Source of the DNA: Pseudofrankia saprophytica
GTDB lineage: Bacteria; Actinomycetota; Actinomycetes; Frankiales; Frankiaceae
Length of the DNA: 64,000 nt
Assembly: GCF_000235425.2 (NCBI RefSeq)
Contig: NZ_KI912267.1
Span: 1,415,290-1,479,289, forward strand
Direction of reading: 5' to 3'
In this document: positions 1 through 64,000 of the stretch, one piece after another
Layout: each line of letters starts with the position of its first letter
Position numbering within the stretch: the stretch's first letter is position 1
Notes under the pieces: model-generated
What the model was told of the DNA's origin: nothing
What the model saw: only the letters and a program-made list of their open reading frames with translations
The model's database searches: none
Made by a program: the position numbers and the translations under genes

Positions 1-666
1 GCAACGTCGAAGACTCGGACGCTACTGCTGGACGGTGCCGAGCACCTCATGCTCGCTCAAGGTTATGCGGCGGTGACCTACCGGGGTGTCGCCACCCAGG
101 CCGGCGTCACCCCCGGGCTCGTCCAGTACTACTTCCCGGCGCTCGACGACCTCCTCGTTGCCCTGGTCCGACGCGGCATCGAGCAGAGCCTGGCTCGGCT
201 GGCCACCTCGCTCGAGACAGAACCTCCTTTGCGCGCCGTCTGGGAGGACGCCGGCGACAAGGCTCGATCGGCCCTCATGGCGGAATTCATGGCCCTCGCC
301 AATCATCACAAGAAGATCCGAAGCGAACTCGTGAAGGCGGGAGAACAGGCGCGCACACTCGCACTCGCCGCGCTGTCGGCCCGGTCGAGCGAATACCCGC
401 GGTCACCGGATTCACCCTCCCCGGAAGCGCTCCTGTTTCTTATGATCAGTACTCCACGGATGATCGCGATGGAGGAGACGATCGGCCTCTCGACATTCCA
501 TGCCGAGACGGTCGACTTCATCGAGCGTTACCTCGACCGGGTCGAGCCCCGGCCGCGAGCCACTCCGAGACGGTATCGAGACCAGGTTCTCGCGAACGAC
601 AGGAAACATGATCGACCACGTGGGCCGGCGGCGGCCGACCCGGGCTCCCTGTCGAGGCCGACATGA
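1..666 (+). CDS. TetR-family transcriptional regulator, 5' partial
   Basis: The frame is open from base 1, so the start lies outside the window; about 16 residues (…TRTLLLDGAEHL) precede the first internal Met at 49. The opening 60 residues form a TetR-type helix-turn-helix: VTYRGVATQAGVTPGLVQYY is the HTH and the following FPALDDLLVALV is the usual start of helix 4. The rest is a helical ligand-binding region of ordinary length, with a basic, Pro-rich tail (about 175-205) that looks weakly conserved. It is probably a DNA-binding repressor responding to a small ligand; no ligand can be read from the sequence. It is convergent with the permease at 730-2379, so a regulatory link to that gene is not implied. 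The family call is firm; the target is unknown. Confidence 0.85.
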   Translation, partial: ATSKTRTLLLDGAEHLMLAQGYAAVTYRGVATQAGVTPGLVQYYFPALDDLLVALVRRGIEQSLARLATSLETEPPLRAVWEDAGDKARSALMAEFMALANHHKKIRSELVKAGEQARTLALAALSARSSEYPRSPDSPSPEALLFLMISTPRMIAMEETIGLSTFHAETVDFIERYLDRVEPRPRATPRRYRDQVLANDRKHDRPRGPAAADPGSLSRPT

Positions 667-694
667 AAGGGTGCCCGGGTTGGCCGCCGGCTGA

Positions 695-721
695 TCAGTC
701 GGCTCAGTCGGCTCAGTCGGC
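695..721. repeat. Three tandem 9-bp units between convergent genes
   Basis: TCAGTCGGC is repeated three times head to tail, between the TetR stop (666) and the permease stop (730). The last unit touches the permease 3' end. It is too short to be a named element and is probably slippage. Confidence 0.6.
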
Positions 722-729
722 CGGGTGGG

Positions 730-2379
730 TCAGGACTGGGCCGGGAGCACGTGGTCGCCGACCTTGTCCGTCGAGAGGTCGAGCGAGCAGATGTAGGCGT
801 CGTGCGTCTGGCACCTGACCATGTCCGGCCGTTCGTACTCCTGCCGGCAGACGTGGCAGGTGAGGGTCTCGCCTGACGGGTTGCCGTACTCGTCGTACAT
901 CGGCAGGTCGATGCCGTCGTCCGTGCGGCGCAGGTAGTACCTGCCCCTCGTGGCCACGGCCAGGATCGGTGGCAGGACGAGGGCGAGCACGATCGCCACG
1001 AGCGGCGAGTAGGGCTTGAGCCCGGAGCCGAGGCCGCCGTAGAAGTCGATGATCGAGATTCCCGCGGCCAGCACCATCGACCCGAACCCGACCGGGTTGA
1101 CGGCGTAGAGCATGCCGCGGCGGAATTCGGGCTTCAGCGGCGAGATCTTGAGCAGGTACTTGTTGAACACGATGTCGGAGGCGACCGCGACCACCCAGGC
1201 CATGCCACAGTTGGCATAGAAGGCGAGGATCGTGTTGAGGAAGCTGAACATGTCGGCCTCCATCAGGATCAGCGCCACGAGCAGATTGAAGCCGAGGAAG
1301 ACCAGCCGGCCGGGGTACGTCTTCGTGATCCGGGTGAACGAGTTGGTCCAGGCCAGCGAACCGGAGTAGGCGTTGGTCACGTTGATCTTGACCTGGCTGA
1401 TCACCACGAGCGCGACGGCGAGGGCCAGCGCGCCCCAGTGCGGCAGGAGGTCCTGGTAGATCTCCAGGAACTGGTGCACCGGCTGGTTGGCCACGCCCGC
1501 GCCGTCCGCGACGTTGGCGATGATGTAGACGGCCAGGAACATGCCGATGATCTGCTTGATGGCACCGAAGACCACCCAGCCCGGACCGGCCAGCACCATC
1601 GCGGTCCACCAGCGGCGCGAGTTCTCCGGCGTGCGCGGCGGCATGAAGCGCAGGTAGTCGATCTGCTCGGCGATCTGGGCGATCAGTGAGAGACAGACGC
1701 CGGCCGCCAGGAAGACCGAGCCGAGGTCGAACCCGCCCTTGCCGTCCTGCCCGCCGTAGTCGAAGAACGCGCCGATCGAGTCGGGGTGGCGGATCAGCAG
1801 GTAGGCGAACGGCAGCACCATCAGCACCAGCCACAACGGCGTCGTCCAGAGCTGGAGTGTGGAGAGCAGCTTCATGCCGTACACCACGAGCGGGAAGATG
1901 ACGATCGTGGAGGTCGCGTAGCCGATCCACAGCGGGATGTGGAGGCCCAGGTTCAGGCCCTGGGCCATGATCGAGCCCTCCAGGGCGAAGAAGATGAACG
2001 TGAAGGACGCAAAGATCACGTTCGAGACGACCGAGCCGTAGTAGCCGAAGCCGCTACCCCGGGTGATCAGGTCGAGGTCCAGGTTGTAGCGGGCGGCGTA
2101 GAAGGCCAGCGGAAATCCGGTCAGGATGATCACAACGGCGAAGACGGCGATGCCCCACAGGGCGTTCGTCGTTCCGTAGGAGATGCCGATGTTGGCCCCG
2201 ATGGCGAAGTCCGCGAGGTAGGCGATGCCACCGAGGGCCGAGATCGCGACCATGCCCGTGCCCCACCGCCGGTAACTGCGCGGCGCGAACCGGAGCGTGT
2301 AGTCCTCCAGGGTCTCCTTGGCGGATCCGGTGCTGGGTTGGTGGGTTGCGGGGTCGTGCGGGAGGCTGACGGTGCTCAT
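730..2379 (-). CDS. NCS1-family nucleobase/cation permease with Cys-rich C-terminal tail
   Basis: 549 residues from the ATG at 2379, which has AGAAAGG upstream; the frame is open further upstream but lacks family similarity there. The N-terminal TLEDYTLRFAPRSYRRWGTG and the roughly twelve hydrophobic segments, including IDYLRFMPPRTPENSRRWW and the KINVTNAYSGSLAWTNSFTR region, are typical of NCS1 (purine/cytosine, hydantoin or allantoin type) transporters, which move a nucleobase-like substrate into the cell with Na+ or H+. After the last membrane segment come about 70 extra cytoplasmic residues. They hold C-x2-C (CHVCRQEYE), then C-x7-C (CQTHDAYIC) with a nearby His, a possible zinc site. The gene lies 185 bp downstream of a histidine kinase and a SARP-receiver regulator on the same strand, so that pair may control it. 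The substrate is not determinable. Confidence 0.85.
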   Translation of the reverse strand: MSTVSLPHDPATHQPSTGSAKETLEDYTLRFAPRSYRRWGTGMVAISALGGIAYLADFAIGANIGISYGTTNALWGIAVFAVVIILTGFPLAFYAARYNLDLDLITRGSGFGYYGSVVSNVIFASFTFIFFALEGSIMAQGLNLGLHIPLWIGYATSTIVIFPLVVYGMKLLSTLQLWTTPLWLVLMVLPFAYLLIRHPDSIGAFFDYGGQDGKGGFDLGSVFLAAGVCLSLIAQIAEQIDYLRFMPPRTPENSRRWWTAMVLAGPGWVVFGAIKQIIGMFLAVYIIANVADGAGVANQPVHQFLEIYQDLLPHWGALALAVALVVISQVKINVTNAYSGSLAWTNSFTRITKTYPGRLVFLGFNLLVALILMEADMFSFLNTILAFYANCGMAWVVAVASDIVFNKYLLKISPLKPEFRRGMLYAVNPVGFGSMVLAAGISIIDFYGGLGSGLKPYSPLVAIVLALVLPPILAVATRGRYYLRRTDDGIDLPMYDEYGNPSGETLTCHVCRQEYERPDMVRCQTHDAYICSLDLSTDKVGDHVLPAQS

Positions 2380-2564
2380 CGCGGACTGCCTTTCTGCGGG
2401 CGCGGGTCCGAGGCCGCCGGAACAACGGGCGACGGGCGACGGGGGCGGCGCTGACCCCTGCCGATCAGCGAACATCCGGCCGCTAAACAACCGCCAAGCG
2501 ACGACCAAGTGCCCTGGCCACCGCCGAAAGCGGCGGCGTCAACCCCGCGCGCACGGCGACGCCT

Positions 2565-5836
<3,272 letters not shown>

Positions 5837-5840
<4 letters not shown>

Positions 5841-7216
5841 GCGTGTTCGGGCCCGGTGCCGATCCGAGCCTGGGAGACCTCCGCTCGAAGCATGGCGATC
5901 TCGGTCCGCAGGGCTGTCTCCCGCTCGGCCGCCGACCGCCTGGCCTGCAGCGAGGAGCGCAGCCGGGCCCGGAGCATCGTCGAGCTGTATGGCTTCGGCA
6001 GGTAGTCGATCGCGCCCAGCTCGATGCAGCGCACCACGCTCTCCAGCTCCGGCACTGCCGACACCATGATCACCGGGACGTCGGCCAGGACGGGATCTGC
6101 CTTGATCTCGGCCAGCGTCGCGTACCCGTCCAGCACCGGCATGAGCAGATCCAGCAGGACGATGTCGAACCCGCGCGGATCGTCATCGGCGGCCCGCAGC
6201 ATCTCGAGCGCCCGGTGGCCGTTCTCCGCCGTCTCCACCTCGTGACCGAGCTGGGCCACGGCGGACGCGAGGAGCCTGCGATTGATGGCGGTGTCATCGA
6301 CCACCAGGACTCGGCCGCGCCGATCCGCGGGCGGCGGCTCGTGGTCCGGCGTCGCCACCTCGGCCGGGGACGTCGACGCGGACGCGGACATCGCCGTAGA
6401 CGTGGACGTCGCCGTGGGCACGGGCACGGGCGGCGGCGGCCGCCAGGCCAGGACGGGGTCCTGCCGCAGCACGGCCTGCTCCAGTTCTCGCAGCCCGGCG
6501 CCCGGCTCGAGCCCCAGTTCGTCGTTGAGCACCCGGCGGGTCTCGCGATAGGTGGCCAGCGCCTCCACCTGTCGCCCGCACCGGTACAGCCCGAGCATCA
6601 GCTGTGCCCGGAGGCGCTCTCGCAGCGGGTGCCGGCGCACCCACTGCTCGAGCTCCGCGACGAGCGCGGCGTGCCGACCCAGGGAGAGCTCGGCGTCGAT
6701 CCGGGCCTCGACCGCGCCGAGGTGCAGTTCCGTCAACCGGGCCGCCGCGGCCCGGACGAACGGCGTGACCGGGACGTCGGCGAGTGCCGGGCCGCGCAGC
6801 ATCGCCTCGGCGCGCAGCAGCAGCCGTGCCGCCCGCTGCGGGTCCCGGGCGTCGAGCGCCTCCCGGCCACGGGCGACCAGGTCGGTGAAGACGTGCGCGT
6901 CCACGGCCTGGGGCTCGATGTCGAGCAGGTAGCCGGGAGACGCCGTGACCAGGACGGTCGCCGTGCTACCGCGGGAACGCTCTGGTTCGAGTACCCGGCG
7001 CAGCTGCGAGACGAAGACCTGTACCGTGGCGGCCGCCCGGGCCGGCGGCTGCTCCGGCCACAGGTCGTCGATGAGCTGATCGACCGAGACCACCCTGCGG
7101 ACTCGGAGCAGGAGTGAGGCGAGGACAGCCCGCTGCTTGGGGCCGCCGACGTCCACCGGTTGCCCGTCCCGGTACATCTCGACGCGGCCAAGCAGCCGGA
7201 ACTCAAGGCCCACCAT
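5837..7216 (-). CDS. SARP/BTAD transcriptional activator with C-terminal receiver domain
   Basis: 459 residues. Residues 1-95 are an OmpR-like winged helix of the SARP type ([43 protein letters not shown]). Residues about 100-250 are the BTAD helical domain ([18 protein letters not shown]). A Pro/Ser/Thr linker (258-297) follows, then a full receiver domain: VLVVDD with D307/D308, phospho-acceptor D356 in LLDLLMP, K408 in YLPKPY. It ends in a likely coiled coil (about 424-450). SARPs bind direct repeats and recruit RNA polymerase; a receiver on the C-terminal side is unusual. The gene is promoter-proximal and overlaps the hybrid kinase by GTGA, so they probably form a phosphorelay pair. The start at 7216 lacks a clear ribosome-binding site, and GTG 7213 is equally possible. 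Confidence 0.9.
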
Positions 7217-7394
7217 CCGTCGATCGTCACCAGTAGGTGTTCACGACACGTAAGCCTTGGATTACGTTCGCATGGCCGGGCGTCAGGCACGGCGCGGGCG
7301 TCCCGCGGAGCTACCCGGGGAACGGGCCGGCCCGGCCGAGGAGCACGGGCACGTCGTGACGTCGGACAGGGTGCGACGAAAGGCGGGAGCCACG

Positions 7395-8915
7395 ATGGAC
7401 AGGTCCGCGACGCCGCGCCTCCCGGCCACGGTCGCCCGGGTGCTGGACGCCGCCCTCGCGTCGCGGCCGGGCGCCACCGCGGTCGACGCGGTCTCCGGCG
7501 CGTGGTCGTACGCCGAGCTCGACGAGCAGGCCGGGCGGGCCGCTGGCGCTCTGTGGTCACTCGGCGTCCGCCCGGGCGACCGGGTCGCGGCCTGCCTGCC
7601 CAACGACCTGGACATCGTCGCGGCCTTCCACGGCGCGCAGCGGATCGGGGCGGTCTGGGCGGGGATCGGAGAGGCGCTGGCAGGAGGCGAGCAGGAGGAG
7701 CTGCGCGATATCTGCGAGCCGCGCGTCGTGCTGGCCGGGCCGCGCTGCCAGCTGAGCTCCCCCGGCCGCGTCGATCCCGACCGGTGGGCGGTGCTGCTGG
7801 CCGGCGCCGAGCAGGCCCCGCCGGTCGAGGTGGACGCCGACGCGCCGGCCGGGATCGCGTTCACCAGCGGGACGTCGGGGCGGCCGAAGGCGGTGGTGCA
7901 CAGCCAGCGCAACCTGCTCCTGCCGGGCGCGGTCCTCGTCGCCACCCGCGGCTGGGGCCCCCAGCTGCGCAAGGGCGACAGTTTCCCGTTCACGATCCTC
8001 AACCTGATGGTGCTGTCCACGCTGCTCACCGCGCAGGCCGGTGGGTGCGCCGTCGTGATGAACCGCCGCGACGTCGATGGCGTCGCTGAGTGGATCTCGA
8101 CTCGCCGGGTCACGGTGTGGAACGGGGCGCCGGCCCAGCTCCACGACCTCGCCAGACGCCCGGAGGCCGACCTCAGCTCCCTCGAGGAGGTGTGGAGCGG
8201 AGGAAGCGACACCCCGGACGCGCTGCGCCAGGCCTTCGCCGACACGCACGGGCTGCTCCCCCGGGCCACCTACGGCCTGACCGAGGCGCCCACGGTGGTG
8301 TCGATCGACCCGCCGGGTAAGGAGTGGCGCCCAGGCGCGAGCGGCCGCGTCCTGCCGCACTACGACGTCGCGGCCTACGACGACGAGGGGCGCCGGCTGC
8401 CGGCCGGCGAGCCCGGTGAGCTGCGGCTGAGCGGGGCCGCCACCGGCCCGTGGGCGGGAGCGTGGCACCCGACGCTCGGGTACTGGGAGCGGGGAGCCGT
8501 CCGCCCGCCGGAACCGGGACCCGTCGCGACCGGTGACATCGGGACCGTCGACGGCGACGGCTGGCTGCGGGTGCTGGACCGCAGGAAGCTGGTCATCATC
8601 CGGGGCGGGGCGAACGTCTACCCGCTCGAAGTGGAACGGGTCATCTCGGCGCACCCGGACGTCGCCCGGGTCGCGGTGTGCGCCGTGCCCGACGACCGTC
8701 TCGGGCAACGGGTGGCCGCCCTGGTCGAGAGCGCGGGCCCGGCGGCGCTGGATCTCGACGCGCTCGCGGCGCTGTGCCGCCGCGAGCTGGCTCCTTACAA
8801 GGTCCCGGAGATCTGGTCCCAGGTCGACGCCCTGCCGGTGAACGCCATGGGCAAGGTACGACGCACCGGCCTGCTGGAGCTCGCGGGCCTCGACCGGCAC
8901 CCCGAGGGCAACTGA
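7395..8915 (+). CDS. AMP-dependent acyl-CoA synthetase/ligase
   Basis: 506 residues from the ATG at 7395, preceded by GGGAG at good spacing; the frame is open further upstream but that part is not conserved. It carries the ANL-superfamily motifs: the phosphate loop TSGTSGRPKAVVHS (about 157-170), TYGLTEAP as the A5-like aromatic motif, GDIGTVDGDGWLRVLDR with the ATP-ribose Asp, and the C-terminal hinge with Lys in NAMGKVRR. It should adenylate a carboxylic acid and pass it to CoA (or to a carrier). It stands alone, with a short gap to the convergent glycosyltransferase, so the acid substrate cannot be inferred. A 23-bp direct repeat straddles its stop codon. Confidence 0.9.
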   Translation: MDRSATPRLPATVARVLDAALASRPGATAVDAVSGAWSYAELDEQAGRAAGALWSLGVRPGDRVAACLPNDLDIVAAFHGAQRIGAVWAGIGEALAGGEQEELRDICEPRVVLAGPRCQLSSPGRVDPDRWAVLLAGAEQAPPVEVDADAPAGIAFTSGTSGRPKAVVHSQRNLLLPGAVLVATRGWGPQLRKGDSFPFTILNLMVLSTLLTAQAGGCAVVMNRRDVDGVAEWISTRRVTVWNGAPAQLHDLARRPEADLSSLEEVWSGGSDTPDALRQAFADTHGLLPRATYGLTEAPTVVSIDPPGKEWRPGASGRVLPHYDVAAYDDEGRRLPAGEPGELRLSGAATGPWAGAWHPTLGYWERGAVRPPEPGPVATGDIGTVDGDGWLRVLDRRKLVIIRGGANVYPLEVERVISAHPDVARVAVCAVPDDRLGQRVAALVESAGPAALDLDALAALCRRELAPYKVPEIWSQVDALPVNAMGKVRRTGLLELAGLDRHPEGN

Positions 8916-8938
8916 CCTCGACCGGCACCCCGAAGGCA
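8888..8938. repeat. 23-bp direct repeat across the ligase stop codon
   Basis: CCTCGACCGGCACCCCGA plus five bases occurs at 8888-8910 and again at 8916-8938, with one mismatch and a 28-bp period. The ligase stop codon lies between the copies, so the last residues of the protein are duplicated into the untranslated region. This reads as a recent slippage duplication. Confidence 0.7.
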
Positions 8939-9034
8939 CCCGGCCTCGATGGCGGGGCTCTCCCGCCGCTCGGCCAGCTTGTGGAAGACACCGGAATACC
9001 GATCCGACGCGGTCCTGTCCACGCGACGCACCTA

Positions 9035-10243
9035 TCACCAACGGTTGTCCGCCTGACGATGACCCTGTTGGCAACAACAACCACCACCGTCACCCATCCT
9101 TTCGTCACTGCCGGTGCCCACCCGCGGAGGCGTGAGCAGGGCGGCGAGCCGAGCGCCGAGGTGCTCCCAGGTCCAGCGGGCACGCATCCAGGCGCGGCCG
9201 GCCTCGCCCATGCGGTATCGGCGGACCGGATCGGCAAGAAGCATCTTCACGGCCGCGGCGACCTCGATGACATCCGCGCCGTCGACCACCAGGCCCGTCT
9301 CACCGTGACGGACGACGTCCGGCGCTCCACCCGCGGCGCCGGTGATCACCGGTAGGCCGGCGGCCGCGGCCTCGAGGGCCGCGAGGCCAAGGCCTTCCCG
9401 ACCGAGGCCCATGGCGTGAGCGCGAGACGGCAATGCGAACACGTCGGCCGCGTCCAGGTAGGCGGGCAACGCATCGGCGGACACAGCGCCGGTGAAGTGC
9501 ACGCTCGCGTCGACACCGACGCTGCGGGCAAGGTGCCGCAGCACGCGAGCGTCCGGGCCTTGGCCGATGATGAGCAGCAGAGCACCCGGGTGACGGCGCA
9601 GCACGGCCGGCCACGCGCGGATCAGCATGTCCTGACCCTTGCGGGCGACCAGGCGGCCGACGCACGCCACCACAGGCCGCCCGCCCCAACCATGGACGCG
9701 ACGGAGGTCCGCGCCGCCGGCATCGGGCCGGAACCGGTTGACGTCAACACCGCCGGTCAGCGGCTCGAAACGTACCGACGGCGACACCACCGTACGAAGT
9801 CGCCGCAGGCTGAAGTCCGTCACGTATGTCAGGACATCGACCCGGTCGCCTACGGCGCGCACGACCGACCGGCCGACCGGGACGTACGACCAGCCGAACT
9901 CGTGTCCGTGCGTCGAGCCCACGACCCAGTCGACGCCGGCTCGCCGGAGGGCGGGCGTGACCAGGGCGCGCGGTGTCGCGGACGGAAACCAGGCCGCCGA
10001 GCAGTCCGCCGCGGCGGCGAGTCGTCCCAGCCGACGCCCGGCGTCCGGAGAGGTCATCGCGGCCGCGGAGCTGCGGATCACCGAGAACGGCGCGGCCGCG
10101 TCCTGGCGCTCGGCGTCCGGATGCGGGGGCGCGACGACCACGAGCCGGTCCGCCGGTAGCGCGGCGGACAGCTGCCGGGCGAACGTCTCGATGCCTCCGA
10201 TGACCGGGGGAAATTTGTCCGCGACCACCAGCGTCCGCGGCAT
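9035..10243 (-). CDS. GT4-family glycosyltransferase
   Basis: 402 residues from the Met of MPRTLVVADKFPPVIGGIE, the standard GT-B N-terminus with the nucleotide-sugar loop GG. An upstream ATG at 10327 in the same frame has its Shine-Dalgarno-like GGGAAGG too close to serve. The C-terminal domain has VACVGRLVARKGQDMLIRAW and the E-x7-E signature in REGLGLAALEAAAAGLPV. The closest remembered class is the actinobacterial PimB/mannosyltransferase group, which acts on the cytoplasmic face on lipid or glycan acceptors; that assignment is inference. The C-terminal tail GGGCCCQQGHRQ is odd and Cys-rich. No other cell-envelope gene is adjacent. Confidence 0.85.
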   Translation of the reverse strand: MPRTLVVADKFPPVIGGIETFARQLSAALPADRLVVVAPPHPDAERQDAAAPFSVIRSSAAAMTSPDAGRRLGRLAAAADCSAAWFPSATPRALVTPALRRAGVDWVVGSTHGHEFGWSYVPVGRSVVRAVGDRVDVLTYVTDFSLRRLRTVVSPSVRFEPLTGGVDVNRFRPDAGGADLRRVHGWGGRPVVACVGRLVARKGQDMLIRAWPAVLRRHPGALLLIIGQGPDARVLRHLARSVGVDASVHFTGAVSADALPAYLDAADVFALPSRAHAMGLGREGLGLAALEAAAAGLPVITGAAGGAPDVVRHGETGLVVDGADVIEVAAAVKMLLADPVRRYRMGEAGRAWMRARWTWEHLGARLAALLTPPRVGTGSDERMGDGGGCCCQQGHRQADNRW

Positions 10244-10849
10244 CGTCCACCGCTCGGGGCCGATGGACGGGCGAGGACCGGTTGGCCCGCCCGGAGCGGT
10301 CAGATCCGACCCGAAGGAGTGCTCCATACCTTCCCAGCATTGACACGGCTCATGAGGCCACGATGTGAGGCGAAGTCAGCCAGGCGGTCCAATCCCGGCA
10401 CGGCGACCCGGCCGGGGCGGATCTGGCACGCGTCATCCGACGACATCTCCGTCGAAGGTGAACCCCTCACCGGGCGGCCCCGGCGCGGCAACGCGGCGGT
10501 ACGCCTCTCGTCCTCGACCACCGGCACCCGCATGGCCGCACGTTAGGACCGCCACGATGTGAATTCGATGTGTGTACCGCCGATCCAGGGCAGGCCCTGG
10601 CGGCTCGCGATCCGGCCTGGCGCCGCGCGGCGTCAGCTCGGTGAGGTTTGACCAGATCGACGTCGGCGACCCGGTGACGCCGGCGCTCGGGCCGAGGCGA
10701 CGAGGCGAGGAGGCGGCGAGGGCACGCCGAGACACGGAGGAACGACCTCCACGAACAGTCGCCAAACTTTTCGTGAAGCAGGTATGCGACCTGAGTCGGG
10801 CGGTTAGCCTCCGAATCGGACATTCGACGCGAATGCGGGGTTACCGATC
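10244..10849. other. Intergenic region, no gene seen
   Basis: About 600 bp between the glycosyltransferase and the SapA-like gene. The open frames here are Arg/Pro-rich with no recognisable motif and no good ribosome-binding site. No strong hairpin was found. It presumably holds the promoters for the two divergent genes. Confidence 0.6.
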
Positions 10850-11875
10850 CTGACACTGGGCGGGTCCGCGGCCAACGACCACCCGAAGAGCATCGGGACG
10901 GGCGGGCAGCCGCCGGCGCCCGACCCGTCCAGCCCAAGCCCGTCCAGCCCCGCCGAGCACGGGGCCTTCCTCGAATCCTGGCGGCGGTCTTCACCCGGTC
11001 CCCGGCCGCGCGGCGCGATCCCCCGGCGCGTCTGGCTGGCCAGCATCGCGACAGCGGGGTTCGCCGCCGCGGTGACCGCGATCATCCTGATCGCCGTTAC
11101 CGCGAACGACGGCTCGGCCATGGCCACGAACGACCCCGCACCGACCACGTCCGCGGCGAGTCCAAACCCCGACCGGCCCGCGCGGCCTGGGGCGACGGCC
11201 ACACCGAGCACCGGGAAAGCACCAGCCGACCTCCCCAGTACGCAGGCAGAGCCAGGAAACGAGGCCCCGCCGCGTTCAGGTGGTGGTTCCGACGCCGGCG
11301 CGCCATCTCGGCCGGTCGGTATTCAGCCGCCGCCAGCGGTCCTCTCGACCCACGCCGACACCATCGCGGGCGAACCACCGGCCGCCGCGCCCGGACAGCA
11401 GGCAGCATCCACGCAGGGATCCGGATCCGGTGCCGGCTCGACCGCGAACTCGGGATCCGGGGCGGGTTCGGGTTCGGGTTCCAACTCCGGTTCGGCCGGT
11501 ACCACCACCACCACCACCTCCACTCCCAGCGCGGCGAAGACAAACCCCTACTCCGCCGCCCAGGTGTGCGGCTCCGGCTACTCCCAGGTCGACAGCCACA
11601 CCCTCACCAACGGCTCCACGACGGCCAAGATCTTCCTCATGTACGACGGCAGCAACAACTGCGTGGTCACGCTGAAGTCCGGTGCCGGCGTGGGCACGGC
11701 TCAGTCGATGTCGGCCTGGGTGCAGGCGCGCAACGGTTCGTCACAGGTGGTCGACGCGGGCTCCTACCAGTACTACGCGGGTCCGGTGAGGGCGTACGCG
11801 AAGGCGATCTGCGTGAAATGGGGTGGCAGCCTCGGCAACGTCTCGTGGAGCAGTGACTGGTCCCACTGCGGCTGA
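10850..11875 (+). CDS. Membrane-anchored or exported SapA-like protein
   Basis: The C-terminal 110 residues (CGSGYSQVDSHTLTNG to the closing HCG) resemble Streptomyces spore-associated protein A: paired Cys residues, SAYVQAR-type strands and a Trp/Gly-rich end (CVKWGGSLGN). Before it lie a Pro-rich region, a Ser/Gly-rich linker (SGSGAGS units, about 11420-11500) and a poly-Thr stretch. The only standard start, GTG 11072, would cut through a clear membrane segment (RRVWLASIATAGFAAAVTA followed by IILIAV). The frame stays open upstream to a stop at 10805 with no ATG, GTG or TTG. I therefore place the start provisionally at CTG 10850 (GGGG 9 bp upstream); ATC 10847 is also possible. Expected topology: short cytoplasmic N-terminus, one membrane anchor, extracellular linker and SapA-like domain. 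The role is unknown. Confidence 0.6.
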   Translation: MTLGGSAANDHPKSIGTGGQPPAPDPSSPSPSSPAEHGAFLESWRRSSPGPRPRGAIPRRVWLASIATAGFAAAVTAIILIAVTANDGSAMATNDPAPTTSAASPNPDRPARPGATATPSTGKAPADLPSTQAEPGNEAPPRSGGGSDAGAPSRPVGIQPPPAVLSTHADTIAGEPPAAAPGQQAASTQGSGSGAGSTANSGSGAGSGSGSNSGSAGTTTTTTSTPSAAKTNPYSAAQVCGSGYSQVDSHTLTNGSTTAKIFLMYDGSNNCVVTLKSGAGVGTAQSMSAWVQARNGSSQVVDAGSYQYYAGPVRAYAKAICVKWGGSLGNVSWSSDWSHCG

Positions 11876-11907
11876 CCCGCCTCCGCCGCGTGTCGCCACC
11901 TGCCGCG

Positions 11908-12753
11908 CTACGCCCGGATGCTGGTACCGCCGCCGGCACCAGGCGAGCCCATCGGGGCCGGTCCGCGTTGGCAGCGCGGGCACCAGTAGGTGACGCGCCC
12001 TTCCTCGGGGGCGTCCGACTGCGCCTGCTCAGCTACCCGGATGGCCGTACCGCACCGACGGCACGGCCGCCGGCCGCGGCCGTAGACCCACAGGTGCTCC
12101 CCCGGCCGCGCCGACCCGGTCGTGACCCGCGTGGGCCGATCCGCGTTGACCAGGATCATCTGTCGGGCTCGGTTGACAAGCCTGCCGAGATCGGGAACCT
12201 CGCCGACCCGCGTCCACGGCGAGACGCCGGCGACGAAGCACGCCTCGATCCGATAGATGTTTCCCAGGCCCGCGAGCACGGTCTGATCCAGCAGGACCAT
12301 GCCGATCTCGCTCTCCGGCCGGGCCAGCGCGGCCGCCAGCACACGGTCGAGGTCCCAGTCCGGCCCGAGCACGTCGGGACCGAGATGACCCACGACGGCC
12401 GGTTCGTCAGCGGTCCGCAGGATGTCGAGAACGGGCAGCCGATAGCCGACCGCGACGTGCCGCGCGTTGCCGAGCACCACCCGGATCTGCCAGCCGGGTC
12501 CGCCACGCCAGGGCTCGCCGGCGGCGAAGGTGCGCCACGCACCCTCCATCCGAAGGTGGGAATGCACCGTAGTACCGCCGGAGCAACGCATCAGCAGGTG
12601 CTTGCCGCGAGGCACCACCTCGAGCACCGTGCTGCCGGTCAGGTCGACCGTCGCGTACCGCGGCACCCTGAAGTCGCTGACAGACAGCACCTGACCAGCC
12701 AGCGCCTGGTGCAGCCGGCGGGCGGCCTGGTAGACGGTGTCTCCTTCTGGCAC
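11908..12753 (-). CDS. nei: Fpg/Nei-family DNA glycosylase (endonuclease VIII type)
   Basis: 281 residues from the GTG at 12753, preceded by GAGGGGGA. Met removal would expose the catalytic Pro2-Glu3 of PEGDTVYQAARRL. Lys of PRGKHLLM is the conserved beta-turn lysine. The helix-two-turn-helix appears as GNIYRIEACFVAGVSPW. The zinc finger is CRRCGTAIRV…WCPRCQRG (C-x2-C, then C-x2-C), with the Arg-rich VYGRGRRPC loop before it. Such enzymes excise oxidised pyrimidines or related lesions and cleave the backbone by beta/delta elimination. It is divergent from the GntR regulator at 13007 and shares that control region. Length is normal. Nei rather than Fpg rests on the PEGDT start. Confidence 0.92.
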   Translation of the reverse strand: MPEGDTVYQAARRLHQALAGQVLSVSDFRVPRYATVDLTGSTVLEVVPRGKHLLMRCSGGTTVHSHLRMEGAWRTFAAGEPWRGGPGWQIRVVLGNARHVAVGYRLPVLDILRTADEPAVVGHLGPDVLGPDWDLDRVLAAALARPESEIGMVLLDQTVLAGLGNIYRIEACFVAGVSPWTRVGEVPDLGRLVNRARQMILVNADRPTRVTTGSARPGEHLWVYGRGRRPCRRCGTAIRVAEQAQSDAPEEGRVTYWCPRCQRGPAPMGSPGAGGGTSIRA

Positions 12754-12914
12754 AGGTGTCCCCCTCGAACGACTCCGTCTTCGATTCTCGCCGGCCGGCC
12801 GTCGAACCGGCGAAGCCCGGACCGCCGACGTCATCTGATCCACGTCGAGGTGGCCGTCGAGGCGGCTGACCACAGCCGGCGTGAGGGACCCGTCCGGCGA
12901 CCAGTGGCCGAGCC

Positions 12915-12942
12915 TTGACACCCCTCCGTTCGTCGGTACATT
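12915..12942 (+). promoter_or_regulatory. Sigma-70-type promoter of the GntR-ABC operon
   Basis: A perfect TTGACA (12915-12920), 16 bp, then TACATT (12937-12942, 4 of 6 to consensus) upstream of the GntR start. The -10 element lies inside the palindrome at 12936-12957. Confidence 0.6.
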
Positions 12943-12957
12943 AGTCAAGTAATGAAC
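12936..12957. promoter_or_regulatory. Palindromic operator for the GntR regulator
   Basis: GTACATTA-N6-TAATGAAC: the half-sites match at 7 of 8 positions. It covers the -10 box of the promoter, which fits autorepression by the YtrA-type regulator encoded 50 bp downstream. Binding is inferred from position and symmetry. Confidence 0.65.
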
Positions 12958-13006
12958 CGACCAACCATCGGGACGGATGGGTACGGCCGAGGAGAGGGGC
13001 AGGGGC

Positions 13007-13426
13007 GTGCTCGACGACAGCAGCCCGATCTTCGCCCAGATCGCCGAGCGGCTGGCCGACGAGATCGCGGACGGCACGCTCCCCGAGGGCGGGCGGGCGC
13101 CGTCGAGCAACGAGCTCGCGGCCTTCTACCGGATCAACCCGGCCACCGCGGCGAAGGGGCTCAACGTGCTGACCGAGGACGGGCTACTGGAGAAGCGCCG
13201 CGGCGTGGGCATGTTCGTCGCCGCGGGCGCCCGCGAGCGCCTGGTGGAACGCCGCCGCCAGGCCTTCGCCCAGCGGTACGTGGCGCCCATGGTCGACGAG
13301 GCGAACCGGCTCGGTATCGATGCCGAGGCTCTGCTCGCGCTGGTCCGCCAGGTGAGCGAGGGCCCGCCCGGCGCCGCCCTCGATGAGACAGAACCCAGAT
13401 CCGCCAGGGGAGGCATCACGGTATGA
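13007..13426 (+). CDS. GntR-family (YtrA-type) transcriptional regulator
   Basis: 139 residues from GTG 13007, which has AGGAGAGG upstream; ATG 12977 in the same frame is an alternative with no clear ribosome-binding site. The N-terminal winged helix PIFAQIAERLADEIADG…APSSNELAAFYRINPATAAK is GntR-like. The short helical C-terminus (about 75-135) is the YtrA subgroup's reduced effector/dimer domain. YtrA regulators usually repress the ABC transporter operon they sit in, which is the arrangement here: the stop overlaps the ATPase start as ATGA. The palindrome at 12936-12957 is the likely operator. The inducing compound is not known; in relatives it is often a cell-envelope antibiotic. Confidence 0.92.
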   Translation: MLDDSSPIFAQIAERLADEIADGTLPEGGRAPSSNELAAFYRINPATAAKGLNVLTEDGLLEKRRGVGMFVAAGARERLVERRRQAFAQRYVAPMVDEANRLGIDAEALLALVRQVSEGPPGAALDETEPRSARGGITV

Positions 13427-14319
13427 CACCCACCATCGCGGTGAGTGGCCTGACCCGCCGCTATCGCGGCCACGTCGCCCTCGATGACGTCACCGTCGAC
13501 ATCGAGGACGCGACCATCACCGGTCTGCTGGGGCGCAACGGCGCCGGCAAGACCACGTTCCTGCGGATTCTCGCGGCCCAGGAGTTTCCGTCGGCCGGCG
13601 AGGTCCGGGTCCTCGGCGCGAGCCCGATCGAGAACGACGCGGTACTGCGTCGGATGGTGCTGGTCCGCGAGGACCAGTCCTATCCGGACGTCAGGGTTGG
13701 GCATGTCCTGCGGGCGGCGTCGTGGTTCTACCCCGACTGGAGCGGCGAGCTGGCCGACGCCCTGCTCCGCGCGTTCGACCTGCCGGTCGGCCGGCCCGTC
13801 AAGAAGCTCTCCCGCGGGATGCGCTCCGCCGTCGGGATCGTCGTGGGCCTGGCCGCGAGGGCCGAGGTCACGCTGTTCGACGAGCCCTACGCCGGCCTCG
13901 ACGCCGTCGCCCGCCAGATCTTCTACGACCAGCTCATCGCGGACTACACCGAGCACCCACGGACGGTCCTGCTGTCGACGCACCTCATCGACGAGGTCTC
14001 CGGGCTGCTGGAGCGGGTGGTGATGATCGACCGCGGGCGGGTCGTGCTCGACGCCGACGCGGACACCGTGCGCGGCGCCACGACGGCCGTGAGCGGAGCG
14101 GTGCCGGCGGTGGACGCGTTCGCGGCCGGCCGGCGCGTCTGGGACCGTCGCACGCTCGCGTCCCACGCGTCGGTGGTGGTCGGCAGCCCGCTGACCGACG
14201 GCGACCGGGCGTGGGCCCGCGAGCTGAACCTCACCCTCACCCCCCTGTCACTGCAGCAGGCCGTCGTCCACGCCAGTGCCGGGGCGGCCGGCGAACGAAC
14301 GGAAAGGTCACACGCGTGA
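13423..14319 (+). CDS. ABC transporter ATP-binding protein (YtrB/BcrA-like)
   Basis: 298 residues; ATG 13423 overlaps the regulator stop. Walker A is GRNGAGKTTF (about 37-46), the Q loop lies in MVLVREDQSYPD, the signature LSRGMRSAVGI is degenerate as in the YtrB/BcrA type, and Walker B is VTLFDEPYAGLD. The last 90 residues after the switch His (LLSTHLIDE) are an accessory domain, consistent with ABC-2-type exporters. It energises the membrane subunit encoded next, whose GTG start overlaps this stop by GTGA. The three genes form a coupled unit. Confidence 0.93.
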   Translation: MTPTIAVSGLTRRYRGHVALDDVTVDIEDATITGLLGRNGAGKTTFLRILAAQEFPSAGEVRVLGASPIENDAVLRRMVLVREDQSYPDVRVGHVLRAASWFYPDWSGELADALLRAFDLPVGRPVKKLSRGMRSAVGIVVGLAARAEVTLFDEPYAGLDAVARQIFYDQLIADYTEHPRTVLLSTHLIDEVSGLLERVVMIDRGRVVLDADADTVRGATTAVSGAVPAVDAFAAGRRVWDRRTLASHASVVVGSPLTDGDRAWARELNLTLTPLSLQQAVVHASAGAAGERTERSHA

Positions 14320-15038
14320 ACACCGCGGCCCCCACCGCCAGCACTCTCCGCACCGCGATCAAGGTCGCCCGCTACCACCTGCTCGACCGAGTCGCCTACC
14401 TCGTCGCGCCGGGCGCGGGGCTGGTCTTCGCCTTCACGGTCGATGTGATCGTCGTCGGCCTGCTCCCCAGCAGTGACCAGGGCGATCACTCGGTCGGCGG
14501 CCTGGCGGCCGTCTGCGTGGTCGCCTTCGTCATCGGTCTGCAGAGCATCACCAAGGGGCTGTCGTTCGGACTCGCGCTGGGCCTGTCCCGGCGCAGCTAC
14601 TACCTGGGGACGGCCCTCCTCGCGGTGACCTACGCCGCGGTCACCGGCGTGATCCTCACCGTCCTGCGGGCCGTCGAGGGCGCGACCGGCGGCTGGGGCC
14701 TGTCGATGCGCATGTTCCGGCTGCCGTACATCCTCGACGGCGCCTGGTACGAGGCCTGGCTGACGTCGTTCGTCGTTCTCACCCTGCTCTACGTCTACGG
14801 CTGCTGGTGGGGCCTGGTCTACCGGCGCTGGTCCCTCATCGGCCTGATCGCCTTCTCGGCCGGGCAGGTCACCGTCCTGCTCGCCGGGGCGCTCGCCACG
14901 ACCTGGTCCCACAGCTGGTCCGACGTCGGGCACTTCTTCACCACGCTGTCCGCGATCGGGCTCACCGGGGTGCTCGCCGCCGTGGCGGTCGCGCTCATGG
15001 CCGGCGGCTTCACCACCCTGCGCCGCGTGACGATCTGA
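14316..15038 (+). CDS. ABC-2-type membrane subunit of the GntR-regulated transporter
   Basis: 240 residues from GTG 14316 (GGAAAGG upstream; GTGA overlap with the ATPase). Six hydrophobic segments can be seen, around residues 25-50, 65-90, 100-125, 155-180, 190-210 and 215-235, with few charged loops and an N-terminal cytoplasmic stretch. No Pfam-style motif beyond general ABC-2 permease character is visible. By position it is the channel partner of the YtrB-like ATPase. The substrate is unknown: either drug efflux or envelope-stress-related export would fit a YtrA operon. Confidence 0.85.
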   Translation: MNTAAPTASTLRTAIKVARYHLLDRVAYLVAPGAGLVFAFTVDVIVVGLLPSSDQGDHSVGGLAAVCVVAFVIGLQSITKGLSFGLALGLSRRSYYLGTALLAVTYAAVTGVILTVLRAVEGATGGWGLSMRMFRLPYILDGAWYEAWLTSFVVLTLLYVYGCWWGLVYRRWSLIGLIAFSAGQVTVLLAGALATTWSHSWSDVGHFFTTLSAIGLTGVLAAVAVALMAGGFTTLRRVTI

Positions 15039-15061
15039 CGGACTTGCCAGCCGGGCCCGCG

Positions 15062-15553
15062 TCAGTGGTCGCGGCCGGCCGCCAGCAGGACGGCCAGATC
15101 GGTCCACGACGTGGCCGGAACGGCCCACGGAGGCACCGGTTCGGAGGCGGTTCGTTCCGGGGCGTCGCCCAGGAACAGGTAGCGGTGCGGCACGGTCGTC
15201 ATGTGGACCAGGACGTCGAGGCGGTCGTCGATGAAATGGGTGATGCCGAGGCGAGCGCAGACCGGGGCCTTCTCGGGGCGGCGGCGGACGAAGTGCAGGT
15301 TCGCCGACGGGATCCCAGTGCGCTCGAAGAACTCGTGATGCCCGAGCCACTCGCGGGTGAGGGCTGCGATCTTCGGACCACACTTGGAGACGATGTGGAT
15401 CCGGCCGGCGAACGGGCCGGCGGCCAACGTCGTCAGCGCGTCGAACGCGCCGGCGACCGCCGGTGTCAGCATCGGCTGGGAGCTGAAGAACGACGTGTCC
15501 TGGTCGTCGGCGGCCCGGCTCGTGAGCACACCGCCGACATCGACGCCAAGCAT
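15062..15553 (-). CDS. HAD-like hydrolase-related protein
   Basis: 163 residues from the ATG at 15553 (MLGVDVGGVLTSR), with GGAGCC 13 bp upstream. The same frame continues upstream, and MMDVSTQ at 15676 is a possible earlier start. Visible HAD-type elements are the first strand with Asp in GVDVGGVL, a Ser in HIVSKCGPKIAALTREWL, a Lys in RRRPEKAPVC, and the acidic strand THFIDDRLDVL. The usual DxDG nucleophile/acid pair is DVGG here, so the general-acid Asp is missing and phosphatase activity is doubtful. It is convergent with the ABC permease (23 bp gap) and lies just downstream of the FHA-ABC gene. The function is not known. Confidence 0.7.
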   Translation of the reverse strand: MLGVDVGGVLTSRAADDQDTSFFSSQPMLTPAVAGAFDALTTLAAGPFAGRIHIVSKCGPKIAALTREWLGHHEFFERTGIPSANLHFVRRRPEKAPVCARLGITHFIDDRLDVLVHMTTVPHRYLFLGDAPERTASEPVPPWAVPATSWTDLAVLLAAGRDH

Positions 15554-15824
15554 CGGCAACGGCTCGGGCTCCGGACACGGCACCGGCCGGGCATCGGGAA
15601 AACCAACGGGCGGCTGAGCGTCTGGTTTCCGTCCGCGACCTTCGAGGTTCACGTTCTGTGTAGATACATCCATCATTCTGAGCACCACGATAGCCGCGGG
15701 GCTTCCTTCACGCCCGCCTTTATTTTTCACCCGCGGCAGTCGAGCTCTCGCCAGAAGACGCGCCAGGATTCTCGATGCCTCGTGCAGCGCATCGGGAGCC
15801 GCCGCCGACGAGTCAGGGCTCCGC

Positions 15825-18410
15825 TCAGCCGGGGCCAGGACGGGAGAAACGGGGGTCGAGCCGGCCAAGGAACAGACCGGCGGCGGCCAGGCTGGCAAGG
15901 CCGAGCGCGGTGAGGGCGCCCAGGTCGAGCAACAGGGTCTCCGTCGTGTGCCGCCAGAGCGGATCAGGAGAGACTCCCGGGTTGAGGCGTGGGTCAGTCA
16001 GCTTCTGGACGTCGATGAGGTCGGTCAGCGAGGCCGCGGCGGCGTCGCCCCAGCGGCCGGGCAACAGCCAGGACAACTGGTTCAGCCCGGGGCGACCGGC
16101 GAGCGAGATCAGCGGGCCGGCCAGCACCAGCTGTGCCGCGGAGAGTACGACCAGCGGCGGCATCGCCTTGTCGGCGTTGTCGACCAGCGCGGACACCGCG
16201 AGGCCCAGCATGGCCGCGGTGGTCCCGGTCGCCGCGACGATGACCGTCATCTCCACGATCGGATAACTGGTGAGCAGCCCGTCGGCCGGGAGCCGCCCCG
16301 CGAAACCGATGACGGTGATCACGATGCTCTGCACCGAGGTGATCATGGTCAGGACCAGCGCCTTGGAACCGAGATAGGCGGTGGTAGACAGGCCGATGGC
16401 GCGTTCACGCAGGTAGACGGGCCGTTCCTTGACGATCTCACGGATCGCGTTGGACATGCCCAGGAAACTCGCCACGAGCGTGACGACGAGCAGAACGCGG
16501 ATCGCGTCCCGGTTCGGCTCTCCCGTCGGCACCGCGCGTAGCCCGTGCGGGGTCTCGACCAGCCGCGGAAGGAGCCCCAACAGGAACGGATAGGCGACGA
16601 TCATGCGCAGGTAGGAGTGATCGGCGGCGATGATCCGCCCGTACCGGCGGCTCAGGGTCAGCAGCTGGGAGAGCATCGACTGCTGGCGTGGCGTCGGCAG
16701 CGGCGCGCGCGCTCGCCGGACGACCGGCGGGGCGGGGGGCGGGGCGACCGGCGTGGCGGGCGGGTTCTTCGCGAGGTGAACCGAGGACCGGTGCCGGCGG
16801 GCGAGTCGAGCCGCGCCGTCGGCGCTCTCGAGAACTCCGAAGGCGTCCGCCCAGCTGGCCTGGCCGAGGAAGGGCAACGCGCCCTGAGGCGGGCCGAAGT
16901 AGGCCACATGCCCGCCCCGGGTGAGAACCAGCAGGAAGTCGCACAGGTCGAGCTGGGCCACGCTGTGGGTCACGACGACGACCGTCCGCCGGTCGTCCGC
17001 GAGTCCGCGCAGCGACCGCATGACCTCCTGGTCGAGGCCGGGGTCCAGTCCGGACGTCGGTTCGTCGAGATAGAGCAGGGTCGGTTGGGTGAGCAGCTCG
17101 AGCGCGATGCTGGTCCGCTTGCGCTGGCCACCGGACAGCGTCGCTACTCGCCGGTCGGACAGGTCGACCCCGCTGGGCAGCGTCCACTCACCGGTCGCGG
17201 TGGCGTCGGCGAGGTCGAGCTTGTCCGCTCCGCGGGTGGTGAGGCCGAGCTCGGCGAGCACGGCGTCCACGCGTGCGCCGCGCTCCGCCCAGGTGGTCTC
17301 GGCGGGGAAGCGCAGCCGCGCGCCGTAGTCCAGGGCCTGGCGAACGGTGAGGGTGGTGTGCAGGATGTCGTCCTGCGGCACGTAGCCAATGCGCCGGCGC
17401 AGTTCGTCGTACTCGGCGTACAGGTCGCGGCCGCCGTAGCGGACGGTTCCGGCGCCGGCCGGGCGGAACCCGGTGAGCGCGCCCAGCAGCGTCGTCTTCC
17501 CCGCCCCGCTGGGCCCGATCACCCCGAGCAGCGACCGCCCGGGCAGGCGGAAGCTGATGTCGTGCAACAGCCGGGCCCCGTCGACGTCGACACACAGGCC
17601 CTCCACCTCGAAGGCGACGTCGCCGGTGTCGAGGTACTCGGCCAGCCAGGTCGGGACCGCCCGCGGGTCATCGGCGTCGCCCGCGTCGCCGACGGCCTGG
17701 AACACGTGGTGGCCGACGGCGATCAGGTCACCGGCGCGCAGCGACGCCTGTTCGACCCTGCGGCCGTTGACGTAGGTACCGTTCGCCGAGCCGAGGTCGA
17801 CGACGCGCACGCCGTCCGGGCCGACGGTCAGCTCGGCGTGCTTCCGGGAGGCGAGCAGGTCGCCGACGACCAGGTCGTTCGTCAGCGCACGGCCGACGGA
17901 CATCCGACCGGGCCGCAGCGGGTGGACGTGGCCCGGGCCGCCGAGTTCGGGCACCGCGGCGGGACCGGGCCCCGTGGATCCGAGCCGCCGGCCGGTCAAC
18001 GCGCCGAGGTCACCGATGTGGACGGTCACCTCCTGGGACCGCGCGGGCGGCGTCGGCCGCCGGATCGGCATGGTGGCGGGCGCCTCCGCCTCCGCTTCCA
18101 TCTCCGCCTCCACCGCGGCCCGGGCCGGGGCCACGGTGATACGCGGCCCGTCCACCGAGCCCAGGCGGAACTCGGACTGGGCACGGACCGGCATCCGGCT
18201 TACCCGGTGCCCAGCCATCCACGTCCCGCCGCTCCCTAGGCCCACGACCTCCCAGCCGTCGGCCGTCGGCTCGATCAGCAGGTGACGCCGGGACACCCGC
18301 GGGTCGGCGACCACCAGATCGGCGGTGGCGTCCCGGCCCACGAGGAACGACTGGCCTGGCTCCACGACGAAGACCTCGTCGCGGCGGCGAACCGTCAGAG
18401 CAGCCGACAA
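15825..18410 (-). CDS. FHA-domain ABC exporter, ATPase-permease fusion (Rv1747-like)
   Basis: 861 residues from TTG 18410, which has GGAGGG 5 bp upstream; TTG 18443 lacks one. FHA 1 covers about 8-92 (VGRDATADLVV…SRRHLLIE). A linker of about 50 residues rich in Glu/Ala/Pro contains two Thr next to Pro or basic residues. FHA 2 covers about 165-240 (SVGRALTNDLVVGD, SRKHAEL, GSANGTYVNG). The nucleotide-binding domain follows, with Walker A GPSGAGKTT (299-307), LSGGQ (425-429) and Walker B LLYLDEP (445-451). The C-terminal 260 residues carry about six membrane spans of the ABC-2/ABCG type. The same architecture occurs in M. tuberculosis Rv1747, whose linker is phosphorylated by a Ser/Thr kinase and bound by its own FHA domains. 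A similar phospho-switch is likely here. No kinase gene lies in the window. Confidence 0.93.
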   Translation of the reverse strand: MSAALTVRRRDEVFVVEPGQSFLVGRDATADLVVADPRVSRRHLLIEPTADGWEVVGLGSGGTWMAGHRVSRMPVRAQSEFRLGSVDGPRITVAPARAAVEAEMEAEAEAPATMPIRRPTPPARSQEVTVHIGDLGALTGRRLGSTGPGPAAVPELGGPGHVHPLRPGRMSVGRALTNDLVVGDLLASRKHAELTVGPDGVRVVDLGSANGTYVNGRRVEQASLRAGDLIAVGHHVFQAVGDAGDADDPRAVPTWLAEYLDTGDVAFEVEGLCVDVDGARLLHDISFRLPGRSLLGVIGPSGAGKTTLLGALTGFRPAGAGTVRYGGRDLYAEYDELRRRIGYVPQDDILHTTLTVRQALDYGARLRFPAETTWAERGARVDAVLAELGLTTRGADKLDLADATATGEWTLPSGVDLSDRRVATLSGGQRKRTSIALELLTQPTLLYLDEPTSGLDPGLDQEVMRSLRGLADDRRTVVVVTHSVAQLDLCDFLLVLTRGGHVAYFGPPQGALPFLGQASWADAFGVLESADGAARLARRHRSSVHLAKNPPATPVAPPPAPPVVRRARAPLPTPRQQSMLSQLLTLSRRYGRIIAADHSYLRMIVAYPFLLGLLPRLVETPHGLRAVPTGEPNRDAIRVLLVVTLVASFLGMSNAIREIVKERPVYLRERAIGLSTTAYLGSKALVLTMITSVQSIVITVIGFAGRLPADGLLTSYPIVEMTVIVAATGTTAAMLGLAVSALVDNADKAMPPLVVLSAAQLVLAGPLISLAGRPGLNQLSWLLPGRWGDAAAASLTDLIDVQKLTDPRLNPGVSPDPLWRHTTETLLLDLGALTALGLASLAAAGLFLGRLDPRFSRPGPG

Positions 18411-18849
18411 GTCATCCCTCCGCACGCTCTGGCGCCATGACAACTGCTCAGGCCACTGATCGTCGATCCCGACCGGTGGCCGCCTGCCTCGTCCGGCGGC
18501 GCGGGAACCACGATCCGACCCGGATTCTCCGTGGGCAGATCTACCTTTCTAGACCATTGTCGCAACAGCGGCGCGCCTTGCTGCGCCCGACGGCGCGGAT
18601 CACCACCCACGCCAGCCACACCCGCGCGTCGCGGTCGACGGTGCGGTACGCGGCCGGGGCCGCCGACGCGATCACCACCTCGACGATCATGCTCACCAGG
18701 CGGGCGGAGGCGTCTGGACCTGCTAGATCACCAACAGTCAGATCTTCAAAAAATGGTTGGCGAGGAATTCGATCTGGCGTGAGGATGCCGTCGCCCGCGT
18801 CGACAGCCGCGGCTACGACCGCGGATGCGGCATCTGTCGAGGGAGAACC
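18411..18849. other. Divergent intergenic region
   Basis: About 440 bp between the FHA-ABC start (minus strand) and the carboxylesterase start (plus strand). It must contain both promoters. I found no convincing -35/-10 pair, no long palindrome and no small gene. A run of A/T (ATCTTCAAAAAATGG near 18740-18755) is the most AT-rich stretch. Confidence 0.5.
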
Positions 18850-20394
18850 GTGACGAGCATCGATGCCGGATCGGTTTCCGCCGGGCCCGCGCCTCAGGTC
18901 CGCCTGGCGGCCGGGACCCTGCGTGGTAGCCGGGAGGGGGGCCTGGCGGTCTTCCGCGGTGTCCCCTACGCCGCGCCGCCGGTCGGCGAGCTCCGCTTCG
19001 CCGCGCCGCGGCCGCCACAGACCTGGGACGGCGTACGGCCGGCCGTGTCGTACGGACCGCCACCCCCGCAGGCCGACGCGTTCGGCCAGGATTCGACCGC
19101 CGCGGGCACGGCGGACGACGACTGGTTGACCGTCAACGTCTGGTCGCCCGAGCCTGAGCCCGGCGCGCGGCTTCCGGTGATGGTGTGGATCTACGGCGGG
19201 GGCTACGTCTTCGGTAAGTCCAGCTCGCCCGAGTACGAGGGCGGCCACCTCGCCCGGGACGGCCGGGTCGTCGTCGTGACGTTCAACTACCGCCTCGGCG
19301 CGGAGGGTTTCGCCGAGATCGTCGATGCACCCGCCAACCGTGGGCTGCTCGACCAGGTCGCCCTCCTGGAATGGGTACGCGACAACATCGCCGCCTTCGG
19401 CGGTGACCCCGACGAGGTCACGGTCTTCGGCGAGTCGGCGGGCGGCGGATCTGTCGCGGCCCTGCTGGCCATGCCCCGCGCGGCCGGGCTCTTCCGCAGG
19501 GCTATCGCCCAGAGCGTGCCGGGCACGTTCTTCTCCCGGCGGCTCGCCGCCGACATCGCCGCCGCCTGTGCCGACGAGGTGGGGATGCGTCCTACCGTCG
19601 CGGACCTCGCGAGCGTGGAGCCGGCGCTGCTGGCCGCCGCCGGTGACCTGGTCGCCGCCGGGATCGTCGAGCGGGCCGGGCGCTGGGGCCAGGCCGCGCA
19701 TCGGTCGATCCTGTTCGCCCCCGTCGTCGACGGCGAGGTCCTGCCGACCACGCCGTGGCAGGCCTTGGCCGGTGGCGCCGGTCGGGGCGTCGGTCTGCTC
19801 GCCGGGCACACCCGCGACGAACAGCGGTTGTTCACCGCCATCACCGGCCTGCTCGGCCAGGTGACGCTCGAACAGGCGACGGAGGCGCTACAGGTCTTCG
19901 CGCCCGGTGACGACGGTGCCAGCCGCTACCACGCCGCCTATCCGCAGGCGAGCCCCGACCAGCTGTACGAACTGGTCCATTCGGACTGGCTGTTCCGGAT
20001 GCCCTCCCTGCACCTCGCCGAGGCGCAGGTCGCGGGCGGCGGCCACGCGCACGTCTACGAGCTGGCCTGGGCCGCCCCCGGCATGGGCGGCGCCTTCGGC
20101 GCCTGCCACGGCCTCGACGTGCCACTCGTCTTCGGCAACCTCACCAGCGGCCAGCCCGCCATGCTGATCGGCGAAGGTCCCAGCCCCGAGGCGGTGGCGT
20201 TGTCCGCCGAGATGCGGACCGCCTGGACGAGGTTCGCCATTCATGGCGACCCGGGCTGGCCCGCCTATGACCCCGACCGGCGCCTCACCCACGTCTTCGA
20301 CAGCACCTCGGCCGTCACGAGCTACCCGGAGGAGCGATCCCGGTTGATCTGGCAGAAGCACTCCTTCCTGCCCCTCCCACTGCTCGGCACCTAG
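18850..20394 (+). CDS. Carboxylesterase, type B (esterase/lipase family)
   Basis: 514 residues from GTG 18850, with GAGGGAG 6 bp upstream. Family landmarks in order are VRLAAGTLRGSREGGLAVFRG, the entry motif VPYAAPPVGELRF, the oxyanion-hole GGGYVFGKSS, the FNYRLGAEGF strand, the nucleophile Ser in FGESAGGGSVAAL, and the His in ACHGLDVPLVFGN. It hydrolyses carboxylic esters. No secretion signal is visible, so it acts in the cytoplasm. It has typical length and looks intact. There is no operon partner; a LapA-like gene follows after 80 bp. Confidence 0.94.
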   Translation: MTSIDAGSVSAGPAPQVRLAAGTLRGSREGGLAVFRGVPYAAPPVGELRFAAPRPPQTWDGVRPAVSYGPPPPQADAFGQDSTAAGTADDDWLTVNVWSPEPEPGARLPVMVWIYGGGYVFGKSSSPEYEGGHLARDGRVVVVTFNYRLGAEGFAEIVDAPANRGLLDQVALLEWVRDNIAAFGGDPDEVTVFGESAGGGSVAALLAMPRAAGLFRRAIAQSVPGTFFSRRLAADIAAACADEVGMRPTVADLASVEPALLAAAGDLVAAGIVERAGRWGQAAHRSILFAPVVDGEVLPTTPWQALAGGAGRGVGLLAGHTRDEQRLFTAITGLLGQVTLEQATEALQVFAPGDDGASRYHAAYPQASPDQLYELVHSDWLFRMPSLHLAEAQVAGGGHAHVYELAWAAPGMGGAFGACHGLDVPLVFGNLTSGQPAMLIGEGPSPEAVALSAEMRTAWTRFAIHGDPGWPAYDPDRRLTHVFDSTSAVTSYPEERSRLIWQKHSFLPLPLLGT

Positions 20395-20447
20395 TTTCAG
20401 GCCGAAGGAGTAAAAGCGATGAGACGGTAGCCGAAGGCGGCCTAAAA
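20395..20447. repeat. Inverted repeat downstream of the carboxylesterase
   Basis: TTTCAGGCC (20395-20403) pairs with GGCCTAAAA (20439-20447) at 8 of 9 positions, with a 35-nt loop. GCCGAAGG occurs twice inside the region. It may be a weak terminator, but the loop is long and confidence is low. Confidence 0.35.
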
Positions 20448-20474
20448 CAGAAGGAGACTGGGTATCACGCGGGT

Positions 20475-20990
20475 ATGACAACAGTCGACCCGGTACCAGA
20501 CGCACGGCCACCCGAGACAGACCCGGCGCCGCCCGCCGTCCCGCAGCATGTCGTGCGCCCGACCCGTCTGAGCCGGGCCTGGTCGGCAATGATCTTCTCC
20601 GCGGTCATCCTCGTGATCCTCTTGATCTTCATCTTGCAGAACGGCCAGCGGGTCAAGGTCTCGTTCCTGGGCGCCCACGGCCATCTGCCGCTGGCGGTCG
20701 CGATGCTGTTCGCCGCGATCGCGGGTGCCCTGCTGGTCGCGATTCCCGGGACCGGCCGCATGATCCAGCTGCGCCGGGTGGCGCGTCGCCACCGCATCGC
20801 CGACGCCCAGCCGCCGCAGGTCCCGGTACCGCCGCAGGTCCAGACAGCGCCGCAGGTCCAGACAGCGCCGCAGGTCCAGACAGCGCCAGCACCGGTGCCC
20901 GCACCACCGGCAGCACCGGCGCCGCCCGCCACGCGGGTGCGGACGCGGTGGCTCCGAGGCAAGGTGGACCAGGACGCGCCGCGGGTGTGA
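20475..20990 (+). CDS. LapA-like (DUF1049) small membrane protein
   Basis: 171 residues. After a Pro-rich N-terminus there are two closely spaced membrane segments (about 38-56, SAMIFSAVILVILLIFIL; and about 75-95) joined by the DUF1049 hallmark QNGQRVKVSFLGAHGHLPLA. The C-terminal cytoplasmic tail has three copies of PQVQTA encoded by near-identical DNA at about 20835-20887, then Pro/Ala repeats. In proteobacteria, LapA/YciS proteins help regulate lipopolysaccharide synthesis; actinobacterial versions have no known role. The start is uncertain because the AAGGAG at 20450 is too far from ATG 20475. Confidence 0.8.
   Translation: MTTVDPVPDARPPETDPAPPAVPQHVVRPTRLSRAWSAMIFSAVILVILLIFILQNGQRVKVSFLGAHGHLPLAVAMLFAAIAGALLVAIPGTGRMIQLRRVARRHRIADAQPPQVPVPPQVQTAPQVQTAPQVQTAPAPVPAPPAAPAPPATRVRTRWLRGKVDQDAPRV
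20835..20887. repeat. Tandem repeat inside the LapA-like gene
   Basis: Three copies of an 18-bp unit, CCGCAGGTCCAGACAGCG, stand head to tail, preceded by a diverged copy. They encode PQVQTA in a flexible tail, so copy-number change would be tolerated in frame. Confidence 0.7.
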
Positions 20991-21083
20991 CCGCGACATC
21001 GGCGGATCCTTCCGCCGGATACCGCGCCTGGCTGGCGTGCCGGACTCGGCCCGCCGGCGGGGGCTCGGGGGGGAAATGCGGTC

Positions 21084-21641
21084 ATGTCCCGTACCTATGT
21101 GGTCACCGGCGCTGCCTCCGGCATCGGCCGGGCCACGGCCGAGCTTCTCCTCGACCAGGGTGCGACCGTGATCGGGGTCGATCTGAAGGACACCGAGGTC
21201 ACGGTCGACCTGGCGGCCAGGGCGGGGCGGGAGGAGCTGGTCGACCGGGTTCGCGAGCTCACCGGTGGCCGGCTGGACGCGGTAGTCGCCTGCGCCGGTG
21301 TCTCCCGGCGCGACCCGCGGACGGTGCGCGTCAACTTCTTCGGCGCCGTCGCCACCTTGACCGGGCTGCGTCCGCTGCTGGCCGCTGGCACGAACCCGGC
21401 CGCGGTCGTCGTCGACTCGGTGGCCTGCCTACATCCGGCCGACCCGGCGATCGTGGCCGGCTGCCTGGCCGCGGACGAGCCGGCCGCCGTCACCGCCGCA
21501 CAGGCCGCCGTCGACCGTGGCGCGGGACAGCTGCTCTACCTGGCCTGGCTGGCCGGCCCGCACAACAGCCATGTCACCGGACAGGTGATCTTCGTCGATG
21601 GTGGCGCGGACGCGGTTCTGCGCGGCGACAGCGTGTGGTGA
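21084..21641 (+). pseudogene. Short-chain dehydrogenase lacking its catalytic segment
   Basis: 185 residues where the family has about 250. The N-terminal Rossmann part is intact (TGAASGIGRATAELL, then ACAGVS), and the C-terminal LAGPHNSHVTGQVIFVDGG is also family-typical (3-alpha-hydroxysteroid-dehydrogenase-like). Between them, after SVACLHPADPAI…AAVTAAQAA, about 60-70 residues are missing. That segment should carry the Tyr-x-x-x-Lys catalytic pair; no YxxxK occurs. The reading frame is preserved across the junction. It is probably inactive as an oxidoreductase, unless kept as a binding protein. The adjacent P450 gene is also truncated. Confidence 0.75.
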
Positions 21642-21714
21642 GCGGGCAAGGGTAGCGGCCACGGCCCGAGCGGAGACGCGGGGCGTGGTCAGGAAGGCAC
21701 GGGGGCGTGGCCGG

Positions 21715-22356
21715 TCAGGCGGGGGTCAGCCGTACGGGGAGCGCGGAGACGCCGCGGACGGAGAGATGCGGCCGGTAGGGCAGCTGTTCCGCGGCGATCT
21801 CGATCCGTTCGACCCGGTCGAGCAGCGCCGTCAGCATGATCTCCGCCTCCAGGCGGGCGAGCGGCGCCCCGAGGCAGTAGTGGATGCCCAGACCGAAACC
21901 GAGATGGCGCGCGGCCGGTCCGGCGTAGCGGGTGATGTCGAACCGGTCAGGGTCCGGGAACACCTCGGGGTCGCGCTGGGCGCCGGCCAACAAGGCGATC
22001 ACGCCGTCTCCGGCGCGAAGCGGCTGCCCGCCGAGGTCCATGTCGGCCAGCACCGTGCGCCCCACATACTGGATCTGCGGGTCGAAACGCAGCGTCTCCT
22101 CGATCGCCGGCGACACAAGCGCGCGATCGGCCCGCAGAGCCGCGTACTGCGCCGGATCCCGGGCGAGCGCGATCACGGCGTTGGCGACGAGGTTGACGGT
22201 CGTCTCGTAGCCGGCGACGAGCAGCAGCACGCACAGGTCGAGCAGCTCGCGGACCGACAGCCGGTCACCCTGCTCCTGGACGGCAATGAGGTCGCTGAGC
22301 AGGTCGTCGGCGGGCGCCGCCCGACGCCTCGCGATCAGGTCACTGGATTCGATCGT
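21715..22356 (-). pseudogene. Cytochrome P450, C-terminal half only
   Basis: 213 residues from ATG 22356 (GAAGGA upstream), compared with about 400 for a bacterial P450. Present are the I-helix LLLVAGYETTVNLVAN, the ExxR motif EETLR, the PDRFDITR region and the heme-binding loop FGLGIHYCLGAPLARLE with its Cys ligand. The first 180 or so residues (helices A to G, substrate-recognition sites) are absent, and no trace was found upstream. Such a fragment could bind heme poorly if at all. It has retained an open frame and a ribosome-binding site, which suggests a recent loss or continued translation. Confidence 0.8.
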
Positions 22357-22619
22357 CATTTCGCGGTCCTTCGGACAGCGCCCGGACAATGATCAGGGAC
22401 GGAGAAACCACCCGTCGACCGGGTCGGCGAGAATTCCAGCCGGAACGTTACCTCCCGATTAGGGAGGACGACAGCAGGGCGGAAGGAACAATGGACTCGA
22501 TTCAAATTTCGTATCGGGCGATCGAGATGCCGAGAAATCCCGCGGGCGGGCCGTGGGTGAGGACGTCGTGGATCGCGGCCCCCACCACCTCGGCATTCAC
22601 CGCCTCGGCGATCGCCGCG

Positions 22620-23582
22620 TCACGCGGGCGGGGGCGTGCTCGGCGGCTGCTGGCCGAGGACCAGTCCGGCGCCGATCCGCCGCAGCACGGCGACGTTGAC
22701 GGGGGTGAAACTGTGGGCCTCCACCGCGAGCAGGGCGCCGCTGGGCGTGAGCCAGGTGAGCAGACCGCCGTAGCGGTAGCTCGTGTCCCGGAGGTGAAGA
22801 TTGGTCACGGCGCTGAGGTCGTTCTGGGCGAAGGCGGCGGGCTGGTCACCCACCGTCGTCTCCGACACCTCGGTGTCGCCCACGACCTCCGGCAGCTGTT
22901 TCAGTTGACTGCGCAGCTGTCGGGCCGTCGCGACCGACGGGTCCGACGGCTGCCAGATCACGGTCACCCAGACGGCGGACGGCTCGTCCGCCACGGGCGC
23001 GACCGCCGTGGACGGCGCGACGAACTCGCTGGTGAACGCGGCGATGTTCTGGTCGTAGGAATCTTGGCTGAAAAGGTGAGCGGCGATGCTGATGGGCGGG
23101 GCTCCCGGTAGCGCCCCCACGGCCCCGTGAAGAACCGACTGGGACTCTATGTCCAGCTGGTGAGCCATCGGGACGGGCAGCCAGGTGATGGTCATCCCGC
23201 CGTAGGTGTACGGGGCGGCCGGCGACGAGGCCGCGGGAGGCATGTGGTCGTTCCCACCACCGCGGTGGCTCACGGGGACGCCGATGCCCACCACGATCGC
23301 CAGGACGAGCGCGGCGACCCCGGCGACGCGAGCGCGTGACCGGCGACGGCGAGCCCGGGCGCGCACCAGGTCGAGGAAGACGCTGTCGACGCCCCGGCGG
23401 GGCATCTCGGCCCGCAGCGCGCGCAGCTGCGCCGCCAGGTCCTGGGTCGGGCCGTCCACGACGTCACCCTCCACGACGTACCGCGGCTGCCGCGTGCCGG
23501 CCGCGGCCTGGTCCCGCGGGGTGAAGTTGCCTCGGCGGCTCGCTCCGGGCGGGTCGGTACGCCCGTTTCCTGCTGTGCTCAC
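22620..23582 (-). CDS. Single-pass membrane protein, partner of the SigE-family sigma factor
   Basis: 320 residues from GTG 23582 (GGGGGAAG upstream), starting 13 bp after the sigma-factor stop. The N-terminal 110 residues are cytoplasmic, with LRALRAEMPRRGVDSVFLDLVRARARRRR. One membrane span (about 113-132, VAGVAALVLAIVVGIGVPVS) is followed by about 190 extracytoplasmic residues with no recognised domain. The arrangement, downstream of a SigE-family ECF factor, is that of an anti-sigma or sensor partner, but no zinc-binding ZAS motif (HxxxCxxC) is seen. The function is therefore inferred from position only. Confidence 0.75.
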   Translation of the reverse strand: MSTAGNGRTDPPGASRRGNFTPRDQAAAGTRQPRYVVEGDVVDGPTQDLAAQLRALRAEMPRRGVDSVFLDLVRARARRRRSRARVAGVAALVLAIVVGIGVPVSHRGGGNDHMPPAASSPAAPYTYGGMTITWLPVPMAHQLDIESQSVLHGAVGALPGAPPISIAAHLFSQDSYDQNIAAFTSEFVAPSTAVAPVADEPSAVWVTVIWQPSDPSVATARQLRSQLKQLPEVVGDTEVSETTVGDQPAAFAQNDLSAVTNLHLRDTSYRYGGLLTWLTPSGALLAVEAHSFTPVNVAVLRRIGAGLVLGQQPPSTPPPA

Positions 23583-23595
23583 AGCTTCTTCCCCC

Positions 23596-24249
23596 TCACC
23601 GGGTGGGTCGCGGCGGAGGCGAGGCGAACGCCCTCGATGACGACGGAGCGCGGCCCCCCTGCCCCATCTCGTTGGTCAGGATGTCGGGGTCTCCCGCGCC
23701 ACGGCGGCGTGTCCTGGGGGCGCGGACGGCGCCGAGCGCGGCCAGGTGCTCGCTGCCGCGCAGCCGGGCGAGGCCCCGCGAGGCCTGGCTGCGCACGGAG
23801 CCGACGGAGCAGCCGAGTGCGGCGGCGACCTCGGATTCGGGCAGGTCGTCGAAGTAACGCAGGACCACCACGGCCCGCTGCCGGGGCGGAAGCGATCGCA
23901 GGGCACGGACCAGGCCCTCGCGCTGGGACAGCCGGTCGGCATGGTCGACGCCCACCTCGACGACGTCGACGGTCCACTCGCCGTCGACGATCAACGGCAC
24001 CTCGGCGACCCGGGCCCGCAGCCGCCGCCACCGGCTCGTCGCGCCGTTGACCAGCGCCCGGCGGACGTACGCCTCCGGCTGGCCGTCCGCGATCCGCGAC
24101 CAGTGCCGGTAGGTGCGTTCGAACGCTCCCTGGAGCAGGTCCTCGCCGGCCGCCCAGTCCCCGCCGACGAGCAGGACCGCGCTCAGCAGCAGCCGGTCGG
24201 CGGCCCCGGCCACGAATCCTTCAAAGGCCAGCTCCTCATCGGCACGCAC
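23596..24249 (-). CDS. SigE-family ECF RNA polymerase sigma factor
   Basis: 217 residues from GTG 24249, which has GGAGGAGG upstream; TTG 24279 would add ten residues but has no ribosome-binding site. Region 2 (about 5-70: FEGFVAGAADRLLLSAVLLV, AAGEDLLQGAFERTYRHW) is followed by region 4 (about 120-180: LPPRQRAVVVLRYFDDLPESEVAAALG, CSVGSVRSQASRGLARLR). This is the classic SigE (ECF41/SACE-like actinobacterial) pattern. A basic tail of about 35 residues is unusual. It directs transcription of an unknown regulon, probably including its own operon, and is likely held by the membrane protein encoded next. Confidence 0.92.
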   Translation of the reverse strand: MRADEELAFEGFVAGAADRLLLSAVLLVGGDWAAGEDLLQGAFERTYRHWSRIADGQPEAYVRRALVNGATSRWRRLRARVAEVPLIVDGEWTVDVVEVGVDHADRLSQREGLVRALRSLPPRQRAVVVLRYFDDLPESEVAAALGCSVGSVRSQASRGLARLRGSEHLAALGAVRAPRTRRRGAGDPDILTNEMGQGGRAPSSSRAFASPPPRPTR

Positions 24250-24378
24250 CCTCGCCTCCTCCGTGTCGGGCTCGTCCAAGTCGAAACGCGCCCGACCCGG
24301 ACCACGATGAGTGCCCGGCCGCGGCCGGCGGCGGAGAGGCGGCCGCGGAGCCGTCGAGGTCTGGGTTCAGCTGGGCGG

Positions 24379-25446
24379 TCAGGCCCCGTTGACGGTGAAG
24401 AAGGGCAGGTCGAGCGGGGTGACGAGGCCGGGTGGAGCGGCGCAGACGGTGGGGATGGCGTTGAGGATGCGCATCGCGGAGCCGATGAGGCCAGCCTCGG
24501 CGTGGTCGCCGCCGCCGTCGAGGCGGGGCTCGAGCTCGAGCGTGAACGACGGGTGGCCGGTGACCTCGACGCGGTAGCCGGAGCGGCCGCCGGCCAGGAT
24601 CGGCCAGTCCGGGCCGATGTCGTCGCGCAGCCGGTTGACGTGGGCGGCGACGATCGCGGGCCGGCCGCCGACGACGCCCGTCACGTCGAAGCGGACGGCC
24701 GCGGTGCTGCCCTGCTCGATGCGGCCCATCGCCGTATGGAACGTCTCCGGGGCGGGAAGCCGCTCGTGCTCCTCGCGGATCTCGTCGAGCGTCCAGCCCA
24801 GCGCGTCGGCCAGGAGCCGGACGATACCGCCCCAGCCGAAGGTCACCGCTCCGGGCTCGAACAGCGCGGCCGGGTGGTCGAGCGGCAGGCCGAAACCGAA
24901 GACCTCGCCGGTGAAGGCCGGGTCGGCGTACTCGCCGTAGTTCATCAGCTCACTGACCCGTATCGAGTCGACGCGTTCGCACATCTGTGCCACCAGCAGC
25001 GGGACCACGTCTCCGGACCAGCCCGGGTCGATGCCGGAGGTGAGCAGCGTGGTCCCGCCCTTCTCACACGCTTCCGTGAGCCGTCCGCGGGTCGCGTCGT
25101 CGAGGAACGCCGGATTGACCAGGAAGACGAGCGCGGTGTTCACGACGTTCTTGCCGGCGGCGAGGATCATGCACAGTTCGTCGAGGGTGTCGTCGATCCG
25201 GGACTCGCCCTGGACCGTGTAGGACACGCAGTCGGCATCGAGGGCCAGCAGCGCGTCGATGTCGTCGGTGGCGACCACGCCGGTGGGCTCGCTCAACCCG
25301 CACAGTTCGGCCGCGTCCCGTCCGATCTTGGCCGGCGAGTGGGCGTGCACGCCGACCAGCTCGAGATCCGGCCGCCGGATGATCCCCCGTAAGGCGTGCC
25401 GGCCAACGTTCCCGGTCCCCCACTGGATCACGCGTAGCGAGCTCAT
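24379..25446 (-). CDS. DapB-like NAD(P)H-dependent dehydrogenase
   Basis: 355 residues from ATG 25446 with GGAGG six bases upstream. The N-terminal Rossmann fold WGTGNVGRHALRGI and ELVGVHAHS is of the dihydrodipicolinate-reductase N-terminal type. The second part includes LLTSGIDPGWSGDVVPLL. Mycobacteria encode many such proteins, annotated as amine or 2,4-diaminopentanoate dehydrogenase-like; the true substrates are mostly unknown. It is not lysine-pathway DapB: the length and C-terminus differ. It stands alone. Confidence 0.85.
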   Translation of the reverse strand: MSSLRVIQWGTGNVGRHALRGIIRRPDLELVGVHAHSPAKIGRDAAELCGLSEPTGVVATDDIDALLALDADCVSYTVQGESRIDDTLDELCMILAAGKNVVNTALVFLVNPAFLDDATRGRLTEACEKGGTTLLTSGIDPGWSGDVVPLLVAQMCERVDSIRVSELMNYGEYADPAFTGEVFGFGLPLDHPAALFEPGAVTFGWGGIVRLLADALGWTLDEIREEHERLPAPETFHTAMGRIEQGSTAAVRFDVTGVVGGRPAIVAAHVNRLRDDIGPDWPILAGGRSGYRVEVTGHPSFTLELEPRLDGGGDHAEAGLIGSAMRILNAIPTVCAAPPGLVTPLDLPFFTVNGA

Positions 25447-25716
25447 CAACTACCTCCGGTCACGACCTCAGCCACCGAAACGTCGGCGAACGGTAGCCAT
25501 GATCGGTGCTGCGCGGGATACCCGCCAAGGGTCTCTCTCACCCGAGCCGAGCGGCGCGGCACGAGAGTGAGCGGATAACCACGGAGGGTGGGAATGTTGG
25601 TTGGCCGCCACGGAGGGTAGGGCAAGGTCGTCAGATCTTGAAGGGCCAGCGGCGGGGTCACCCGCCTCAACCCCGCGCCGGCCCCACCGCTGGGGGCACG
25701 CCAGGAAGGGAGACCG

Positions 25717-26679
25717 ATGAGTACCACGATCAAGGACCGGCTCGCGCACGTCACCGACGCCGTCCCGGTGAGCGCGATTCCCGACGCGGCCCGCTCCGCC
25801 GCCGACCACGTGGACCGGGCCGGGCACGCCGTCGCCGACGCCACCGTCAGGGCCAGCCACGGCGTCGCTGACGCGACGGTCAAGGCCAGCCACAGCGTCG
25901 CTGACGCCACGGTCAAGGCCGGTCAGGGGGCGGCCCGGGCGGGGCAGACCGCCGCGACCGCCACCCGGGACGCCGGCAGCGCGCTGGCCGGCAAGGTGGC
26001 GGACACGTCGAGCGCCGGCGCCGACGCGGTCAGCCGGAAGGCCGGCAAGGCGGCGAAGGTTCCGGCCCGGACGGCGGCCAAGGCGACGGCCGTCTCGGGT
26101 CGCGCCGGCCGGCGGCTCGAGAAGGCGCGCGGCGCGGCGGAGCTCTCGGCCGAGCACGCCCGCGCGGCCACCGAGCTGCGGATCGAGAAGGCCCGGTCCG
26201 GCCGGGCCATCCGGTCCGAGCGCAAGGCCAGGGTGCGGGCCGACAAGGCCCAGCTGGTGCTGGAGAACAAGCTCGCGAAGGCCGAGCGGAAGCTGAGCCG
26301 GGTGCACCGGCGACGCCGCCGCGGCCTGGGCATGATGCTGCTGGTGGGCGGCGGAGCGGCGGCCACCGTCGCGGCCCGCAGGTACCTTGCCGGCTCCGGC
26401 CAGCAGGACGAGCCGAGCGCGCCGGCGAGCACCGTTCACGACGAGAGCCTGACCTCCTCGACGCCGCCGGTGACCGCGAGCACCGGGACACCGGCCGGTG
26501 CCGAGACCGGGGCAGGGGCCGGGACGCCCGATCGTCTGTCGGCCACGCCGTCGACCTCGATTCCGTCCACGTTCGACCCCAGCTTCCCGGCGTCGATCAA
26601 CGAGGAGATCGCCTCGGACGCCACCGCCGGCGGGCTGGAGGAAATGCCCGGCGTCGACTCCTCGCCGCGCCGCTTCTGA
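25717..26679 (+). CDS. Ala/Lys-rich repeat protein with one membrane segment
   Basis: 320 residues with a strong GGAAGGGAG ribosome-binding site. The N-terminal half is helical and Ala-rich, with three 11-residue repeats (HAVADATVRAS, HGVADATVKAS, HSVADATVKAG; DNA 25825-25923). The periodicity resembles LEA-type or apolipoprotein-like amphipathic helices. It then has a highly basic coiled-coil region (about 145-205), a short hydrophobic span (about 208-226, GLGMMLLVGGGAAATVAAR) and an acidic/Ser/Thr tail ending in EEMPGVDSSPRRF. I recognise no family. A structural, nucleoid-associated or membrane-associated stress protein are all possible; none is shown. Confidence 0.75.
   Translation: MSTTIKDRLAHVTDAVPVSAIPDAARSAADHVDRAGHAVADATVRASHGVADATVKASHSVADATVKAGQGAARAGQTAATATRDAGSALAGKVADTSSAGADAVSRKAGKAAKVPARTAAKATAVSGRAGRRLEKARGAAELSAEHARAATELRIEKARSGRAIRSERKARVRADKAQLVLENKLAKAERKLSRVHRRRRRGLGMMLLVGGGAAATVAARRYLAGSGQQDEPSAPASTVHDESLTSSTPPVTASTGTPAGAETGAGAGTPDRLSATPSTSIPSTFDPSFPASINEEIASDATAGGLEEMPGVDSSPRRF
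25825..25923. repeat. Three 33-bp tandem repeats inside the Ala/Lys-rich gene
   Basis: Three in-frame 33-bp units at 25825-25857, 25858-25890 and 25891-25923, each beginning CAC and encoding an 11-residue amphipathic helix unit. Confidence 0.85.
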
Positions 26680-26712
26680 CCAGGACGCGATGCCCCTGAA
26701 GAGGTGAGACCC

Positions 26713-26770
26713 GCCGCCCACGGCGGCTCCGCACGCCCGACCGGCCGGGTGCGTCCGCACCCGGCCGGTC
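26713..26770. terminator. Double-hairpin terminator between convergent genes
   Basis: A 6-bp stem (26713-26727, 3-nt loop) is followed by a perfect 14-bp stem (26739-26752 with 26757-26770, loop GTCC). It lies between the repeat-protein stop (26679) and the TetR stop (26901), and can act in both directions. Confidence 0.8.
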
Positions 26771-26900
26771 GTCTCATGTCCGGTCCCGCGTCCGGTCCGC
26801 GTCCGGTTCCGCCCAGGTCGTCCGGGTTCGGCCTCCCCCGACGGTCTCGCCAGACCGCGCCGCGGTCTCGGCCAGACCCCGCCCCCGGCCGCCGCTCCGG

Positions 26901-27548
26901 TTACTCGGCATCCGGGGCGGTGGTCCCGCCCGTGCCTGCGGATCCGAGGATCGGATTGGTTTCCATACCGCTTTCAAGCACCCTGAGGCCTTCGGAGATC
27001 GCGCTCGCCAGATCGCCACCGTTGAGGAACCAGTTCGTCTGGGCCGCCTGGATGACTCCACCCACGGCCCCGGCGAGCATCGTGGGCAACAGGGCGTCGG
27101 CGGGCAATCCCAAGCGAGAACGGAGGAAGTCGGCGGTCACCCTGTGCGTGTTGAGCTGAATGCCGCCAAGCACGCCGCGCAGTAGCGTGGGAGTAACCGC
27201 GATGACCGCTATCCAACGCCGAAGCCGTTCCGCATCCTCCGCGGCGAACTCCTCCTTGAGCGCGAGACGCAGGGAACGCATCGGCGGTTCGGTGGTGGAA
27301 CAGGCCGCGAGTCTTGCTCGGAGGGCTTTGCTCCGCCGCTCGATCCTCACCTGCAGGACGTCTTCCTTCGAGGGGAAGTAGCGGTAGAAGGTCCGGACGG
27401 AGATCTGCGCCTCCGCGGCGATCTCCTCGACCGTGGTCTCGATGAACCCACGCTGCTCGAAGAGCCTGAGCGCGACGCCCTCCAGCTCGGAGATCATCAT
27501 CTCGGAGCGCTGCTCACTCAGTCGCAGCGCAAGCGATTTGGACGCCAC
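26901..27548 (-). CDS. TetR-family transcriptional regulator
   Basis: 215 residues from GTG 27548 (GGGAGG upstream). The HTH is TTVEEIAAEAQISVRTFYRYFPSKED in the first 60 residues, very close to consensus. The C-terminal helical domain includes LRGVLGGIQLNTHRVTADFLRSR and ends in a Gly/Thr-rich tail. It follows the secreted hydrolase gene on the same strand but is separated from it by a strong hairpin, so it is probably its own unit. Its ligand and target are unknown; the hydrolase is the nearest candidate target. Confidence 0.9.
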   Translation of the reverse strand: MASKSLALRLSEQRSEMMISELEGVALRLFEQRGFIETTVEEIAAEAQISVRTFYRYFPSKEDVLQVRIERRSKALRARLAACSTTEPPMRSLRLALKEEFAAEDAERLRRWIAVIAVTPTLLRGVLGGIQLNTHRVTADFLRSRLGLPADALLPTMLAGAVGGVIQAAQTNWFLNGGDLASAISEGLRVLESGMETNPILGSAGTGGTTAPDAE

Positions 27549-27572
27549 CGCCGGCCTCCCGCCTGGTGCGAG

Positions 27573-27613
27573 GCGCTGAACCCGGACGCGCCGGGCGCGT
27601 CCGGGTTCAGCGC
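27573..27613 (-). terminator. Hairpin terminator of the secreted hydrolase gene
   Basis: A perfect 18-bp stem (27573-27590 with 27596-27613) with loop CCGGG, 10 bp after the hydrolase stop. There is no U tract, as is common in actinomycetes. Confidence 0.8.
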
Positions 27614-27623
27614 GTGAGAATTC

Positions 27624-29141
27624 CTACTTTCCGATCTGCGAGCGTATCGCGGCGTTCTCGAGCTCCGCCGCGTCAGCGGGGCGCAGGAAACCGTGGATGA
27701 CGCCGTCCGCCACCGACCGGCTCCATTGCGCGACGAACTGGCCGTGGTTCTTGTAAAGACCGGCGAGTTTGTCCGCGCTGAACGGCACGGTGGTGCCGAA
27801 GAGGCCGCACAGGACGGGCGTGTTCCCCACGCCACCGAGGGCCGCGATGGGGGCGTCGACCTGGGGGGACCGCACGCCGCCGAGGGTGTTGCCGTTCGCG
27901 TCCTTGGCGAACACCACCGGTGACGCGCTTGTGGTCTGTAGCAGCTGCCCGCGAGGGGGGTTCACGCGGTTCACGACCCACTGGTTCAACCAGTACACCG
28001 CCGCGTCGAGCACCCAGTGCGCGCCACCGGTGTTGACCGGGAGCGTGCACGTGCCAGCCGAGGTGACGGTCGGCGGGTTCTGCATGGCGGCCAGGCTCGC
28101 GATCGCGCCCTGCCCGTCGCCGGTGTCCGTCGGCCCGATCTGCAACCCGTAGTCGTCGAAGTGGGCCGTCCCCGCCACCTCCCACGCGCGGAATCGTCCT
28201 GTGTCCGGCTGGCGGGCGGTGAGGTTGCTGAAGACGACGTCCGTCTCGGTCTGGAAGACGAAGACGGGGACGTTGAGATCGTCACGGATCAGGACCGGGG
28301 AGGGCGATGGCACGACGGGGGTCAGCGCGGGCGGTGCCACCTGCGAGAGGGCCGCGCCGCTGGCAGCGCGACTGTGTACGAGGAACCCGTCATAGACGCG
28401 CGCGAGCGGGTGTACCCCGTCGATGTACGTGACAAGGCGAGCCGCCGACTGCGACTCTCCGGCCGCGATCAGCTTGCGCGGCTTCAGGCCGCCCAGCAGC
28501 TGCGCGGAGTTGCCGCGCAGGGCCTGTCCGGCCTGCGAGTAGATGTCGTACGAGTAGCTGTCACCGGGGTGGGACAGCGGCGCGTACCGCACCGGGTTTC
28601 CCGGGAGCGTCCCCGGGTTGTTGCCCTTCGCCGTCTGGACGCCGGTCCACTGCGCCGAGACCCCGACCCAGGCAAAGCCTTCCCGTACGAGCTCGTTGTG
28701 GGTCAACGTCCAGTCCGGCCCGGCGTCGGCCCCGCCGCTCACGTTGAGCCATTCGACGATGACCGTTCCGTTGAACTTCTTCGGGTCGACGGGGCGCCGG
28801 ACCACCGCACGGGTCGTGTAGGGCGCGGTTCCGTTCGGTGTCACGGCCCACTTGCCGTCACTCGTCAACGGGGTGGCGGAGGTGTAGCCGCTCGCGGTGC
28901 CCGACAGGAAGAACTCCGACTCCCGGTAGCCGACCTGGGCCAGGTCGAAGCTGGTGGAGAACATGAACTCCGCCGGAGTGCCCCCCGCCACCGGCCCGGT
29001 CACGGTCGGGGCCGGGGTCGGGGCTGGCTCGGCGGCCGCCGCCGTTCCCGCGCCCAGGAGCACGGCCGGTAACGCGGCGAGCGTCACCGCTAACGACGTT
29101 AATAACCCAGAAAAGACGGCATGGCGACGTTTCCTCATCCG
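27624..29141 (-). CDS. Secreted alpha/beta-hydrolase-domain protein (Abhydrolase_10 type)
   Basis: 505 residues from ATG 29141, which has GGGAG eight bases upstream; ATG 29159 is less likely. It has a Sec signal peptide: basic MRKRRHAVFSG, a hydrophobic core and an AAAAEPAP cleavage region near residue 37. The mature part matches the alpha/beta hydrolase domain family of about 450 residues: VIVEWLNVSGGADAGPDW, the nucleophile elbow GESQSAARL with Ser, YDGFLVHSRA, and a late GTAHFDDYG with the probable His. It should be an extracellular hydrolase for esters or lactones. The gene is isolated, with its own terminator downstream. Confidence 0.88.
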   Translation of the reverse strand, partial: RMRKRRHAVFSGLLTSLAVTLAALPAVLLGAGTAAAAEPAPTPAPTVTGPVAGGTPAEFMFSTSFDLAQVGYRESEFFLSGTASGYTSATPLTSDGKWAVTPNGTAPYTTRAVVRRPVDPKKFNGTVIVEWLNVSGGADAGPDWTLTHNELVREGFAWVGVSAQWTGVQTAKGNNPGTLPGNPVRYAPLSHPGDSYSYDIYSQAGQALRGNSAQLLGGLKPRKLIAAGESQSAARLVTYIDGVHPLARVYDGFLVHSRAASGAALSQVAPPALTPVVPSPSPVLIRDDLNVPVFVFQTETDVVFSNLTARQPDTGRFRAWEVAGTAHFDDYGLQIGPTDTGDGQGAIASLAAMQNPPTVTSAGTCTLPVNTGGAHWVLDAAVYWLNQWVVNRVNPPRGQLLQTTSASPVVFAKDANGNTLGGVRSPQVDAPIAALGGVGNTPVLCGLFGTTVPFSADKLAGLYKNHGQFVAQWSRSVADGVIHGFLRPADAAELENAAIRSQIGK

Positions 29142-29420
29142 ATTTCTCCCACCAGTCATCGCCCATCACTGCATTTCCGAGAGAAGCGACGACCAGTGCG
29201 GAATGGCCAGCGCTGCCGTTGCCACTCGCGGACGAAACGTGGATGAAACGGAACCGTAAGGTGTCGCCCATCCAATGTCAATGACTGACAGCGATGGCAC
29301 ATCGTGCCATGGCCGGCAGGACACGCCCTCGACGCGTCCTGGACGCGCCTGGGACCCACCCAGGACACGGAACGCGATCAAACGCGATCAGAGGAGTCCG
29401 ACCCACGGCGCCACCGGGTA
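29142..29420. other. Intergenic region upstream of the secreted hydrolase
   Basis: Between the hydrolase start and the acyltransferase operon's terminator. It contains the hydrolase promoter, not identified precisely. A perfect tandem pair of AACGCGATCA stands at 29371-29390, and there is a loose GACGCG repeat near 29332-29349. No gene is seen. Confidence 0.5.
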
Positions 29421-29448
29421 GGCCGATCCGGCTTTCGCCGGATCGGCC
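29421..29448 (-). terminator. Hairpin terminator of the dioxygenase-methyltransferase-acyltransferase set
   Basis: A perfect 12-bp stem, GGCCGATCCGGC with its complement, and loop TTTC, beginning 15 bp beyond the acyltransferase stop. Confidence 0.8.
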
Positions 29449-29463
29449 CGCCGTTGTGCCTGC

Positions 29464-31407
29464 TCAGGAGTGGTCGGCGGCAGGGGCCGGAGTAAGCAGC
29501 TCGTCGAGCTCGGCGAGGGCTTCGCGCAGTCGGTCGGCGAAGGCGTGCATTCCGGCGGCCACCGGGCGGGGGGTGCTCAGGTAGATGTTCAGCCGGTCCG
29601 GCAGCAGCACGTAGGCGATGCCGATGCACTTCCCGCTGGTCGACCCGAAGCCGAAGTACTCGATGTTCACCGACGGGGCGGAGCTGGTGCTCAGGTAGTC
29701 GTCCCGCATCACCAGCCAGCCCGGCGACTCGTAGAGCGGCGGCGCCGTGGGCGCACCGAGCTCGGCGCCGCGGCGACGCTGGATGAAGGCCAGCTCCCAG
29801 AGGTGCTGTTCGGGAGCGTCGCCGCGCTGGCACTCGCCGGCCCGGCGCACATGGGCGTCGGCCGCCGCGCGCAGCGCCGCCCGGCGAGTGGCCGGATCCG
29901 CCGCCGGATCGTTCATCGTCGCGACGAAGGTCAACACCTCCGGCGTGACGACTCGCATCGCCTCGGTGCGTCCGTACCGCCACTGCCGGGTGGCGATCGA
30001 CTCGTACGTCGCGCCGATCTGGCCCTTCGCCCGGTGGTGCGCGAGCTGGTAGGCCAGCTGCACCAGCGCGTCCGGCGAGATCCGCAGCGCCTTGGACCGG
30101 TCGGCGCCGTGCTCCGGGAACGACAGCGCCAGCGCCACGGTGTCCGCACCGAACTGGGCGAACGACTCCGACGCCGCCTGGATGTCCGCCCGCAGCGCCG
30201 CGTCGAGGACGAAGGAGACGGGCCGGACCGACGGGTGGCCGTGTTCCCGCGCACCCGAGCGGGCCGAGAGCTCGGCGGGCGGCGCCGAGAGCAGCGCGTC
30301 GACGAAGCTCAGGATGGTGGTGCCGTCCAGCCCGCAGTGCTCGACGTTGATCCCGGCACGCCCGTTCGGGAAGACGACGAACGAGACCGCCTTGTCGTAC
30401 CACCGGTTCGCGGCGCTGCCGTGCAGCAGCTGGTCACAGGTGGCCAGGGTGTCCGGCGGGACGACGTGATCCAGGCAGACGCAGAACAGCGCCCGCTCGA
30501 CCTCCTCCAGGGCGGCCACGTTCGCCGGATCGTGGGCGAGCAGTGCCGCCCGGCTCTGCGCCCACGCCGCGCGGGCCTTGGTGGTGAGGTGCCCGACCGC
30601 GGTGTCGTCCGGCGCCGGCGCGGGACCCGCGGCGGCCACCACGGCCGTGAGCCCGGCGGCGAGCTCCGGGAGGGTGTGCGGGGTGCCGTCCGGGCCGAGC
30701 ACGTCCAGCCGGAACAGCTGGCCGTGCCGGAACACCACGACGTGGCGGGCGTCCGACGGACCCGGCCACGCGGCGCTGTAGGGCACCCGGACGGTGTCCT
30801 GGTCGCGGCCGGGGATGCGGGTGGTGGAGAACAGGAACCGGTTCTGCACCATCGACTGCGGCTGGCCCCGCCGCAGCAGCGGTGGGATGCGCTCCGCGTC
30901 CAGCCGGATCTTGTAGTCGAGCGCGGCGGCGATCAGGCCCGCGGCCCGCTCGACCTGCGGGTCGCCGGCCGGGAGGTCGCCGACTGGAGAGTCGCCGGCC
31001 GGCGTCGCGGCGTCCCGGAACAGGAAGAAGAAGTTGGCGTTCAGCGCGATCCGGTCCCGCCGGCCCAGATAGCGGGCGGGCCAGAACTCGTCGAGCCAGC
31101 TGTGCACGCCGTCGCTCGCGTCGAACCGGGCGAGCTCGGCGTGCAGCGGCCGCCCCGGTCCGTCCGGCGCGAGGAAGTCGCCCACGGCCGCCTCGGTCGC
31201 GGCCAGCTGCTCCGCGGTGAGCAGCGGGGCACACCATTCCAGGAACCGTGCGCAGCTGTCCGCCAGGTCCGGTAGCGGGACTCGAGGCAGGCTGTCCTCG
31301 CTGTCGAAGGTGCCCACGGCGGGCTCCGTGCCCGCCCCGGGCCCCGTCTCGGCCGTGGGTGTGGCGGCGGTCGTGGCGGCGGTCTCGCGGCCGGTCTGGA
31401 CGGTCAT
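29464..31407 (-). CDS. Choline/carnitine O-acyltransferase-family protein
   Basis: 647 residues from ATG 31407, which has GAGGAAG nine bases upstream; ATG 31452 lacks a site. After about 35 low-complexity residues comes the family N-terminus SLPRVPLPDLADSCARFLEW. The catalytic His is H357 in GINVEHCGLDGTTI, where animal enzymes read EH(S/T)xxDG. YGRTEAMR (478-485) matches the Y-RTE substrate-carboxylate motif, and STSS (573-576) stands where STSQ is usual. The near-full family length argues for an active enzyme. It should move an acyl group between CoA and a hydroxyl of a small, probably zwitterionic, acceptor. This family is uncommon in actinobacteria. It is the last gene after a dioxygenase and a methyltransferase, which could make its acceptor. 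Confidence 0.88.
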   Translation of the reverse strand: MTVQTGRETAATTAATPTAETGPGAGTEPAVGTFDSEDSLPRVPLPDLADSCARFLEWCAPLLTAEQLAATEAAVGDFLAPDGPGRPLHAELARFDASDGVHSWLDEFWPARYLGRRDRIALNANFFFLFRDAATPAGDSPVGDLPAGDPQVERAAGLIAAALDYKIRLDAERIPPLLRRGQPQSMVQNRFLFSTTRIPGRDQDTVRVPYSAAWPGPSDARHVVVFRHGQLFRLDVLGPDGTPHTLPELAAGLTAVVAAAGPAPAPDDTAVGHLTTKARAAWAQSRAALLAHDPANVAALEEVERALFCVCLDHVVPPDTLATCDQLLHGSAANRWYDKAVSFVVFPNGRAGINVEHCGLDGTTILSFVDALLSAPPAELSARSGAREHGHPSVRPVSFVLDAALRADIQAASESFAQFGADTVALALSFPEHGADRSKALRISPDALVQLAYQLAHHRAKGQIGATYESIATRQWRYGRTEAMRVVTPEVLTFVATMNDPAADPATRRAALRAAADAHVRRAGECQRGDAPEQHLWELAFIQRRRGAELGAPTAPPLYESPGWLVMRDDYLSTSSAPSVNIEYFGFGSTSGKCIGIAYVLLPDRLNIYLSTPRPVAAGMHAFADRLREALAELDELLTPAPAADHS

Positions 31408-31503
31408 CCTGGTCGTCTTCCTCGTCGTGGTCGTGGATGGTGAGCCGATCATGACGCCAGTCGCGTCATCCCGGCGGTTGCCAGGCCGCCGCCCGTTCCG
31501 TGC

Positions 31504-32373
31504 TCACCACGATCGGATACCCGGCGAGAACTCGGGCGGACGGGAGATGAACAGCTGGGCGTACAGCGATCCCTCGGCCTCCAGCCCGCGCGGATCCACC
31601 CCGACCCCGCCGAGCGTCGTCAGCACCTGGTCCCGTTCCTGTGGCGAGGCGAACCGGCGCTGTTCGAACAGCCGGTCCACCGCCTCCGTCCGGTATCCGA
31701 ACCCGGCGAGGGTCTCGGCAATCGGGTCGAAGGGAAACATGCGCAGCGTGAAGTGCGCCATCCAGGGCAGAGCCGGCCCGCCGCGTCCCGCCGTCTCGTC
31801 GGGCCCGGGAGCCGGGTCCGGGCTGGCGGCCGCCGTCACGATCTGGGTGAGGGTCCGATCGGTGACGTAGCCGAGGCAGCCGGTGGAGATGACCAGATCC
31901 ACCCCGGCGAGGCGGGCCCGTTCCGATTCCGTGAGTTCGCGGGACTCCAGGTCCGCGTGCAGCGCGTCATCGAGGAACCCGGCGTCGAGGGCGTAGGCCA
32001 CCGCGGGACCGGAGACGTCGAGGCCAATCACCTCGATATCGGTGGCGCCCCCGCGGGCCGTTGCCAGCGCCCGGTCGCCGGCCACCAGCGCCGCCCGGCT
32101 TCGCGGGTGGGCGTAACGCTCGTACAGATCGTCCATCGCGACGTCGAGCTTCAGCAGCGCCGCGTTGATCCCGTAGGAGCATCCGACGTCAAGCACTCTC
32201 AGCCGCCGGTCCGGGCGGCTTTCCTGGCACTCGTCGATGACTTTGGCGAAGTACGGCTTGGCCAGCTGAGGTAACCGGTAGTCGAGTGCGCGCAGCGTGC
32301 GGAAGTAGGCACGCGGGTCGGGCTGGTTGTAGACGTGCTCGAGTGAAACCTTTCCGGTCGCGTCGAAGTCCAT
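31504..32373 (-). CDS. Class I SAM-dependent methyltransferase
   Basis: 289 residues from ATG 32373 with GAGAGGAG upstream; the longer frame (to 32490) is not needed. Motif I is VLDVGCSYGIN (60-70), motif II-like IEVIGLDVSGPA, and DLVISTGCLGYVTDRTL is the post-II/IV strand. The N-terminal KVSLEHVYNQPDPRAYF and the later PWMAHFTLRMFPFDPIAETL and QRRFASPQERDQVL blocks look like family-specific conserved regions. The acceptor atom is not deducible. The gene lies between a 2-oxoglutarate dioxygenase and a carnitine-acyltransferase homologue (51 bp to the latter). Methylation of an amino or carboxyl group of the same small molecule is a plausible, unproven role. Confidence 0.85.
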   Translation of the reverse strand: MDFDATGKVSLEHVYNQPDPRAYFRTLRALDYRLPQLAKPYFAKVIDECQESRPDRRLRVLDVGCSYGINAALLKLDVAMDDLYERYAHPRSRAALVAGDRALATARGGATDIEVIGLDVSGPAVAYALDAGFLDDALHADLESRELTESERARLAGVDLVISTGCLGYVTDRTLTQIVTAAASPDPAPGPDETAGRGGPALPWMAHFTLRMFPFDPIAETLAGFGYRTEAVDRLFEQRRFASPQERDQVLTTLGGVGVDPRGLEAEGSLYAQLFISRPPEFSPGIRSW

Positions 32374-32592
32374 GGTCGGTGCTCCTCTCGATACGCCCAG
32401 CGGCTGGGCGATCAGGGCGGGCATCGGTCCGGAATGCTCGGTCAGGAATGGGTTGGCGGGAATGAGCGGGCCGGAACGGGCGGGCTGCAATGGGCGGTGG
32501 AGTGCCCGTCGAAGGACGGAGGGCGGCGAACGGCGGCATCGACGCGGGGGCGCCCGCGCCGGCGGACCCCGGTGGTGCGACGCGGGCGGCGG

Positions 32593-33486
32593 TCAGTCGA
32601 GCAGCGCGTCCACCCGGACGGGCCGGTCGGCCGCCTTCTGGTGTTCCGGCAGCACCCGGCCGAACAGCTGCCTGGTCCGGGACAGGCTGCCGACCACGCC
32701 CGGCCGCGCGCTGTAGGCGAAGATCGCGCTGTGCCGTTGGGCCAGGCCGGTCACCCGGCTCACCCGATGCAGCGAGTAGCGACCGAGGAAGAGCTGGAGA
32801 TCTCCGGGCCGCAGGCGCAACCGCCGGATGAACCTGTCGCCTCGGCCGGCCAGCACGGCCGCCACGTCCTCGACGTTCTCCTCGGCCGCGGACCGGATCC
32901 CCGGGCAGTACTCGAACTCGCCACCCTCGGATTCCTGGGTCAGCAGACTCACCGCGAACTCGTTGGTGTCGAAATGCCAGGGATGCTCCCGCCCGGGAGC
33001 GACGATGTTGACGCACAGGCCCGCCAGCGGGTCCGCCAGTTCGTACACGGCGGGCAGCTCGAAACAGGCCGCGACGAATGCCTGGAAAGCGACGCTGGTG
33101 TAGAGCCGCTGGACGGCGTGGTCGGGTGGGATGCGGTCCCGGGCCACGAACGCGTTGCCCCGCGGCATGCTGACCCGCCCGGGATGGTCTGGCGGCAGCG
33201 GCGTCTCCGGCGCGATGTTGTACGCGTTCACCGTCTCGTCGCCGTAGTAGGCGAGCGGCGCCAGCGCCGCGCACTGGGTGCGCAGCCGTTCCAGCGCCTC
33301 CGGCCTGACGAATCCCGGAAGCACACAGCATCCGGACTCGGCCAGCTCCCGCCGGACACCCAGGACGAGCCCATTCCAGGCCGCGCTCCCCGGTGGCGCG
33401 AACAGCGGGTAGGACCCGGTGTTCACGACGGCCTCGACCGCCGTCGCCGTCGCGCGGTCGTCAATGACGGTCTCGGGCCGGGTCAA
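32593..33486 (-). CDS. 2-oxoglutarate/Fe(II) dioxygenase, BesD/HalD-like family
   Basis: 297 residues from TTG 33486, which has GGAGGG five bases upstream; the GTG codons at 33516 and 33513 have none. The metal site is H171-x-D173 in PWHFDTNEF with H240 in GRYSLHRVSRV, and an Arg follows in QRHSAIFAYSARPG for 2-oxoglutarate. VNIVAPGREHPWHFDTN, GGEFEYCPGIR and LRPGDLQLFLGRYSLHRV resemble the free-amino-acid halogenase family of BesD. Those halogenases have Gly in place of the Asp, and here Asp is kept, so hydroxylation is expected, not chlorination. It is first in a three-gene, same-strand set. The substrate is probably a small amino acid or derivative (inference). Confidence 0.85.
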   Translation of the reverse strand: MTRPETVIDDRATATAVEAVVNTGSYPLFAPPGSAAWNGLVLGVRRELAESGCCVLPGFVRPEALERLRTQCAALAPLAYYGDETVNAYNIAPETPLPPDHPGRVSMPRGNAFVARDRIPPDHAVQRLYTSVAFQAFVAACFELPAVYELADPLAGLCVNIVAPGREHPWHFDTNEFAVSLLTQESEGGEFEYCPGIRSAAEENVEDVAAVLAGRGDRFIRRLRLRPGDLQLFLGRYSLHRVSRVTGLAQRHSAIFAYSARPGVVGSLSRTRQLFGRVLPEHQKAADRPVRVDALLD

Positions 33487-34028
33487 GGGAATCCCTCCAT
33501 CTACCGTCCACACCACGCGCCGTCCGGGAAACCCGGCGCCTCGAAGGAACCCAGCACAGTTTTCCGGCCGGTATCCGCCGAACGTCCGGCAATGTGACAG
33601 GTAACACGACCGTCATCTCTCGGCCTCATGCCGGACCCGATCCCGCCCGCGGCGGCAAATGCGCAGGTAGAACGGGTCGCCAAGCGCGGATTCGTCGCGC
33701 GAGCGCGAGAGATGGTCCGCCCCAGCGGCCGAAGCATGATCGAAAGACGGCCCGGAGTCCTGGTCGGCGGCGATGACGAGCCGAACCCGGTCGCCGACCG
33801 TCCACGCGCCCACGACCATCCATGATCACCACAAGCGTATCGCCACGGTCGCGATGTGGCCGAATCCACGACCACGGCAACACGGAGGCAGCGATCTATC
33901 AGTCGCGCGCTTGCGGCAGGTTGGTACCAGCAGCTGCATGAAAATGGTAGCGATGACTGTGGCAGACTGGTACTCACACCCGTGTGGTGCCGGTAGCGTG
34001 GTCTCCGGCCGGTGGATCCGAGGTGGTT
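33487..34028. other. Intergenic region between dioxygenase and AAA ATPase
   Basis: About 540 bp between divergent genes. The open frames here are Arg-rich shadows without motifs. CACAC-cc-GTGTG at 33974-33985 is a short palindrome 44 bp before the ATPase start and may be an operator. The section 33830-33960 is noticeably less G+C rich than the flanks. Confidence 0.5.
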
Positions 34029-35270
34029 GTGGCCAGTTCATACCTCCCCCGGCTGGTGGACGCCCGGATCGGCGAGATGCTCTCGGAGCTGCCGGCGGTG
34101 CTGATCGTCGGGCCACGGGCGACAGGCAAGACCACCACGGCGGCACGGCATGCGCGGACCATGATCCGCCTGGACGAACCCGCCGAGGCGGTCGCCTTCC
34201 AGGCTGATCCCGACGCGGCGCTGCGCCAGTTTCCCGAACCTGTGCTGCTCGACGAGTGGCAGGCCGTTCCGGGTGTGCTGGGCGCAATCAAACGGACGGT
34301 GGATGTCAGCCCCAGGCCAGGACGATTCCTGGTCGCAGGTTCCGTGCGTGCCGACCTGCAGGCCGAGAACTGGCCCGGCACCGGCCGCCTAGTCCGGGTC
34401 GCGATGACCGGCCTGTCCATGCGCGAGATCGACGGACGGATCGACGGGCCCACATTCATCGACCGGATCGCCGACACCGGCCCGGACACGCTGCCCACCC
34501 CGGCCGACCCGCCCGACCTGCCCGGCTATCTCGAGCTGGCGCTGCGAAGCGGCTTCCCTGAACCCGCCCTGCGCCTCTCACCCGCCCGCCGCGAGGAATG
34601 GCTGGAAAGCTACCTCGACCAGCTCCTCACCCGTGACGTCGAACTCCTCGGTGAGTCCCGCGATCCTGACCGCCTACGCCGCTTCTTCGAGGTCCTGGCA
34701 TTGAACTCCGCCGGCATCGTCGCCAGCAAGACCATGTTCGAAGCAGCCAGGATCAACTCCAAGACCGCCGATGCCTATGAAGGCCTGTTCAAGAACCTGC
34801 TCGTCGTCGACAGCCTGCCCTCCTGGTGGACCAACCGCCTCAAGCGACTGGTCCAGGTCCCCAAGCGTTATCTCACCGACCCCGGACTCATCGGCGCCGC
34901 GCTGCGCGTCGATGTCCGTGCCGTCCTGCGCGACGGCGACCTTCTCGGCCGCATCCTCGACACCTTCGTTGTTGCCCAGCTGCGCACCGAGATCCCGGTC
35001 AGCGCCAGTCGCCCCCGCCTCTACCACCTGCGCCAGGAAGGTGGCCGCCACGAGATCGACATCCTCATCGAGCTCGGTGGCGGACGCGTCATCGGCCTTG
35101 AAGTCAAAGCCGACGCCGCACCCAACCGCGACGCCGGCCGCCATCTTGCCTGGCTCCGTGACGAACTCGACGACCGCTTCGTCGCCGGCCTCGTCCTTCA
35201 CACCGGCAAACGCACCTACCCGCTCGGCGCCAACATCACCGCCGCTCCCATCGCCACACTGTGGAGCTGA
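34029..35270 (+). CDS. AAA-family ATPase with C-terminal DUF4143 domain
   Basis: 413 residues from GTG 34029 (CCGAGGTG upstream). Walker A is IVGPRATGKTTTAARHA (about 26-42), Walker B PVLLDEWQAVP (about 73-83), and a sensor-like FLVAGSVRADLQ. The second half is DUF4143: YLDQLLTRDVELLGESRDPDRLRRFFEVLA, KTADAYEGLFKNLLVV, then the PD-(D/E)xK-like strand EIDILIELGGGRVIGLEVKA. Such ATPases are common single genes in bacteria, often in the accessory genome. The EIDILI…EVKA core is that of the restriction-nuclease fold, so nucleic-acid binding or cleavage is possible. Its target is unknown. No toxin/antitoxin or restriction partner lies beside it. Confidence 0.9.
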   Translation: MASSYLPRLVDARIGEMLSELPAVLIVGPRATGKTTTAARHARTMIRLDEPAEAVAFQADPDAALRQFPEPVLLDEWQAVPGVLGAIKRTVDVSPRPGRFLVAGSVRADLQAENWPGTGRLVRVAMTGLSMREIDGRIDGPTFIDRIADTGPDTLPTPADPPDLPGYLELALRSGFPEPALRLSPARREEWLESYLDQLLTRDVELLGESRDPDRLRRFFEVLALNSAGIVASKTMFEAARINSKTADAYEGLFKNLLVVDSLPSWWTNRLKRLVQVPKRYLTDPGLIGAALRVDVRAVLRDGDLLGRILDTFVVAQLRTEIPVSASRPRLYHLRQEGGRHEIDILIELGGGRVIGLEVKADAAPNRDAGRHLAWLRDELDDRFVAGLVLHTGKRTYPLGANITAAPIATLWS

Positions 35271-35394
35271 CCTCGAGCCGGTTCAAGATCACAGAATCCA
35301 CGCCGAAAACGGATGTGAGTTTCTTACCCGGGATCAGGCCGGTCCGGCTCCACGGGCCAAGCCAAGCCGATCCGACCCGGCGCACCTGGCCGGC

Positions 35395-36081
35395 TCAGAG
35401 CAGGCGGAGGGACGCGGCGGGAAGCGCCTGGTCAGACTCGGGCAGAAACCGCCGGGTATCCGGTGACACCGGCGCGGCGAGATAGCCGGTGAAACCGTCG
35501 ATCGTCATGCTGACGAACGGGCCGAACGGAACAACCCGCTCACCGGCCGCGATCGCCTGCTCGCGCCGCGCGGCGGAATGCACGCTGAGCTCCTGGACCT
35601 CGCGGATGCGCGTCGTGCGGACAGGTTCCTCGACATGTGCCAGCAGCCGGCGCATGTCGTGGAGGAACTCGTTCTGGGACCGCTGGATCTCCTCCGGCTG
35701 GCCGAGGGCGCCTCGTGACTCCTTGCTGCGCTGGAGCTGCTCGACGAAGGACACGTAGAAGTTGTCGGGTGACTCCGCCAGCTCCAGCACTGGCAGCAGG
35801 TGGGCCTCGAACCGTGCCCGCAGGTCGTCCGGGTCGATGCGGGCCAACAGAAGGGCGCGCCGCTGCACCAGCTGGGGCATCCGGTGAGCGAAGATCGCCT
35901 CGATCAGACGCCGTTTCGAGCCGAAGTAGTAGTGGACGGCCGAGTTGTTTCCCGATCCGGCCCGTGTGGTGATCTGCCGCAGGGACACCCCATCGATGCC
36001 GTGCTCGGCGAACAGTCGTTCGGCGGTCAGCAGCAGTTGCAGTGCCATCGCACCCGTCGGCGCGCCCTGCGGCTGGGTCAC
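35395..36081 (-). CDS. TetR-family regulator
   Basis: 228 residues, start GTG 36081; ATG 36048 is an alternative. The HTH is VSLRQITTRAGSGNNSAVHY followed by YFGSKRRLIEAIF. The Asn-rich GSGNNSAVHYYFG is the form seen in regulators of lipid and steroid catabolism. A long helical C-terminal domain follows. It lies 31 bp downstream of the SDR gene on the same strand, so the two probably share a promoter near 37100-37150. The 11-bp direct repeats there are a candidate operator. Confidence 0.9.
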   Translation of the reverse strand: MTQPQGAPTGAMALQLLLTAERLFAEHGIDGVSLRQITTRAGSGNNSAVHYYFGSKRRLIEAIFAHRMPQLVQRRALLLARIDPDDLRARFEAHLLPVLELAESPDNFYVSFVEQLQRSKESRGALGQPEEIQRSQNEFLHDMRRLLAHVEEPVRTTRIREVQELSVHSAARREQAIAAGERVVPFGPFVSMTIDGFTGYLAAPVSPDTRRFLPESDQALPAASLRLL

Positions 36082-36112
36082 CGCCGGCCCGCTCGCCGGC
36101 GTAGGTACCGGT

Positions 36113-36919
36113 TCACGCTGTCTGCTCCGCGATCAGTGCCTGTAGGTAGGCCTCCGGGTCGGTAGCTCGGGCGACAAGCTCCTGCTGGAGTTCGGGCACC
36201 GTCAGGACGAGGAACCGTCCGTGCGTCACGGCGTCGGCCGCCAGCTCGCCAACGGTCTGCGCGGGCACCACGGGATGGTCGGGGGCGCGTGGCGAGGAGG
36301 TCACCTGGCCGTAGGCCGTCACCTGCTCCAGGATGTTGGTGATCACCCCGGACGGGCACACGCACGTGACCCCGATGCCGCGTGGGCCCAGGTACAGCGC
36401 GAGCGCCTCGGACAGCCCGACGATCGCGTGCTTGCTCGCGACATACGGGAGGCGGTCGAACCCGTACGCGAGCAGACCCGACGCGGACGACGTGTTGACC
36501 ACATGCCCCCGGCCCTGCCCGATCAGCAGCGGCAGGAACACCCGGTTGCTGCGCGCGATGCTCATCAGGTTGATCTCGAGTACCCGCTGCCAGGCCTCGT
36601 CCGGCAGCGACTCGGGCGCGCCCATGGCGAGCACGCCGACGTTGTTCATCACCAGGTCGACCTGGCCGAACCGCTCGAGGCAGGCGTCGCGCAGCGCCGC
36701 CAGGTCCGCCTCCCGCGTCACGTCGACCCGTACCGCGAACGCTTCGCCGCCGCCGGCGGTGATCTCGGCCGCGACGGCGCGTGCCCGGTCCAGGTCGAGG
36801 TCGCTCACCATGACCCGGGCACCGCGACGGGCGAACGCGAGCGCGGTGGCTTGGCCAATACCGCTGCCCGCGCCGGTGATGACGGCCGCGGATCCCATCA
36901 GGCGTAGGGGGCGCGTCAT
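36113..36919 (-). CDS. Short-chain dehydrogenase/reductase
   Basis: 268 residues. The cofactor loop TGAGSGIGQATALAF, the Asp-based SDLDLDRA strand end (NAD preference), NNVGVLAMG, the catalytic Ser in VVNTSSASGLLAYG and Y-V-A-S-K (YVASKHAIVGLSEALA) are all present, so the enzyme looks intact. It should oxidise or reduce a hydroxyl/keto group of an unknown, likely hydrophobic, substrate. Its ATG overlaps the stop of a 55-codon frame (ATGA), and it is followed by a TetR gene. The context suggests a substrate-induced catabolic unit. Confidence 0.92.
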   Translation of the reverse strand: MTRPLRLMGSAAVITGAGSGIGQATALAFARRGARVMVSDLDLDRARAVAAEITAGGGEAFAVRVDVTREADLAALRDACLERFGQVDLVMNNVGVLAMGAPESLPDEAWQRVLEINLMSIARSNRVFLPLLIGQGRGHVVNTSSASGLLAYGFDRLPYVASKHAIVGLSEALALYLGPRGIGVTCVCPSGVITNILEQVTAYGQVTSSPRAPDHPVVPAQTVGELAADAVTHGRFLVLTVPELQQELVARATDPEAYLQALIAEQTA

Positions 36920-37083
36920 GCGATCGCCGCGGCCTTCGCACGGCCGAGGTTCGCCGACCTGCCTTGGGCTCCGGCCTCGTGGGTGGCGGGGAACGCGCGC
37001 CCGTGCTTACAGCCGGCGCTCTCCCGCCGCCCCTCGCCGCCGAGGTGCGGATGCACGGTCGGAACCATGCGATCGATGCCCAC
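36916..37083 (-). CDS. Possible 55-residue leader peptide upstream of the SDR
   Basis: GTG 37083 has a strong GGGAGG six bases upstream, and the stop overlaps the SDR start as ATGA, the pattern of translational coupling. The sequence (VGIDRMVPTVHPHLGGEGRR onward) matches nothing I know and is His/Arg/Ala-rich. It could be a real small protein, a translated leader, or the stump of a lost gene. Confidence 0.35.
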   Translation of the reverse strand: MGIDRMVPTVHPHLGGEGRRESAGCKHGRAFPATHEAGAQGRSANLGRAKAAAIA

Positions 37084-37113
37084 GGAAGCCCTCCCCCGAG
37101 TTAAAGCGACTGT

Positions 37114-37145
37114 CTTGAGGAGCAAGGTACTTGACTTGAGGAGCA
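37114..37145. promoter_or_regulatory. Paired 11-bp direct repeats, candidate TetR operator
   Basis: CTTGAGGAGCA occurs at 37114-37124 and 37135-37145, exactly 21 bp apart (two helical turns). CAAG-GTA-CTTG (37123-37133) is palindromic between them. They lie upstream of the SDR-TetR unit. Confidence 0.55.
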
Positions 37146-37280
37146 GGCGCCCACCTTAGTGACCGCATGGCACCCACGACGTCCAGCGGCCCCGGTCCCG
37201 GACCCCGCCGCGTCAACAGCGGCGCGGGCGGCGGATGGCGATGACGGCCGCCGAGAGCGAGGCGTTTCCGCGGAGCAGCC

Positions 37281-37940
37281 TCAGGTGAGGTCGGGAGCGG
37301 CCGGGTCGGGGCCGCCCATGTCGAGCCGGAGCGGCGGGTAGCTGTCGGTCATCAACATCGCGTAGCCCTGGACACGCAGAGCCCACCGCCGCAGGCCCAG
37401 AACCAGGTCGTAGACGGACTGCGGGTAGCGGCCGGTGAACAGCACGATGACCCCGGCGAACAACGTCAGCAGGCCGGCCAGGGCGTTGCCGAGACGGCCG
37501 ACGATCAGGTAGTGCGGGATGGCCAGCAGCCAGGACTTCACGAGGACCAGGCCGCGAGACAGCCGGTCCGGGTAGGCGACCGACAGCTGCGCCGGGTAGT
37601 CGGGGACCTCGCCGAGCGAGAACGGCGGGTAGCGATCGGTGGCAAGCGCGCCGTAGCTGTAGTAGTTCACCCGCCAGGACCAGCGAAGAACTCCGACATT
37701 GAACGAGAAGATAGAGCGCGGGTAGCGGCCGGTGAACAGGATGGCGAAGAACGCGCCAATGCTGAGCACCAGCACCGCTATCCAGAGGAAGAACAGGACG
37801 ATGGCATGCGGGATGACCAGCAGCCACTTGACGAGCCAGAGCCACCGCGACAGCCCCGGGTCGGGCCCGGGCGCCGCGTCGATGCGGACCGGATAGGCCG
37901 GCTGGTCGGTCGGGCGAGGCTGGTCGGTGATGGCGGACAT
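37281..37940 (-). CDS. DUF4389-domain membrane protein
   Basis: 219 residues containing two copies of the DUF4389 unit. Each has a hydrophobic WLWLVKWLLVIPHAIVLFF / LVKSWLLAIPHYLIVG stretch, an FTGRYP motif (residues about 70 and 168) and a WRVNYYSYGALATDRYPPFSL-type end. Four membrane segments are expected. The family is common in actinobacteria and has no known role. The gene is isolated and looks intact. Confidence 0.88.
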   Translation of the reverse strand: MSAITDQPRPTDQPAYPVRIDAAPGPDPGLSRWLWLVKWLLVIPHAIVLFFLWIAVLVLSIGAFFAILFTGRYPRSIFSFNVGVLRWSWRVNYYSYGALATDRYPPFSLGEVPDYPAQLSVAYPDRLSRGLVLVKSWLLAIPHYLIVGRLGNALAGLLTLFAGVIVLFTGRYPQSVYDLVLGLRRWALRVQGYAMLMTDSYPPLRLDMGGPDPAAPDLT

Positions 37941-38174
37941 TGATTCACTACTTTCTTCGCTGGCGCCGGGAAGGGATCCCGGTCATGCCGGAAAGGGACG
38001 AACCCCGTTACCTCCTGATCCAACCAATGATTCGGCCCCGCCAACAGCCGGCCAGCCCCCGGCCCAGCCGTCCGGTCAACCCGCCGGCCAACGGGCGGCG
38101 GTCCCCCGGTCACCCGTCGAGCAGCCCCCGACCGGCTCGCTCGCGGTCATTTCACGCCGTCTCCGGATCGGCGG

Positions 38175-39182
38175 CTACCGGACGACGACCCGGACGCGGA
38201 CGAGGTTCTGGACGAGGCCGTAGGGGCCGGTGGCGCCCCGCTGCCGGGAGGTGACCCGCACGACCGGGAAGTACGTGCCGGCCTTGGCGAAGGTGTGCGT
38301 GGTGGTCAGCCGCGCCTTCTGGGCGGGTTTGTCGATCTCGGACCGCTCCGGGTAGCCGCCCTTGCCGTCGAAGTCCCAGTCGGCTTGGTCCAGAAGTCTT
38401 CGACGTAGGTCGGGTCGAGGATCCGGACACCGCCGGCGACCGCGAAGAACGCTCCCCCGCTCATGTTCCGGTAGTCCCACCAGCCGCCGGGCGGGAGGCC
38501 GAGCCGGGTCGCCTCGCGCAGGACCGACTGCTGCTCATCGGTGAGCCCCGCATACGGATCGCCGCTGCCGCCTGGCTCCAGGGCGTCGACGATGCGCGGA
38601 AAGACGTCGCGCAGCACGCGCAGCGCCAGGAGCTCGACGGTCATGCTGCTGGGGATGGCGTTGGGGCTGCCGGGGACCATCGGCACACCGCCGTCCCAGA
38701 CGCCTTCGGTGTTCTCGAGCGCGCCGATCGTCTGGTAGGCGCCCCCGCTCGCCCCGTAGATGTAGCCGCGCGGGCGGGCGTTGTCGCCGTAGACCTGCCT
38801 CGCGACCGTGCGGGAGAACTTCGCGGCCGCCGCGTTGACCCGGTAGCCGGCGATGTCGCCGGCGCCGGGCAGACCGCCGGCGTTGTTGGTCGACACGGCG
38901 TACGCGCCGTTGGTGATGGCGAACGCGACGGCGTTCGCCGCGGCCTCCTCCGTGGCCAGGGTGGGATAGGTGGACTCGAAGAATCGCCCCTGGTACCGCA
39001 GGGGAAAGTAGAGGGCGGACTTCGCCTTCGTACCGGTGAAGCCGCCGTGGATGTAGCGGACGTCGACCGTGACGTCCGCCGCCGTGTCGGTGACCTTCCG
39101 TTTTTCGTCCAGATCGACGTACGGACGGTTCAGAACCGGGTCGACGCATCGCTCGGAGGGCCAGGAGCCCGGCGGCGTCCTT
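38175..39182 (-). pseudogene. Secreted-type hydrolase with PKD-like C-terminus, broken
   Basis: Readable blocks are DPVLNRPYVDLDEKR, VRYIHGGFTGTKAKSALYFP, RYQGRFFESTYPTLA, GGLPGAGDIAGYRVNAAAAK, the nucleophile elbow YIYGASGGAYQTIG, and WWDYRNMSGGAFFAVAGGV. The frame then breaks at about 38388 within ACCAAGCCGACTGGG. The other frame continues with DWDFDGKGGYPERS and the PKD-like HTFAKAGTYFPVVRVTS to 38175. One extra base would restore the frame, and the region expected between FWTKP and DWDFDG in relatives seems also to be missing. The 5' end has no signal peptide; it runs instead into the neighbouring transferase remnant through a 17-bp tandem duplication. It cannot make a normal enzyme. Confidence 0.75.
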
Positions 39183-39216
39183 GAACATGCCGCTGACCGG
39201 AACATGCCACTGACCG
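39183..39216. repeat. 17-bp tandem duplication at a gene-fusion junction
   Basis: GAACATGCCGCTGACCG (39183-39199) is followed at once by GAACATGCCACTGACCG (39200-39216), one mismatch. It sits where the transferase-like part passes into the hydrolase-like part. Confidence 0.85.
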
Positions 39217-39537
39217 CGCACTGGACCATCAGGTTGCGCCAGTTCGGCTCGCGGCCCGGCGCGAAGGTCCAGGCCGGGACGGGCTGCCGGGCCAGGGCGG
39301 TGCGGCCGGTCGCCGCGGCCACGTAGCAGGTCGGCAACCTCGGCGCGTCCGCGGTGTTGCCGTAGGTGAGGAAGTCGGTGGTCATGAGGACGATCGGGGC
39401 GCCGAGAGCCACGGCGTAGCCGACCTCGAGGCAGGCTCCGTCGTCCAGGCTGGGTCCCTGCAGCAGCGCGAGCAGGCCGGTCAGGTCGTCCAGCCGCTCG
39501 CGTCCGGCTCGAACAGGCGGTGGGCCAGGTAGAACAT
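39217..39537 (-). pseudogene. Nucleoside 2-deoxyribosyltransferase-like remnant
   Basis: ATG 39537 with GGGAGG nine bases upstream starts MFYLAHRLFEPD, which breaks after about 12 codons. The next frame continues RERLDDLTGLLALLQG and DDGACLEVGYAVALGAPIVL, the Asp/Glu pocket of the nucleoside deoxyribosyltransferase fold. Adding one C at about 39502 (GGACGCGAG to GGACCGCGAG) joins them as FEPDRERLDDL. The 3' part does not end normally but fuses into the hydrolase pseudogene. The position just upstream of a nucleoside-uptake operon suggests a former salvage gene. The family call is moderate. Confidence 0.6.
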
Positions 39538-39797
39538 CGCCTCAGCCTCCCTGGCGGGTCAACCACGACTTCCCCGATGCGTCAACCCCGACCCCACCCT
39601 TGGGGAGTACGAAACATAAGCGTTACAGGATCAGGGACTCAGAAACTACGGACGGTTGACCAGCGAAACCTTCTACTTCTAGCCTTCGACGATTACGCCC
39701 GGATCAGGCGCTTTTGGGTGATCGGTTCCCGCAAGGCGCCGATGCCGGCAGCACCGCGGGCGGAGCGTCCGAGGCAGACGAAGGGGAGACAGGTTCC

Positions 39798-40883
39798 TTG
39801 CGGGTAGACAGGCGTGTGCGGAGATTCGGCCACTTTCGGAGGATGACGGGACTCGTCGCCGCAGCCAGCGCGGCGGTGCTCGTCCTCGGGGCCTGTGGTG
39901 ACGACGGGGGGGACAGCACGACGCCCGCGGGCTCCAGCGGCAGCGCCACTGCCGGGTCCACCAAGGTCGGCCTCGCGTACGACATCGGTGGCCGGGGCGA
40001 CAAGTCCTTCAACGACTCGGCGGCGGCAGGCCTCGACAAGGCGGTCAAGGATCTCGGTCTCGGGAAGACCGAGCTGGAGGCCACCGAGAACGAGACCGAC
40101 GCGCAGAAGGAGGAGCGGCTGCGGCAGCTCGCCGACGCCGGCAACAACCCGATCATCGCGGTCGGCTTCGCCTACGCGACGGCGCTCGGCGCGGTGGCCC
40201 CCGAGTACCCGAAGACCAGCTTCGCGATCATCGACGACGCCACGCTCGCGGATGTCCCGAACGTCGCCAGCCTGACCTTCGCCGAGGAGCAGGGCTCCTT
40301 CCTCGTCGGCGCGATCGCGGCCCAGGCGACGAAGGCGAACAACATCGGGTTCGTGGGCGGCGTCAACACCCCGCTGATCCAGAAGTTCCAGGCCGGCTAC
40401 GAGGCGGGCGCCAAGGCCGTCAAGCCGGACATCAAGATCCAGGTGACCTACCTGACCCAGCCGCCGGACTTCACCGGCTTCAACGACCCAGCCAAGGGCC
40501 AGACCGCGGCGGCCGGTATGTACGACAGCGGCGCCGACGTCGTGTACCACGCGGCGGGCGGCTCCGGTAGCGGCGTCTTCACGGCCGCCAAGGCCGCCGG
40601 CAAGCTCGCCATCGGCGTCGACGCGGACCAGTACCTGGGTGCTGCCGCGGACGTCAAGCCGGTCATCCTGACCTCCATGATCAAGAAGGTTGACGTCGCC
40701 GTCTACGACATGATCAAGTCGTACGTCGACGGCAAGCCGCTGACCGGGCCGAAGGTGTACGACCTGAAGGCCGGTGGCGTCGCATTCGCGACGTCGAACA
40801 GCATCGTCGCGCCGTACACCGCCACGGCCGAGGACTACCAGAAGAAGATCATCGCTGGGACAATCACCGTCCCGACGAGCTGA
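39798..40883 (+). CDS. BMP/PnrA-family substrate-binding lipoprotein
   Basis: 361 residues from TTG 39798 (GGGGAGACAGG upstream); GTG 39816 and ATG 39843 are alternatives. A basic n-region, a hydrophobic core and the lipobox LVLGACG give a diacylglycerol-anchored Cys. The mature part has the BMP signature VGLAYDIGGRGDKSFNDSA, the FVGGVNTPLIQKFQAGYEAGA hinge and YHAAGGSGSGVF. PnrA/BmpA proteins bind purine nucleosides outside the membrane. The operon that follows has the matching ATPase, two permeases and cytidine deaminase, which supports nucleoside import. A strong hairpin follows it immediately. Confidence 0.94.
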   Translation: MRVDRRVRRFGHFRRMTGLVAAASAAVLVLGACGDDGGDSTTPAGSSGSATAGSTKVGLAYDIGGRGDKSFNDSAAAGLDKAVKDLGLGKTELEATENETDAQKEERLRQLADAGNNPIIAVGFAYATALGAVAPEYPKTSFAIIDDATLADVPNVASLTFAEEQGSFLVGAIAAQATKANNIGFVGGVNTPLIQKFQAGYEAGAKAVKPDIKIQVTYLTQPPDFTGFNDPAKGQTAAAGMYDSGADVVYHAAGGSGSGVFTAAKAAGKLAIGVDADQYLGAAADVKPVILTSMIKKVDVAVYDMIKSYVDGKPLTGPKVYDLKAGGVAFATSNSIVAPYTATAEDYQKKIIAGTITVPTS

Positions 40884-40927
40884 AGCACCGAAGAACTGCC
40901 GAAGAACTGAGGAACTGAGGAACTGAA

Positions 40928-40969
40928 CCCTGTCAGGCCCATCCGAACCACCGGATGGGCCTGACAGGG
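40928..40969 (+). terminator. Intercistronic hairpin after the binding-protein gene
   Basis: An 18-bp perfect stem (40928-40945 with 40952-40969), loop AACCAC, 45 bp after the lipoprotein stop. It can act as a partial terminator or 3' stabiliser, giving more binding protein than transporter core. Three GAACTGAG-like units precede it (40894-40926). Confidence 0.85.
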
Positions 40970-41001
40970 CCGTTTCATCCATCCCACGAGGAGCGTCTCC
41001 T

Positions 41002-42789
41002 ATCGGCACCGAGGGCAGAGAGGCGTCAGCCGCCGACGACACCGGAGCGCCGGTCGCGGGGGCAGCCCCCGGCGACGACGCGGCGACGGCGGGCGGAGCC
41101 GCCGAGGCCGCCGGCACCGGGCCGGAGGTCTTCGCCGTCGAGCTCCGCGACATCACCAAGACGTTCCCCGGCGTGGTCGCCAACCGGGACATCTCCATCC
41201 GCGTCCGGCGCGGCTCCGTGCACGCGGTGGTGGGCGAGAACGGCGCCGGCAAGTCGACGCTGATGAAGACGCTGTACGGGATGCACCGTCCGGACTCGGG
41301 GACGATCCTCGTCGACGGCACGGACGTCACGCTGCACAGCCCGGCGGACGCGATCGCCCGCGGCATCGGCATGGTGCACCAGCATTTCAAGCTCGCCGAC
41401 AACCTGACCGTCCTCGAGAACGTGGTGCTCGGCGCCGAGCCGCGACAGCGCGGATGGCGCCGGTTCCTGCTCGATTCTCGGCAGGCGCGGACCCGCATCA
41501 ACGAGATCGCCACCCGCTACGGGCTCGACATCCGGCCCGACGCCTACGTCCGTGACCTGGGCATCGGCGAACGGCAGCGGGTCGAGATCCTCAAGGTGCT
41601 CTACCGGGGGGCACGCACCCTCATCCTCGACGAGCCAACCGCGGTCCTCGTCCCGCAGGAGGTCGCCGAGCTGTTCGGTGCGCTGCGTGACCTGGTAGAC
41701 GAGGGCCTGTCCATCATCTTCATCTCGCACAAGCTCGACGAGGTGCTCACCGTCGCCGACGACATCACCGTGATCCGGCGCGGGACGACGGTCGGCACCG
41801 TCCGGCCCGCCGAGGTCACCGCGCGGCAGCTGGCCGAACTGATGGTCGGCAGCGAGCTGCCCTCGCCGGAGACCTCGGAGGACACCGTCACCGACGACGT
41901 GGCGCTGACCGTCGAGGGGCTGTCCGTCGACACCGAGGACGGCCGCCGGGCCGTCACCGACGTCAGCTTCACCGTGCGGCGCGGGGAGATCCTCGGCATC
42001 GCCGGCGTCGAGGGCAACGGCCAGGCCGAGCTGATCGAGGCGGTGATGGGCATCCGGCCCGCCGCCGCCGGCCGGGTGCTGCTCGGCGACGCCGCCAACG
42101 GGTCCGACGTCACGGCGTGGCCGACGCGGCGGCGCCGGGAGGCCGGCGTGGCGTACGTGCCCGAGGACCGGATCCGCTCCGGCGTCCTCGTCGACTCCTC
42201 CCTCTGGGAGAACCGCATGCTCGGCCATCAGACCCGGCCGCCGAACTCCCGCGCCGGCCTGCTGACGCCGTCCGCGGCGCGGGCCGACACCCGCAGGATC
42301 GTCGCCGAGTACGACGTGCGGACCCCGTCGGTGGCCGTCGCCGCCGGCGCGCTGTCCGGCGGCAACCAGCAGAAGCTGATCGTCGGCCGGGAGATGGGCG
42401 GCAGTCCGAAGCTGCTGGTCGCGGCGCATCCCACTCGCGGGGTGGACGTCGGCGCGCAGGCCGCGATCTGGGACCAGTTGCGGACGGCCCGCCGGGAGGG
42501 CCTGGCGGTGCTGCTGGTCAGCGCCGACCTGGACGAGCTGATCGGCCTGTCCGACACGCTGCGGGTCATCCTGCGCGGCCGGCTGGTCGCCGAGGCCGAT
42601 CCCGGCAGCGTCACCCCGGAGGACCTGGGGTCGGCGATGTCCGGCATGAGCGGCACGCCGGCCGCGCCCGCTACGCCCGTTGCGCCCGCCGCCTCTGAGG
42701 CCGAGCCGGATGGCGGTGGTACCGAGGTCGCGGTCGAACCCGGCGATACCGAGTCCGAGGCCGCGGTCGAGTCCGGGGAGGACCGGTGA
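41002..42789 (+). CDS. Double ABC ATPase of the BMP-type nucleoside importer
   Basis: About 595 residues. ABC 1: VELRDITKTFPG, Walker A GENGAGKSTL, signature LGIGERQRVEILK, Walker B TLILDEPTAVL. ABC 2: GIAGVEGNGQAEL (the degenerate Walker A typical of these importers), LSGGNQQKLIVGRE, LLVAAHPTRGVDVGA. The first standard start, GTG 41173, would delete the first strand of ABC 1, and no ATG, GTG or TTG lies in the open frame above it (stop at 40924). GAGGAG (40988-40993) sits 8 bp before ATC 41002, which I take as the start, or as an ATG with a base error. The C-terminus is Pro/Ala/Glu-rich. GTGA overlap with the first permease. Confidence 0.9.
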   Translation: MGTEGREASAADDTGAPVAGAAPGDDAATAGGAAEAAGTGPEVFAVELRDITKTFPGVVANRDISIRVRRGSVHAVVGENGAGKSTLMKTLYGMHRPDSGTILVDGTDVTLHSPADAIARGIGMVHQHFKLADNLTVLENVVLGAEPRQRGWRRFLLDSRQARTRINEIATRYGLDIRPDAYVRDLGIGERQRVEILKVLYRGARTLILDEPTAVLVPQEVAELFGALRDLVDEGLSIIFISHKLDEVLTVADDITVIRRGTTVGTVRPAEVTARQLAELMVGSELPSPETSEDTVTDDVALTVEGLSVDTEDGRRAVTDVSFTVRRGEILGIAGVEGNGQAELIEAVMGIRPAAAGRVLLGDAANGSDVTAWPTRRRREAGVAYVPEDRIRSGVLVDSSLWENRMLGHQTRPPNSRAGLLTPSAARADTRRIVAEYDVRTPSVAVAAGALSGGNQQKLIVGREMGGSPKLLVAAHPTRGVDVGAQAAIWDQLRTARREGLAVLLVSADLDELIGLSDTLRVILRGRLVAEADPGSVTPEDLGSAMSGMSGTPAAPATPVAPAASEAEPDGGGTEVAVEPGDTESEAAVESGEDR

Positions 42790-43946
42790 AGGCGCCGAAC
42801 CCCAGGAAGCTGCTGACCTCCACCGGCACCGCGCTGGCCGCGCCGCTGCTGGCGCTGGTCACCGCGGTCACGGTGACGGTGCTGGTGCTGGTCGGCGCCG
42901 GCAGCAATCCGCTCGACGTCCTCGACACGATGGTCACCTACGCCCAGCGGCCGCGGTCCCAGGCGCTGATGCTCAACTCGGCGGTGACGTACTACTTCTC
43001 GGCGGTCGCGGTCGCGATCGGGTTCCGGATGAACCTGTTCAACATCGGCGTGGATGGGCAGTACCGGCTGGCCGCGCTGCTCGCCGCCGCCGCGGGAGCC
43101 GCCATCAGCCTGCCGCACGTCCTGCATGTCGCGGTCGTGCTGCTGATCGCGATGGCCGTGGGCGCGCTGTGGGCGGCCGCCGCGGCGCTGCTGAAGGTCT
43201 ACCGCGGCGTCAGCGAGGTCATCTCGACCATCATGCTCAACTTCATCGCGACCGCGCTGATCGCCTACCTGCTGACGCCGGGCCGGCTCGCCGTGCGCAC
43301 CACCGGTTCGAACAACATCGGCACCAGGCTCATACCGCCCTCCGGGCAGATCCCCGGGATCTCGGTCATCCCGGACTCGCCGCTGAAGGTCTACGGCCTG
43401 GCGATCCTGGCGGTCATCGTCGGGGTCGGCTACTGGTTCCTGCTGTCCCGCACCCGGTTCGGCTTCGACCTGCGGGCCGCCGGCGCCAGCGAGGACGCGG
43501 CGAAGTCCAGCGGAGTCCAGGTCGGCCGGATGATCGTCATCAGCATGCTGCTGTCCGGCGCGGTCGCCGGGCTGGTCGGCATGCCGCAGCTGCTCGGCGC
43601 GTCGCACACGTTCTCCATCGACTTCCCCGCCGGGCTCGGCTTCACCGGGATCGCGATCGCGCTGCTCGGCCGCAACCACCCAGTCGGCATCGCGATCGGC
43701 GCGCTGCTGTTCGGCTTCCTCGACAACGCGTCGACCTCGCTGGAGCTCGAGGGCGTCTCGAAGGACATCGTGCAGGTCACCCAGGGCGTCATCGTGCTGT
43801 CGGTCGTCGTCGCCTACGAACTGGTGCGACGGATCCGCACCCGGGCCGAGCAGCGGGAGGTCGCGCGACGGCTCGCCTCGGGCGGTCCTCCACCGGCGGC
43901 CCCTGTCCCGCCCGTCCCGCCGACGCCGCAGGAGGTGGGAGCGTGA
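42786..43946 (+). CDS. BMP-type ABC importer permease 1
   Basis: 386 residues from GTG 42786, overlapping the ATPase stop. About ten hydrophobic segments; IGFRMNLFNIGVDGQYRLAALLAA and GVSEVISTIMLNFIATALIAYLL are characteristic of the BPD_transp_2 nucleoside/simple-sugar permeases. AAGASEDAAKSSGVQVGRMI is the cytoplasmic coupling loop. It ends in a Pro-rich tail and overlaps permease 2 by GTGA. It forms the channel with permease 2. Confidence 0.93.
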   Translation: MKAPNPRKLLTSTGTALAAPLLALVTAVTVTVLVLVGAGSNPLDVLDTMVTYAQRPRSQALMLNSAVTYYFSAVAVAIGFRMNLFNIGVDGQYRLAALLAAAAGAAISLPHVLHVAVVLLIAMAVGALWAAAAALLKVYRGVSEVISTIMLNFIATALIAYLLTPGRLAVRTTGSNNIGTRLIPPSGQIPGISVIPDSPLKVYGLAILAVIVGVGYWFLLSRTRFGFDLRAAGASEDAAKSSGVQVGRMIVISMLLSGAVAGLVGMPQLLGASHTFSIDFPAGLGFTGIAIALLGRNHPVGIAIGALLFGFLDNASTSLELEGVSKDIVQVTQGVIVLSVVVAYELVRRIRTRAEQREVARRLASGGPPPAAPVPPVPPTPQEVGA

Positions 43947-45418
43947 CGACGGTCCTGACCCCCACTCCCCCGTCCCCACCGCCGCCGGCCTCCGGGCCCG
44001 GAACACCGTCCGGCTCCTGTCGGGGCACCGGCTGGACGCCGAGGTGGCGCCGCGCCGCGGGTCCGCGCTGGCTGTGGATCGCGGGGGGCGTCCTGCTCGT
44101 CCTGGCGTTCGCCCGGACGCTGTCCGGGGCCGACCAGCTCACGTCGTCGGGCACCGTGTCGGCGGCTCTCGGGGCGACGGTGCCGATCGCGATGGCGGCG
44201 CTCGGCGGGATGTGGGCCGAACGGGCCGGCGTGGTCAACATCGGCCTCGAGGGCATGATGATCCTCGGCACGTTCGGGGCCGGCTGCATCGGCTGGGAGC
44301 ACGGGCCCTGGGCCGGGCTGGTCGCCGCCGTGCTGTTCGGCGCGATCGGCGGGCTGGTGCACGCGGTCGCCACCGTCACCTTCGGTGTCGACCACATCGT
44401 GAGCGGCGTCGCCGTCAACATCCTCGGGCTGGGCGTCACCAAGTACCTGGCCGCCGAGCTGCTCGAAGGCACCCCCGGCGGCGGACAGTCGCAGTCGCCG
44501 CCGATCGGCCCGGTCGGGCGGGTGTCGGTGCCCGGCATCGAGTCGGCGCTGCGGCCGGTCGAGAACCGGCACTGGTTCCTCGTCTCCGACCTGGCCGGGC
44601 TGCTGCGCGGCCTGCTCACCCACATCTCGCTGTTCACGCTGATCGCGGTCGCGCTGGTCGCGCTCAGCGCGGGCATCCTGTGGCGGACCCCGTTCGGGCT
44701 GCGGCTGCGCTCGTGCGGCGAGGAGCCGCACGCCGCGGAGACGCTCGGCGTCAACGTCTACGCCTACAAGTACGTGGCGGTCATGATCTCCGGTGGGCTG
44801 GCCGGTTTCGGCGGGGCCTACCTCGCCGAGGTCGCGGCCAACATCTACCGCGAGGGCCAGACCGGCGGCCGCGGCTACATCGGCCTGGCGTCGATGATCT
44901 TCGGTAACTGGCGTCCGGGTGGGCTCGCCGCCGGCGCAGGGCTCTTCGGTTACACCGACGCGCTGCAGCTGCGGAACGCGCCAGCCGTGCACGCGCTGCT
45001 GCTGGTCGCCGCGGTCCTGCTGGCCGCGGTCGGGGCCGTCACGCTGCTGCGGTGGTTCCGGATTCCTGGAGCCGGCGGCGGCGGACTGGCGGCCGTGCCC
45101 AGCGGTACGGGTGACTCCGACGGTGACGGTGACGGTGGGAACGGCGGTGAGGGCGGCGGTGAGGGCGCGAACGGCGTTGGCGGCGCCGTTGCCGGAAAGG
45201 CCGGCAAGGGCGGTGGCCGACCACGGATCGCGGTGATCGTCGCATGCTTCGTGGCCGCCGCTGGCCTGGCCACCTGGTACGCCTGCACCGACTCGCTACC
45301 CAGCCAGGTCGTCACCGCCACCCCGTACGTGACCACGCTGCTGGTGCTGGCATTCGCCTCGCAGCGGTTGCGGCCACCGAAGGCGGACGGTCTCGTCTAC
45401 CGGCGCGGCGAGGAGTAG
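43943..45418 (+). CDS. BMP-type ABC importer permease 2, with Gly/Asp-rich insert
   Basis: 491 residues from GTG 43943 (GGAGGTGGGAGC upstream). The core matches its family: GGMWAERAGVVNIGLEGMMILG, GVDHIVSGVAVNILGLGVTKYL, CGEEPHAAETLGVNVYAYK, GLAGFGGAYLAEVA. After the last conserved segment (ALQLRNAPAVHALL) comes a low-complexity Gly/Asp/Glu stretch (about 45100-45215), then two further hydrophobic segments and ADGLVYRRGEE. Some actinobacterial homologues carry extra C-terminal spans. The Gly-rich linker itself looks variable. Confidence 0.92.
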   Translation: MTTVLTPTPPSPPPPASGPGTPSGSCRGTGWTPRWRRAAGPRWLWIAGGVLLVLAFARTLSGADQLTSSGTVSAALGATVPIAMAALGGMWAERAGVVNIGLEGMMILGTFGAGCIGWEHGPWAGLVAAVLFGAIGGLVHAVATVTFGVDHIVSGVAVNILGLGVTKYLAAELLEGTPGGGQSQSPPIGPVGRVSVPGIESALRPVENRHWFLVSDLAGLLRGLLTHISLFTLIAVALVALSAGILWRTPFGLRLRSCGEEPHAAETLGVNVYAYKYVAVMISGGLAGFGGAYLAEVAANIYREGQTGGRGYIGLASMIFGNWRPGGLAAGAGLFGYTDALQLRNAPAVHALLLVAAVLLAAVGAVTLLRWFRIPGAGGGGLAAVPSGTGDSDGDGDGGNGGEGGGEGANGVGGAVAGKAGKGGGRPRIAVIVACFVAAAGLATWYACTDSLPSQVVTATPYVTTLLVLAFASQRLRPPKADGLVYRRGEE

Positions 45419-45506
45419 CGCCGGCGGGATGCCGGCTCGGTCCGCCGCCGGCCAGACGCCTGCGCCCACGCTGGTGGCGCTCGATTTCGAGGTTCAAGGG
45501 GCTGTG

Positions 45507-45941
45507 GTGAGCAGTACACAGATCGACGAGAATATCGTCGACGAGCTCGTCAGACTGGCGACGGAGGCCACGGAGTTCGCCTACGCGCCGTACTCGATGT
45601 TCTGTGTCGGCGCGGCACTGGTCACCGGAGACGGCCGGTTCTACTCGGGCGCCAACGTGGAGAACCGGTCGTACCCGATGTCGATCTGCGCCGAGCGCGC
45701 GGCGGTGGTCAAGGCCGTGACCGCGAGCAGGACGACACTGGAGATCGCCGCCGTCGCCGTCGTCGAAAAGAAGGAAGGACCGTGCGCGCCCTGCGGGGGC
45801 TGCCGTCAGGTCCTCTCCGAGTTCGCTCGGGCCGGCGCTCTCCTGATCTACAGGGACGCCCACGGCGTGTTCAAACGAGTGACGATCGAGGAGGCGCTGC
45901 CAGACGCGCGCGCCTTTCTCTCGGATACGCCGCCGCGTTAA
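45507..45941 (+). CDS. cdd: Cytidine deaminase
   Basis: 144 residues from GTG 45507 (GTG 45504 is adjacent; AAGGGG lies upstream). The zinc/catalytic residues are visible: C-A-E in SICAERAAVVKAV (Glu is the proton shuttle) and P-C-x2-C in GPCAPCGGCRQVLSEF. YAPYSMFCVGAALVTGDG is the usual N-terminal substrate site. It deaminates (deoxy)cytidine to (deoxy)uridine. It follows the nucleoside importer by about 90 bp and probably belongs to the same transcript, completing a nucleoside-salvage unit. Confidence 0.95.
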   Translation: MSSTQIDENIVDELVRLATEATEFAYAPYSMFCVGAALVTGDGRFYSGANVENRSYPMSICAERAAVVKAVTASRTTLEIAAVAVVEKKEGPCAPCGGCRQVLSEFARAGALLIYRDAHGVFKRVTIEEALPDARAFLSDTPPR

Positions 45942-45954
45942 CCCGGCGGCCGGC

Positions 45955-46027
45955 GATCGTCGTTTGTGCCCTGCTGTGGTTGCCAGCGAGGCCGGGTCGT
46001 GACCACCTGAGGGCACAAACAGCGATC
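45955..46027. repeat. Long inverted repeat after cdd
   Basis: GATCG-tc-GTTTGTGCCCT (45955-45972) pairs with AGGGCACAAAC-ag-CGATC (46010-46027), 16 of 18 positions. An inner GTGGT/ACCAC stem (45976-45980 with 46003-46007) extends it. It may be a terminator, a small mobile repeat of MITE type, or a structured RNA. Confidence 0.65.
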
Positions 46028-46195
46028 TGTGCTGGTAGCCGCGGCGGCGGTGGCTAGGATAGGCGGCGAGCGTGTGAGGGCGCTTCCGGGTCCGCGGGCA
46101 GGACTGAGTCCACCTCGAGAGACATGTTCTGCCCAGGCCGTTGACGTTCTCCTTTCCGGCTCGGCGCGCGGACCGCGAGCTGACGAGGGGACGTC

Positions 46196-47230
46196 ATGCC
46201 CAGCCTTCCCGCCCGCCCGGACTTCCAGCAGCTCCGCCACCAGGCCAGAGACCTCCTGCGGGCCGCCCGGAACGGTGACGCCACCGCGCTGGCGCGTGTC
46301 CGCGCCGTCGCGGACGAGGTCAGTCTCGCGAACGCCCAGCTAGCGCTCGCCCGGGAGTACGGATTCATCAGCTGGACCAGGCTGAAGACCGAGGTCGACC
46401 GTCGCGAGGCCCTCGACGACGTTAATGTGGCCGGCCTCGTCGACCTGCTCACGCGCGAGCCCGAGTTGGCCGTCGCCGAGATGACGCGGTGGTGTGACCA
46501 CCCGTTGGGCGCGTCGCCGCTGAGCTACGTGGCGATGCTGCGCTACGACACGTCTCGCGACATCTGGCGCGACGTCCCCGGCACCGCGGCGCTGACGGGC
46601 GCGCTGCTCGCGGCCGGAGCACCGGTCGACGGCGAACCGGGCGGCCCGGAGACTCCGCTGATCACGGCGGCCAGCTACGGCGACGCGGAGGTCGCCAAGG
46701 TCCTCATCCAGGCGGGCGCCGACCTGGAGGCCACCTCGTCGCCGACCTCCGGCGGGGTTCCCGGCGGGAACGCGCTTCTGCACGCCGCCGTGTTCGGGAT
46801 GACCGCGGTGGTGGACGTCCTGGTGCAGGCCGGGGCGCGCATCGCGGACCTTGTCGTCGCCGCGGCGGCCGGCGACATCAGCCGCTGGCCTCTCGAGGAG
46901 GCCAGCCCGCAGCAGCTTCTCCTGGCGCTCATGATGGCCACCGACCATCAACGCCTGGCGGTGGTCGAGGAGCTGGTCGCGGCCGGCACGCCGGTCGACG
47001 GGGTCGACGAGATCTGGAGCCGTCATCCGCTGCGGCTGGCCGCGGCGAACGGTCGACCCGCGAGCGTCCGATGCCTGCTCGCCCTCGGCGCCGACCCCAA
47101 CCTGCGCGACGCCGACGGGCACACGCCCCTGGACCTGTGCCGAGCGGACCGTCCCCACCACCTCCCGGGCACCGGCCACACGGAAGTCGAACAGATCCTC
47201 GAACCCCTCACGAACCCGACCGGCGGGTGA
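46196..47230 (+). CDS. Ankyrin-repeat protein
   Basis: 344 residues. The first 90 residues are helical (DFQQLRHQARDLLRAARNGDATALARVRAVA) and match the N-terminal part seen in actinobacterial ankyrin proteins. Then come four or five ankyrin units: ETPLITAASYGDAEVAKVLIQAGADLE, NALLHAAVFGMTAVVDVLVQAGA, RHPLRLAAANGRPASVRCLLALGADPN and HTPLDLCRADR, with one degenerate unit between. No signal peptide. It likely mediates protein-protein contact in the cytoplasm; the partner is unknown. A terminator follows at 47301. Confidence 0.9.
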   Translation: MPSLPARPDFQQLRHQARDLLRAARNGDATALARVRAVADEVSLANAQLALAREYGFISWTRLKTEVDRREALDDVNVAGLVDLLTREPELAVAEMTRWCDHPLGASPLSYVAMLRYDTSRDIWRDVPGTAALTGALLAAGAPVDGEPGGPETPLITAASYGDAEVAKVLIQAGADLEATSSPTSGGVPGGNALLHAAVFGMTAVVDVLVQAGARIADLVVAAAAGDISRWPLEEASPQQLLLALMMATDHQRLAVVEELVAAGTPVDGVDEIWSRHPLRLAAANGRPASVRCLLALGADPNLRDADGHTPLDLCRADRPHHLPGTGHTEVEQILEPLTNPTGG

Positions 47231-47300
47231 CCGGGGCCACCCGGACAGCTAACCACCTTGCCATTGGGTCCGCTCATTGGTAGCTCAAGGTCTTGGTCAA

Positions 47301-47335
47301 GGCCCGGGATTGGTGCGGCTAACACCGCCCGGGCC
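47301..47335 (+). terminator. Terminator of the ankyrin gene
   Basis: Outer stem GGCCCGGG (47301-47308) with CCCGGGCC (47328-47335), inner stem GGTG/CACC, then a T-rich run GCTTTATTGATTTTTCTTT. This is a classical intrinsic terminator, unusual in this G+C-rich window. Confidence 0.85.
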
Positions 47336-47518
47336 GCTTTATTGATTTTTCTTTCACCTCCGAACTTTCCCTGCGCGCGAAACTCGCGTCGCTGCGTCTA
47401 CGGCAGATCGCGTCGTGTTTGGCGGATTCCGCGCGGTGCGGTCTCGATCCGGGCGCGAGGCCGATCGTTCCGTGGCAACCGCAGAAGCCGGCGTCGGTAT
47501 CACGGCTACACTTCGGGC

Positions 47519-48133
47519 GTGTCGCGCGCGAGTCGCTCCGATAGTGCTGCTTTGAATGGTCCGGAGACCGCTCGGGCGTTGCGGAAGCGTCATCGTCGGG
47601 CTTGGGGGACGGTTGGCATCGGCGTGTTTGCGATGACGGTGGGGTTGCCGCTGACGCTGATCGGTGACGGGGGCCCTGCGTTCCTACCGTTCGCGTTCGG
47701 CGGGCTAACGGTGGCTTGCGGGTTGATCGCGCTCGTTCACGTAGGGCGCATGCGGTTCCTCCTGTCGCGCAACCCGTGGACGGTGCGGCCGTGCCGGTTC
47801 GGGACGGTCGGGGGCGGCAACGGCCAGCCGACGCTGATCCTGTGGCCACCGGCGCCACCACATGATGCGCAACCGGTCGGACCTCGCGCCGCCGAGTCGC
47901 GCGGCCCGTACGAGGCGGTCATGTCCCCGGTGACATCCATCTGGCGGTGGCCCGCGCTCGAAGCCTGCGACCGTGCGACGGTGTGGTTCGTCGGAAGTCG
48001 GCTATGGGGTGGGACGGTCGCCGTACCGGGCACGATGGAACTCTTCTGGGTTCGTCCCATGCGCATCCCGCCGCTGCGGTGGTACCTGGCGCGCCGCGTT
48101 CTCGAGGAGGATGCTCAGCGAGACCAGCGGTAG
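47519..48133 (+). CDS. Small membrane protein of unknown function
   Basis: 204 residues from GTG 47519; the longer open frame crosses the terminator at 47301-47335 and is rejected. Two membrane segments: about 34-54 (WGTVGIGVFAMTVGLPLTLI) and about 58-76 (PFAFGGLTVACGLIALVHV). The cytoplasmic or external part has WTVRPCRFGTVGGG, a Pro-rich loop and a basic C-terminus ending RRVLEEDAQRDQR. The pattern is that of many short actinobacterial membrane proteins near transport or ESX-unrelated loci. I do not recognise the family. Confidence 0.65.
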   Translation: MSRASRSDSAALNGPETARALRKRHRRAWGTVGIGVFAMTVGLPLTLIGDGGPAFLPFAFGGLTVACGLIALVHVGRMRFLLSRNPWTVRPCRFGTVGGGNGQPTLILWPPAPPHDAQPVGPRAAESRGPYEAVMSPVTSIWRWPALEACDRATVWFVGSRLWGGTVAVPGTMELFWVRPMRIPPLRWYLARRVLEEDAQRDQR

Positions 48134-48226
48134 CAGCGACGATTCTCCTGCGCCTGGCTGTCCGGACACGGTTGAGGTTTCCGCGGCCGTAGCCCTGATC
48201 ACGAAACGGCGGCCGCCGTACCACGG

Positions 48227-49237
48227 TCAGGGTTGGATGGCCCCGAGGTAGCGGTTGCCCAGCACGCGGAGATGCTCGACCAGCTCGGGCGGTTCGGTGA
48301 CCGTGAAGTCGCGGCCGAGCATGCCGATGTAGACCGCGATGATCTCTAGGCTGTCCCCTCCGGTCACGAGGACGCAGGTGGAGTCGTCGATCGCCTCCAC
48401 TACGCCGACGGTCGGGTTGATCCGTGAAAGCACCTCATCGGCCGGCGCGTGGACGGTGATCCGCACATGCACCTTCCACCCGGCCTTGGCCACGTCGCGC
48501 AGCACGAAGCTCGGGTAGTCCCCGCCGGGCAGCTCGGACGGCGCGAACCTGCGCCCGGTCGCGTCCCGGAGCGCGATCCAGTCGACGCGGTAGGTATGCC
48601 AAGCGCCCGTCTCCGGGCCTCGGGCGACGAGGTACCAGTGCCGTTGCCAGCTGACCAGCCGGTAGGGCTCGACGAGGACTGGCCAGTCGCCAAAAGGCGC
48701 CGAGGCGTCGTTGAGCTGTGGCGACTGGTCCGTGCAGGAGGGGGCGGTGTAGTCGAAGCGGAGCAGCTCGCGGTCCCGGATGCACGCGGCGATCATCGCC
48801 AGCATCGCGGAGTCCACGACCGGGTCCGCAACGTTGCTGCCGGTGTTCGCCGGGCCCTCCAACATTGCTTCATGCAGAGCGTTCACCTGACGCCGCAGCC
48901 GATGCGGAAGTACCTGCTCGAGCTTCCTCAACGCCCCCGCGCTGCTGTCCTCGATCCCGCTGACACCGCGACCCGCACGCAGGCCGATCGCGATGGCCAC
49001 CGCCTCCTCGTCGCTCAGCAGCAACGGCGGCAGCTTCGCCCCGACGCCGAGCTGGTAGTAGCCGGCGGGCCCGCGGACCGCTTCCACGGGATAGCCAAGG
49101 TCACGCAACCTGTCGATGTCGTTGCGGACCGTGCGGGTGGTGACCGCGAGTTGGTCCGCCAGCTCCGATCCCGTCCAGTTCGGTCGCGACTGCAGCAACG
49201 CCAGCAGCGCGAGCAGCCGGGACGAAGTCTCAAGCAT
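48227..49237 (-). CDS. YafY-type WYL-domain transcriptional regulator
   Basis: 336 residues. The N-terminal HTH_11/DeoR-like winged helix is SSRLLALLALLQSRPNWTGSELADQL, TTRTVRNDIDRLRDLGYPVEAVRG. The WYL part includes VEPYRLVSWQRHWYLVARG and WHTYRVDWIALRDATGRRF. WYL regulators bind small ligands or nucleic acid and act as repressors or activators. It is divergent from the epoxide hydrolase gene; a perfect 8-bp inverted repeat in the 61-bp gap (49257-49277) is the natural operator. Confidence 0.93.
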   Translation of the reverse strand: MLETSSRLLALLALLQSRPNWTGSELADQLAVTTRTVRNDIDRLRDLGYPVEAVRGPAGYYQLGVGAKLPPLLLSDEEAVAIAIGLRAGRGVSGIEDSSAGALRKLEQVLPHRLRRQVNALHEAMLEGPANTGSNVADPVVDSAMLAMIAACIRDRELLRFDYTAPSCTDQSPQLNDASAPFGDWPVLVEPYRLVSWQRHWYLVARGPETGAWHTYRVDWIALRDATGRRFAPSELPGGDYPSFVLRDVAKAGWKVHVRITVHAPADEVLSRINPTVGVVEAIDDSTCVLVTGGDSLEIIAVYIGMLGRDFTVTEPPELVEHLRVLGNRYLGAIQP

Positions 49238-49256
49238 GTCGAGGATCGTCGCATAA

Positions 49257-49277
49257 ATAGGAACGAAGTGTTCCTAT
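49257..49277. promoter_or_regulatory. Perfect palindrome between WYL regulator and epoxide hydrolase
   Basis: ATAGGAAC-GAAGT-GTTCCTAT: two perfect 8-bp half-sites, 5-bp spacer, centred in the divergent control region. It is 19 bp before the regulator start and 21 bp before the hydrolase start. Confidence 0.75.
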
Positions 49278-49298
49278 ACGGGTTCTAGCGTAAGTGCC

Positions 49299-50429
49299 AT
49301 GACGAAGACCACGAACGACATCCGCCCGTTCCGCGTCGAGGTTTCGCAGGCCGATCTTGAGGACCTCGGCGAGCGCCTGGCCCGCACCCGGCTGCCGCGG
49401 CCCGCTCCCACCGACGACTGGGAGTACGGCGTCCCGAACAGCTACCTCGCCGAGACCGTCGAATACTGGGCGACGAAGTTCGACTGGCGCGCCCAGGAAG
49501 CCCGGATGAACGCGTTCCCGCAGTACCTGACCGAGATCGACGGGCAGACCGTGCACTTCGTCCACGTGCCGTCGAAGGAGGAGAACGCGACCCCGCTGCT
49601 GCTTCTGCACACCTACCCGGGCTCGTTCGTCGACTACCTGGACATGATCGACCAGCTCACCGACCCGGTCGCGCACGGCGGCAGCCCCGACGACGCGTTC
49701 TCGGTCGTGGTCCCGTCGATCCCCGGTTTCGGCTACAGCACGCCGCTCGTCGGGCGCGGCTGGACCATGCGGCGAGCGGCCCAGACGGTCGACGGGCTGA
49801 TGCGGCGGCTCGGGTACGAGTCGTACGGCGTGCACGGCAGCGACGCCGGCGCGATGATCTCTCGTGAACTCGGTCTCCTGCAGCCGGCGGGCTTCCTCGG
49901 TCTGCATGTGCTGCAGCTGTTCTCGTTCCCTTCCGGCGACCCGGCGGAGTTCGCGAAGCTCGAGCCGAAGGACTACGCCGCGCTCGAGCACCTCAAGTGG
50001 TTCCAGTCCGTCGGCGGCTACAACCAGATCAACGCGACCCGCCCGCAGACCGTGGCGGTGGCCATGGCCGACTCGCCGGTCGGGCAGCTGGCCTGGAGCG
50101 AACTGTTCAACAACTTCGGCAACGGCACCAGCCTGGTGACCCGCGAGCAGATCCTCACCCAGGTCTCGCTGTACTGGTTCACGAACACCCAGGCGACCGC
50201 CGGGCGCTACCACCTCGAGGAGGCCAGGGCGGCGCGCGAGCCCGAGGTGAACCCCTCGCGAACCGGCGTGGCGGTCTTCGCCGACGATTTCAAGACGATC
50301 CGCACGTTCGCCGAACGCGACAACTCCGCCATCGCGCACTGGTCGGAGTTCCCGGACGGCGGGCACTTCGCCGCGATGGAACGCCCCGACGTCCTCGTCG
50401 GTGACCTGCGGACGTTCTTCCGCGGCTGA
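49299..50429 (+). CDS. Epoxide hydrolase (EHN/alpha-beta hydrolase)
   Basis: 376 residues. The N-terminal epoxide hydrolase lid NDIRPFRVEVSQADLEDLGERLARTRLP is present. The oxyanion motif is HTYPGSFVDYL (HGWPGS in most relatives), the nucleophile Asp is in VHGSDAGAMISREL, and the last His is in GGHFAAMERPDVLVGDLRTF. A YNQINATRPQT segment supplies the conserved lid region. It converts epoxides to diols in the cytoplasm. It is divergently regulated from the WYL gene and may be induced by its substrate. Confidence 0.92.
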   Translation: MTKTTNDIRPFRVEVSQADLEDLGERLARTRLPRPAPTDDWEYGVPNSYLAETVEYWATKFDWRAQEARMNAFPQYLTEIDGQTVHFVHVPSKEENATPLLLLHTYPGSFVDYLDMIDQLTDPVAHGGSPDDAFSVVVPSIPGFGYSTPLVGRGWTMRRAAQTVDGLMRRLGYESYGVHGSDAGAMISRELGLLQPAGFLGLHVLQLFSFPSGDPAEFAKLEPKDYAALEHLKWFQSVGGYNQINATRPQTVAVAMADSPVGQLAWSELFNNFGNGTSLVTREQILTQVSLYWFTNTQATAGRYHLEEARAAREPEVNPSRTGVAVFADDFKTIRTFAERDNSAIAHWSEFPDGGHFAAMERPDVLVGDLRTFFRG

Positions 50430-50725
50430 CCGCCCTCCCGCGCGAGTGCGAGTACGGGTACGTCGGACAGAGTCCGTCGGACACACTGCCGCGCCCACCC
50501 AGTCAGGACGGAAGACATCGCCCGAACCCGCGCCGCGACCTCGGGGGCCGGCGCTGGCCGGTCGGTGCCTCACCATCGGCACCGGCCGGGGGTACAACGC
50601 CTGCCTCAGCCGTTCGACCGGCTCCGGGGAGGGGGTGGCGATTAGCGGTACTCGTCCCGCGGGCCGGCCGGCTCCGCCGTCGAGCGTCGGGTTTGGCCGC
50701 GGCCAGCCGAGGCAGGTTCCCGGGT

Positions 50726-51631
50726 ATGAGTCCCGACCTTTCGTCGCGTCCCCGGCCGGTCGTCGATCGGATGACGGACTGGCTCGAGCGACAGAGCCGG
50801 ATCGATCCGTTGGCCGAGCGGGTCGGCGCGGCCGTCGCCGCCGTGCCGCTGCCGGCGTGGGCGCGGGACCTGCTGTCGGGCCGGCAGCTGGGCCATCCGC
50901 TGCATCCCGCGCTCGTGATCGCGCCGGCCGGGTTCCTCCTGAGCGCGACCACCCTCGACGTCGCGGGCGGCGGCGCCACCCGCGCCGCCGTCCGGCGGCT
51001 CGTCGGCCTCGGCCTGCTGTCGGCGACGCCAGCGGCGGTCGCCGGCTGGTCGGACTGGCTGGACACCGAGGGCGCCGAGAAGCGGGTCGGGCTGGTGCAC
51101 GCGGCGGCGAACGTCGCCGGTCTCTGCGCCTACGCGATCGGTCTGCGCCGGCTGCGCGCCGATGCGAGCGCTCGGGGCTGGACGCTGGCCGGGGCGGGGG
51201 CGCTCGGCGCCGCCAGCTGGCTCGGCGGGCACCTCGCGTTCGCGCTGGGGGTCGGGGTCGACACGACCGCCTTCCAGGCCGGTCCCGAGGACTGGGCCGA
51301 CGCGACGGCGGCCGTGGACGTCTCCGACGAGTTGGTCCAGGTGACGGTGGCCGGCGTACCGCTGCTGCTGACACGGCTCGACGACGGTCGGGTGGTGGCG
51401 CTGGCCGACCGCTGCACCCATCGCGGCGGTCCGCTGTCCGGCGGGGAGCGGGCCGGGGGCTGCGTGACCTGCCCGTGGCACGGCAGTCAGTTCGAGCTGG
51501 CCTCGGGCGAGGTGCGTCGAGGCCCCGCGACCCGGCCCGCGCCGGTCTACGAGACGCGCGAGGCCGGCGGCCGGATCGAGGTACGGCGACAGGAGCAGCG
51601 GGCACTGCGGCTCAACCCGGTCGGGGTCTAG
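50726..51631 (+). CDS. DUF2231 membrane domain fused to a Rieske [2Fe-2S] domain
   Basis: 301 residues from ATG 50726. The first 200 residues form a four-helix membrane domain of the DUF2231 type (LGHPLHPALVIAPAGFLLSATTLDV, LVHAAANVAGLCAYAIGL). The last 100 are a Rieske domain: C-T-H in ADRCTHRGGPLSGG and C-P-W-H in VTCPWHGSQFELASGEV supply two Cys and two His. It should bind one Fe-S cluster at the membrane and pass electrons; the partner enzyme is unknown. It is convergent with the GT2 operon. Confidence 0.92.
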   Translation: MSPDLSSRPRPVVDRMTDWLERQSRIDPLAERVGAAVAAVPLPAWARDLLSGRQLGHPLHPALVIAPAGFLLSATTLDVAGGGATRAAVRRLVGLGLLSATPAAVAGWSDWLDTEGAEKRVGLVHAAANVAGLCAYAIGLRRLRADASARGWTLAGAGALGAASWLGGHLAFALGVGVDTTAFQAGPEDWADATAAVDVSDELVQVTVAGVPLLLTRLDDGRVVALADRCTHRGGPLSGGERAGGCVTCPWHGSQFELASGEVRRGPATRPAPVYETREAGGRIEVRRQEQRALRLNPVGV

Positions 51632-51689
51632 TACCACCCGCGCCGGCGCCGCCCGCCTCGGCGCCGGCCGCGCCGGGAGACCGGGTCGG

Positions 51690-52415
51690 TCAGGAGGCGG
51701 GCTGGTCGCTGAGGGCACGCAGGTAGTCGGCGAAGCCGCCGCGGACCCGGGAGACGAGCCGGGCGCTCGTCGTGACCCGGACGGCGGTGGTGTGCGCGAT
51801 CCGCAGGCCGCCGATGGCGGTCAGTCGGCGGGCCAGCTCGTGGTCCTCGCCGACGGCGAGGGCGGGCATTCCGCCGATCCGCAGGTAGGCGTCGGCACGC
51901 AGGCCCATGGTGGCGCCATGGACGTGGGTATGCGGCCCGGCGTGGCCGCGCGCGGTGTCGGCGTAGCCGGCGGCGAACCGGTCCGGCGTCATCGGCGGGC
52001 AACCGTTCCAGTCCTCGACGTCGACGACCCCGAAGGTGGCGTCTGCCCCACGGCCGGCGAGGCGGACCTGGGCGGCCAGCCAGTCCGGGGCCACCCGGCT
52101 GTCGGCGTCGGTGGTCGCGAGCCAGCGCCCGGACGCGGCGCCGTTCGGGGCCCCGGCGAGCAGGGCCGCGAACCCCGCGGCCCTCGCTCGACCGACGTTG
52201 CGGTCCCGCACGTCCAGCGTGCGCACGCCGCGAGCCCGGCACCGGGCCGCGGTGGCGTCCGCGCAGGCGTCGGTCACGACGAGGACGTCGACCGGTATGC
52301 CGGCCAGGTCGGGGTACGAGATGGCGACGGCCAGCGCGTCCAGGCAGCCGCCGATCAGGGCCTGCTCGTCATGGGCGGGGACGACGACGCCCATCCATTC
52401 GACGTCCGTGGTCAC
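51690..52415 (-). CDS. GT2-family glycosyltransferase
   Basis: 241 residues from GTG 52415, overlapping the upstream methyltransferase stop (GTGA). GT-A motifs: GVVVPAHDEQALIGGCLDAL at the nucleotide-sugar strand, VVTDACADATAARCR, and the DxD-like TTDADSRVAPDWL. It ends in an AVGEDHELARRL acceptor-loop Asp. No membrane segment. It is the last of four coupled genes. It probably adds a sugar to the product of that pathway; donor and acceptor are unknown. Confidence 0.9.
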   Translation of the reverse strand: MTTDVEWMGVVVPAHDEQALIGGCLDALAVAISYPDLAGIPVDVLVVTDACADATAARCRARGVRTLDVRDRNVGRARAAGFAALLAGAPNGAASGRWLATTDADSRVAPDWLAAQVRLAGRGADATFGVVDVEDWNGCPPMTPDRFAAGYADTARGHAGPHTHVHGATMGLRADAYLRIGGMPALAVGEDHELARRLTAIGGLRIAHTTAVRVTTSARLVSRVRGGFADYLRALSDQPAS

Positions 52416-53011
52416 CGCAGGCCCGTCCGGGTCGCCACAGAGCGCGGGTCGGTGGACCACACGTCGGCGACGAGGTCGTCGTCCCGGTGGTGGGCGAGGT
52501 GGGTGAGCCCGGCCGTCCGGGCCGCGGTGGCGAGCAGGTCGTGGACCTCGTCGCCGCCCAGCGGGTAGTCGCCGACGTCGGGCCGCCAGTGGACGGCGAG
52601 CAGCGTGCCGGCGGCGCCGGCGGCGCGGCGGGCGAGCTCGGCCGCGTCGGGGCGGTCCAGGTAGTAGCCCAGTTCTGACAGGACGACCAGGTCGTGGCGG
52701 CCGGGCGGCCAGTCGTCGGGCAGCGCCGCGACCCGGACGTCGACGTGCGGCAGGCCCCGGGTCCGGTCGCGGGCCGCCGCCACGGCGGCCGGGGCGATGT
52801 CGGTGGCCAGGAGCCGGTCGCAGCACCCGGCCAGCTCGACGGTCAGCAGGCCGATGGAGCAGCCGGGCTCGTAGGCGGTCCGGTACCGGGCGTCGGGCAG
52901 CAGCGCCATCGTCAGCGCGCGTTTGCGCCGCTCGTACCAGCGGTCGCGGAAGCCCCAGGGATCGTCCGACGCGGCGTAGAGCCGGTCGAAGTAGGAGCCG
53001 GGAACGGTCAT
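52412..53011 (-). CDS. NodS-like SAM-dependent methyltransferase
   Basis: 199 residues from ATG 53011, overlapping the PIG-L stop (ATGA). SYFDRLYAASDDPWGFRDRWYERRKRALTMALL is the family's N-terminal block. Motif I is AYEPGCSIGLLTVELA (about 46-61), then LLATDIAPAAV and LVVLSELGYYLD. NodS of rhizobia N-methylates a glucosamine in Nod factors; free-living bacteria carry homologues in clusters like this one. Together with the PIG-L deacetylase, an N-deacetylated then N-methylated amino sugar is a reasonable inference. Confidence 0.9.
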   Translation of the reverse strand: MTVPGSYFDRLYAASDDPWGFRDRWYERRKRALTMALLPDARYRTAYEPGCSIGLLTVELAGCCDRLLATDIAPAAVAAARDRTRGLPHVDVRVAALPDDWPPGRHDLVVLSELGYYLDRPDAAELARRAAGAAGTLLAVHWRPDVGDYPLGGDEVHDLLATAARTAGLTHLAHHRDDDLVADVWSTDPRSVATRTGLR

Positions 53012-53751
53012 CGGGGCTCCCTCAGCAGCACCTCGTCGCAGCGCAGCAGCCGGGCCAGGGTGGCCGGCGCCAGGATCGGCCTGTCGCCTTCGAGCTGGGA
53101 CACGAAGGCCCGGGTCGCCGCGCGCTTCGCCGCGGCCGCCGTCGCGCCCAGCGGGACTCGCAGCGCGCGTTCCCACGGCACGTCGGCCGGGCTGGCCCAG
53201 TGCCAGGCCCAGATCAGGTAGGACCGCAGCCGGTCGGGCGGGACCAGGGCGGTGGCCGCCGTGCCGCAGGCGTCGTGGTCGGGGTGGCCGTCGCGCCGCC
53301 ACGGCGCCAGCACGAGGTCGGCCGCGGTGACCAGCGGCCGGAGCCGGGCCGCCACCGCGGTGGCGCTCACCCCGCCGTCCGGGAGGCCCAGCCGGTGCAC
53401 CTCGGTGCCGGCGAGGCCGAGCCGGCGCAGCGCCTCGGCCCGTTCGGCCACCCGGATCCGTCGCAGCTCGTCGGCCCGGCCGGGATGGCTCGCCTCGCCG
53501 TCGGTCACCGCGACGACGACGACGGGCACCGCGAGCGCGGCCAGCAGGGCGAGCGTTCCGCCGACGCCGAGCGTCTCGTCGTCCGGGTGTGGGGCGACGA
53601 CCACGACCCGGCCCGGGGGCGCGGGGCGCAACGACGCCGGGGCGACGGTCGGGAGGCGGCCGGGCAGGCCGGCGTCGGCCCAGGTCGCCTCGGAGGTGCC
53701 CGGCCCGTTCAGGTCCTGGACGACGTGGCTGTGCGGCAGGCTGGCGGTCAC
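53008..53751 (-). CDS. PIG-L-family N-acetylglucosamine deacetylase
   Basis: 247 residues from GTG 53751, overlapping the acyl-CoA-dehydrogenase-like stop. The zinc-binding motif is APHPDDETLGVGG (His-Pro-Asp-Asp), with the second site GHPDHDACG. PIG-L enzymes such as MshB remove acetyl groups from N-acetylglucosaminyl compounds. It should act on a GlcNAc-containing precursor, followed by methylation and glycosyl transfer by the coupled downstream enzymes. Confidence 0.92.
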   Translation of the reverse strand: MTASLPHSHVVQDLNGPGTSEATWADAGLPGRLPTVAPASLRPAPPGRVVVVAPHPDDETLGVGGTLALLAALAVPVVVVAVTDGEASHPGRADELRRIRVAERAEALRRLGLAGTEVHRLGLPDGGVSATAVAARLRPLVTAADLVLAPWRRDGHPDHDACGTAATALVPPDRLRSYLIWAWHWASPADVPWERALRVPLGATAAAAKRAATRAFVSQLEGDRPILAPATLARLLRCDEVLLREPR

Positions 53752-54803
53752 AGCGACCAGTCGCCGGGAAGGGTGGCCACGTCGGCGCCGAGCGCGGCCA
53801 GGTCGCGTTCGGCGTGGTCCTGGCGGATGTAGACCTCCAGGTCGGCCACCCGGCGGGCATGCTCGGGGTCGCCGACCAAGGGCGCGGGTCCCAGTGCCCG
53901 GCCCACCCGGACGATCACGTCGCTCGCCGCCTGGGCCACCGTGGCGCGGACCCGGCGGGCGAGCCGGGCCCGGTCGGTGGCGCCGGCGGCGTCGAGCCGG
54001 TCGGGTGCGGGCCCGTCGGCGTGGAGACCGTTGGCGTGCGGCCCGCCGGCGTCGAGGACGTCGGTGTCGAGCCGGTCGGCGGCCGTCCGCAGCACGTCGG
54101 CGCAGGCGCCGAGCGCGACCTCGACCGCGCCGAGATGGGCCGCGGCGTGCGGGTCGTCCCGGCCGGCGGCCACCGCCGAACGCAGCGGGCCGGCCACGGC
54201 CACCGCGCCGCCGTACCAGCAGGCGGCGACCCCGATGCCGCCGGCCCAGAAGCCGGGCCGGCGCAGGTAGTCGCCGCACCCTCCGACGGGATGGGCGGGC
54301 GTTCCGGCGAAGGTGACCGCGCGGGTGTCGGCACCCTTCATCCCCGCCGCCGCCCAGGCGTCCGGCCCAGCCGTCACCCCCGGTGCGTCGAGCGCGACGG
54401 CGAAGAGCCGGCGACCGTCGTCGGTCGCTCGGGCCGTGACCAGGGCGTGGGTGAGCAGCGTCGCGCCGGAGCACCACCGCTTCGTCCCGTCCAGCACCCA
54501 CCCACCGTCCGGGTTCGGCCGCGCGGCCAGCGGCTGGCCCGGCCCCTCGGCCGCCCACACCCCCCAGCGCGAGCCGACCGGGACCGGACCGACGCCGAGC
54601 TCGGCCAGGATGGCCACCGCGTCCGCGTGCGCCTCGACCAGCCGGGCGAGCACCAGGTCGCGTTCGGCCAGCGCGGCCAGCGCCGACCAGCGGGCTCGGG
54701 TCCGCCCGGCGCGGGGCAGCGGCCACAGGTTCGCGTCGGCGCAGGCTGCGGCCAGCTCCGCCGGCACCGGCGCGATCGCGGGTGCCGGCACGGGTACGAC
54801 CAC
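53748..54803 (-). CDS. Acyl-CoA-dehydrogenase-like flavoprotein
   Basis: 351 residues, shorter than the usual 380-400. The N-terminal helical part and beta region are recognisable (LDGTKRWCSGATLLTHALVTAR, the FAD-binding W-S strand), and the C-terminal helical bundle holds VAQAASDVIVRVGRALGPAPL and a late RVADLEVYIRQDHAERDL. The usual Glu catalytic base region is not clear to me. It is the first of four coupled genes. In such clusters its substrate may be a non-CoA molecule. Just upstream is the stump of an LLM-class gene. Confidence 0.85.
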   Translation of the reverse strand: MVVPVPAPAIAPVPAELAAACADANLWPLPRAGRTRARWSALAALAERDLVLARLVEAHADAVAILAELGVGPVPVGSRWGVWAAEGPGQPLAARPNPDGGWVLDGTKRWCSGATLLTHALVTARATDDGRRLFAVALDAPGVTAGPDAWAAAGMKGADTRAVTFAGTPAHPVGGCGDYLRRPGFWAGGIGVAACWYGGAVAVAGPLRSAVAAGRDDPHAAAHLGAVEVALGACADVLRTAADRLDTDVLDAGGPHANGLHADGPAPDRLDAAGATDRARLARRVRATVAQAASDVIVRVGRALGPAPLVGDPEHARRVADLEVYIRQDHAERDLAALGADVATLPGDWSL

Positions 54804-54813
54804 GGCCGCCGCC

Positions 54814-54981
54814 TCAGGCCGCTTGCGCGGACGGGGTGAGGACGCGCGGCGACGTCGACGGGGCGGCGGCGAAGAAGGCGAGCAGACCGTCGGGATCGGG
54901 CCCCGCGCTCACCAGGACCTCCCGCCTGATGATCTTGGCTGGGCCGAAGGTGTCGGTCGCCAGCCTGTACCCGACCTTCAC
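54814..54981 (-). pseudogene. N-terminal stump of an F420-type LLM oxidoreductase
   Basis: 55 codons from GTG 54981 with a strong AAGGAGGA five bases upstream. KVGYRLATDTFGPAKIIRR resembles the first strand and helix of F420-dependent LLM-class (glucose-6-phosphate-dehydrogenase-like) enzymes. After about 30 residues the frame departs into Pro/Ser/Thr-rich sequence and stops 11 bp before the acyl-CoA-dehydrogenase-like start. The rest of the barrel is absent. The ribosome-binding site remains, so it may serve as a translated leader for the next gene. Confidence 0.5.
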
Positions 54982-55143
54982 AGCGGTCCTCCTTCGTCGG
55001 CTGGGCTTCGTCGTTCCCGCCGATCGCCTTCCCCAGCTGGCCGCCGGCGAATCCGGGAGCCCGCGTTTCGGCCCGACCCGCCCGGCCGAGGCTCGGGGCG
55101 GTGGCCCGCATGGGCGAGCCCGTACGGGGGTACCGAGGCGGAC

Positions 55144-55551
55144 GTGGGTGATTCGGTCGCGGTATTGCTCGACATCGACGGGACGCTCGTCGACACGAAC
55201 TACTTCCATGCCCTCGCCTGGTATCGGGCGTTCCGGCAGGAGGGGCATCCGGTGACGGTCACCGACCTGCACCGCCGGATCGGCATGGGTTCCGACCAGA
55301 TGCTCGACGCGATGCTGCCCCATCGCGTCCGTGACCGCGACGATGTGCTGCAAGCGGCCCACACCGAGCACTACGCGGCCTTCTTCGGCCTGATGCGGCC
55401 GCTGCCGGGTGCCCGCGACCTGCTGCGACAACTGCGCCGCCGCGGTGCCCGGGTGGTGCTGGCCACCTCGGCGCCTCCCCGATCGGCCGGCTCCTACGCC
55501 AAGCAGGCTGACCGCGTGATGTCAGTCCGCGTGATGTCCGTCCGTTCGTGA
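55144..55551 (+). pseudogene. HAD phosphatase, truncated at its 3' end
   Basis: 135 residues from GTG 55144 (GAGGCGGAC upstream). The nucleophile motif LLDIDGTLVDTNYFHALAWY with both Asp is intact, as are the cap domain RRIGMGSDQMLDAMLP and motif II VVLATSAPPRS (Ser/Thr). The sequence then falls into two 15-bp tandem repeats and a stop. Motifs III and IV (Lys, and the Mg-binding Asp pair), about 90 residues, are missing. Phosphatase activity is not expected. Confidence 0.7.
55512..55541. repeat. Two 15-bp tandem repeats at the end of the truncated HAD gene
   Basis: CCGCGTGATGTCAGT (55512-55526) is followed by CCGCGTGATGTCCGT (55527-55541). They encode the last residues before the stop and mark the point where homology ends. 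Confidence 0.8.
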
Positions 55552-55564
55552 TCAGGGTGGTGCC

Positions 55565-56311
55565 GTGGCGAGCCTGTACATCGGGACGTCGGGCTGGAGC
55601 TACGACCACTGGGAGGGCGTGCTCTACCCGCCCGGAACGCCCACTCGGGACCGGCTGGCGATCTATGCCCGCCATTTCGACACCGTCGAGCTGAACGCCA
55701 GCTTCTACCGGTGGCCGACGGACGCCAGCTTCGCCTCCTGGCGCCGGCGACTGCCCACCGGTTTCGCCATGTCGGTGAAAGCGCCACGCGGGCTTACCCA
55801 CGCGAAGCGCCTTTACGGCCCGGAGGCCTGGACCGAGCGGATCGCCCGCGGCTGGCATGAGCTGGGCGAGCGCCGGGCGGTGGTCCTGACCCAGTTGGAC
55901 GTCCGCCAGAGCAGGGACGACGCCCGCCTGGAGTATTTCCTCGCAGGTGTTCCGTCGTGGCTGCGGATGGCCGTGGAACTACGCCACGAGAGCTGGCAGA
56001 CCGAACCCGTCTACCGGTTGCTCGAACGTCATCAGGCGGCCTACTGCGTCATGAGCGGCGCCAACCTGCCGTGCGTCCTACGAGCCACGGCGTCGTTCGT
56101 CTACGTCCGACTACACGGACCCGACCACGGCGCTCTCTACTCCGGTTCGTACAGCGACGACGACCTGCGGTGGTGGAGCGACCGGCTCCTCGAATGGCAC
56201 CGAAGCGGCCTCGACGTCTACGCCTACTTCAACAACGACGGCCACGGTCACGCCGTCCGCAACGCCCTGACCCTGCGCCAGCTCTGCGCCAGCCGCCTGG
56301 AGTCCCCCTGA
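55565..56311 (+). CDS. DUF72-family protein
   Basis: 248 residues from GTG 55565. The family pattern is complete: YIGTSGWSYDHWEGVLYPP, the TVELNASFYRWPTDASFASW strand, FAMSVKAPRGLTH, MAVELRHESW, FVYVRLHGP, and VYAYFNNDGHGHAVRNAL. It has a TIM-barrel fold with a conserved His/Asn pocket, and the family resembles endonuclease-IV-like barrels. The biochemical role is not established. It starts 14 bp after the HAD stop and looks intact. Confidence 0.93.
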   Translation: MASLYIGTSGWSYDHWEGVLYPPGTPTRDRLAIYARHFDTVELNASFYRWPTDASFASWRRRLPTGFAMSVKAPRGLTHAKRLYGPEAWTERIARGWHELGERRAVVLTQLDVRQSRDDARLEYFLAGVPSWLRMAVELRHESWQTEPVYRLLERHQAAYCVMSGANLPCVLRATASFVYVRLHGPDHGALYSGSYSDDDLRWWSDRLLEWHRSGLDVYAYFNNDGHGHAVRNALTLRQLCASRLESP

Positions 56312-56449
56312 GCCCGGACGCCGACGCGTTGATCATCGCCGGCCCGGCGGCCAGCTCGGCCCGGACGCCGCGAACCGGTGGTGTTGCGCGGCCGGACTGG
56401 GGAAATGGTCAACGCAGAACGATCGCCAGCGGACGACGAGGAGGCCCGC

Positions 56450-56812
56450 ATGTCTGTCACGACCTTCCACGACCTTCCCCTTGCCGACCGGAAGCGTGCC
56501 TGGAACGGCGCCGCGGCCGAGAAGCGGGTCCGGCGGTGGGCGCAGGCCCAGGACGCCCCGAACGGCAAGTACCGCGAGGCACACGTCTGGTACGACCGGG
56601 ACAAGAAAGACGAGTTCACCGGCTACAAGCTGCTCATCGCCGACGTGATCGACGGCGAACTGACAGTCGTTCCGCGGGGGGTGATGGCCGCGGCGGCGGT
56701 CATGCAGGGCTCGCGCGGCGGCGTCGACCTCCCCGACACCGACATCACCCGAGTCAAGAACCACCTGGCCAAGTACTACAAGAAGATGGGCGACGAGGCT
56801 CCCTGGGAATGA
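56450..56812 (+). CDS. Small conserved protein of unknown function
   Basis: 120 residues from ATG 56450, with GAGGAGG five bases upstream. AHVWYDRDKKDEFTGYKLLIADVIDGELTVVPRGV and the C-terminal DITRVKNHLAKYYKKMGDEAPWE look conserved. From memory the latter half resembles a short domain in phage head-maturation proteins and in some free bacterial proteins, but I cannot confirm this. No other phage gene is nearby. It is basic and probably cytoplasmic. Confidence 0.65.
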   Translation: MSVTTFHDLPLADRKRAWNGAAAEKRVRRWAQAQDAPNGKYREAHVWYDRDKKDEFTGYKLLIADVIDGELTVVPRGVMAAAAVMQGSRGGVDLPDTDITRVKNHLAKYYKKMGDEAPWE

Positions 56813-56855
56813 TCGACCAGTCCTCCAGGTAGATCGACCAGCCCTCCAGGTAACA

Positions 56856-57365
56856 GGCCGTAGGCCGATGTCGACCGGCTCGTGGTCATGGATGGCGTGC
56901 CCATCAGCGAGGCGCTCGCCCGGTGCGACGCGACGTTCGCGCGCCGCTGGTACCACTGGGTTCTTCCTCGCCCAGCCCGACAAGCCGGAACGAGCCATCC
57001 TGGCCGACCCCGACACCTGGTACACCAGCGACCCGGAGGCCATGGGCCGGGCGAACCATCGGGAGTTCCACACCGCGAGCCACGACCCGGCGACCGTTCG
57101 GGCGATGGTGGAGGACTACCGGGCCGGCCTCGGAGTCGACCGGGAACACGAGGAGGCCGACCGGAGTGCCGGCCGCACCGTCCAATGCCCAACTTTGCTG
57201 CTGTGGTCGACCCGCGATGATCTGGAAGAACTTTATGGTGACCCTGTCGCGATCTGGCGGCCGTGGGCAACGACCCTCCGTGGCCTGCCCATCGACTCGG
57301 GCCACCACATGGCGGAGGAGAACCCGGCGGCGGTCGTCGACGCCCTGGGTGGTTTCCTCGCCTGA
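56856..57365 (+). pseudogene. Haloacetate-dehalogenase-like hydrolase, 3' remnant with frameshift
   Basis: One frame reads RLVVMDGVPISEALARC and DATFARRWYHW up to about 56960. Another then continues FFLAQPDKPERAILADPDTWY, a lid motif of fluoroacetate/haloacetate dehalogenases. The C-terminal CPTLLLWSTRDDLEELYGDP and DSGHHMAEENPAAVVDAL (catalytic His) follow. The N-terminal half with the nucleophile Asp is missing, and a frameshift splits the rest. No start codon or ribosome-binding site fits. Confidence 0.75.
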
Positions 57366-57504
57366 TCGCGACCCGCGCGGCGAGCATCCTGAGCGGCCCC
57401 ACAGGCGCCGGAAATGGGCGATTAAGTGTGGCGATCTAGTCAACAGGGTAGATGAGAGGCAGGTTGCCGGATCGTCCCGCGGCCCAGGACAAGGGAGTTC
57501 CGGT

Positions 57505-57708
57505 ATGAGCCTCGTGGACAGTCTGCTGCTTGGTATCGACGAAGGAGACCGGCGGCATCTGCTCGGGCTGATCGCGGAAAACATCAATGCCGATCTCGAC
57601 GCCGTCGCCGCGGGCGCCGCCCCGCAGCGTTCGCACGATCTCGGCAGCCAGCCCCGCCGTTCACGTCCACGCCGCGCGAAGCGGGTCGAGACGACGGCGA
57701 CCGCCTGA
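57505..57708 (+). CDS. Small hypothetical protein
   Basis: 67 residues from ATG 57505, with AGGGAG eight bases upstream. The N-terminal half is amphipathic (MSLVDSLLLGIDEGDRRHLL, then LIAENINADLDAVAAGA). The C-terminal half is basic (RRSRPRRAKRVETTATA) and could bind nucleic acid or acidic partners. I recognise no family. The good ribosome-binding site and codon bias support it. Confidence 0.55.
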   Translation: MSLVDSLLLGIDEGDRRHLLGLIAENINADLDAVAAGAAPQRSHDLGSQPRRSRPRRAKRVETTATA

Positions 57709-57762
57709 CTCTGATCTTTGGGATCCGATCCAGAGATCCAGAGGCGAATCTCGTCTGCCTGT

Positions 57763-58125
57763 TCAGGCTTTGCCGCTCAGGACGCAGAACTCGTTGCCAG
57801 CCGGGTCCGCGAGCACCACCCACGACTCCTCGCCCGTCTGCCCGACGTCCGCTCGGGTGGCGCCGAGCGCCACCAGCCGCTCGACCTCGGCCTGCTGTTC
57901 GTCGGGCGAGGACGGCGTCAGGTCAAGGTGCAGCCGGTTCTTGACCGTCTTGGCCTCGGGCACCGGGACGAACAGCAGCTTCACCGAGCTGTCCGGCGAG
58001 ACGACGATCCACTCGCCGTCGTCCTGGTCGGCCTCCGCGCGGACGCCGAAGACGTCGGCCCAGAACCGGGCGACCTGGACCGGGTCGACGCAGTCGACCA
58101 CAAGCCACTTCCAGCTGAGCGCCAC
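57763..58125 (-). CDS. VOC-family (glyoxalase-like) protein
   Basis: 120 residues from GTG 58125 (GAGGAGG upstream). The paired beta-alpha-beta-beta-beta units are LVVDCVDPVQVARFWADVFG with RLHLDLTPSSPDEQQAEVERL, ending WVVLADPAGNEFCVLSG. The metal positions are partly present: His in LHLDL, and Glu in NEFCVL. Members include isomerases, dioxygenases and drug-binding proteins; which applies here is unknown. Confidence 0.9.
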   Translation of the reverse strand: MALSWKWLVVDCVDPVQVARFWADVFGVRAEADQDDGEWIVVSPDSSVKLLFVPVPEAKTVKNRLHLDLTPSSPDEQQAEVERLVALGATRADVGQTGEESWVVLADPAGNEFCVLSGKA

Positions 58126-58380
58126 GGTGAACCTCCTCGCTGCCGCCTGGTCCGGCGGATCGACGGGCGGTGGATGCATCGACGCGCGTTGGATACCCGT
58201 GCCGATGCCAGGAACACGGGGTGATGACCGGATTTAGGACCCCCCGAGCAGGCAGCCTGGGGATCATGACTACAGCACCGGCGGAGTAGATCCTTCACGT
58301 CCCGCCGCTTCGCCGACCCCCGCTTCGACGACGCTCCGCTCGAAGCGTCGGGGTGGACGTGTCATCCGGCGAAGGGCGTG

Positions 58381-59883
58381 TCATTCGGCGTGGATCATGT
58401 CGAGGAACACCGCGGCGGTGGGCGCGAAGTCGGGCGCGCCGTGGCCACCGCCGTCGACGGGCGAGTAGTACTCGTAGGGCTTTCCGGAGCGGGTGACCAG
58501 CTCGATGGTCTCCTCCCGCAGCCGCCGCGCCTCGGCGACCCGGCCCGCCCTGGTCAGCCCGTCGACGAGCAGCCAGTTCACCATGGGCCACACCGGTCCC
58601 CGCCAGTACCGGCCCGGGTCGAAGGCGGGAGCGTCGAAGGCCAGGCTGGCCGGGCCGTACCGCCCGGTCCAGCGGGGGCCGAAGAGCTGCCCGGCGAGGC
58701 GGGCGGCCTCCTCGGGCGGCAGCCCGCCGGCGTAAAGGGCGAGGAAACCCGCCACCGTGTCGTCCGGCAGCGACCGCCCGGTGCGGGCGTCCTGGTGCCG
58801 TGGGAACCCGTCGACCAGCATGTTCCTGAACGCGTCCCGGGTGGTGCGCATCGCCCGGCGAAGCGTCGGGGGAAGCTCCTGCCCGGTGTCGGCCGCGACC
58901 ATCTCGAGCTGGCGGTTGGCCCGCACCAGCACCGCGTTGAACCCCACATCTCGGATCAGCGGCAGGCCAGCCGTCCGGAGCTCGTCGAACTGGTATCGCG
59001 CCGCCCGCAGCCGGCCGGTGAGCTCGTAGAGGGTGAACAGCTCGTCCGCCGCGATCCGTTCTCCGGCGGGTACCGCCTTGTTGTCGCGGCGAAGGCCGTC
59101 GAGCACGTCGGCCGCTCCCGCGTTCTTGGCGGCGCGCACCCTCGCGGGCATGAGGTGCCGGACGGCGTCCGACCACGGTGGTGTGTCATCCATGCCTGAC
59201 TCCCACGGATGCACGACCGCGATCAGGCCGGTGTTCTCGGGGTCGCGTTCCCGGTAGAGCCACTCGTGATAGGCGATCAGACCAGGCAGCACCTGCCGGT
59301 AGAAGGCGAGCCGCGGCCGCGCCGGCATGGCCTCGCCGACGCGGGCGACCGCCTCCGCCACCAGCGGCGGCTGGGTGACCCCACTGGTCTCCGTCACCGG
59401 CGGCGCCTCGACCACGCTCCGCACCCGCCACAGCCCCGGGTCCGCGTGGTACGGCTCACCTCCGGCCGGGCAGAACCTGATGTGCGGCAACATCCCACTC
59501 GGCCACTGCCCGGCGAACAGCGACCTCACCTCGTCGGCGGCCCGGTCCACGTCCACATGGCGCAGGCCGATGGCGACAAAACAGCTGTCCCACAGCCACT
59601 GATGTGGATACAGCCGCCCCGACGGCCGAGTGAACTTCCCGCCGTCGTTGGAACGCAGCACCTCGAGGGCACAGGCTCGCGCGGCTTCGACACCGGCGCC
59701 CCCGGGCGTGTCCGTCCCGGCGAGACCGCTGGATGCGTCGGGCTCGGTGACCGGACCGGCCCGCCGAGGAGCAGGGGGTTTGACGCTGTTCGGCTCCGCG
59801 GGGCGCTCGGCCGGCACCGCGCTCGTCCTTCTCACCGGCAGCGGTCCGGTGCCCGGCGCGGACGCGTCCTCGAGTGTCGTCAC
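58381..59883 (-). CDS. MGH1-like glycoside hydrolase (GH63-related)
   Basis: 500 residues from GTG 59883 (AAAGGA upstream). After about 60 variable residues an (alpha/alpha)6 barrel begins: YPHQWLWDSCFVAIGLRHVD, GQWPSGMLPHIRFCPAG, VVHPWESGMDDTPPWSDAVR with the acidic catalytic candidate, and YWRGPVWPMVNWLLVDGL. This is the pattern of mannosylglycerate/glucosylglycerate hydrolases and related GH63 enzymes. It may recycle a compatible solute or trim a short glycoside. There is no transport gene beside it. Confidence 0.88.
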   Translation of the reverse strand: MTTLEDASAPGTGPLPVRRTSAVPAERPAEPNSVKPPAPRRAGPVTEPDASSGLAGTDTPGGAGVEAARACALEVLRSNDGGKFTRPSGRLYPHQWLWDSCFVAIGLRHVDVDRAADEVRSLFAGQWPSGMLPHIRFCPAGGEPYHADPGLWRVRSVVEAPPVTETSGVTQPPLVAEAVARVGEAMPARPRLAFYRQVLPGLIAYHEWLYRERDPENTGLIAVVHPWESGMDDTPPWSDAVRHLMPARVRAAKNAGAADVLDGLRRDNKAVPAGERIAADELFTLYELTGRLRAARYQFDELRTAGLPLIRDVGFNAVLVRANRQLEMVAADTGQELPPTLRRAMRTTRDAFRNMLVDGFPRHQDARTGRSLPDDTVAGFLALYAGGLPPEEAARLAGQLFGPRWTGRYGPASLAFDAPAFDPGRYWRGPVWPMVNWLLVDGLTRAGRVAEARRLREETIELVTRSGKPYEYYSPVDGGGHGAPDFAPTAAVFLDMIHAE

Positions 59884-60183
59884 GGTGCCGTTCCTTTCGC
59901 CGATTCGCCCCACCTAGGTGGTTCGTCCCCGAAAGGCCGCTACACACACCCCACACGGCCAGGACCGACTCACCGCGCCGCCTTTTCAGCCGCCGGGCCC
60001 TTCATTGCCATAAGCACCGACCAAAAGTCCGTGACGCCCAGCCATGGGTGCTCCCGGCGCGCGACCAGCCATGCACCCTGCTTTCAACCGGGTCGGGCAT
60101 CCATACTTCGGACCTGGCTGGGCCGGGCCGGTCCGGCCGGCTCCGCTGGTTTGAAGCACACCGGCTCCGCGCATGCCACTTGC
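59884..60183. other. Divergent intergenic region
   Basis: 300 bp between the glycoside hydrolase and GHKL ATPase starts. Both promoters should lie here. No clear -35/-10 pair or palindrome was found. Confidence 0.5.
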
Positions 60184-60636
60184 ATGACCACGCCGCCGGA
60201 GACCTCGCAGGGTCGTCTGATAGGGCGCTTTACTCTGCCGGCGGCGACGCACTCCTCTCGGCAGGCCCGGCGGCGGCTCGCCCCGCTGCTGAACCACGTC
60301 GGCGTCGAAGGGGAACTCGTCGACGTCGCCCTCCTGCTGACGAGCGAACTCGTCACCAATGCCGTCCTGCACGGCCGAGGCCATCCGACCGTCGAGATCC
60401 GAGCCTCCGACCTTCAACTCTGGATCGGCGTCAAGGACCCCGACAGCCGTATTCCGCGCGCACAGCAGGCGGACAGCGGCGCGCTCGGCGGCCGAGGCCT
60501 CCACCTGGTCGACGCGCTCGCGCAGGACTGGGGCGCGGCGCCGCTGGCCGGCGACGGTAAGACCGTCTGGTTCACCCTGCCGCGGCAGCCGTCCCGCTCC
60601 GACCACGAGGAAGCCGGCGAGTTGCTGCCTACGTAA
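60184..60636 (+). CDS. GHKL ATP-binding protein, anti-sigma-kinase type
   Basis: 150 residues. N-box TSELVTNAVLHGRGHPTVEI, then G1-like KDPDSRIPRA and the G2 loop GGRGLHLVDALAQDWGAAP are those of RsbW/SpoIIAB-like serine kinases of the streptomycete HATPase_c_2 type. Such proteins bind and inhibit sigma-B-type factors, or phosphorylate anti-anti-sigma proteins. No STAS partner or sigma gene lies next to it, which is common in actinomycetes. Confidence 0.88.
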   Translation: MTTPPETSQGRLIGRFTLPAATHSSRQARRRLAPLLNHVGVEGELVDVALLLTSELVTNAVLHGRGHPTVEIRASDLQLWIGVKDPDSRIPRAQQADSGALGGRGLHLVDALAQDWGAAPLAGDGKTVWFTLPRQPSRSDHEEAGELLPT

Positions 60637-60695
60637 GCTGGCGGGCGAGTCCTGTGGCGATGCCCGAGCCCGGGTAACGGCCCCTGGGAGGGTCG

Positions 60696-63600
60696 ATGCT
60701 GGTCGTGCACGGCGCCTGCGCGACCGTAGGCGGGATCTGGCTGTGGGCCGAGGACACGCGACGGTGGGGTCAGGCGCCGCGAGAAACCGACGGCTCCCCG
60801 GCGCTCCATCCCTTCGCGGCCCTGCCTTCGGAGCTGGCCCCGCTCGCCACCGGCGGACCAGCCGCGGCGGGGCAGCTCACCATGCTGCTGCCGAGCACGG
60901 CCACGGGACCGCTGGCGTCGCCGGACCTCGCCGCCGGGGCGGCCACGGTGGCCGGGGCGACCCGCGCGGCCGACGCCGGTCCCGCGCCTGACGGGGCCGG
61001 GGCGGCCGACCACGGGCCAGCGCTTCGGCCATGGCTGGTCTACACGGTCCGCCCGGATGCTCCGCTGGCGTTCGGCGCGGCGCGGGGGCCGGGCGAGGCG
61101 CTCCAGCTCGGGGCCTCCGCCCAGTTCCTGCTGGCGGTCGACGCGTTCGCGGCGGACCTGGTCGACCGTGGCCGGGTCCTTCCCGCGGTCGGGTGGGACG
61201 GCGCCGGGCCACTGGCGCGCTGGCGGCCGGTCCTCACCGGGCCGGACGCCGGACGGTTCGACGAGCTGGCCGCCGCCATGCCCCCGGCGTTCCGGGCCGT
61301 CGGCGCCGGCGCCACCGCCGGGAACGACCCGACCGCGACCCTCGACGCCGCGCTCGACGATCTGGTGGACGCCCACGCCCGCGGCCGGCTGCGCCAGGCC
61401 CGTCATACGCCGAAGGCCCCGGGACCACGGCGGTCGCCTCTCGGCGCCGCGACGGCCGGCTGGTTGCGCGCCCTCGGCGGCGACCCGCGCCTCACCCCCG
61501 GCGGCGGCGCGGCCAACGGCGCCACCGGTGCTGGTACCAGTGCCGGTGCCGCGGTCGACGCCGCGGTCGGTGAGCTCGCCGAGAAGGTCGGGACGTGGAG
61601 CTCGGGCGGGACGCGGGCGTGGCCGGCACGGGTGTGCTTCCGGCTGGGCGAGCCGGGCGCCCTGTCGAGGACGGCTCCGGGCGACGACGACGCCTGGCGG
61701 GTCGACTTCCTGCTCCAGGCCGTCGACGACCCCGGTGTCCAGGTGCCCGCCGGACAGGTCTGGGGCCGCCGGCCCGCCGGGCCCGCGGCGTGGACCACCG
61801 ACGCCGAGGAGTCGCTGCTCGCCGGGCTCGGGCGGGCCGTCGCCGTGTGGCCGGAGCTGGGCCGGGCCCTGCGCGAGGCCCGACCGACCGGACTCGACCT
61901 GTCCCTCGACCATGCCCGGGAGTTCCTCGGCCTCGCCGGCGACCTGGAGCAGGAGGGCTTCGGGGTGCTCGTGCCGTCCTGGTGGACGCGGCCGGTCCGC
62001 CCCACCCCCCGGCTCGCCGTGCGCGCGGTGAACCCGGTGACGCCGATCCTTCGTGACCTCACGACGGACCTCGGCCAGATCGTCGACTTCCGGTGGTCCG
62101 TCAGCCTGGGCGACGTCGAGCTCAGCCGCGCCGAGCTGGAGAGCCTCGCGGCGGCCAAGGCCGAGCTCGTCAAGGTCCGGGGCCGCTGGACCCGGGTGGA
62201 CCCGGGCGCGCTGGCCGGACTCGACCTCGCCCGGCAGTCCGCCGGCGGCCAGATGACCGTCCGAGACGTCCTCGCCTACACCGGCCTGCACCCCCACGAA
62301 GGCGGAGGCGACGTCTCCGGCGCGGAGGTGGAGGTGGCGGCGGACGGCTGGCTGGGCGCGCTGCTCGCCGGCACCGGCCGCCAGCCTGGTGGAGCGTCGC
62401 CGGGTGACAGGTCGCCGGATGACAGGCCGCCGCTGGTAGAGCCGCCCGCCGGCCTCGGCGTGCGGCTGCGTCCCTACCAGGCGCACGGGCTCGCCTGGCT
62501 CGCTCTGCTCGACCGGCTCGGCGTCGGCGCGGTCCTCGCCGACGACATGGGCCTGGGCAAGACCATCCAGGTCCTGGCGCTGGAGCTGCTCACCCGAGGC
62601 GCGACCCGAGGCGCCGCCAGCCGCGGACCAACCCTCGTCGTCTGCCCGGTCTCGGTGCTCGGGAACTGGCTGCGCGAGGCGGAGCAGGTCACGCCCGGCC
62701 TGCGGGTGCACGTCCACCACGCGGCCAGCCAGCAGCGGACCGTGGCGGTGGCCGAGGCCGCCGCCGGGCACGACCTGGTCCTCACGACCTACACGCAGCT
62801 CGCCCGCGACGTCGACGAGTTCCGCCCGGTCACCTGGGACCGGCTCGTCCTCGACGAGGCGCAGCAGATCAAGAACGCCGCGACCGCCCAGGCCCGCGCC
62901 GTGCGCCGGCTGACCGCCCGCCACCGGGTCGCGCTGACCGGCACCCCGGTGGAGAACCGGCTCGGCGACCTCTGGTCGATCATGCACGCGGTCAACCCGG
63001 GCCTGCTCGGCTCGGCCAGCTCGTTCCGCGCCCGCTACGCGGTGCCGATCGAGCGCTACGGCGACGCCGACGCGACCGCCCGGCTGCGCCGGCGGATCCG
63101 CCCGGTCGTGCTGCGCCGGGTCAAGACCGACCCGTCGGTGCTGCGTGACCTGCCGGCGAAGGTGGAGTTGCGCCAGCTGTGCACGCTGACGGCGGAGCAG
63201 GCGTCGCTGTACCGGGCGGTCGTCGACGACATGATGGCGCGGCTGCGGGACGCCTCGTCACCGGTACGACGCAACGGCGTCGTGCTCGCGGCGATGACGA
63301 GGCTCAAGCAGGTCTGCAACCACCCGGCCCACCTGCTCGGGGACTCCTCGGCGCTGGCGGGACGGTCCGGCAAGCTCGCCCGGTTGGAGGAGCTGCTCGC
63401 CCAGGTCGTCGCGGGCGGCGAGCGCGCTCTCTGCTTCACCCAGTTCGCCCGCTTCGGCGCCATGCTCGCGCCGTACCTGGCCACCCGGCTCGGTGTCGAG
63501 GTGCCGTTCCTGCACGGCGGCCTGCGGGCGGCCGAGCGGGACGCGCTCATCGAGCGCTTCCAGACCCGGCGGGAACCGGGCGTGTTCCTGCTCTCCCTCA

Positions 63601-63902
63601 AGGCCGGCGGCACCGGCGTGAACCTGACCGCGGCGAACCACGTCATCCACATCGACCGCTGGTGGAACCCGGCGGTGGAGACGCAGGCGACGGACCGCGC
63701 CTACCGCATCGGGCAGCGGCGCGACGTGTGGGTCCAGACACTGCTGTGCATGGGCACGCTCGAGGAGCGCATCGACCGGATCCTCGCGGACAAGGCGGCG
63801 CTGGCCCGGACCATCGTCGGCGGCGGCGAGAGCTGGCTCGCCTCGCTGTCCACCGACGAGCTGCTGGACCTCGTCGCGCTCGCTCCCGAGGCCGTCCAAT
63901 GA
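60696..63902 (+). CDS. SNF2-family DEAD/DEAH helicase
   Basis: 1068 residues (GGGAGGGTC upstream of ATG 60696). The N-terminal 500 residues are the SNF2-associated bacterial region. The ATPase core begins at LRPYQAHGLAWLALLDRLGVGAVLADDMGLGKT (motif I, 616-623). Motif II is LDEAQQIKN (D720/E721), motif III LTGTPVENRLGDLWSIM, motif V LKAGGTGVNLTAANHVIH and motif VI QATDRAYRIGQRRDVWV. It is a DNA translocase without a nuclease domain. The stop overlaps the next start (ATGA), and in relatives that next gene encodes a SWIM zinc-finger partner. Confidence 0.95.
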   Translation: MLVVHGACATVGGIWLWAEDTRRWGQAPRETDGSPALHPFAALPSELAPLATGGPAAAGQLTMLLPSTATGPLASPDLAAGAATVAGATRAADAGPAPDGAGAADHGPALRPWLVYTVRPDAPLAFGAARGPGEALQLGASAQFLLAVDAFAADLVDRGRVLPAVGWDGAGPLARWRPVLTGPDAGRFDELAAAMPPAFRAVGAGATAGNDPTATLDAALDDLVDAHARGRLRQARHTPKAPGPRRSPLGAATAGWLRALGGDPRLTPGGGAANGATGAGTSAGAAVDAAVGELAEKVGTWSSGGTRAWPARVCFRLGEPGALSRTAPGDDDAWRVDFLLQAVDDPGVQVPAGQVWGRRPAGPAAWTTDAEESLLAGLGRAVAVWPELGRALREARPTGLDLSLDHAREFLGLAGDLEQEGFGVLVPSWWTRPVRPTPRLAVRAVNPVTPILRDLTTDLGQIVDFRWSVSLGDVELSRAELESLAAAKAELVKVRGRWTRVDPGALAGLDLARQSAGGQMTVRDVLAYTGLHPHEGGGDVSGAEVEVAADGWLGALLAGTGRQPGGASPGDRSPDDRPPLVEPPAGLGVRLRPYQAHGLAWLALLDRLGVGAVLADDMGLGKTIQVLALELLTRGATRGAASRGPTLVVCPVSVLGNWLREAEQVTPGLRVHVHHAASQQRTVAVAEAAAGHDLVLTTYTQLARDVDEFRPVTWDRLVLDEAQQIKNAATAQARAVRRLTARHRVALTGTPVENRLGDLWSIMHAVNPGLLGSASSFRARYAVPIERYGDADATARLRRRIRPVVLRRVKTDPSVLRDLPAKVELRQLCTLTAEQASLYRAVVDDMMARLRDASSPVRRNGVVLAAMTRLKQVCNHPAHLLGDSSALAGRSGKLARLEELLAQVVAGGERALCFTQFARFGAMLAPYLATRLGVEVPFLHGGLRAAERDALIERFQTRREPGVFLLSLKAGGTGVNLTAANHVIHIDRWWNPAVETQATDRAYRIGQRRDVWVQTLLCMGTLEERIDRILADKAALARTIVGGGESWLASLSTDELLDLVALAPEAVQ

Positions 63903-64000
63903 CCGACCCGGACGGCGGCGGAGGCACCCCTGACCGCGGCGGCGACCGGAGCCGCGGCGAAGACGGGGGACGCGGCCAGCGGCGCGGGCGGGCGTGGTGG
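63899..64000 (+). CDS. Probable SWIM zinc-finger protein, 3' partial
   Basis: ATG 63899 overlaps the SNF2 stop. The 34 codons visible are Gly/Arg/Asp-rich and end GRAWW at the window edge. Actinobacterial SWIM-domain partners of SNF2 helicases often have a GRAWWG or (T/S)WWG motif just after such a tail. The assignment rests on this and on gene order. Confidence 0.5.
   Translation, partial: MTDPDGGGGTPDRGGDRSRGEDGGRGQRRGRAWW

Follow-up and report, generated by a model that had tools for sequence, protein, structure and literature searches.

A conserved dioxygenase, methyltransferase and carnitine acyltransferase-family gene trio in actinomycetes and its candidate small-molecule pathway

Organization of the locus

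The window analyzed here is a 64,000-nucleotide stretch of Pseudofrankia saprophytica DNA (contig NZ_KI912267.1), of which positions 29464-33486 carry three open reading frames, all on the minus strand. DIOX (32593-33486) encodes a 297-amino-acid Fe(II)/2-oxoglutarate dioxygenase of the BesD/HalD fold, identified from its reading frame, Pfam family PF23169 and a structure model. It starts at a TTG codon behind the motif GGAGGG, with an in-frame GTG 30 bases upstream. MT (31504-32373) encodes a class I SAM-dependent methyltransferase of 289 amino acids, assigned from its reading frame, weak generic Pfam matches and a structure model. CAT (29464-31452) encodes up to 662 amino acids of the choline/carnitine O-acyltransferase family and matches PF00755 at full length (profile positions 1-573 of 574; 515.6 bits). 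In a related locus (L061), the reading frame begins where CAT has an inner ATG, at about 31407, which may be the true CAT start. The same-strand dioxygenase, methyltransferase and full-length acyltransferase genes described in the initial annotation are borne out by the reading frames and the PF00755 profile.

A hairpin lies 3' of the CAT gene at 29420-29449 (minus strand), with a 13 bp stem, a GAAA loop and a folding z of -3.73, confirming the earlier description of a hairpin that closes the cluster. It possibly marks the transcript end of the operon; it contains no T-run, and intrinsic-terminator scoring does not call it.

Predicted activities of the three enzymes

DIOX matches the HalD model PF23169 with 35 bits against a cut-off of 26, and all 47 aligned homologues match the same model at an E-value of 0.001; 16 of the 47 also weakly match the WelO5 model. 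A sequence search of solved structures returned weak matches only (best E 0.01). The predicted structure has a pLDDT of 90.7, and re-ranking of the top 1000 Foldseek hits by VIA places HalB, HalA, Hydrox, HalD and BesD entries at all of ranks 1-11. Ten entries of this BesD group score Z 20.2-21.1 and the eleventh 17.7, at sequence identities to the group of 14-21%; SnoK follows at Z 16.6, and PHD2, OGFOD1 and Tpa1 appear at about 15.

The iron ligands H171, D173 and H240 and the 2-oxoglutarate-binding arginine R251 are conserved in all 47 aligned homologues. Halogenases of this type replace the iron-binding aspartate with glycine, giving HxG in place of the hydroxylase motif HxD. The window protein carries H171-F-D173 (codons at 32968-32976, minus strand), and the alignment of 47 shows aspartate rather than the halogenase glycine throughout. 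Judged by its sequence, DIOX is of the hydroxylase type and not a halogenase. Halogenation was dropped as a candidate activity because of the HxD motif, and the earlier label of a BesD/HalD-like dioxygenase is right as to fold, with the enzyme itself falling on the hydroxylase side of that group.

Residues around the substrate can be compared with those of BesD, for which R77 and H137 are reported as carboxylate contacts and E123, D143 and D239 as the three contacts to the lysine amine (PMC13244439). In a profile alignment at 16% identity, the carboxylate contacts named there appear as DIOX R104 (45/47 homologues) and H168 (47/47). The E123 equivalent is a leucine, L154, in all 47 homologues, and the D143 equivalent is T174 in 46, with serine in one; D239 is not alignable. 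By this low-identity alignment and the reported contacts, DIOX appears to have lost the acidic amine-binding residues of a lysine hydroxylase or halogenase at two of three positions.

MT contains the motif LDVGCSYG. Its only Pfam matches are to generic methyltransferase models, all below cut-off, none of the 47 MT members matches an NCBIfam model at an E-value of 0.001, and a sequence search of solved structures with MT returned nothing useful. The predicted structure (pLDDT 91.0) is a confident class I fold with the Rossmann arrangement, and its VIA scores against class I methyltransferases reach Z 13.6. N-, C- and RNA methyltransferases lie within 1.2 Z of one another in the fold list, and comparison of the predicted fold does not separate N- from C-methyltransferases. 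The methyltransferase named in the initial annotation has a class I fold; N-methylation to a betaine is one possible activity, the fold fitting N- and C-methyltransferases alike.

CAT has its catalytic histidine at H372 and an STS motif at 588-590, and its closest solved structures are CPT2, CrAT and ChAT. An alignment of trio CATs comprises 79 rows, with counts given over rows that have a letter at the position. The catalytic histidine is present in 78 of 78 rows, as is an aspartate at the position of D356, and a bulky phenylalanine occupies the position of M564 in 76 of 77. We take these aspartate and phenylalanine positions to form a short-chain acyl pocket. The acceptor side is partly retained: equivalents of Tyr452 and Thr465 are conserved in 78/78 rows and of Phe566 in 77/77.

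The trio CATs depart from carnitine acetyltransferase at its Arg518, presumably the residue that binds the carboxylate of carnitine. In the window protein, this position is Q549 by alignment to 1nm8 (codon at 29806-29808, minus strand), and glutamine is found in 77 of 77 trio CATs. It is neither the carnitine-type arginine nor the asparagine that we take to occupy this position in choline acetyltransferase. Two bacterial CATs outside the trio context (genomes G173 and G642) keep the arginine. Plain carnitine metabolism was dropped as an explanation on account of Gln549, and the product of the trio is probably something undescribed.

Conservation and probable coupling of the trio

Among 35 Frankiaceae genomes, the trio is contiguous in 29, split in one (G026) and wholly absent in five. 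Among the best 80 DIOX relatives in GTDB genomes, 74 loci have the order DIOX-MT-CAT on one strand, in taxa that include Frankia, Actinomadura, Nocardia, Amycolatopsis and Streptomyces. The initial annotation had named adjacency confined to this one genome as the result that would count against it; the 29 of 35 Frankiaceae genomes and 74 of 80 GTDB loci show otherwise. A local chance cluster was likewise dropped, given contiguity conserved in Frankiaceae and other actinomycete genera. In the 75 loci with an MT, MT and CAT overlap by four bases in 12 and share one open frame, possibly as fusions, in eight.

Searches seeded with the other two genes lead back to the same arrangement. CAT-family genes are rare in actinomycetes: PF00755 occurs in 41 of 393 genomes sampled across the class, 30 of them among the 35 Frankiaceae included and 11 among the 358 others. 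Outside Frankiaceae, nine of these 11 genes adjoin DIOX, seven of the nine with an MT as well. A plasmid search with CAT gave no match. In the genus of G623 (286 genomes), 85 genomes have an MT match, 24 of the trio type and 64 of a lower-scoring type, with three holding both. High-scoring MTs lie in a trio in 23 of 24 cases, the other (G860) having no DIOX or CAT in the 7.5 kb examined; of the 70 sister MT matches, seven were examined and none is in a trio. A sample of 396 genomes across the phylum holds PF00755 in five (one a fragment), DIOX in at least 19, MT in at least 28 and the trio in three, the DIOX and MT counts being lower bounds with mostly up to six candidates scored per genome. 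More distant DIOX relatives thus exist without a CAT: 16 of the 19 genomes with a DIOX match lack a trio. Distant DIOX relatives adjoin an M24 peptidase or Fae-like gene, which does not explain the trio, and distant MT relatives have no common neighbor.

Because linkage is conserved, seeding with CAT or MT returns the trio and the few sister CATs and MTs examined are unlinked, the three genes are likely to be functionally coupled. They also diverge in parallel (73 loci, r 0.79-0.88; highest values among permutations 0.19-0.23), a pattern that may simply mirror species descent. When all open reading frames of at least 70 codons within 5 kb of the 80 loci were clustered, no family exceeded 24 of 80 loci or three of 14 taxon groups, and no transporter, ligase or regulator was found to travel with the trio.

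DIOX and CAT are the core of the association, with a few lineages lacking MT. Two Amycolatopsis loci (L107 and L118) have DIOX and CAT, and a Pseudonocardia locus (L131) has them in divergent orientation; searches of their three whole genomes (G751-G753), a set that leaves out that of L105, gave no match to MT. A strict chain of three steps therefore does not hold in every lineage. G623 and G652 have DIOX and CAT at the locus without an adjacent MT, and each encodes elsewhere a relative of MT that scores about 270 bits. These were rejected as evidence for an MT acting in trans, since a base rate near 22% in the genus makes two of two weak. In the split case, G026, the DIOX locus has an MT remnant only, and an intact MT and a second CAT lie on another contig.

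Proposed pathway and comparison with known systems

The reading we favor, with moderate confidence, is that these genes form an operon devoted to one small-molecule pathway in actinomycetes, comprising hydroxylation, methylation and short-acyl transfer to the new hydroxyl. The fold of DIOX, that of enzymes acting on free amino acids, speaks for such a pathway. Going by its family and active site, DIOX would act on a free amino-acid-like compound that carries a carboxylate and is not lysine, hydroxylating it at an unactivated carbon. MT would methylate that compound on N, O or C, and CAT would move a short acyl group from CoA onto the new hydroxyl, using an acceptor site that lacks the carboxylate clamp for carnitine. 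We infer that one substrate is common to all three enzymes. A more specific version, offered tentatively, is an undescribed natural-product or osmolyte pathway common to many actinomycetes. In it, a bacterial CAT lineage that has moved from carnitine and choline to a new alcohol would esterify an amino acid bearing the added hydroxyl and methyl groups, yielding a novel class of O-acylated (N-methyl or methyl-ester) hydroxy-amino acids. Among the listed matches of an open-licence PMC literature search by title and abstract, none describes the operon. Under the favored reading, its conservation in several actinomycete genera implies a widespread metabolite made by three enzymes that probably act on one molecule.

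The membership of CAT in PF00755 at 515.6 bits, the surviving Tyr452, Thr465 and Phe566 equivalents of the carnitine site and the presence of a methyltransferase would fit a pathway to an acylated hydroxy-betaine, in which the CAT acceptor resembles carnitine in carrying a carboxylate and a trimethylammonium group. That product is nevertheless improbable given the invariant glutamine where the two unlinked CATs have arginine, and trimethylammonium formation by MT is not supported by a fold common to N- and C-methyltransferases. The carnitine-ester-like, hydroxy-betaine product of the initial annotation is weakened by the same glutamine and by the replacement of two of the lysine-amine contacts reported for BesD. 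Somewhat less unlikely is an arrangement in which DIOX and CAT alone make and acylate an alcohol, with MT acting separately, for example on a carboxylate to form a methyl ester or on another metabolite. The loci without MT and the split arrangement in G026 agree with it, and the missing carboxylate-binding arginine of CAT would be in keeping with a methyl ester; against it stand the placement of MT between DIOX and CAT in 74 of 80 loci, the eight one-frame MT-CAT loci and the near-confinement of the high-scoring MT subfamily to the trio in one genus.

Modification of a macromolecule, with DIOX and MT acting on protein or RNA and CAT either coincidental or acylating the modified residue, is very improbable. 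PHD2 and Tpa1, whose folds are related to that of DIOX, act on protein or RNA and, with OGFOD1, appear in its fold list, and RNA methyltransferases are among the neighbors of MT. However, the BesD-group scores exceed that of the next other enzyme, the patchy distribution, which within one genus takes in 24 of 286 genomes, is unlike that of a housekeeping modification, and known CAT-family enzymes act on small acceptors.

Like the BesD/HalD halogenases and hydroxylases of free amino acids, DIOX has the PF23169 domain, the fold, the 2-oxoglutarate arginine and both iron-binding histidines. By the contacts reported for BesD, it also appears to share the carboxylate contacts and to differ in having leucine and threonine or serine for E123 and D143, besides HxD for HxG. 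In the beta-ethynylserine (bes) pathway of Streptomyces cattleya, BesD is reported to act on a free amino acid (PMC8407142). From its organism and 51% identity to HalB, we infer that an unannotated S. cattleya record holds besD, and the protein taken as BesD has HWG at the iron motif. The next reading frame there, which we take to be besC, is by eye neither an MT nor a CAT, unlike in the trio.

CAT-family enzymes are familiar mainly from eukaryotes, where they act on carnitine and choline. The unlinked CATs of G173 and G642 share PF00755 with the trio CAT (292 and 301 bits; 28% identity to the window CAT for that of G642), and differ in having a gap or glycine at D356 and alanine at M564 and in adjoining no dioxygenase or MT. 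Like the carnitine acetyl- and palmitoyltransferases and choline acetyltransferase, the trio CAT has full-length PF00755, the catalytic histidine, the STS motif and the residues that we read as a short-chain acyl pocket. It departs from carnitine acetyltransferase in having glutamine for Arg518, a change that provides a natural test of acceptor choice in the family, and from the carnitine and choline acyltransferases in that its gene shares an operon with that of a dioxygenase.

The three-gene unit in the window

The minus strand of the window encodes, in transcription order, a 2-oxoglutarate (2OG) dioxygenase of the HalD/BesD fold (DIOX; 33486-32593), a class I SAM methyltransferase (MT; 32373-31504) and a choline/carnitine acyltransferase-family enzyme (CAT; 31452-29464). 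Pfam gives DIOX a HalD match of 35 bits and CAT a full-length Carn_acyltransf match of 515.6 bits, with only sub-cut-off hits of generic methyltransferase models to MT. NCBIfam gave no match for the window DIOX and CAT and one hit, far below cut-off, for MT. Open reading frames, Pfam and a fold model of MT bear out the ordered, same-strand trio of the initial annotation, which had proposed a carnitine-ester-like tailoring cluster closed by a hairpin. Sequence folding places that hairpin directly 3' of the CAT gene (29449-29420), with a 13-pair stem and a GAAA loop; it lacks a T-run and is thus not a textbook terminator. One CAT gene was found in the 9.98 Mb source genome.

Downstream lie genes for an Abhydrolase_10 protein (27624-29159), whose start looks by eye like a signal peptide, and for a TetR regulator whose C-terminal domain is MftR-type by Pfam (26901-27548); these probably form a unit separate from the trio. 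A divergent gene upstream encodes an AAA_14/DUF4143 ATPase by Pfam (33984-35270).

Conservation and linkage of the operon

The trio is a conserved operon. A scan of GTDB genomes returned 387 DIOX relatives, and among the best 80, kept for locus analysis, 74 loci carry DIOX, MT and CAT one after another on the same strand; Frankiaceae account for 13 of the 74. The trio genera include Frankia, Actinomadura, Amycolatopsis, Nocardia, Actinokineospora, Saccharopolyspora, Streptomyces and Kibdelosporangium. The remaining loci of these 80 comprise one with the order DIOX-CAT-MT (L127), in whose genome the MT match carries an in-frame stop, three with DIOX and CAT and no MT (L107, L118, L131), one ending at a contig edge (L105), and L077, the DIOX locus of genome G026. 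MT and CAT overlap by 4 bases in 12 of the 75 MT-bearing loci, given script-chosen start codons, and share one open frame of 876-941 codons in eight, a frame that does not in itself prove a fused protein. More distant DIOX relatives live without CAT: the DIOX profile matched 19 of 396 genomes of a phylum sample, three of which hold the trio.

Each of 35 Frankiaceae genomes was searched with all three proteins, which are present in the same 30 and absent from the same five. The genes lie together, ordered on one strand, in 29 of the 30, so that the co-occurrence search called for in the initial annotation finds the trio contiguous well beyond the window. One stop each was counted within 5 of 31 Frankiaceae CAT matches, none inside the Pfam domain match. 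The thirtieth genome, G026, has the trio split over two contigs, one with DIOX, a decayed MT remnant and CAT, the other with an intact MT that shares 4 bases with a second CAT. The two CATs are 76% identical, the second having Asn at position one of the STS motif. Across both loci, DIOX and MT each survive in one intact copy.

Because the locus list had been seeded by DIOX, the test was reversed with CAT and MT seeds. Carn_acyltransf (PF00755) is found in 42 genes from 41 of 393 genomes of a class-wide sample, 30 of these genomes being Frankiaceae, and in none of 14 control genomes. Of the 11 non-Frankiaceae genes, seven lie in full trios and two in DIOX-CAT pairs (G623, G652); the other two (G173, G642, of one genus) are of a divergent CAT type with neither partner nearby. 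The MT profile matched 85 of 286 genomes in the genus of G623. The scores fall apart into two sets: 24 matches reach 413-469 bits, and the other 70 do not exceed 296 bits. All the high-scoring MTs but one (G860) sit in a trio, that of G561 included, and no DIOX or CAT lies near the best 7 of the 70 lower-scoring matches, which were fetched. These results of CAT and MT seeding indicate that CATs and MTs of the trio type hardly occur outside a trio and that the examined sisters are unlinked. In 64 of the 286 genomes there is a sister methyltransferase family, with most of its matches at 220-296 bits; its seven fetched loci (L207-L213) are unlinked to DIOX and CAT.

Across 73 loci, the pairwise distance matrices of DIOX, MT and CAT are correlated (0.79, 0.84 and 0.88; permutation maxima 0.19-0.23), a parallel that species descent alone may have caused. 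Among ORFs lying at most 5 kb from the trio, no further family reaches beyond 24 of the best 80 of 387 loci or beyond 3 of 14 taxon groups. Thus no gene for a transporter or an assembly line accompanies the trio, whose substrate would probably be an ordinary metabolite of the cell. No description of the operon turned up among the papers listed in searches of the open-licence literature.

Predicted roles of the dioxygenase and methyltransferase

The predicted DIOX model (pLDDT 90.7) has its best fold matches, at Z 20.2-21.1, in HalB, HalA, Hydrox (a lysine hydroxylase), HalD and BesD, with one more Hydrox entry at 17.7; the next fold match after this group is SnoK (Z 16.6). Compared as profiles, DIOX and a small alignment of five BesD-family sequences match with 97% probability. 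The iron site (H171, D173, H240) and R251 for 2OG are each kept in 47/47 aligned members, and an Asp where halogenases have Gly speaks for a hydroxylase. Simulations of BesD have the lysine carboxylate contacting R77, H137 and W241 and the amino group contacting D239, D143 and E123 (PMC13244439). R77 and H137 correspond to DIOX R104 (45/47) and H168 (47/47), and E123 and D143 to L154 (47/47) and T174 (46/47), in an alignment of 16% identity that offers no placeable equivalent of D239 and W241. With R77 and H137 kept and E123 and D143 replaced, we infer that the substrate bears a carboxylate and is not lysine, on evidence that this low identity makes moderate.

Some distant DIOX relatives have other partners. 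Three (L146:6484-7802, L147:2277-3604, L148:5541-6956) directly adjoin a small gene of 170-175 aa, which matches formaldehyde-activating enzyme (Fae) in L146 and is a BLAST relative of that copy in L147 and L148; one possible reading is a demethylating 2OG oxygenase with formaldehyde as a product. Three more (L141:5806-8927, L143:6781-9371, L145:7008-9093) are followed by BLAST-related genes, which match metallopeptidase M24 in both tested loci (L141, L143).

The predicted model of MT, METHYLTRANSFERASE, has a pLDDT of 91.0, and its fold neighbours include sugar N-methyltransferases, C-methyltransferases and RNA methyltransferases at most 1.2 Z apart. No NCBIfam model matched any of the 47 MT members at E 0.001. 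A betaine, an ester or another compound may be its product. Together, the three enzymes would probably hydroxylate, methylate and acylate one small carboxylate-bearing molecule, not necessarily in that order. As MT can be missing, the core is apparently DIOX plus CAT.

The acyltransferase and its acceptor

In carnitine acetyltransferase (CrAT), Arg518 holds the carnitine carboxylate, and M564 and D356 limit acyl length; choline acetyltransferase has Asn at the Arg518 position. Trio CATs (ACYLTRANSFERASE) have the catalytic His, an Asp matching CrAT D356 and the carnitine-site Tyr and Thr in 78/78 lettered rows, and each STS position in 77/78. The position of Arg518 is Gln549 in 77/77 lettered rows (79 rows in all), an equivalence read off an alignment with structure 1nm8, whose chain positions 322 and 497 we take, adding 21, to be His343 and Arg518. 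These residues argue for CAT-like chemistry on an acceptor that is probably not carnitine, and they weaken the carnitine-ester idea of the initial annotation. Phe at the M564 position (76/77 rows) suggests a short acyl group. As a speculation, MT could make a methyl ester, which would fit a CAT that needs no Arg.

The divergent CATs outside the operon (G642, L176:5954-7741; G173, L177:6001-7704) belong to small genomes of 3.4-3.5 Mb, and an ORF of 843-845 aa adjoins the gene in both. Their acyl-pocket residues are small or missing, and they are possibly true longer-chain carnitine acyltransferases. These unlinked bacterial enzymes keep the carnitine Arg at the Arg518 position, whereas the trio CATs carry Gln549.
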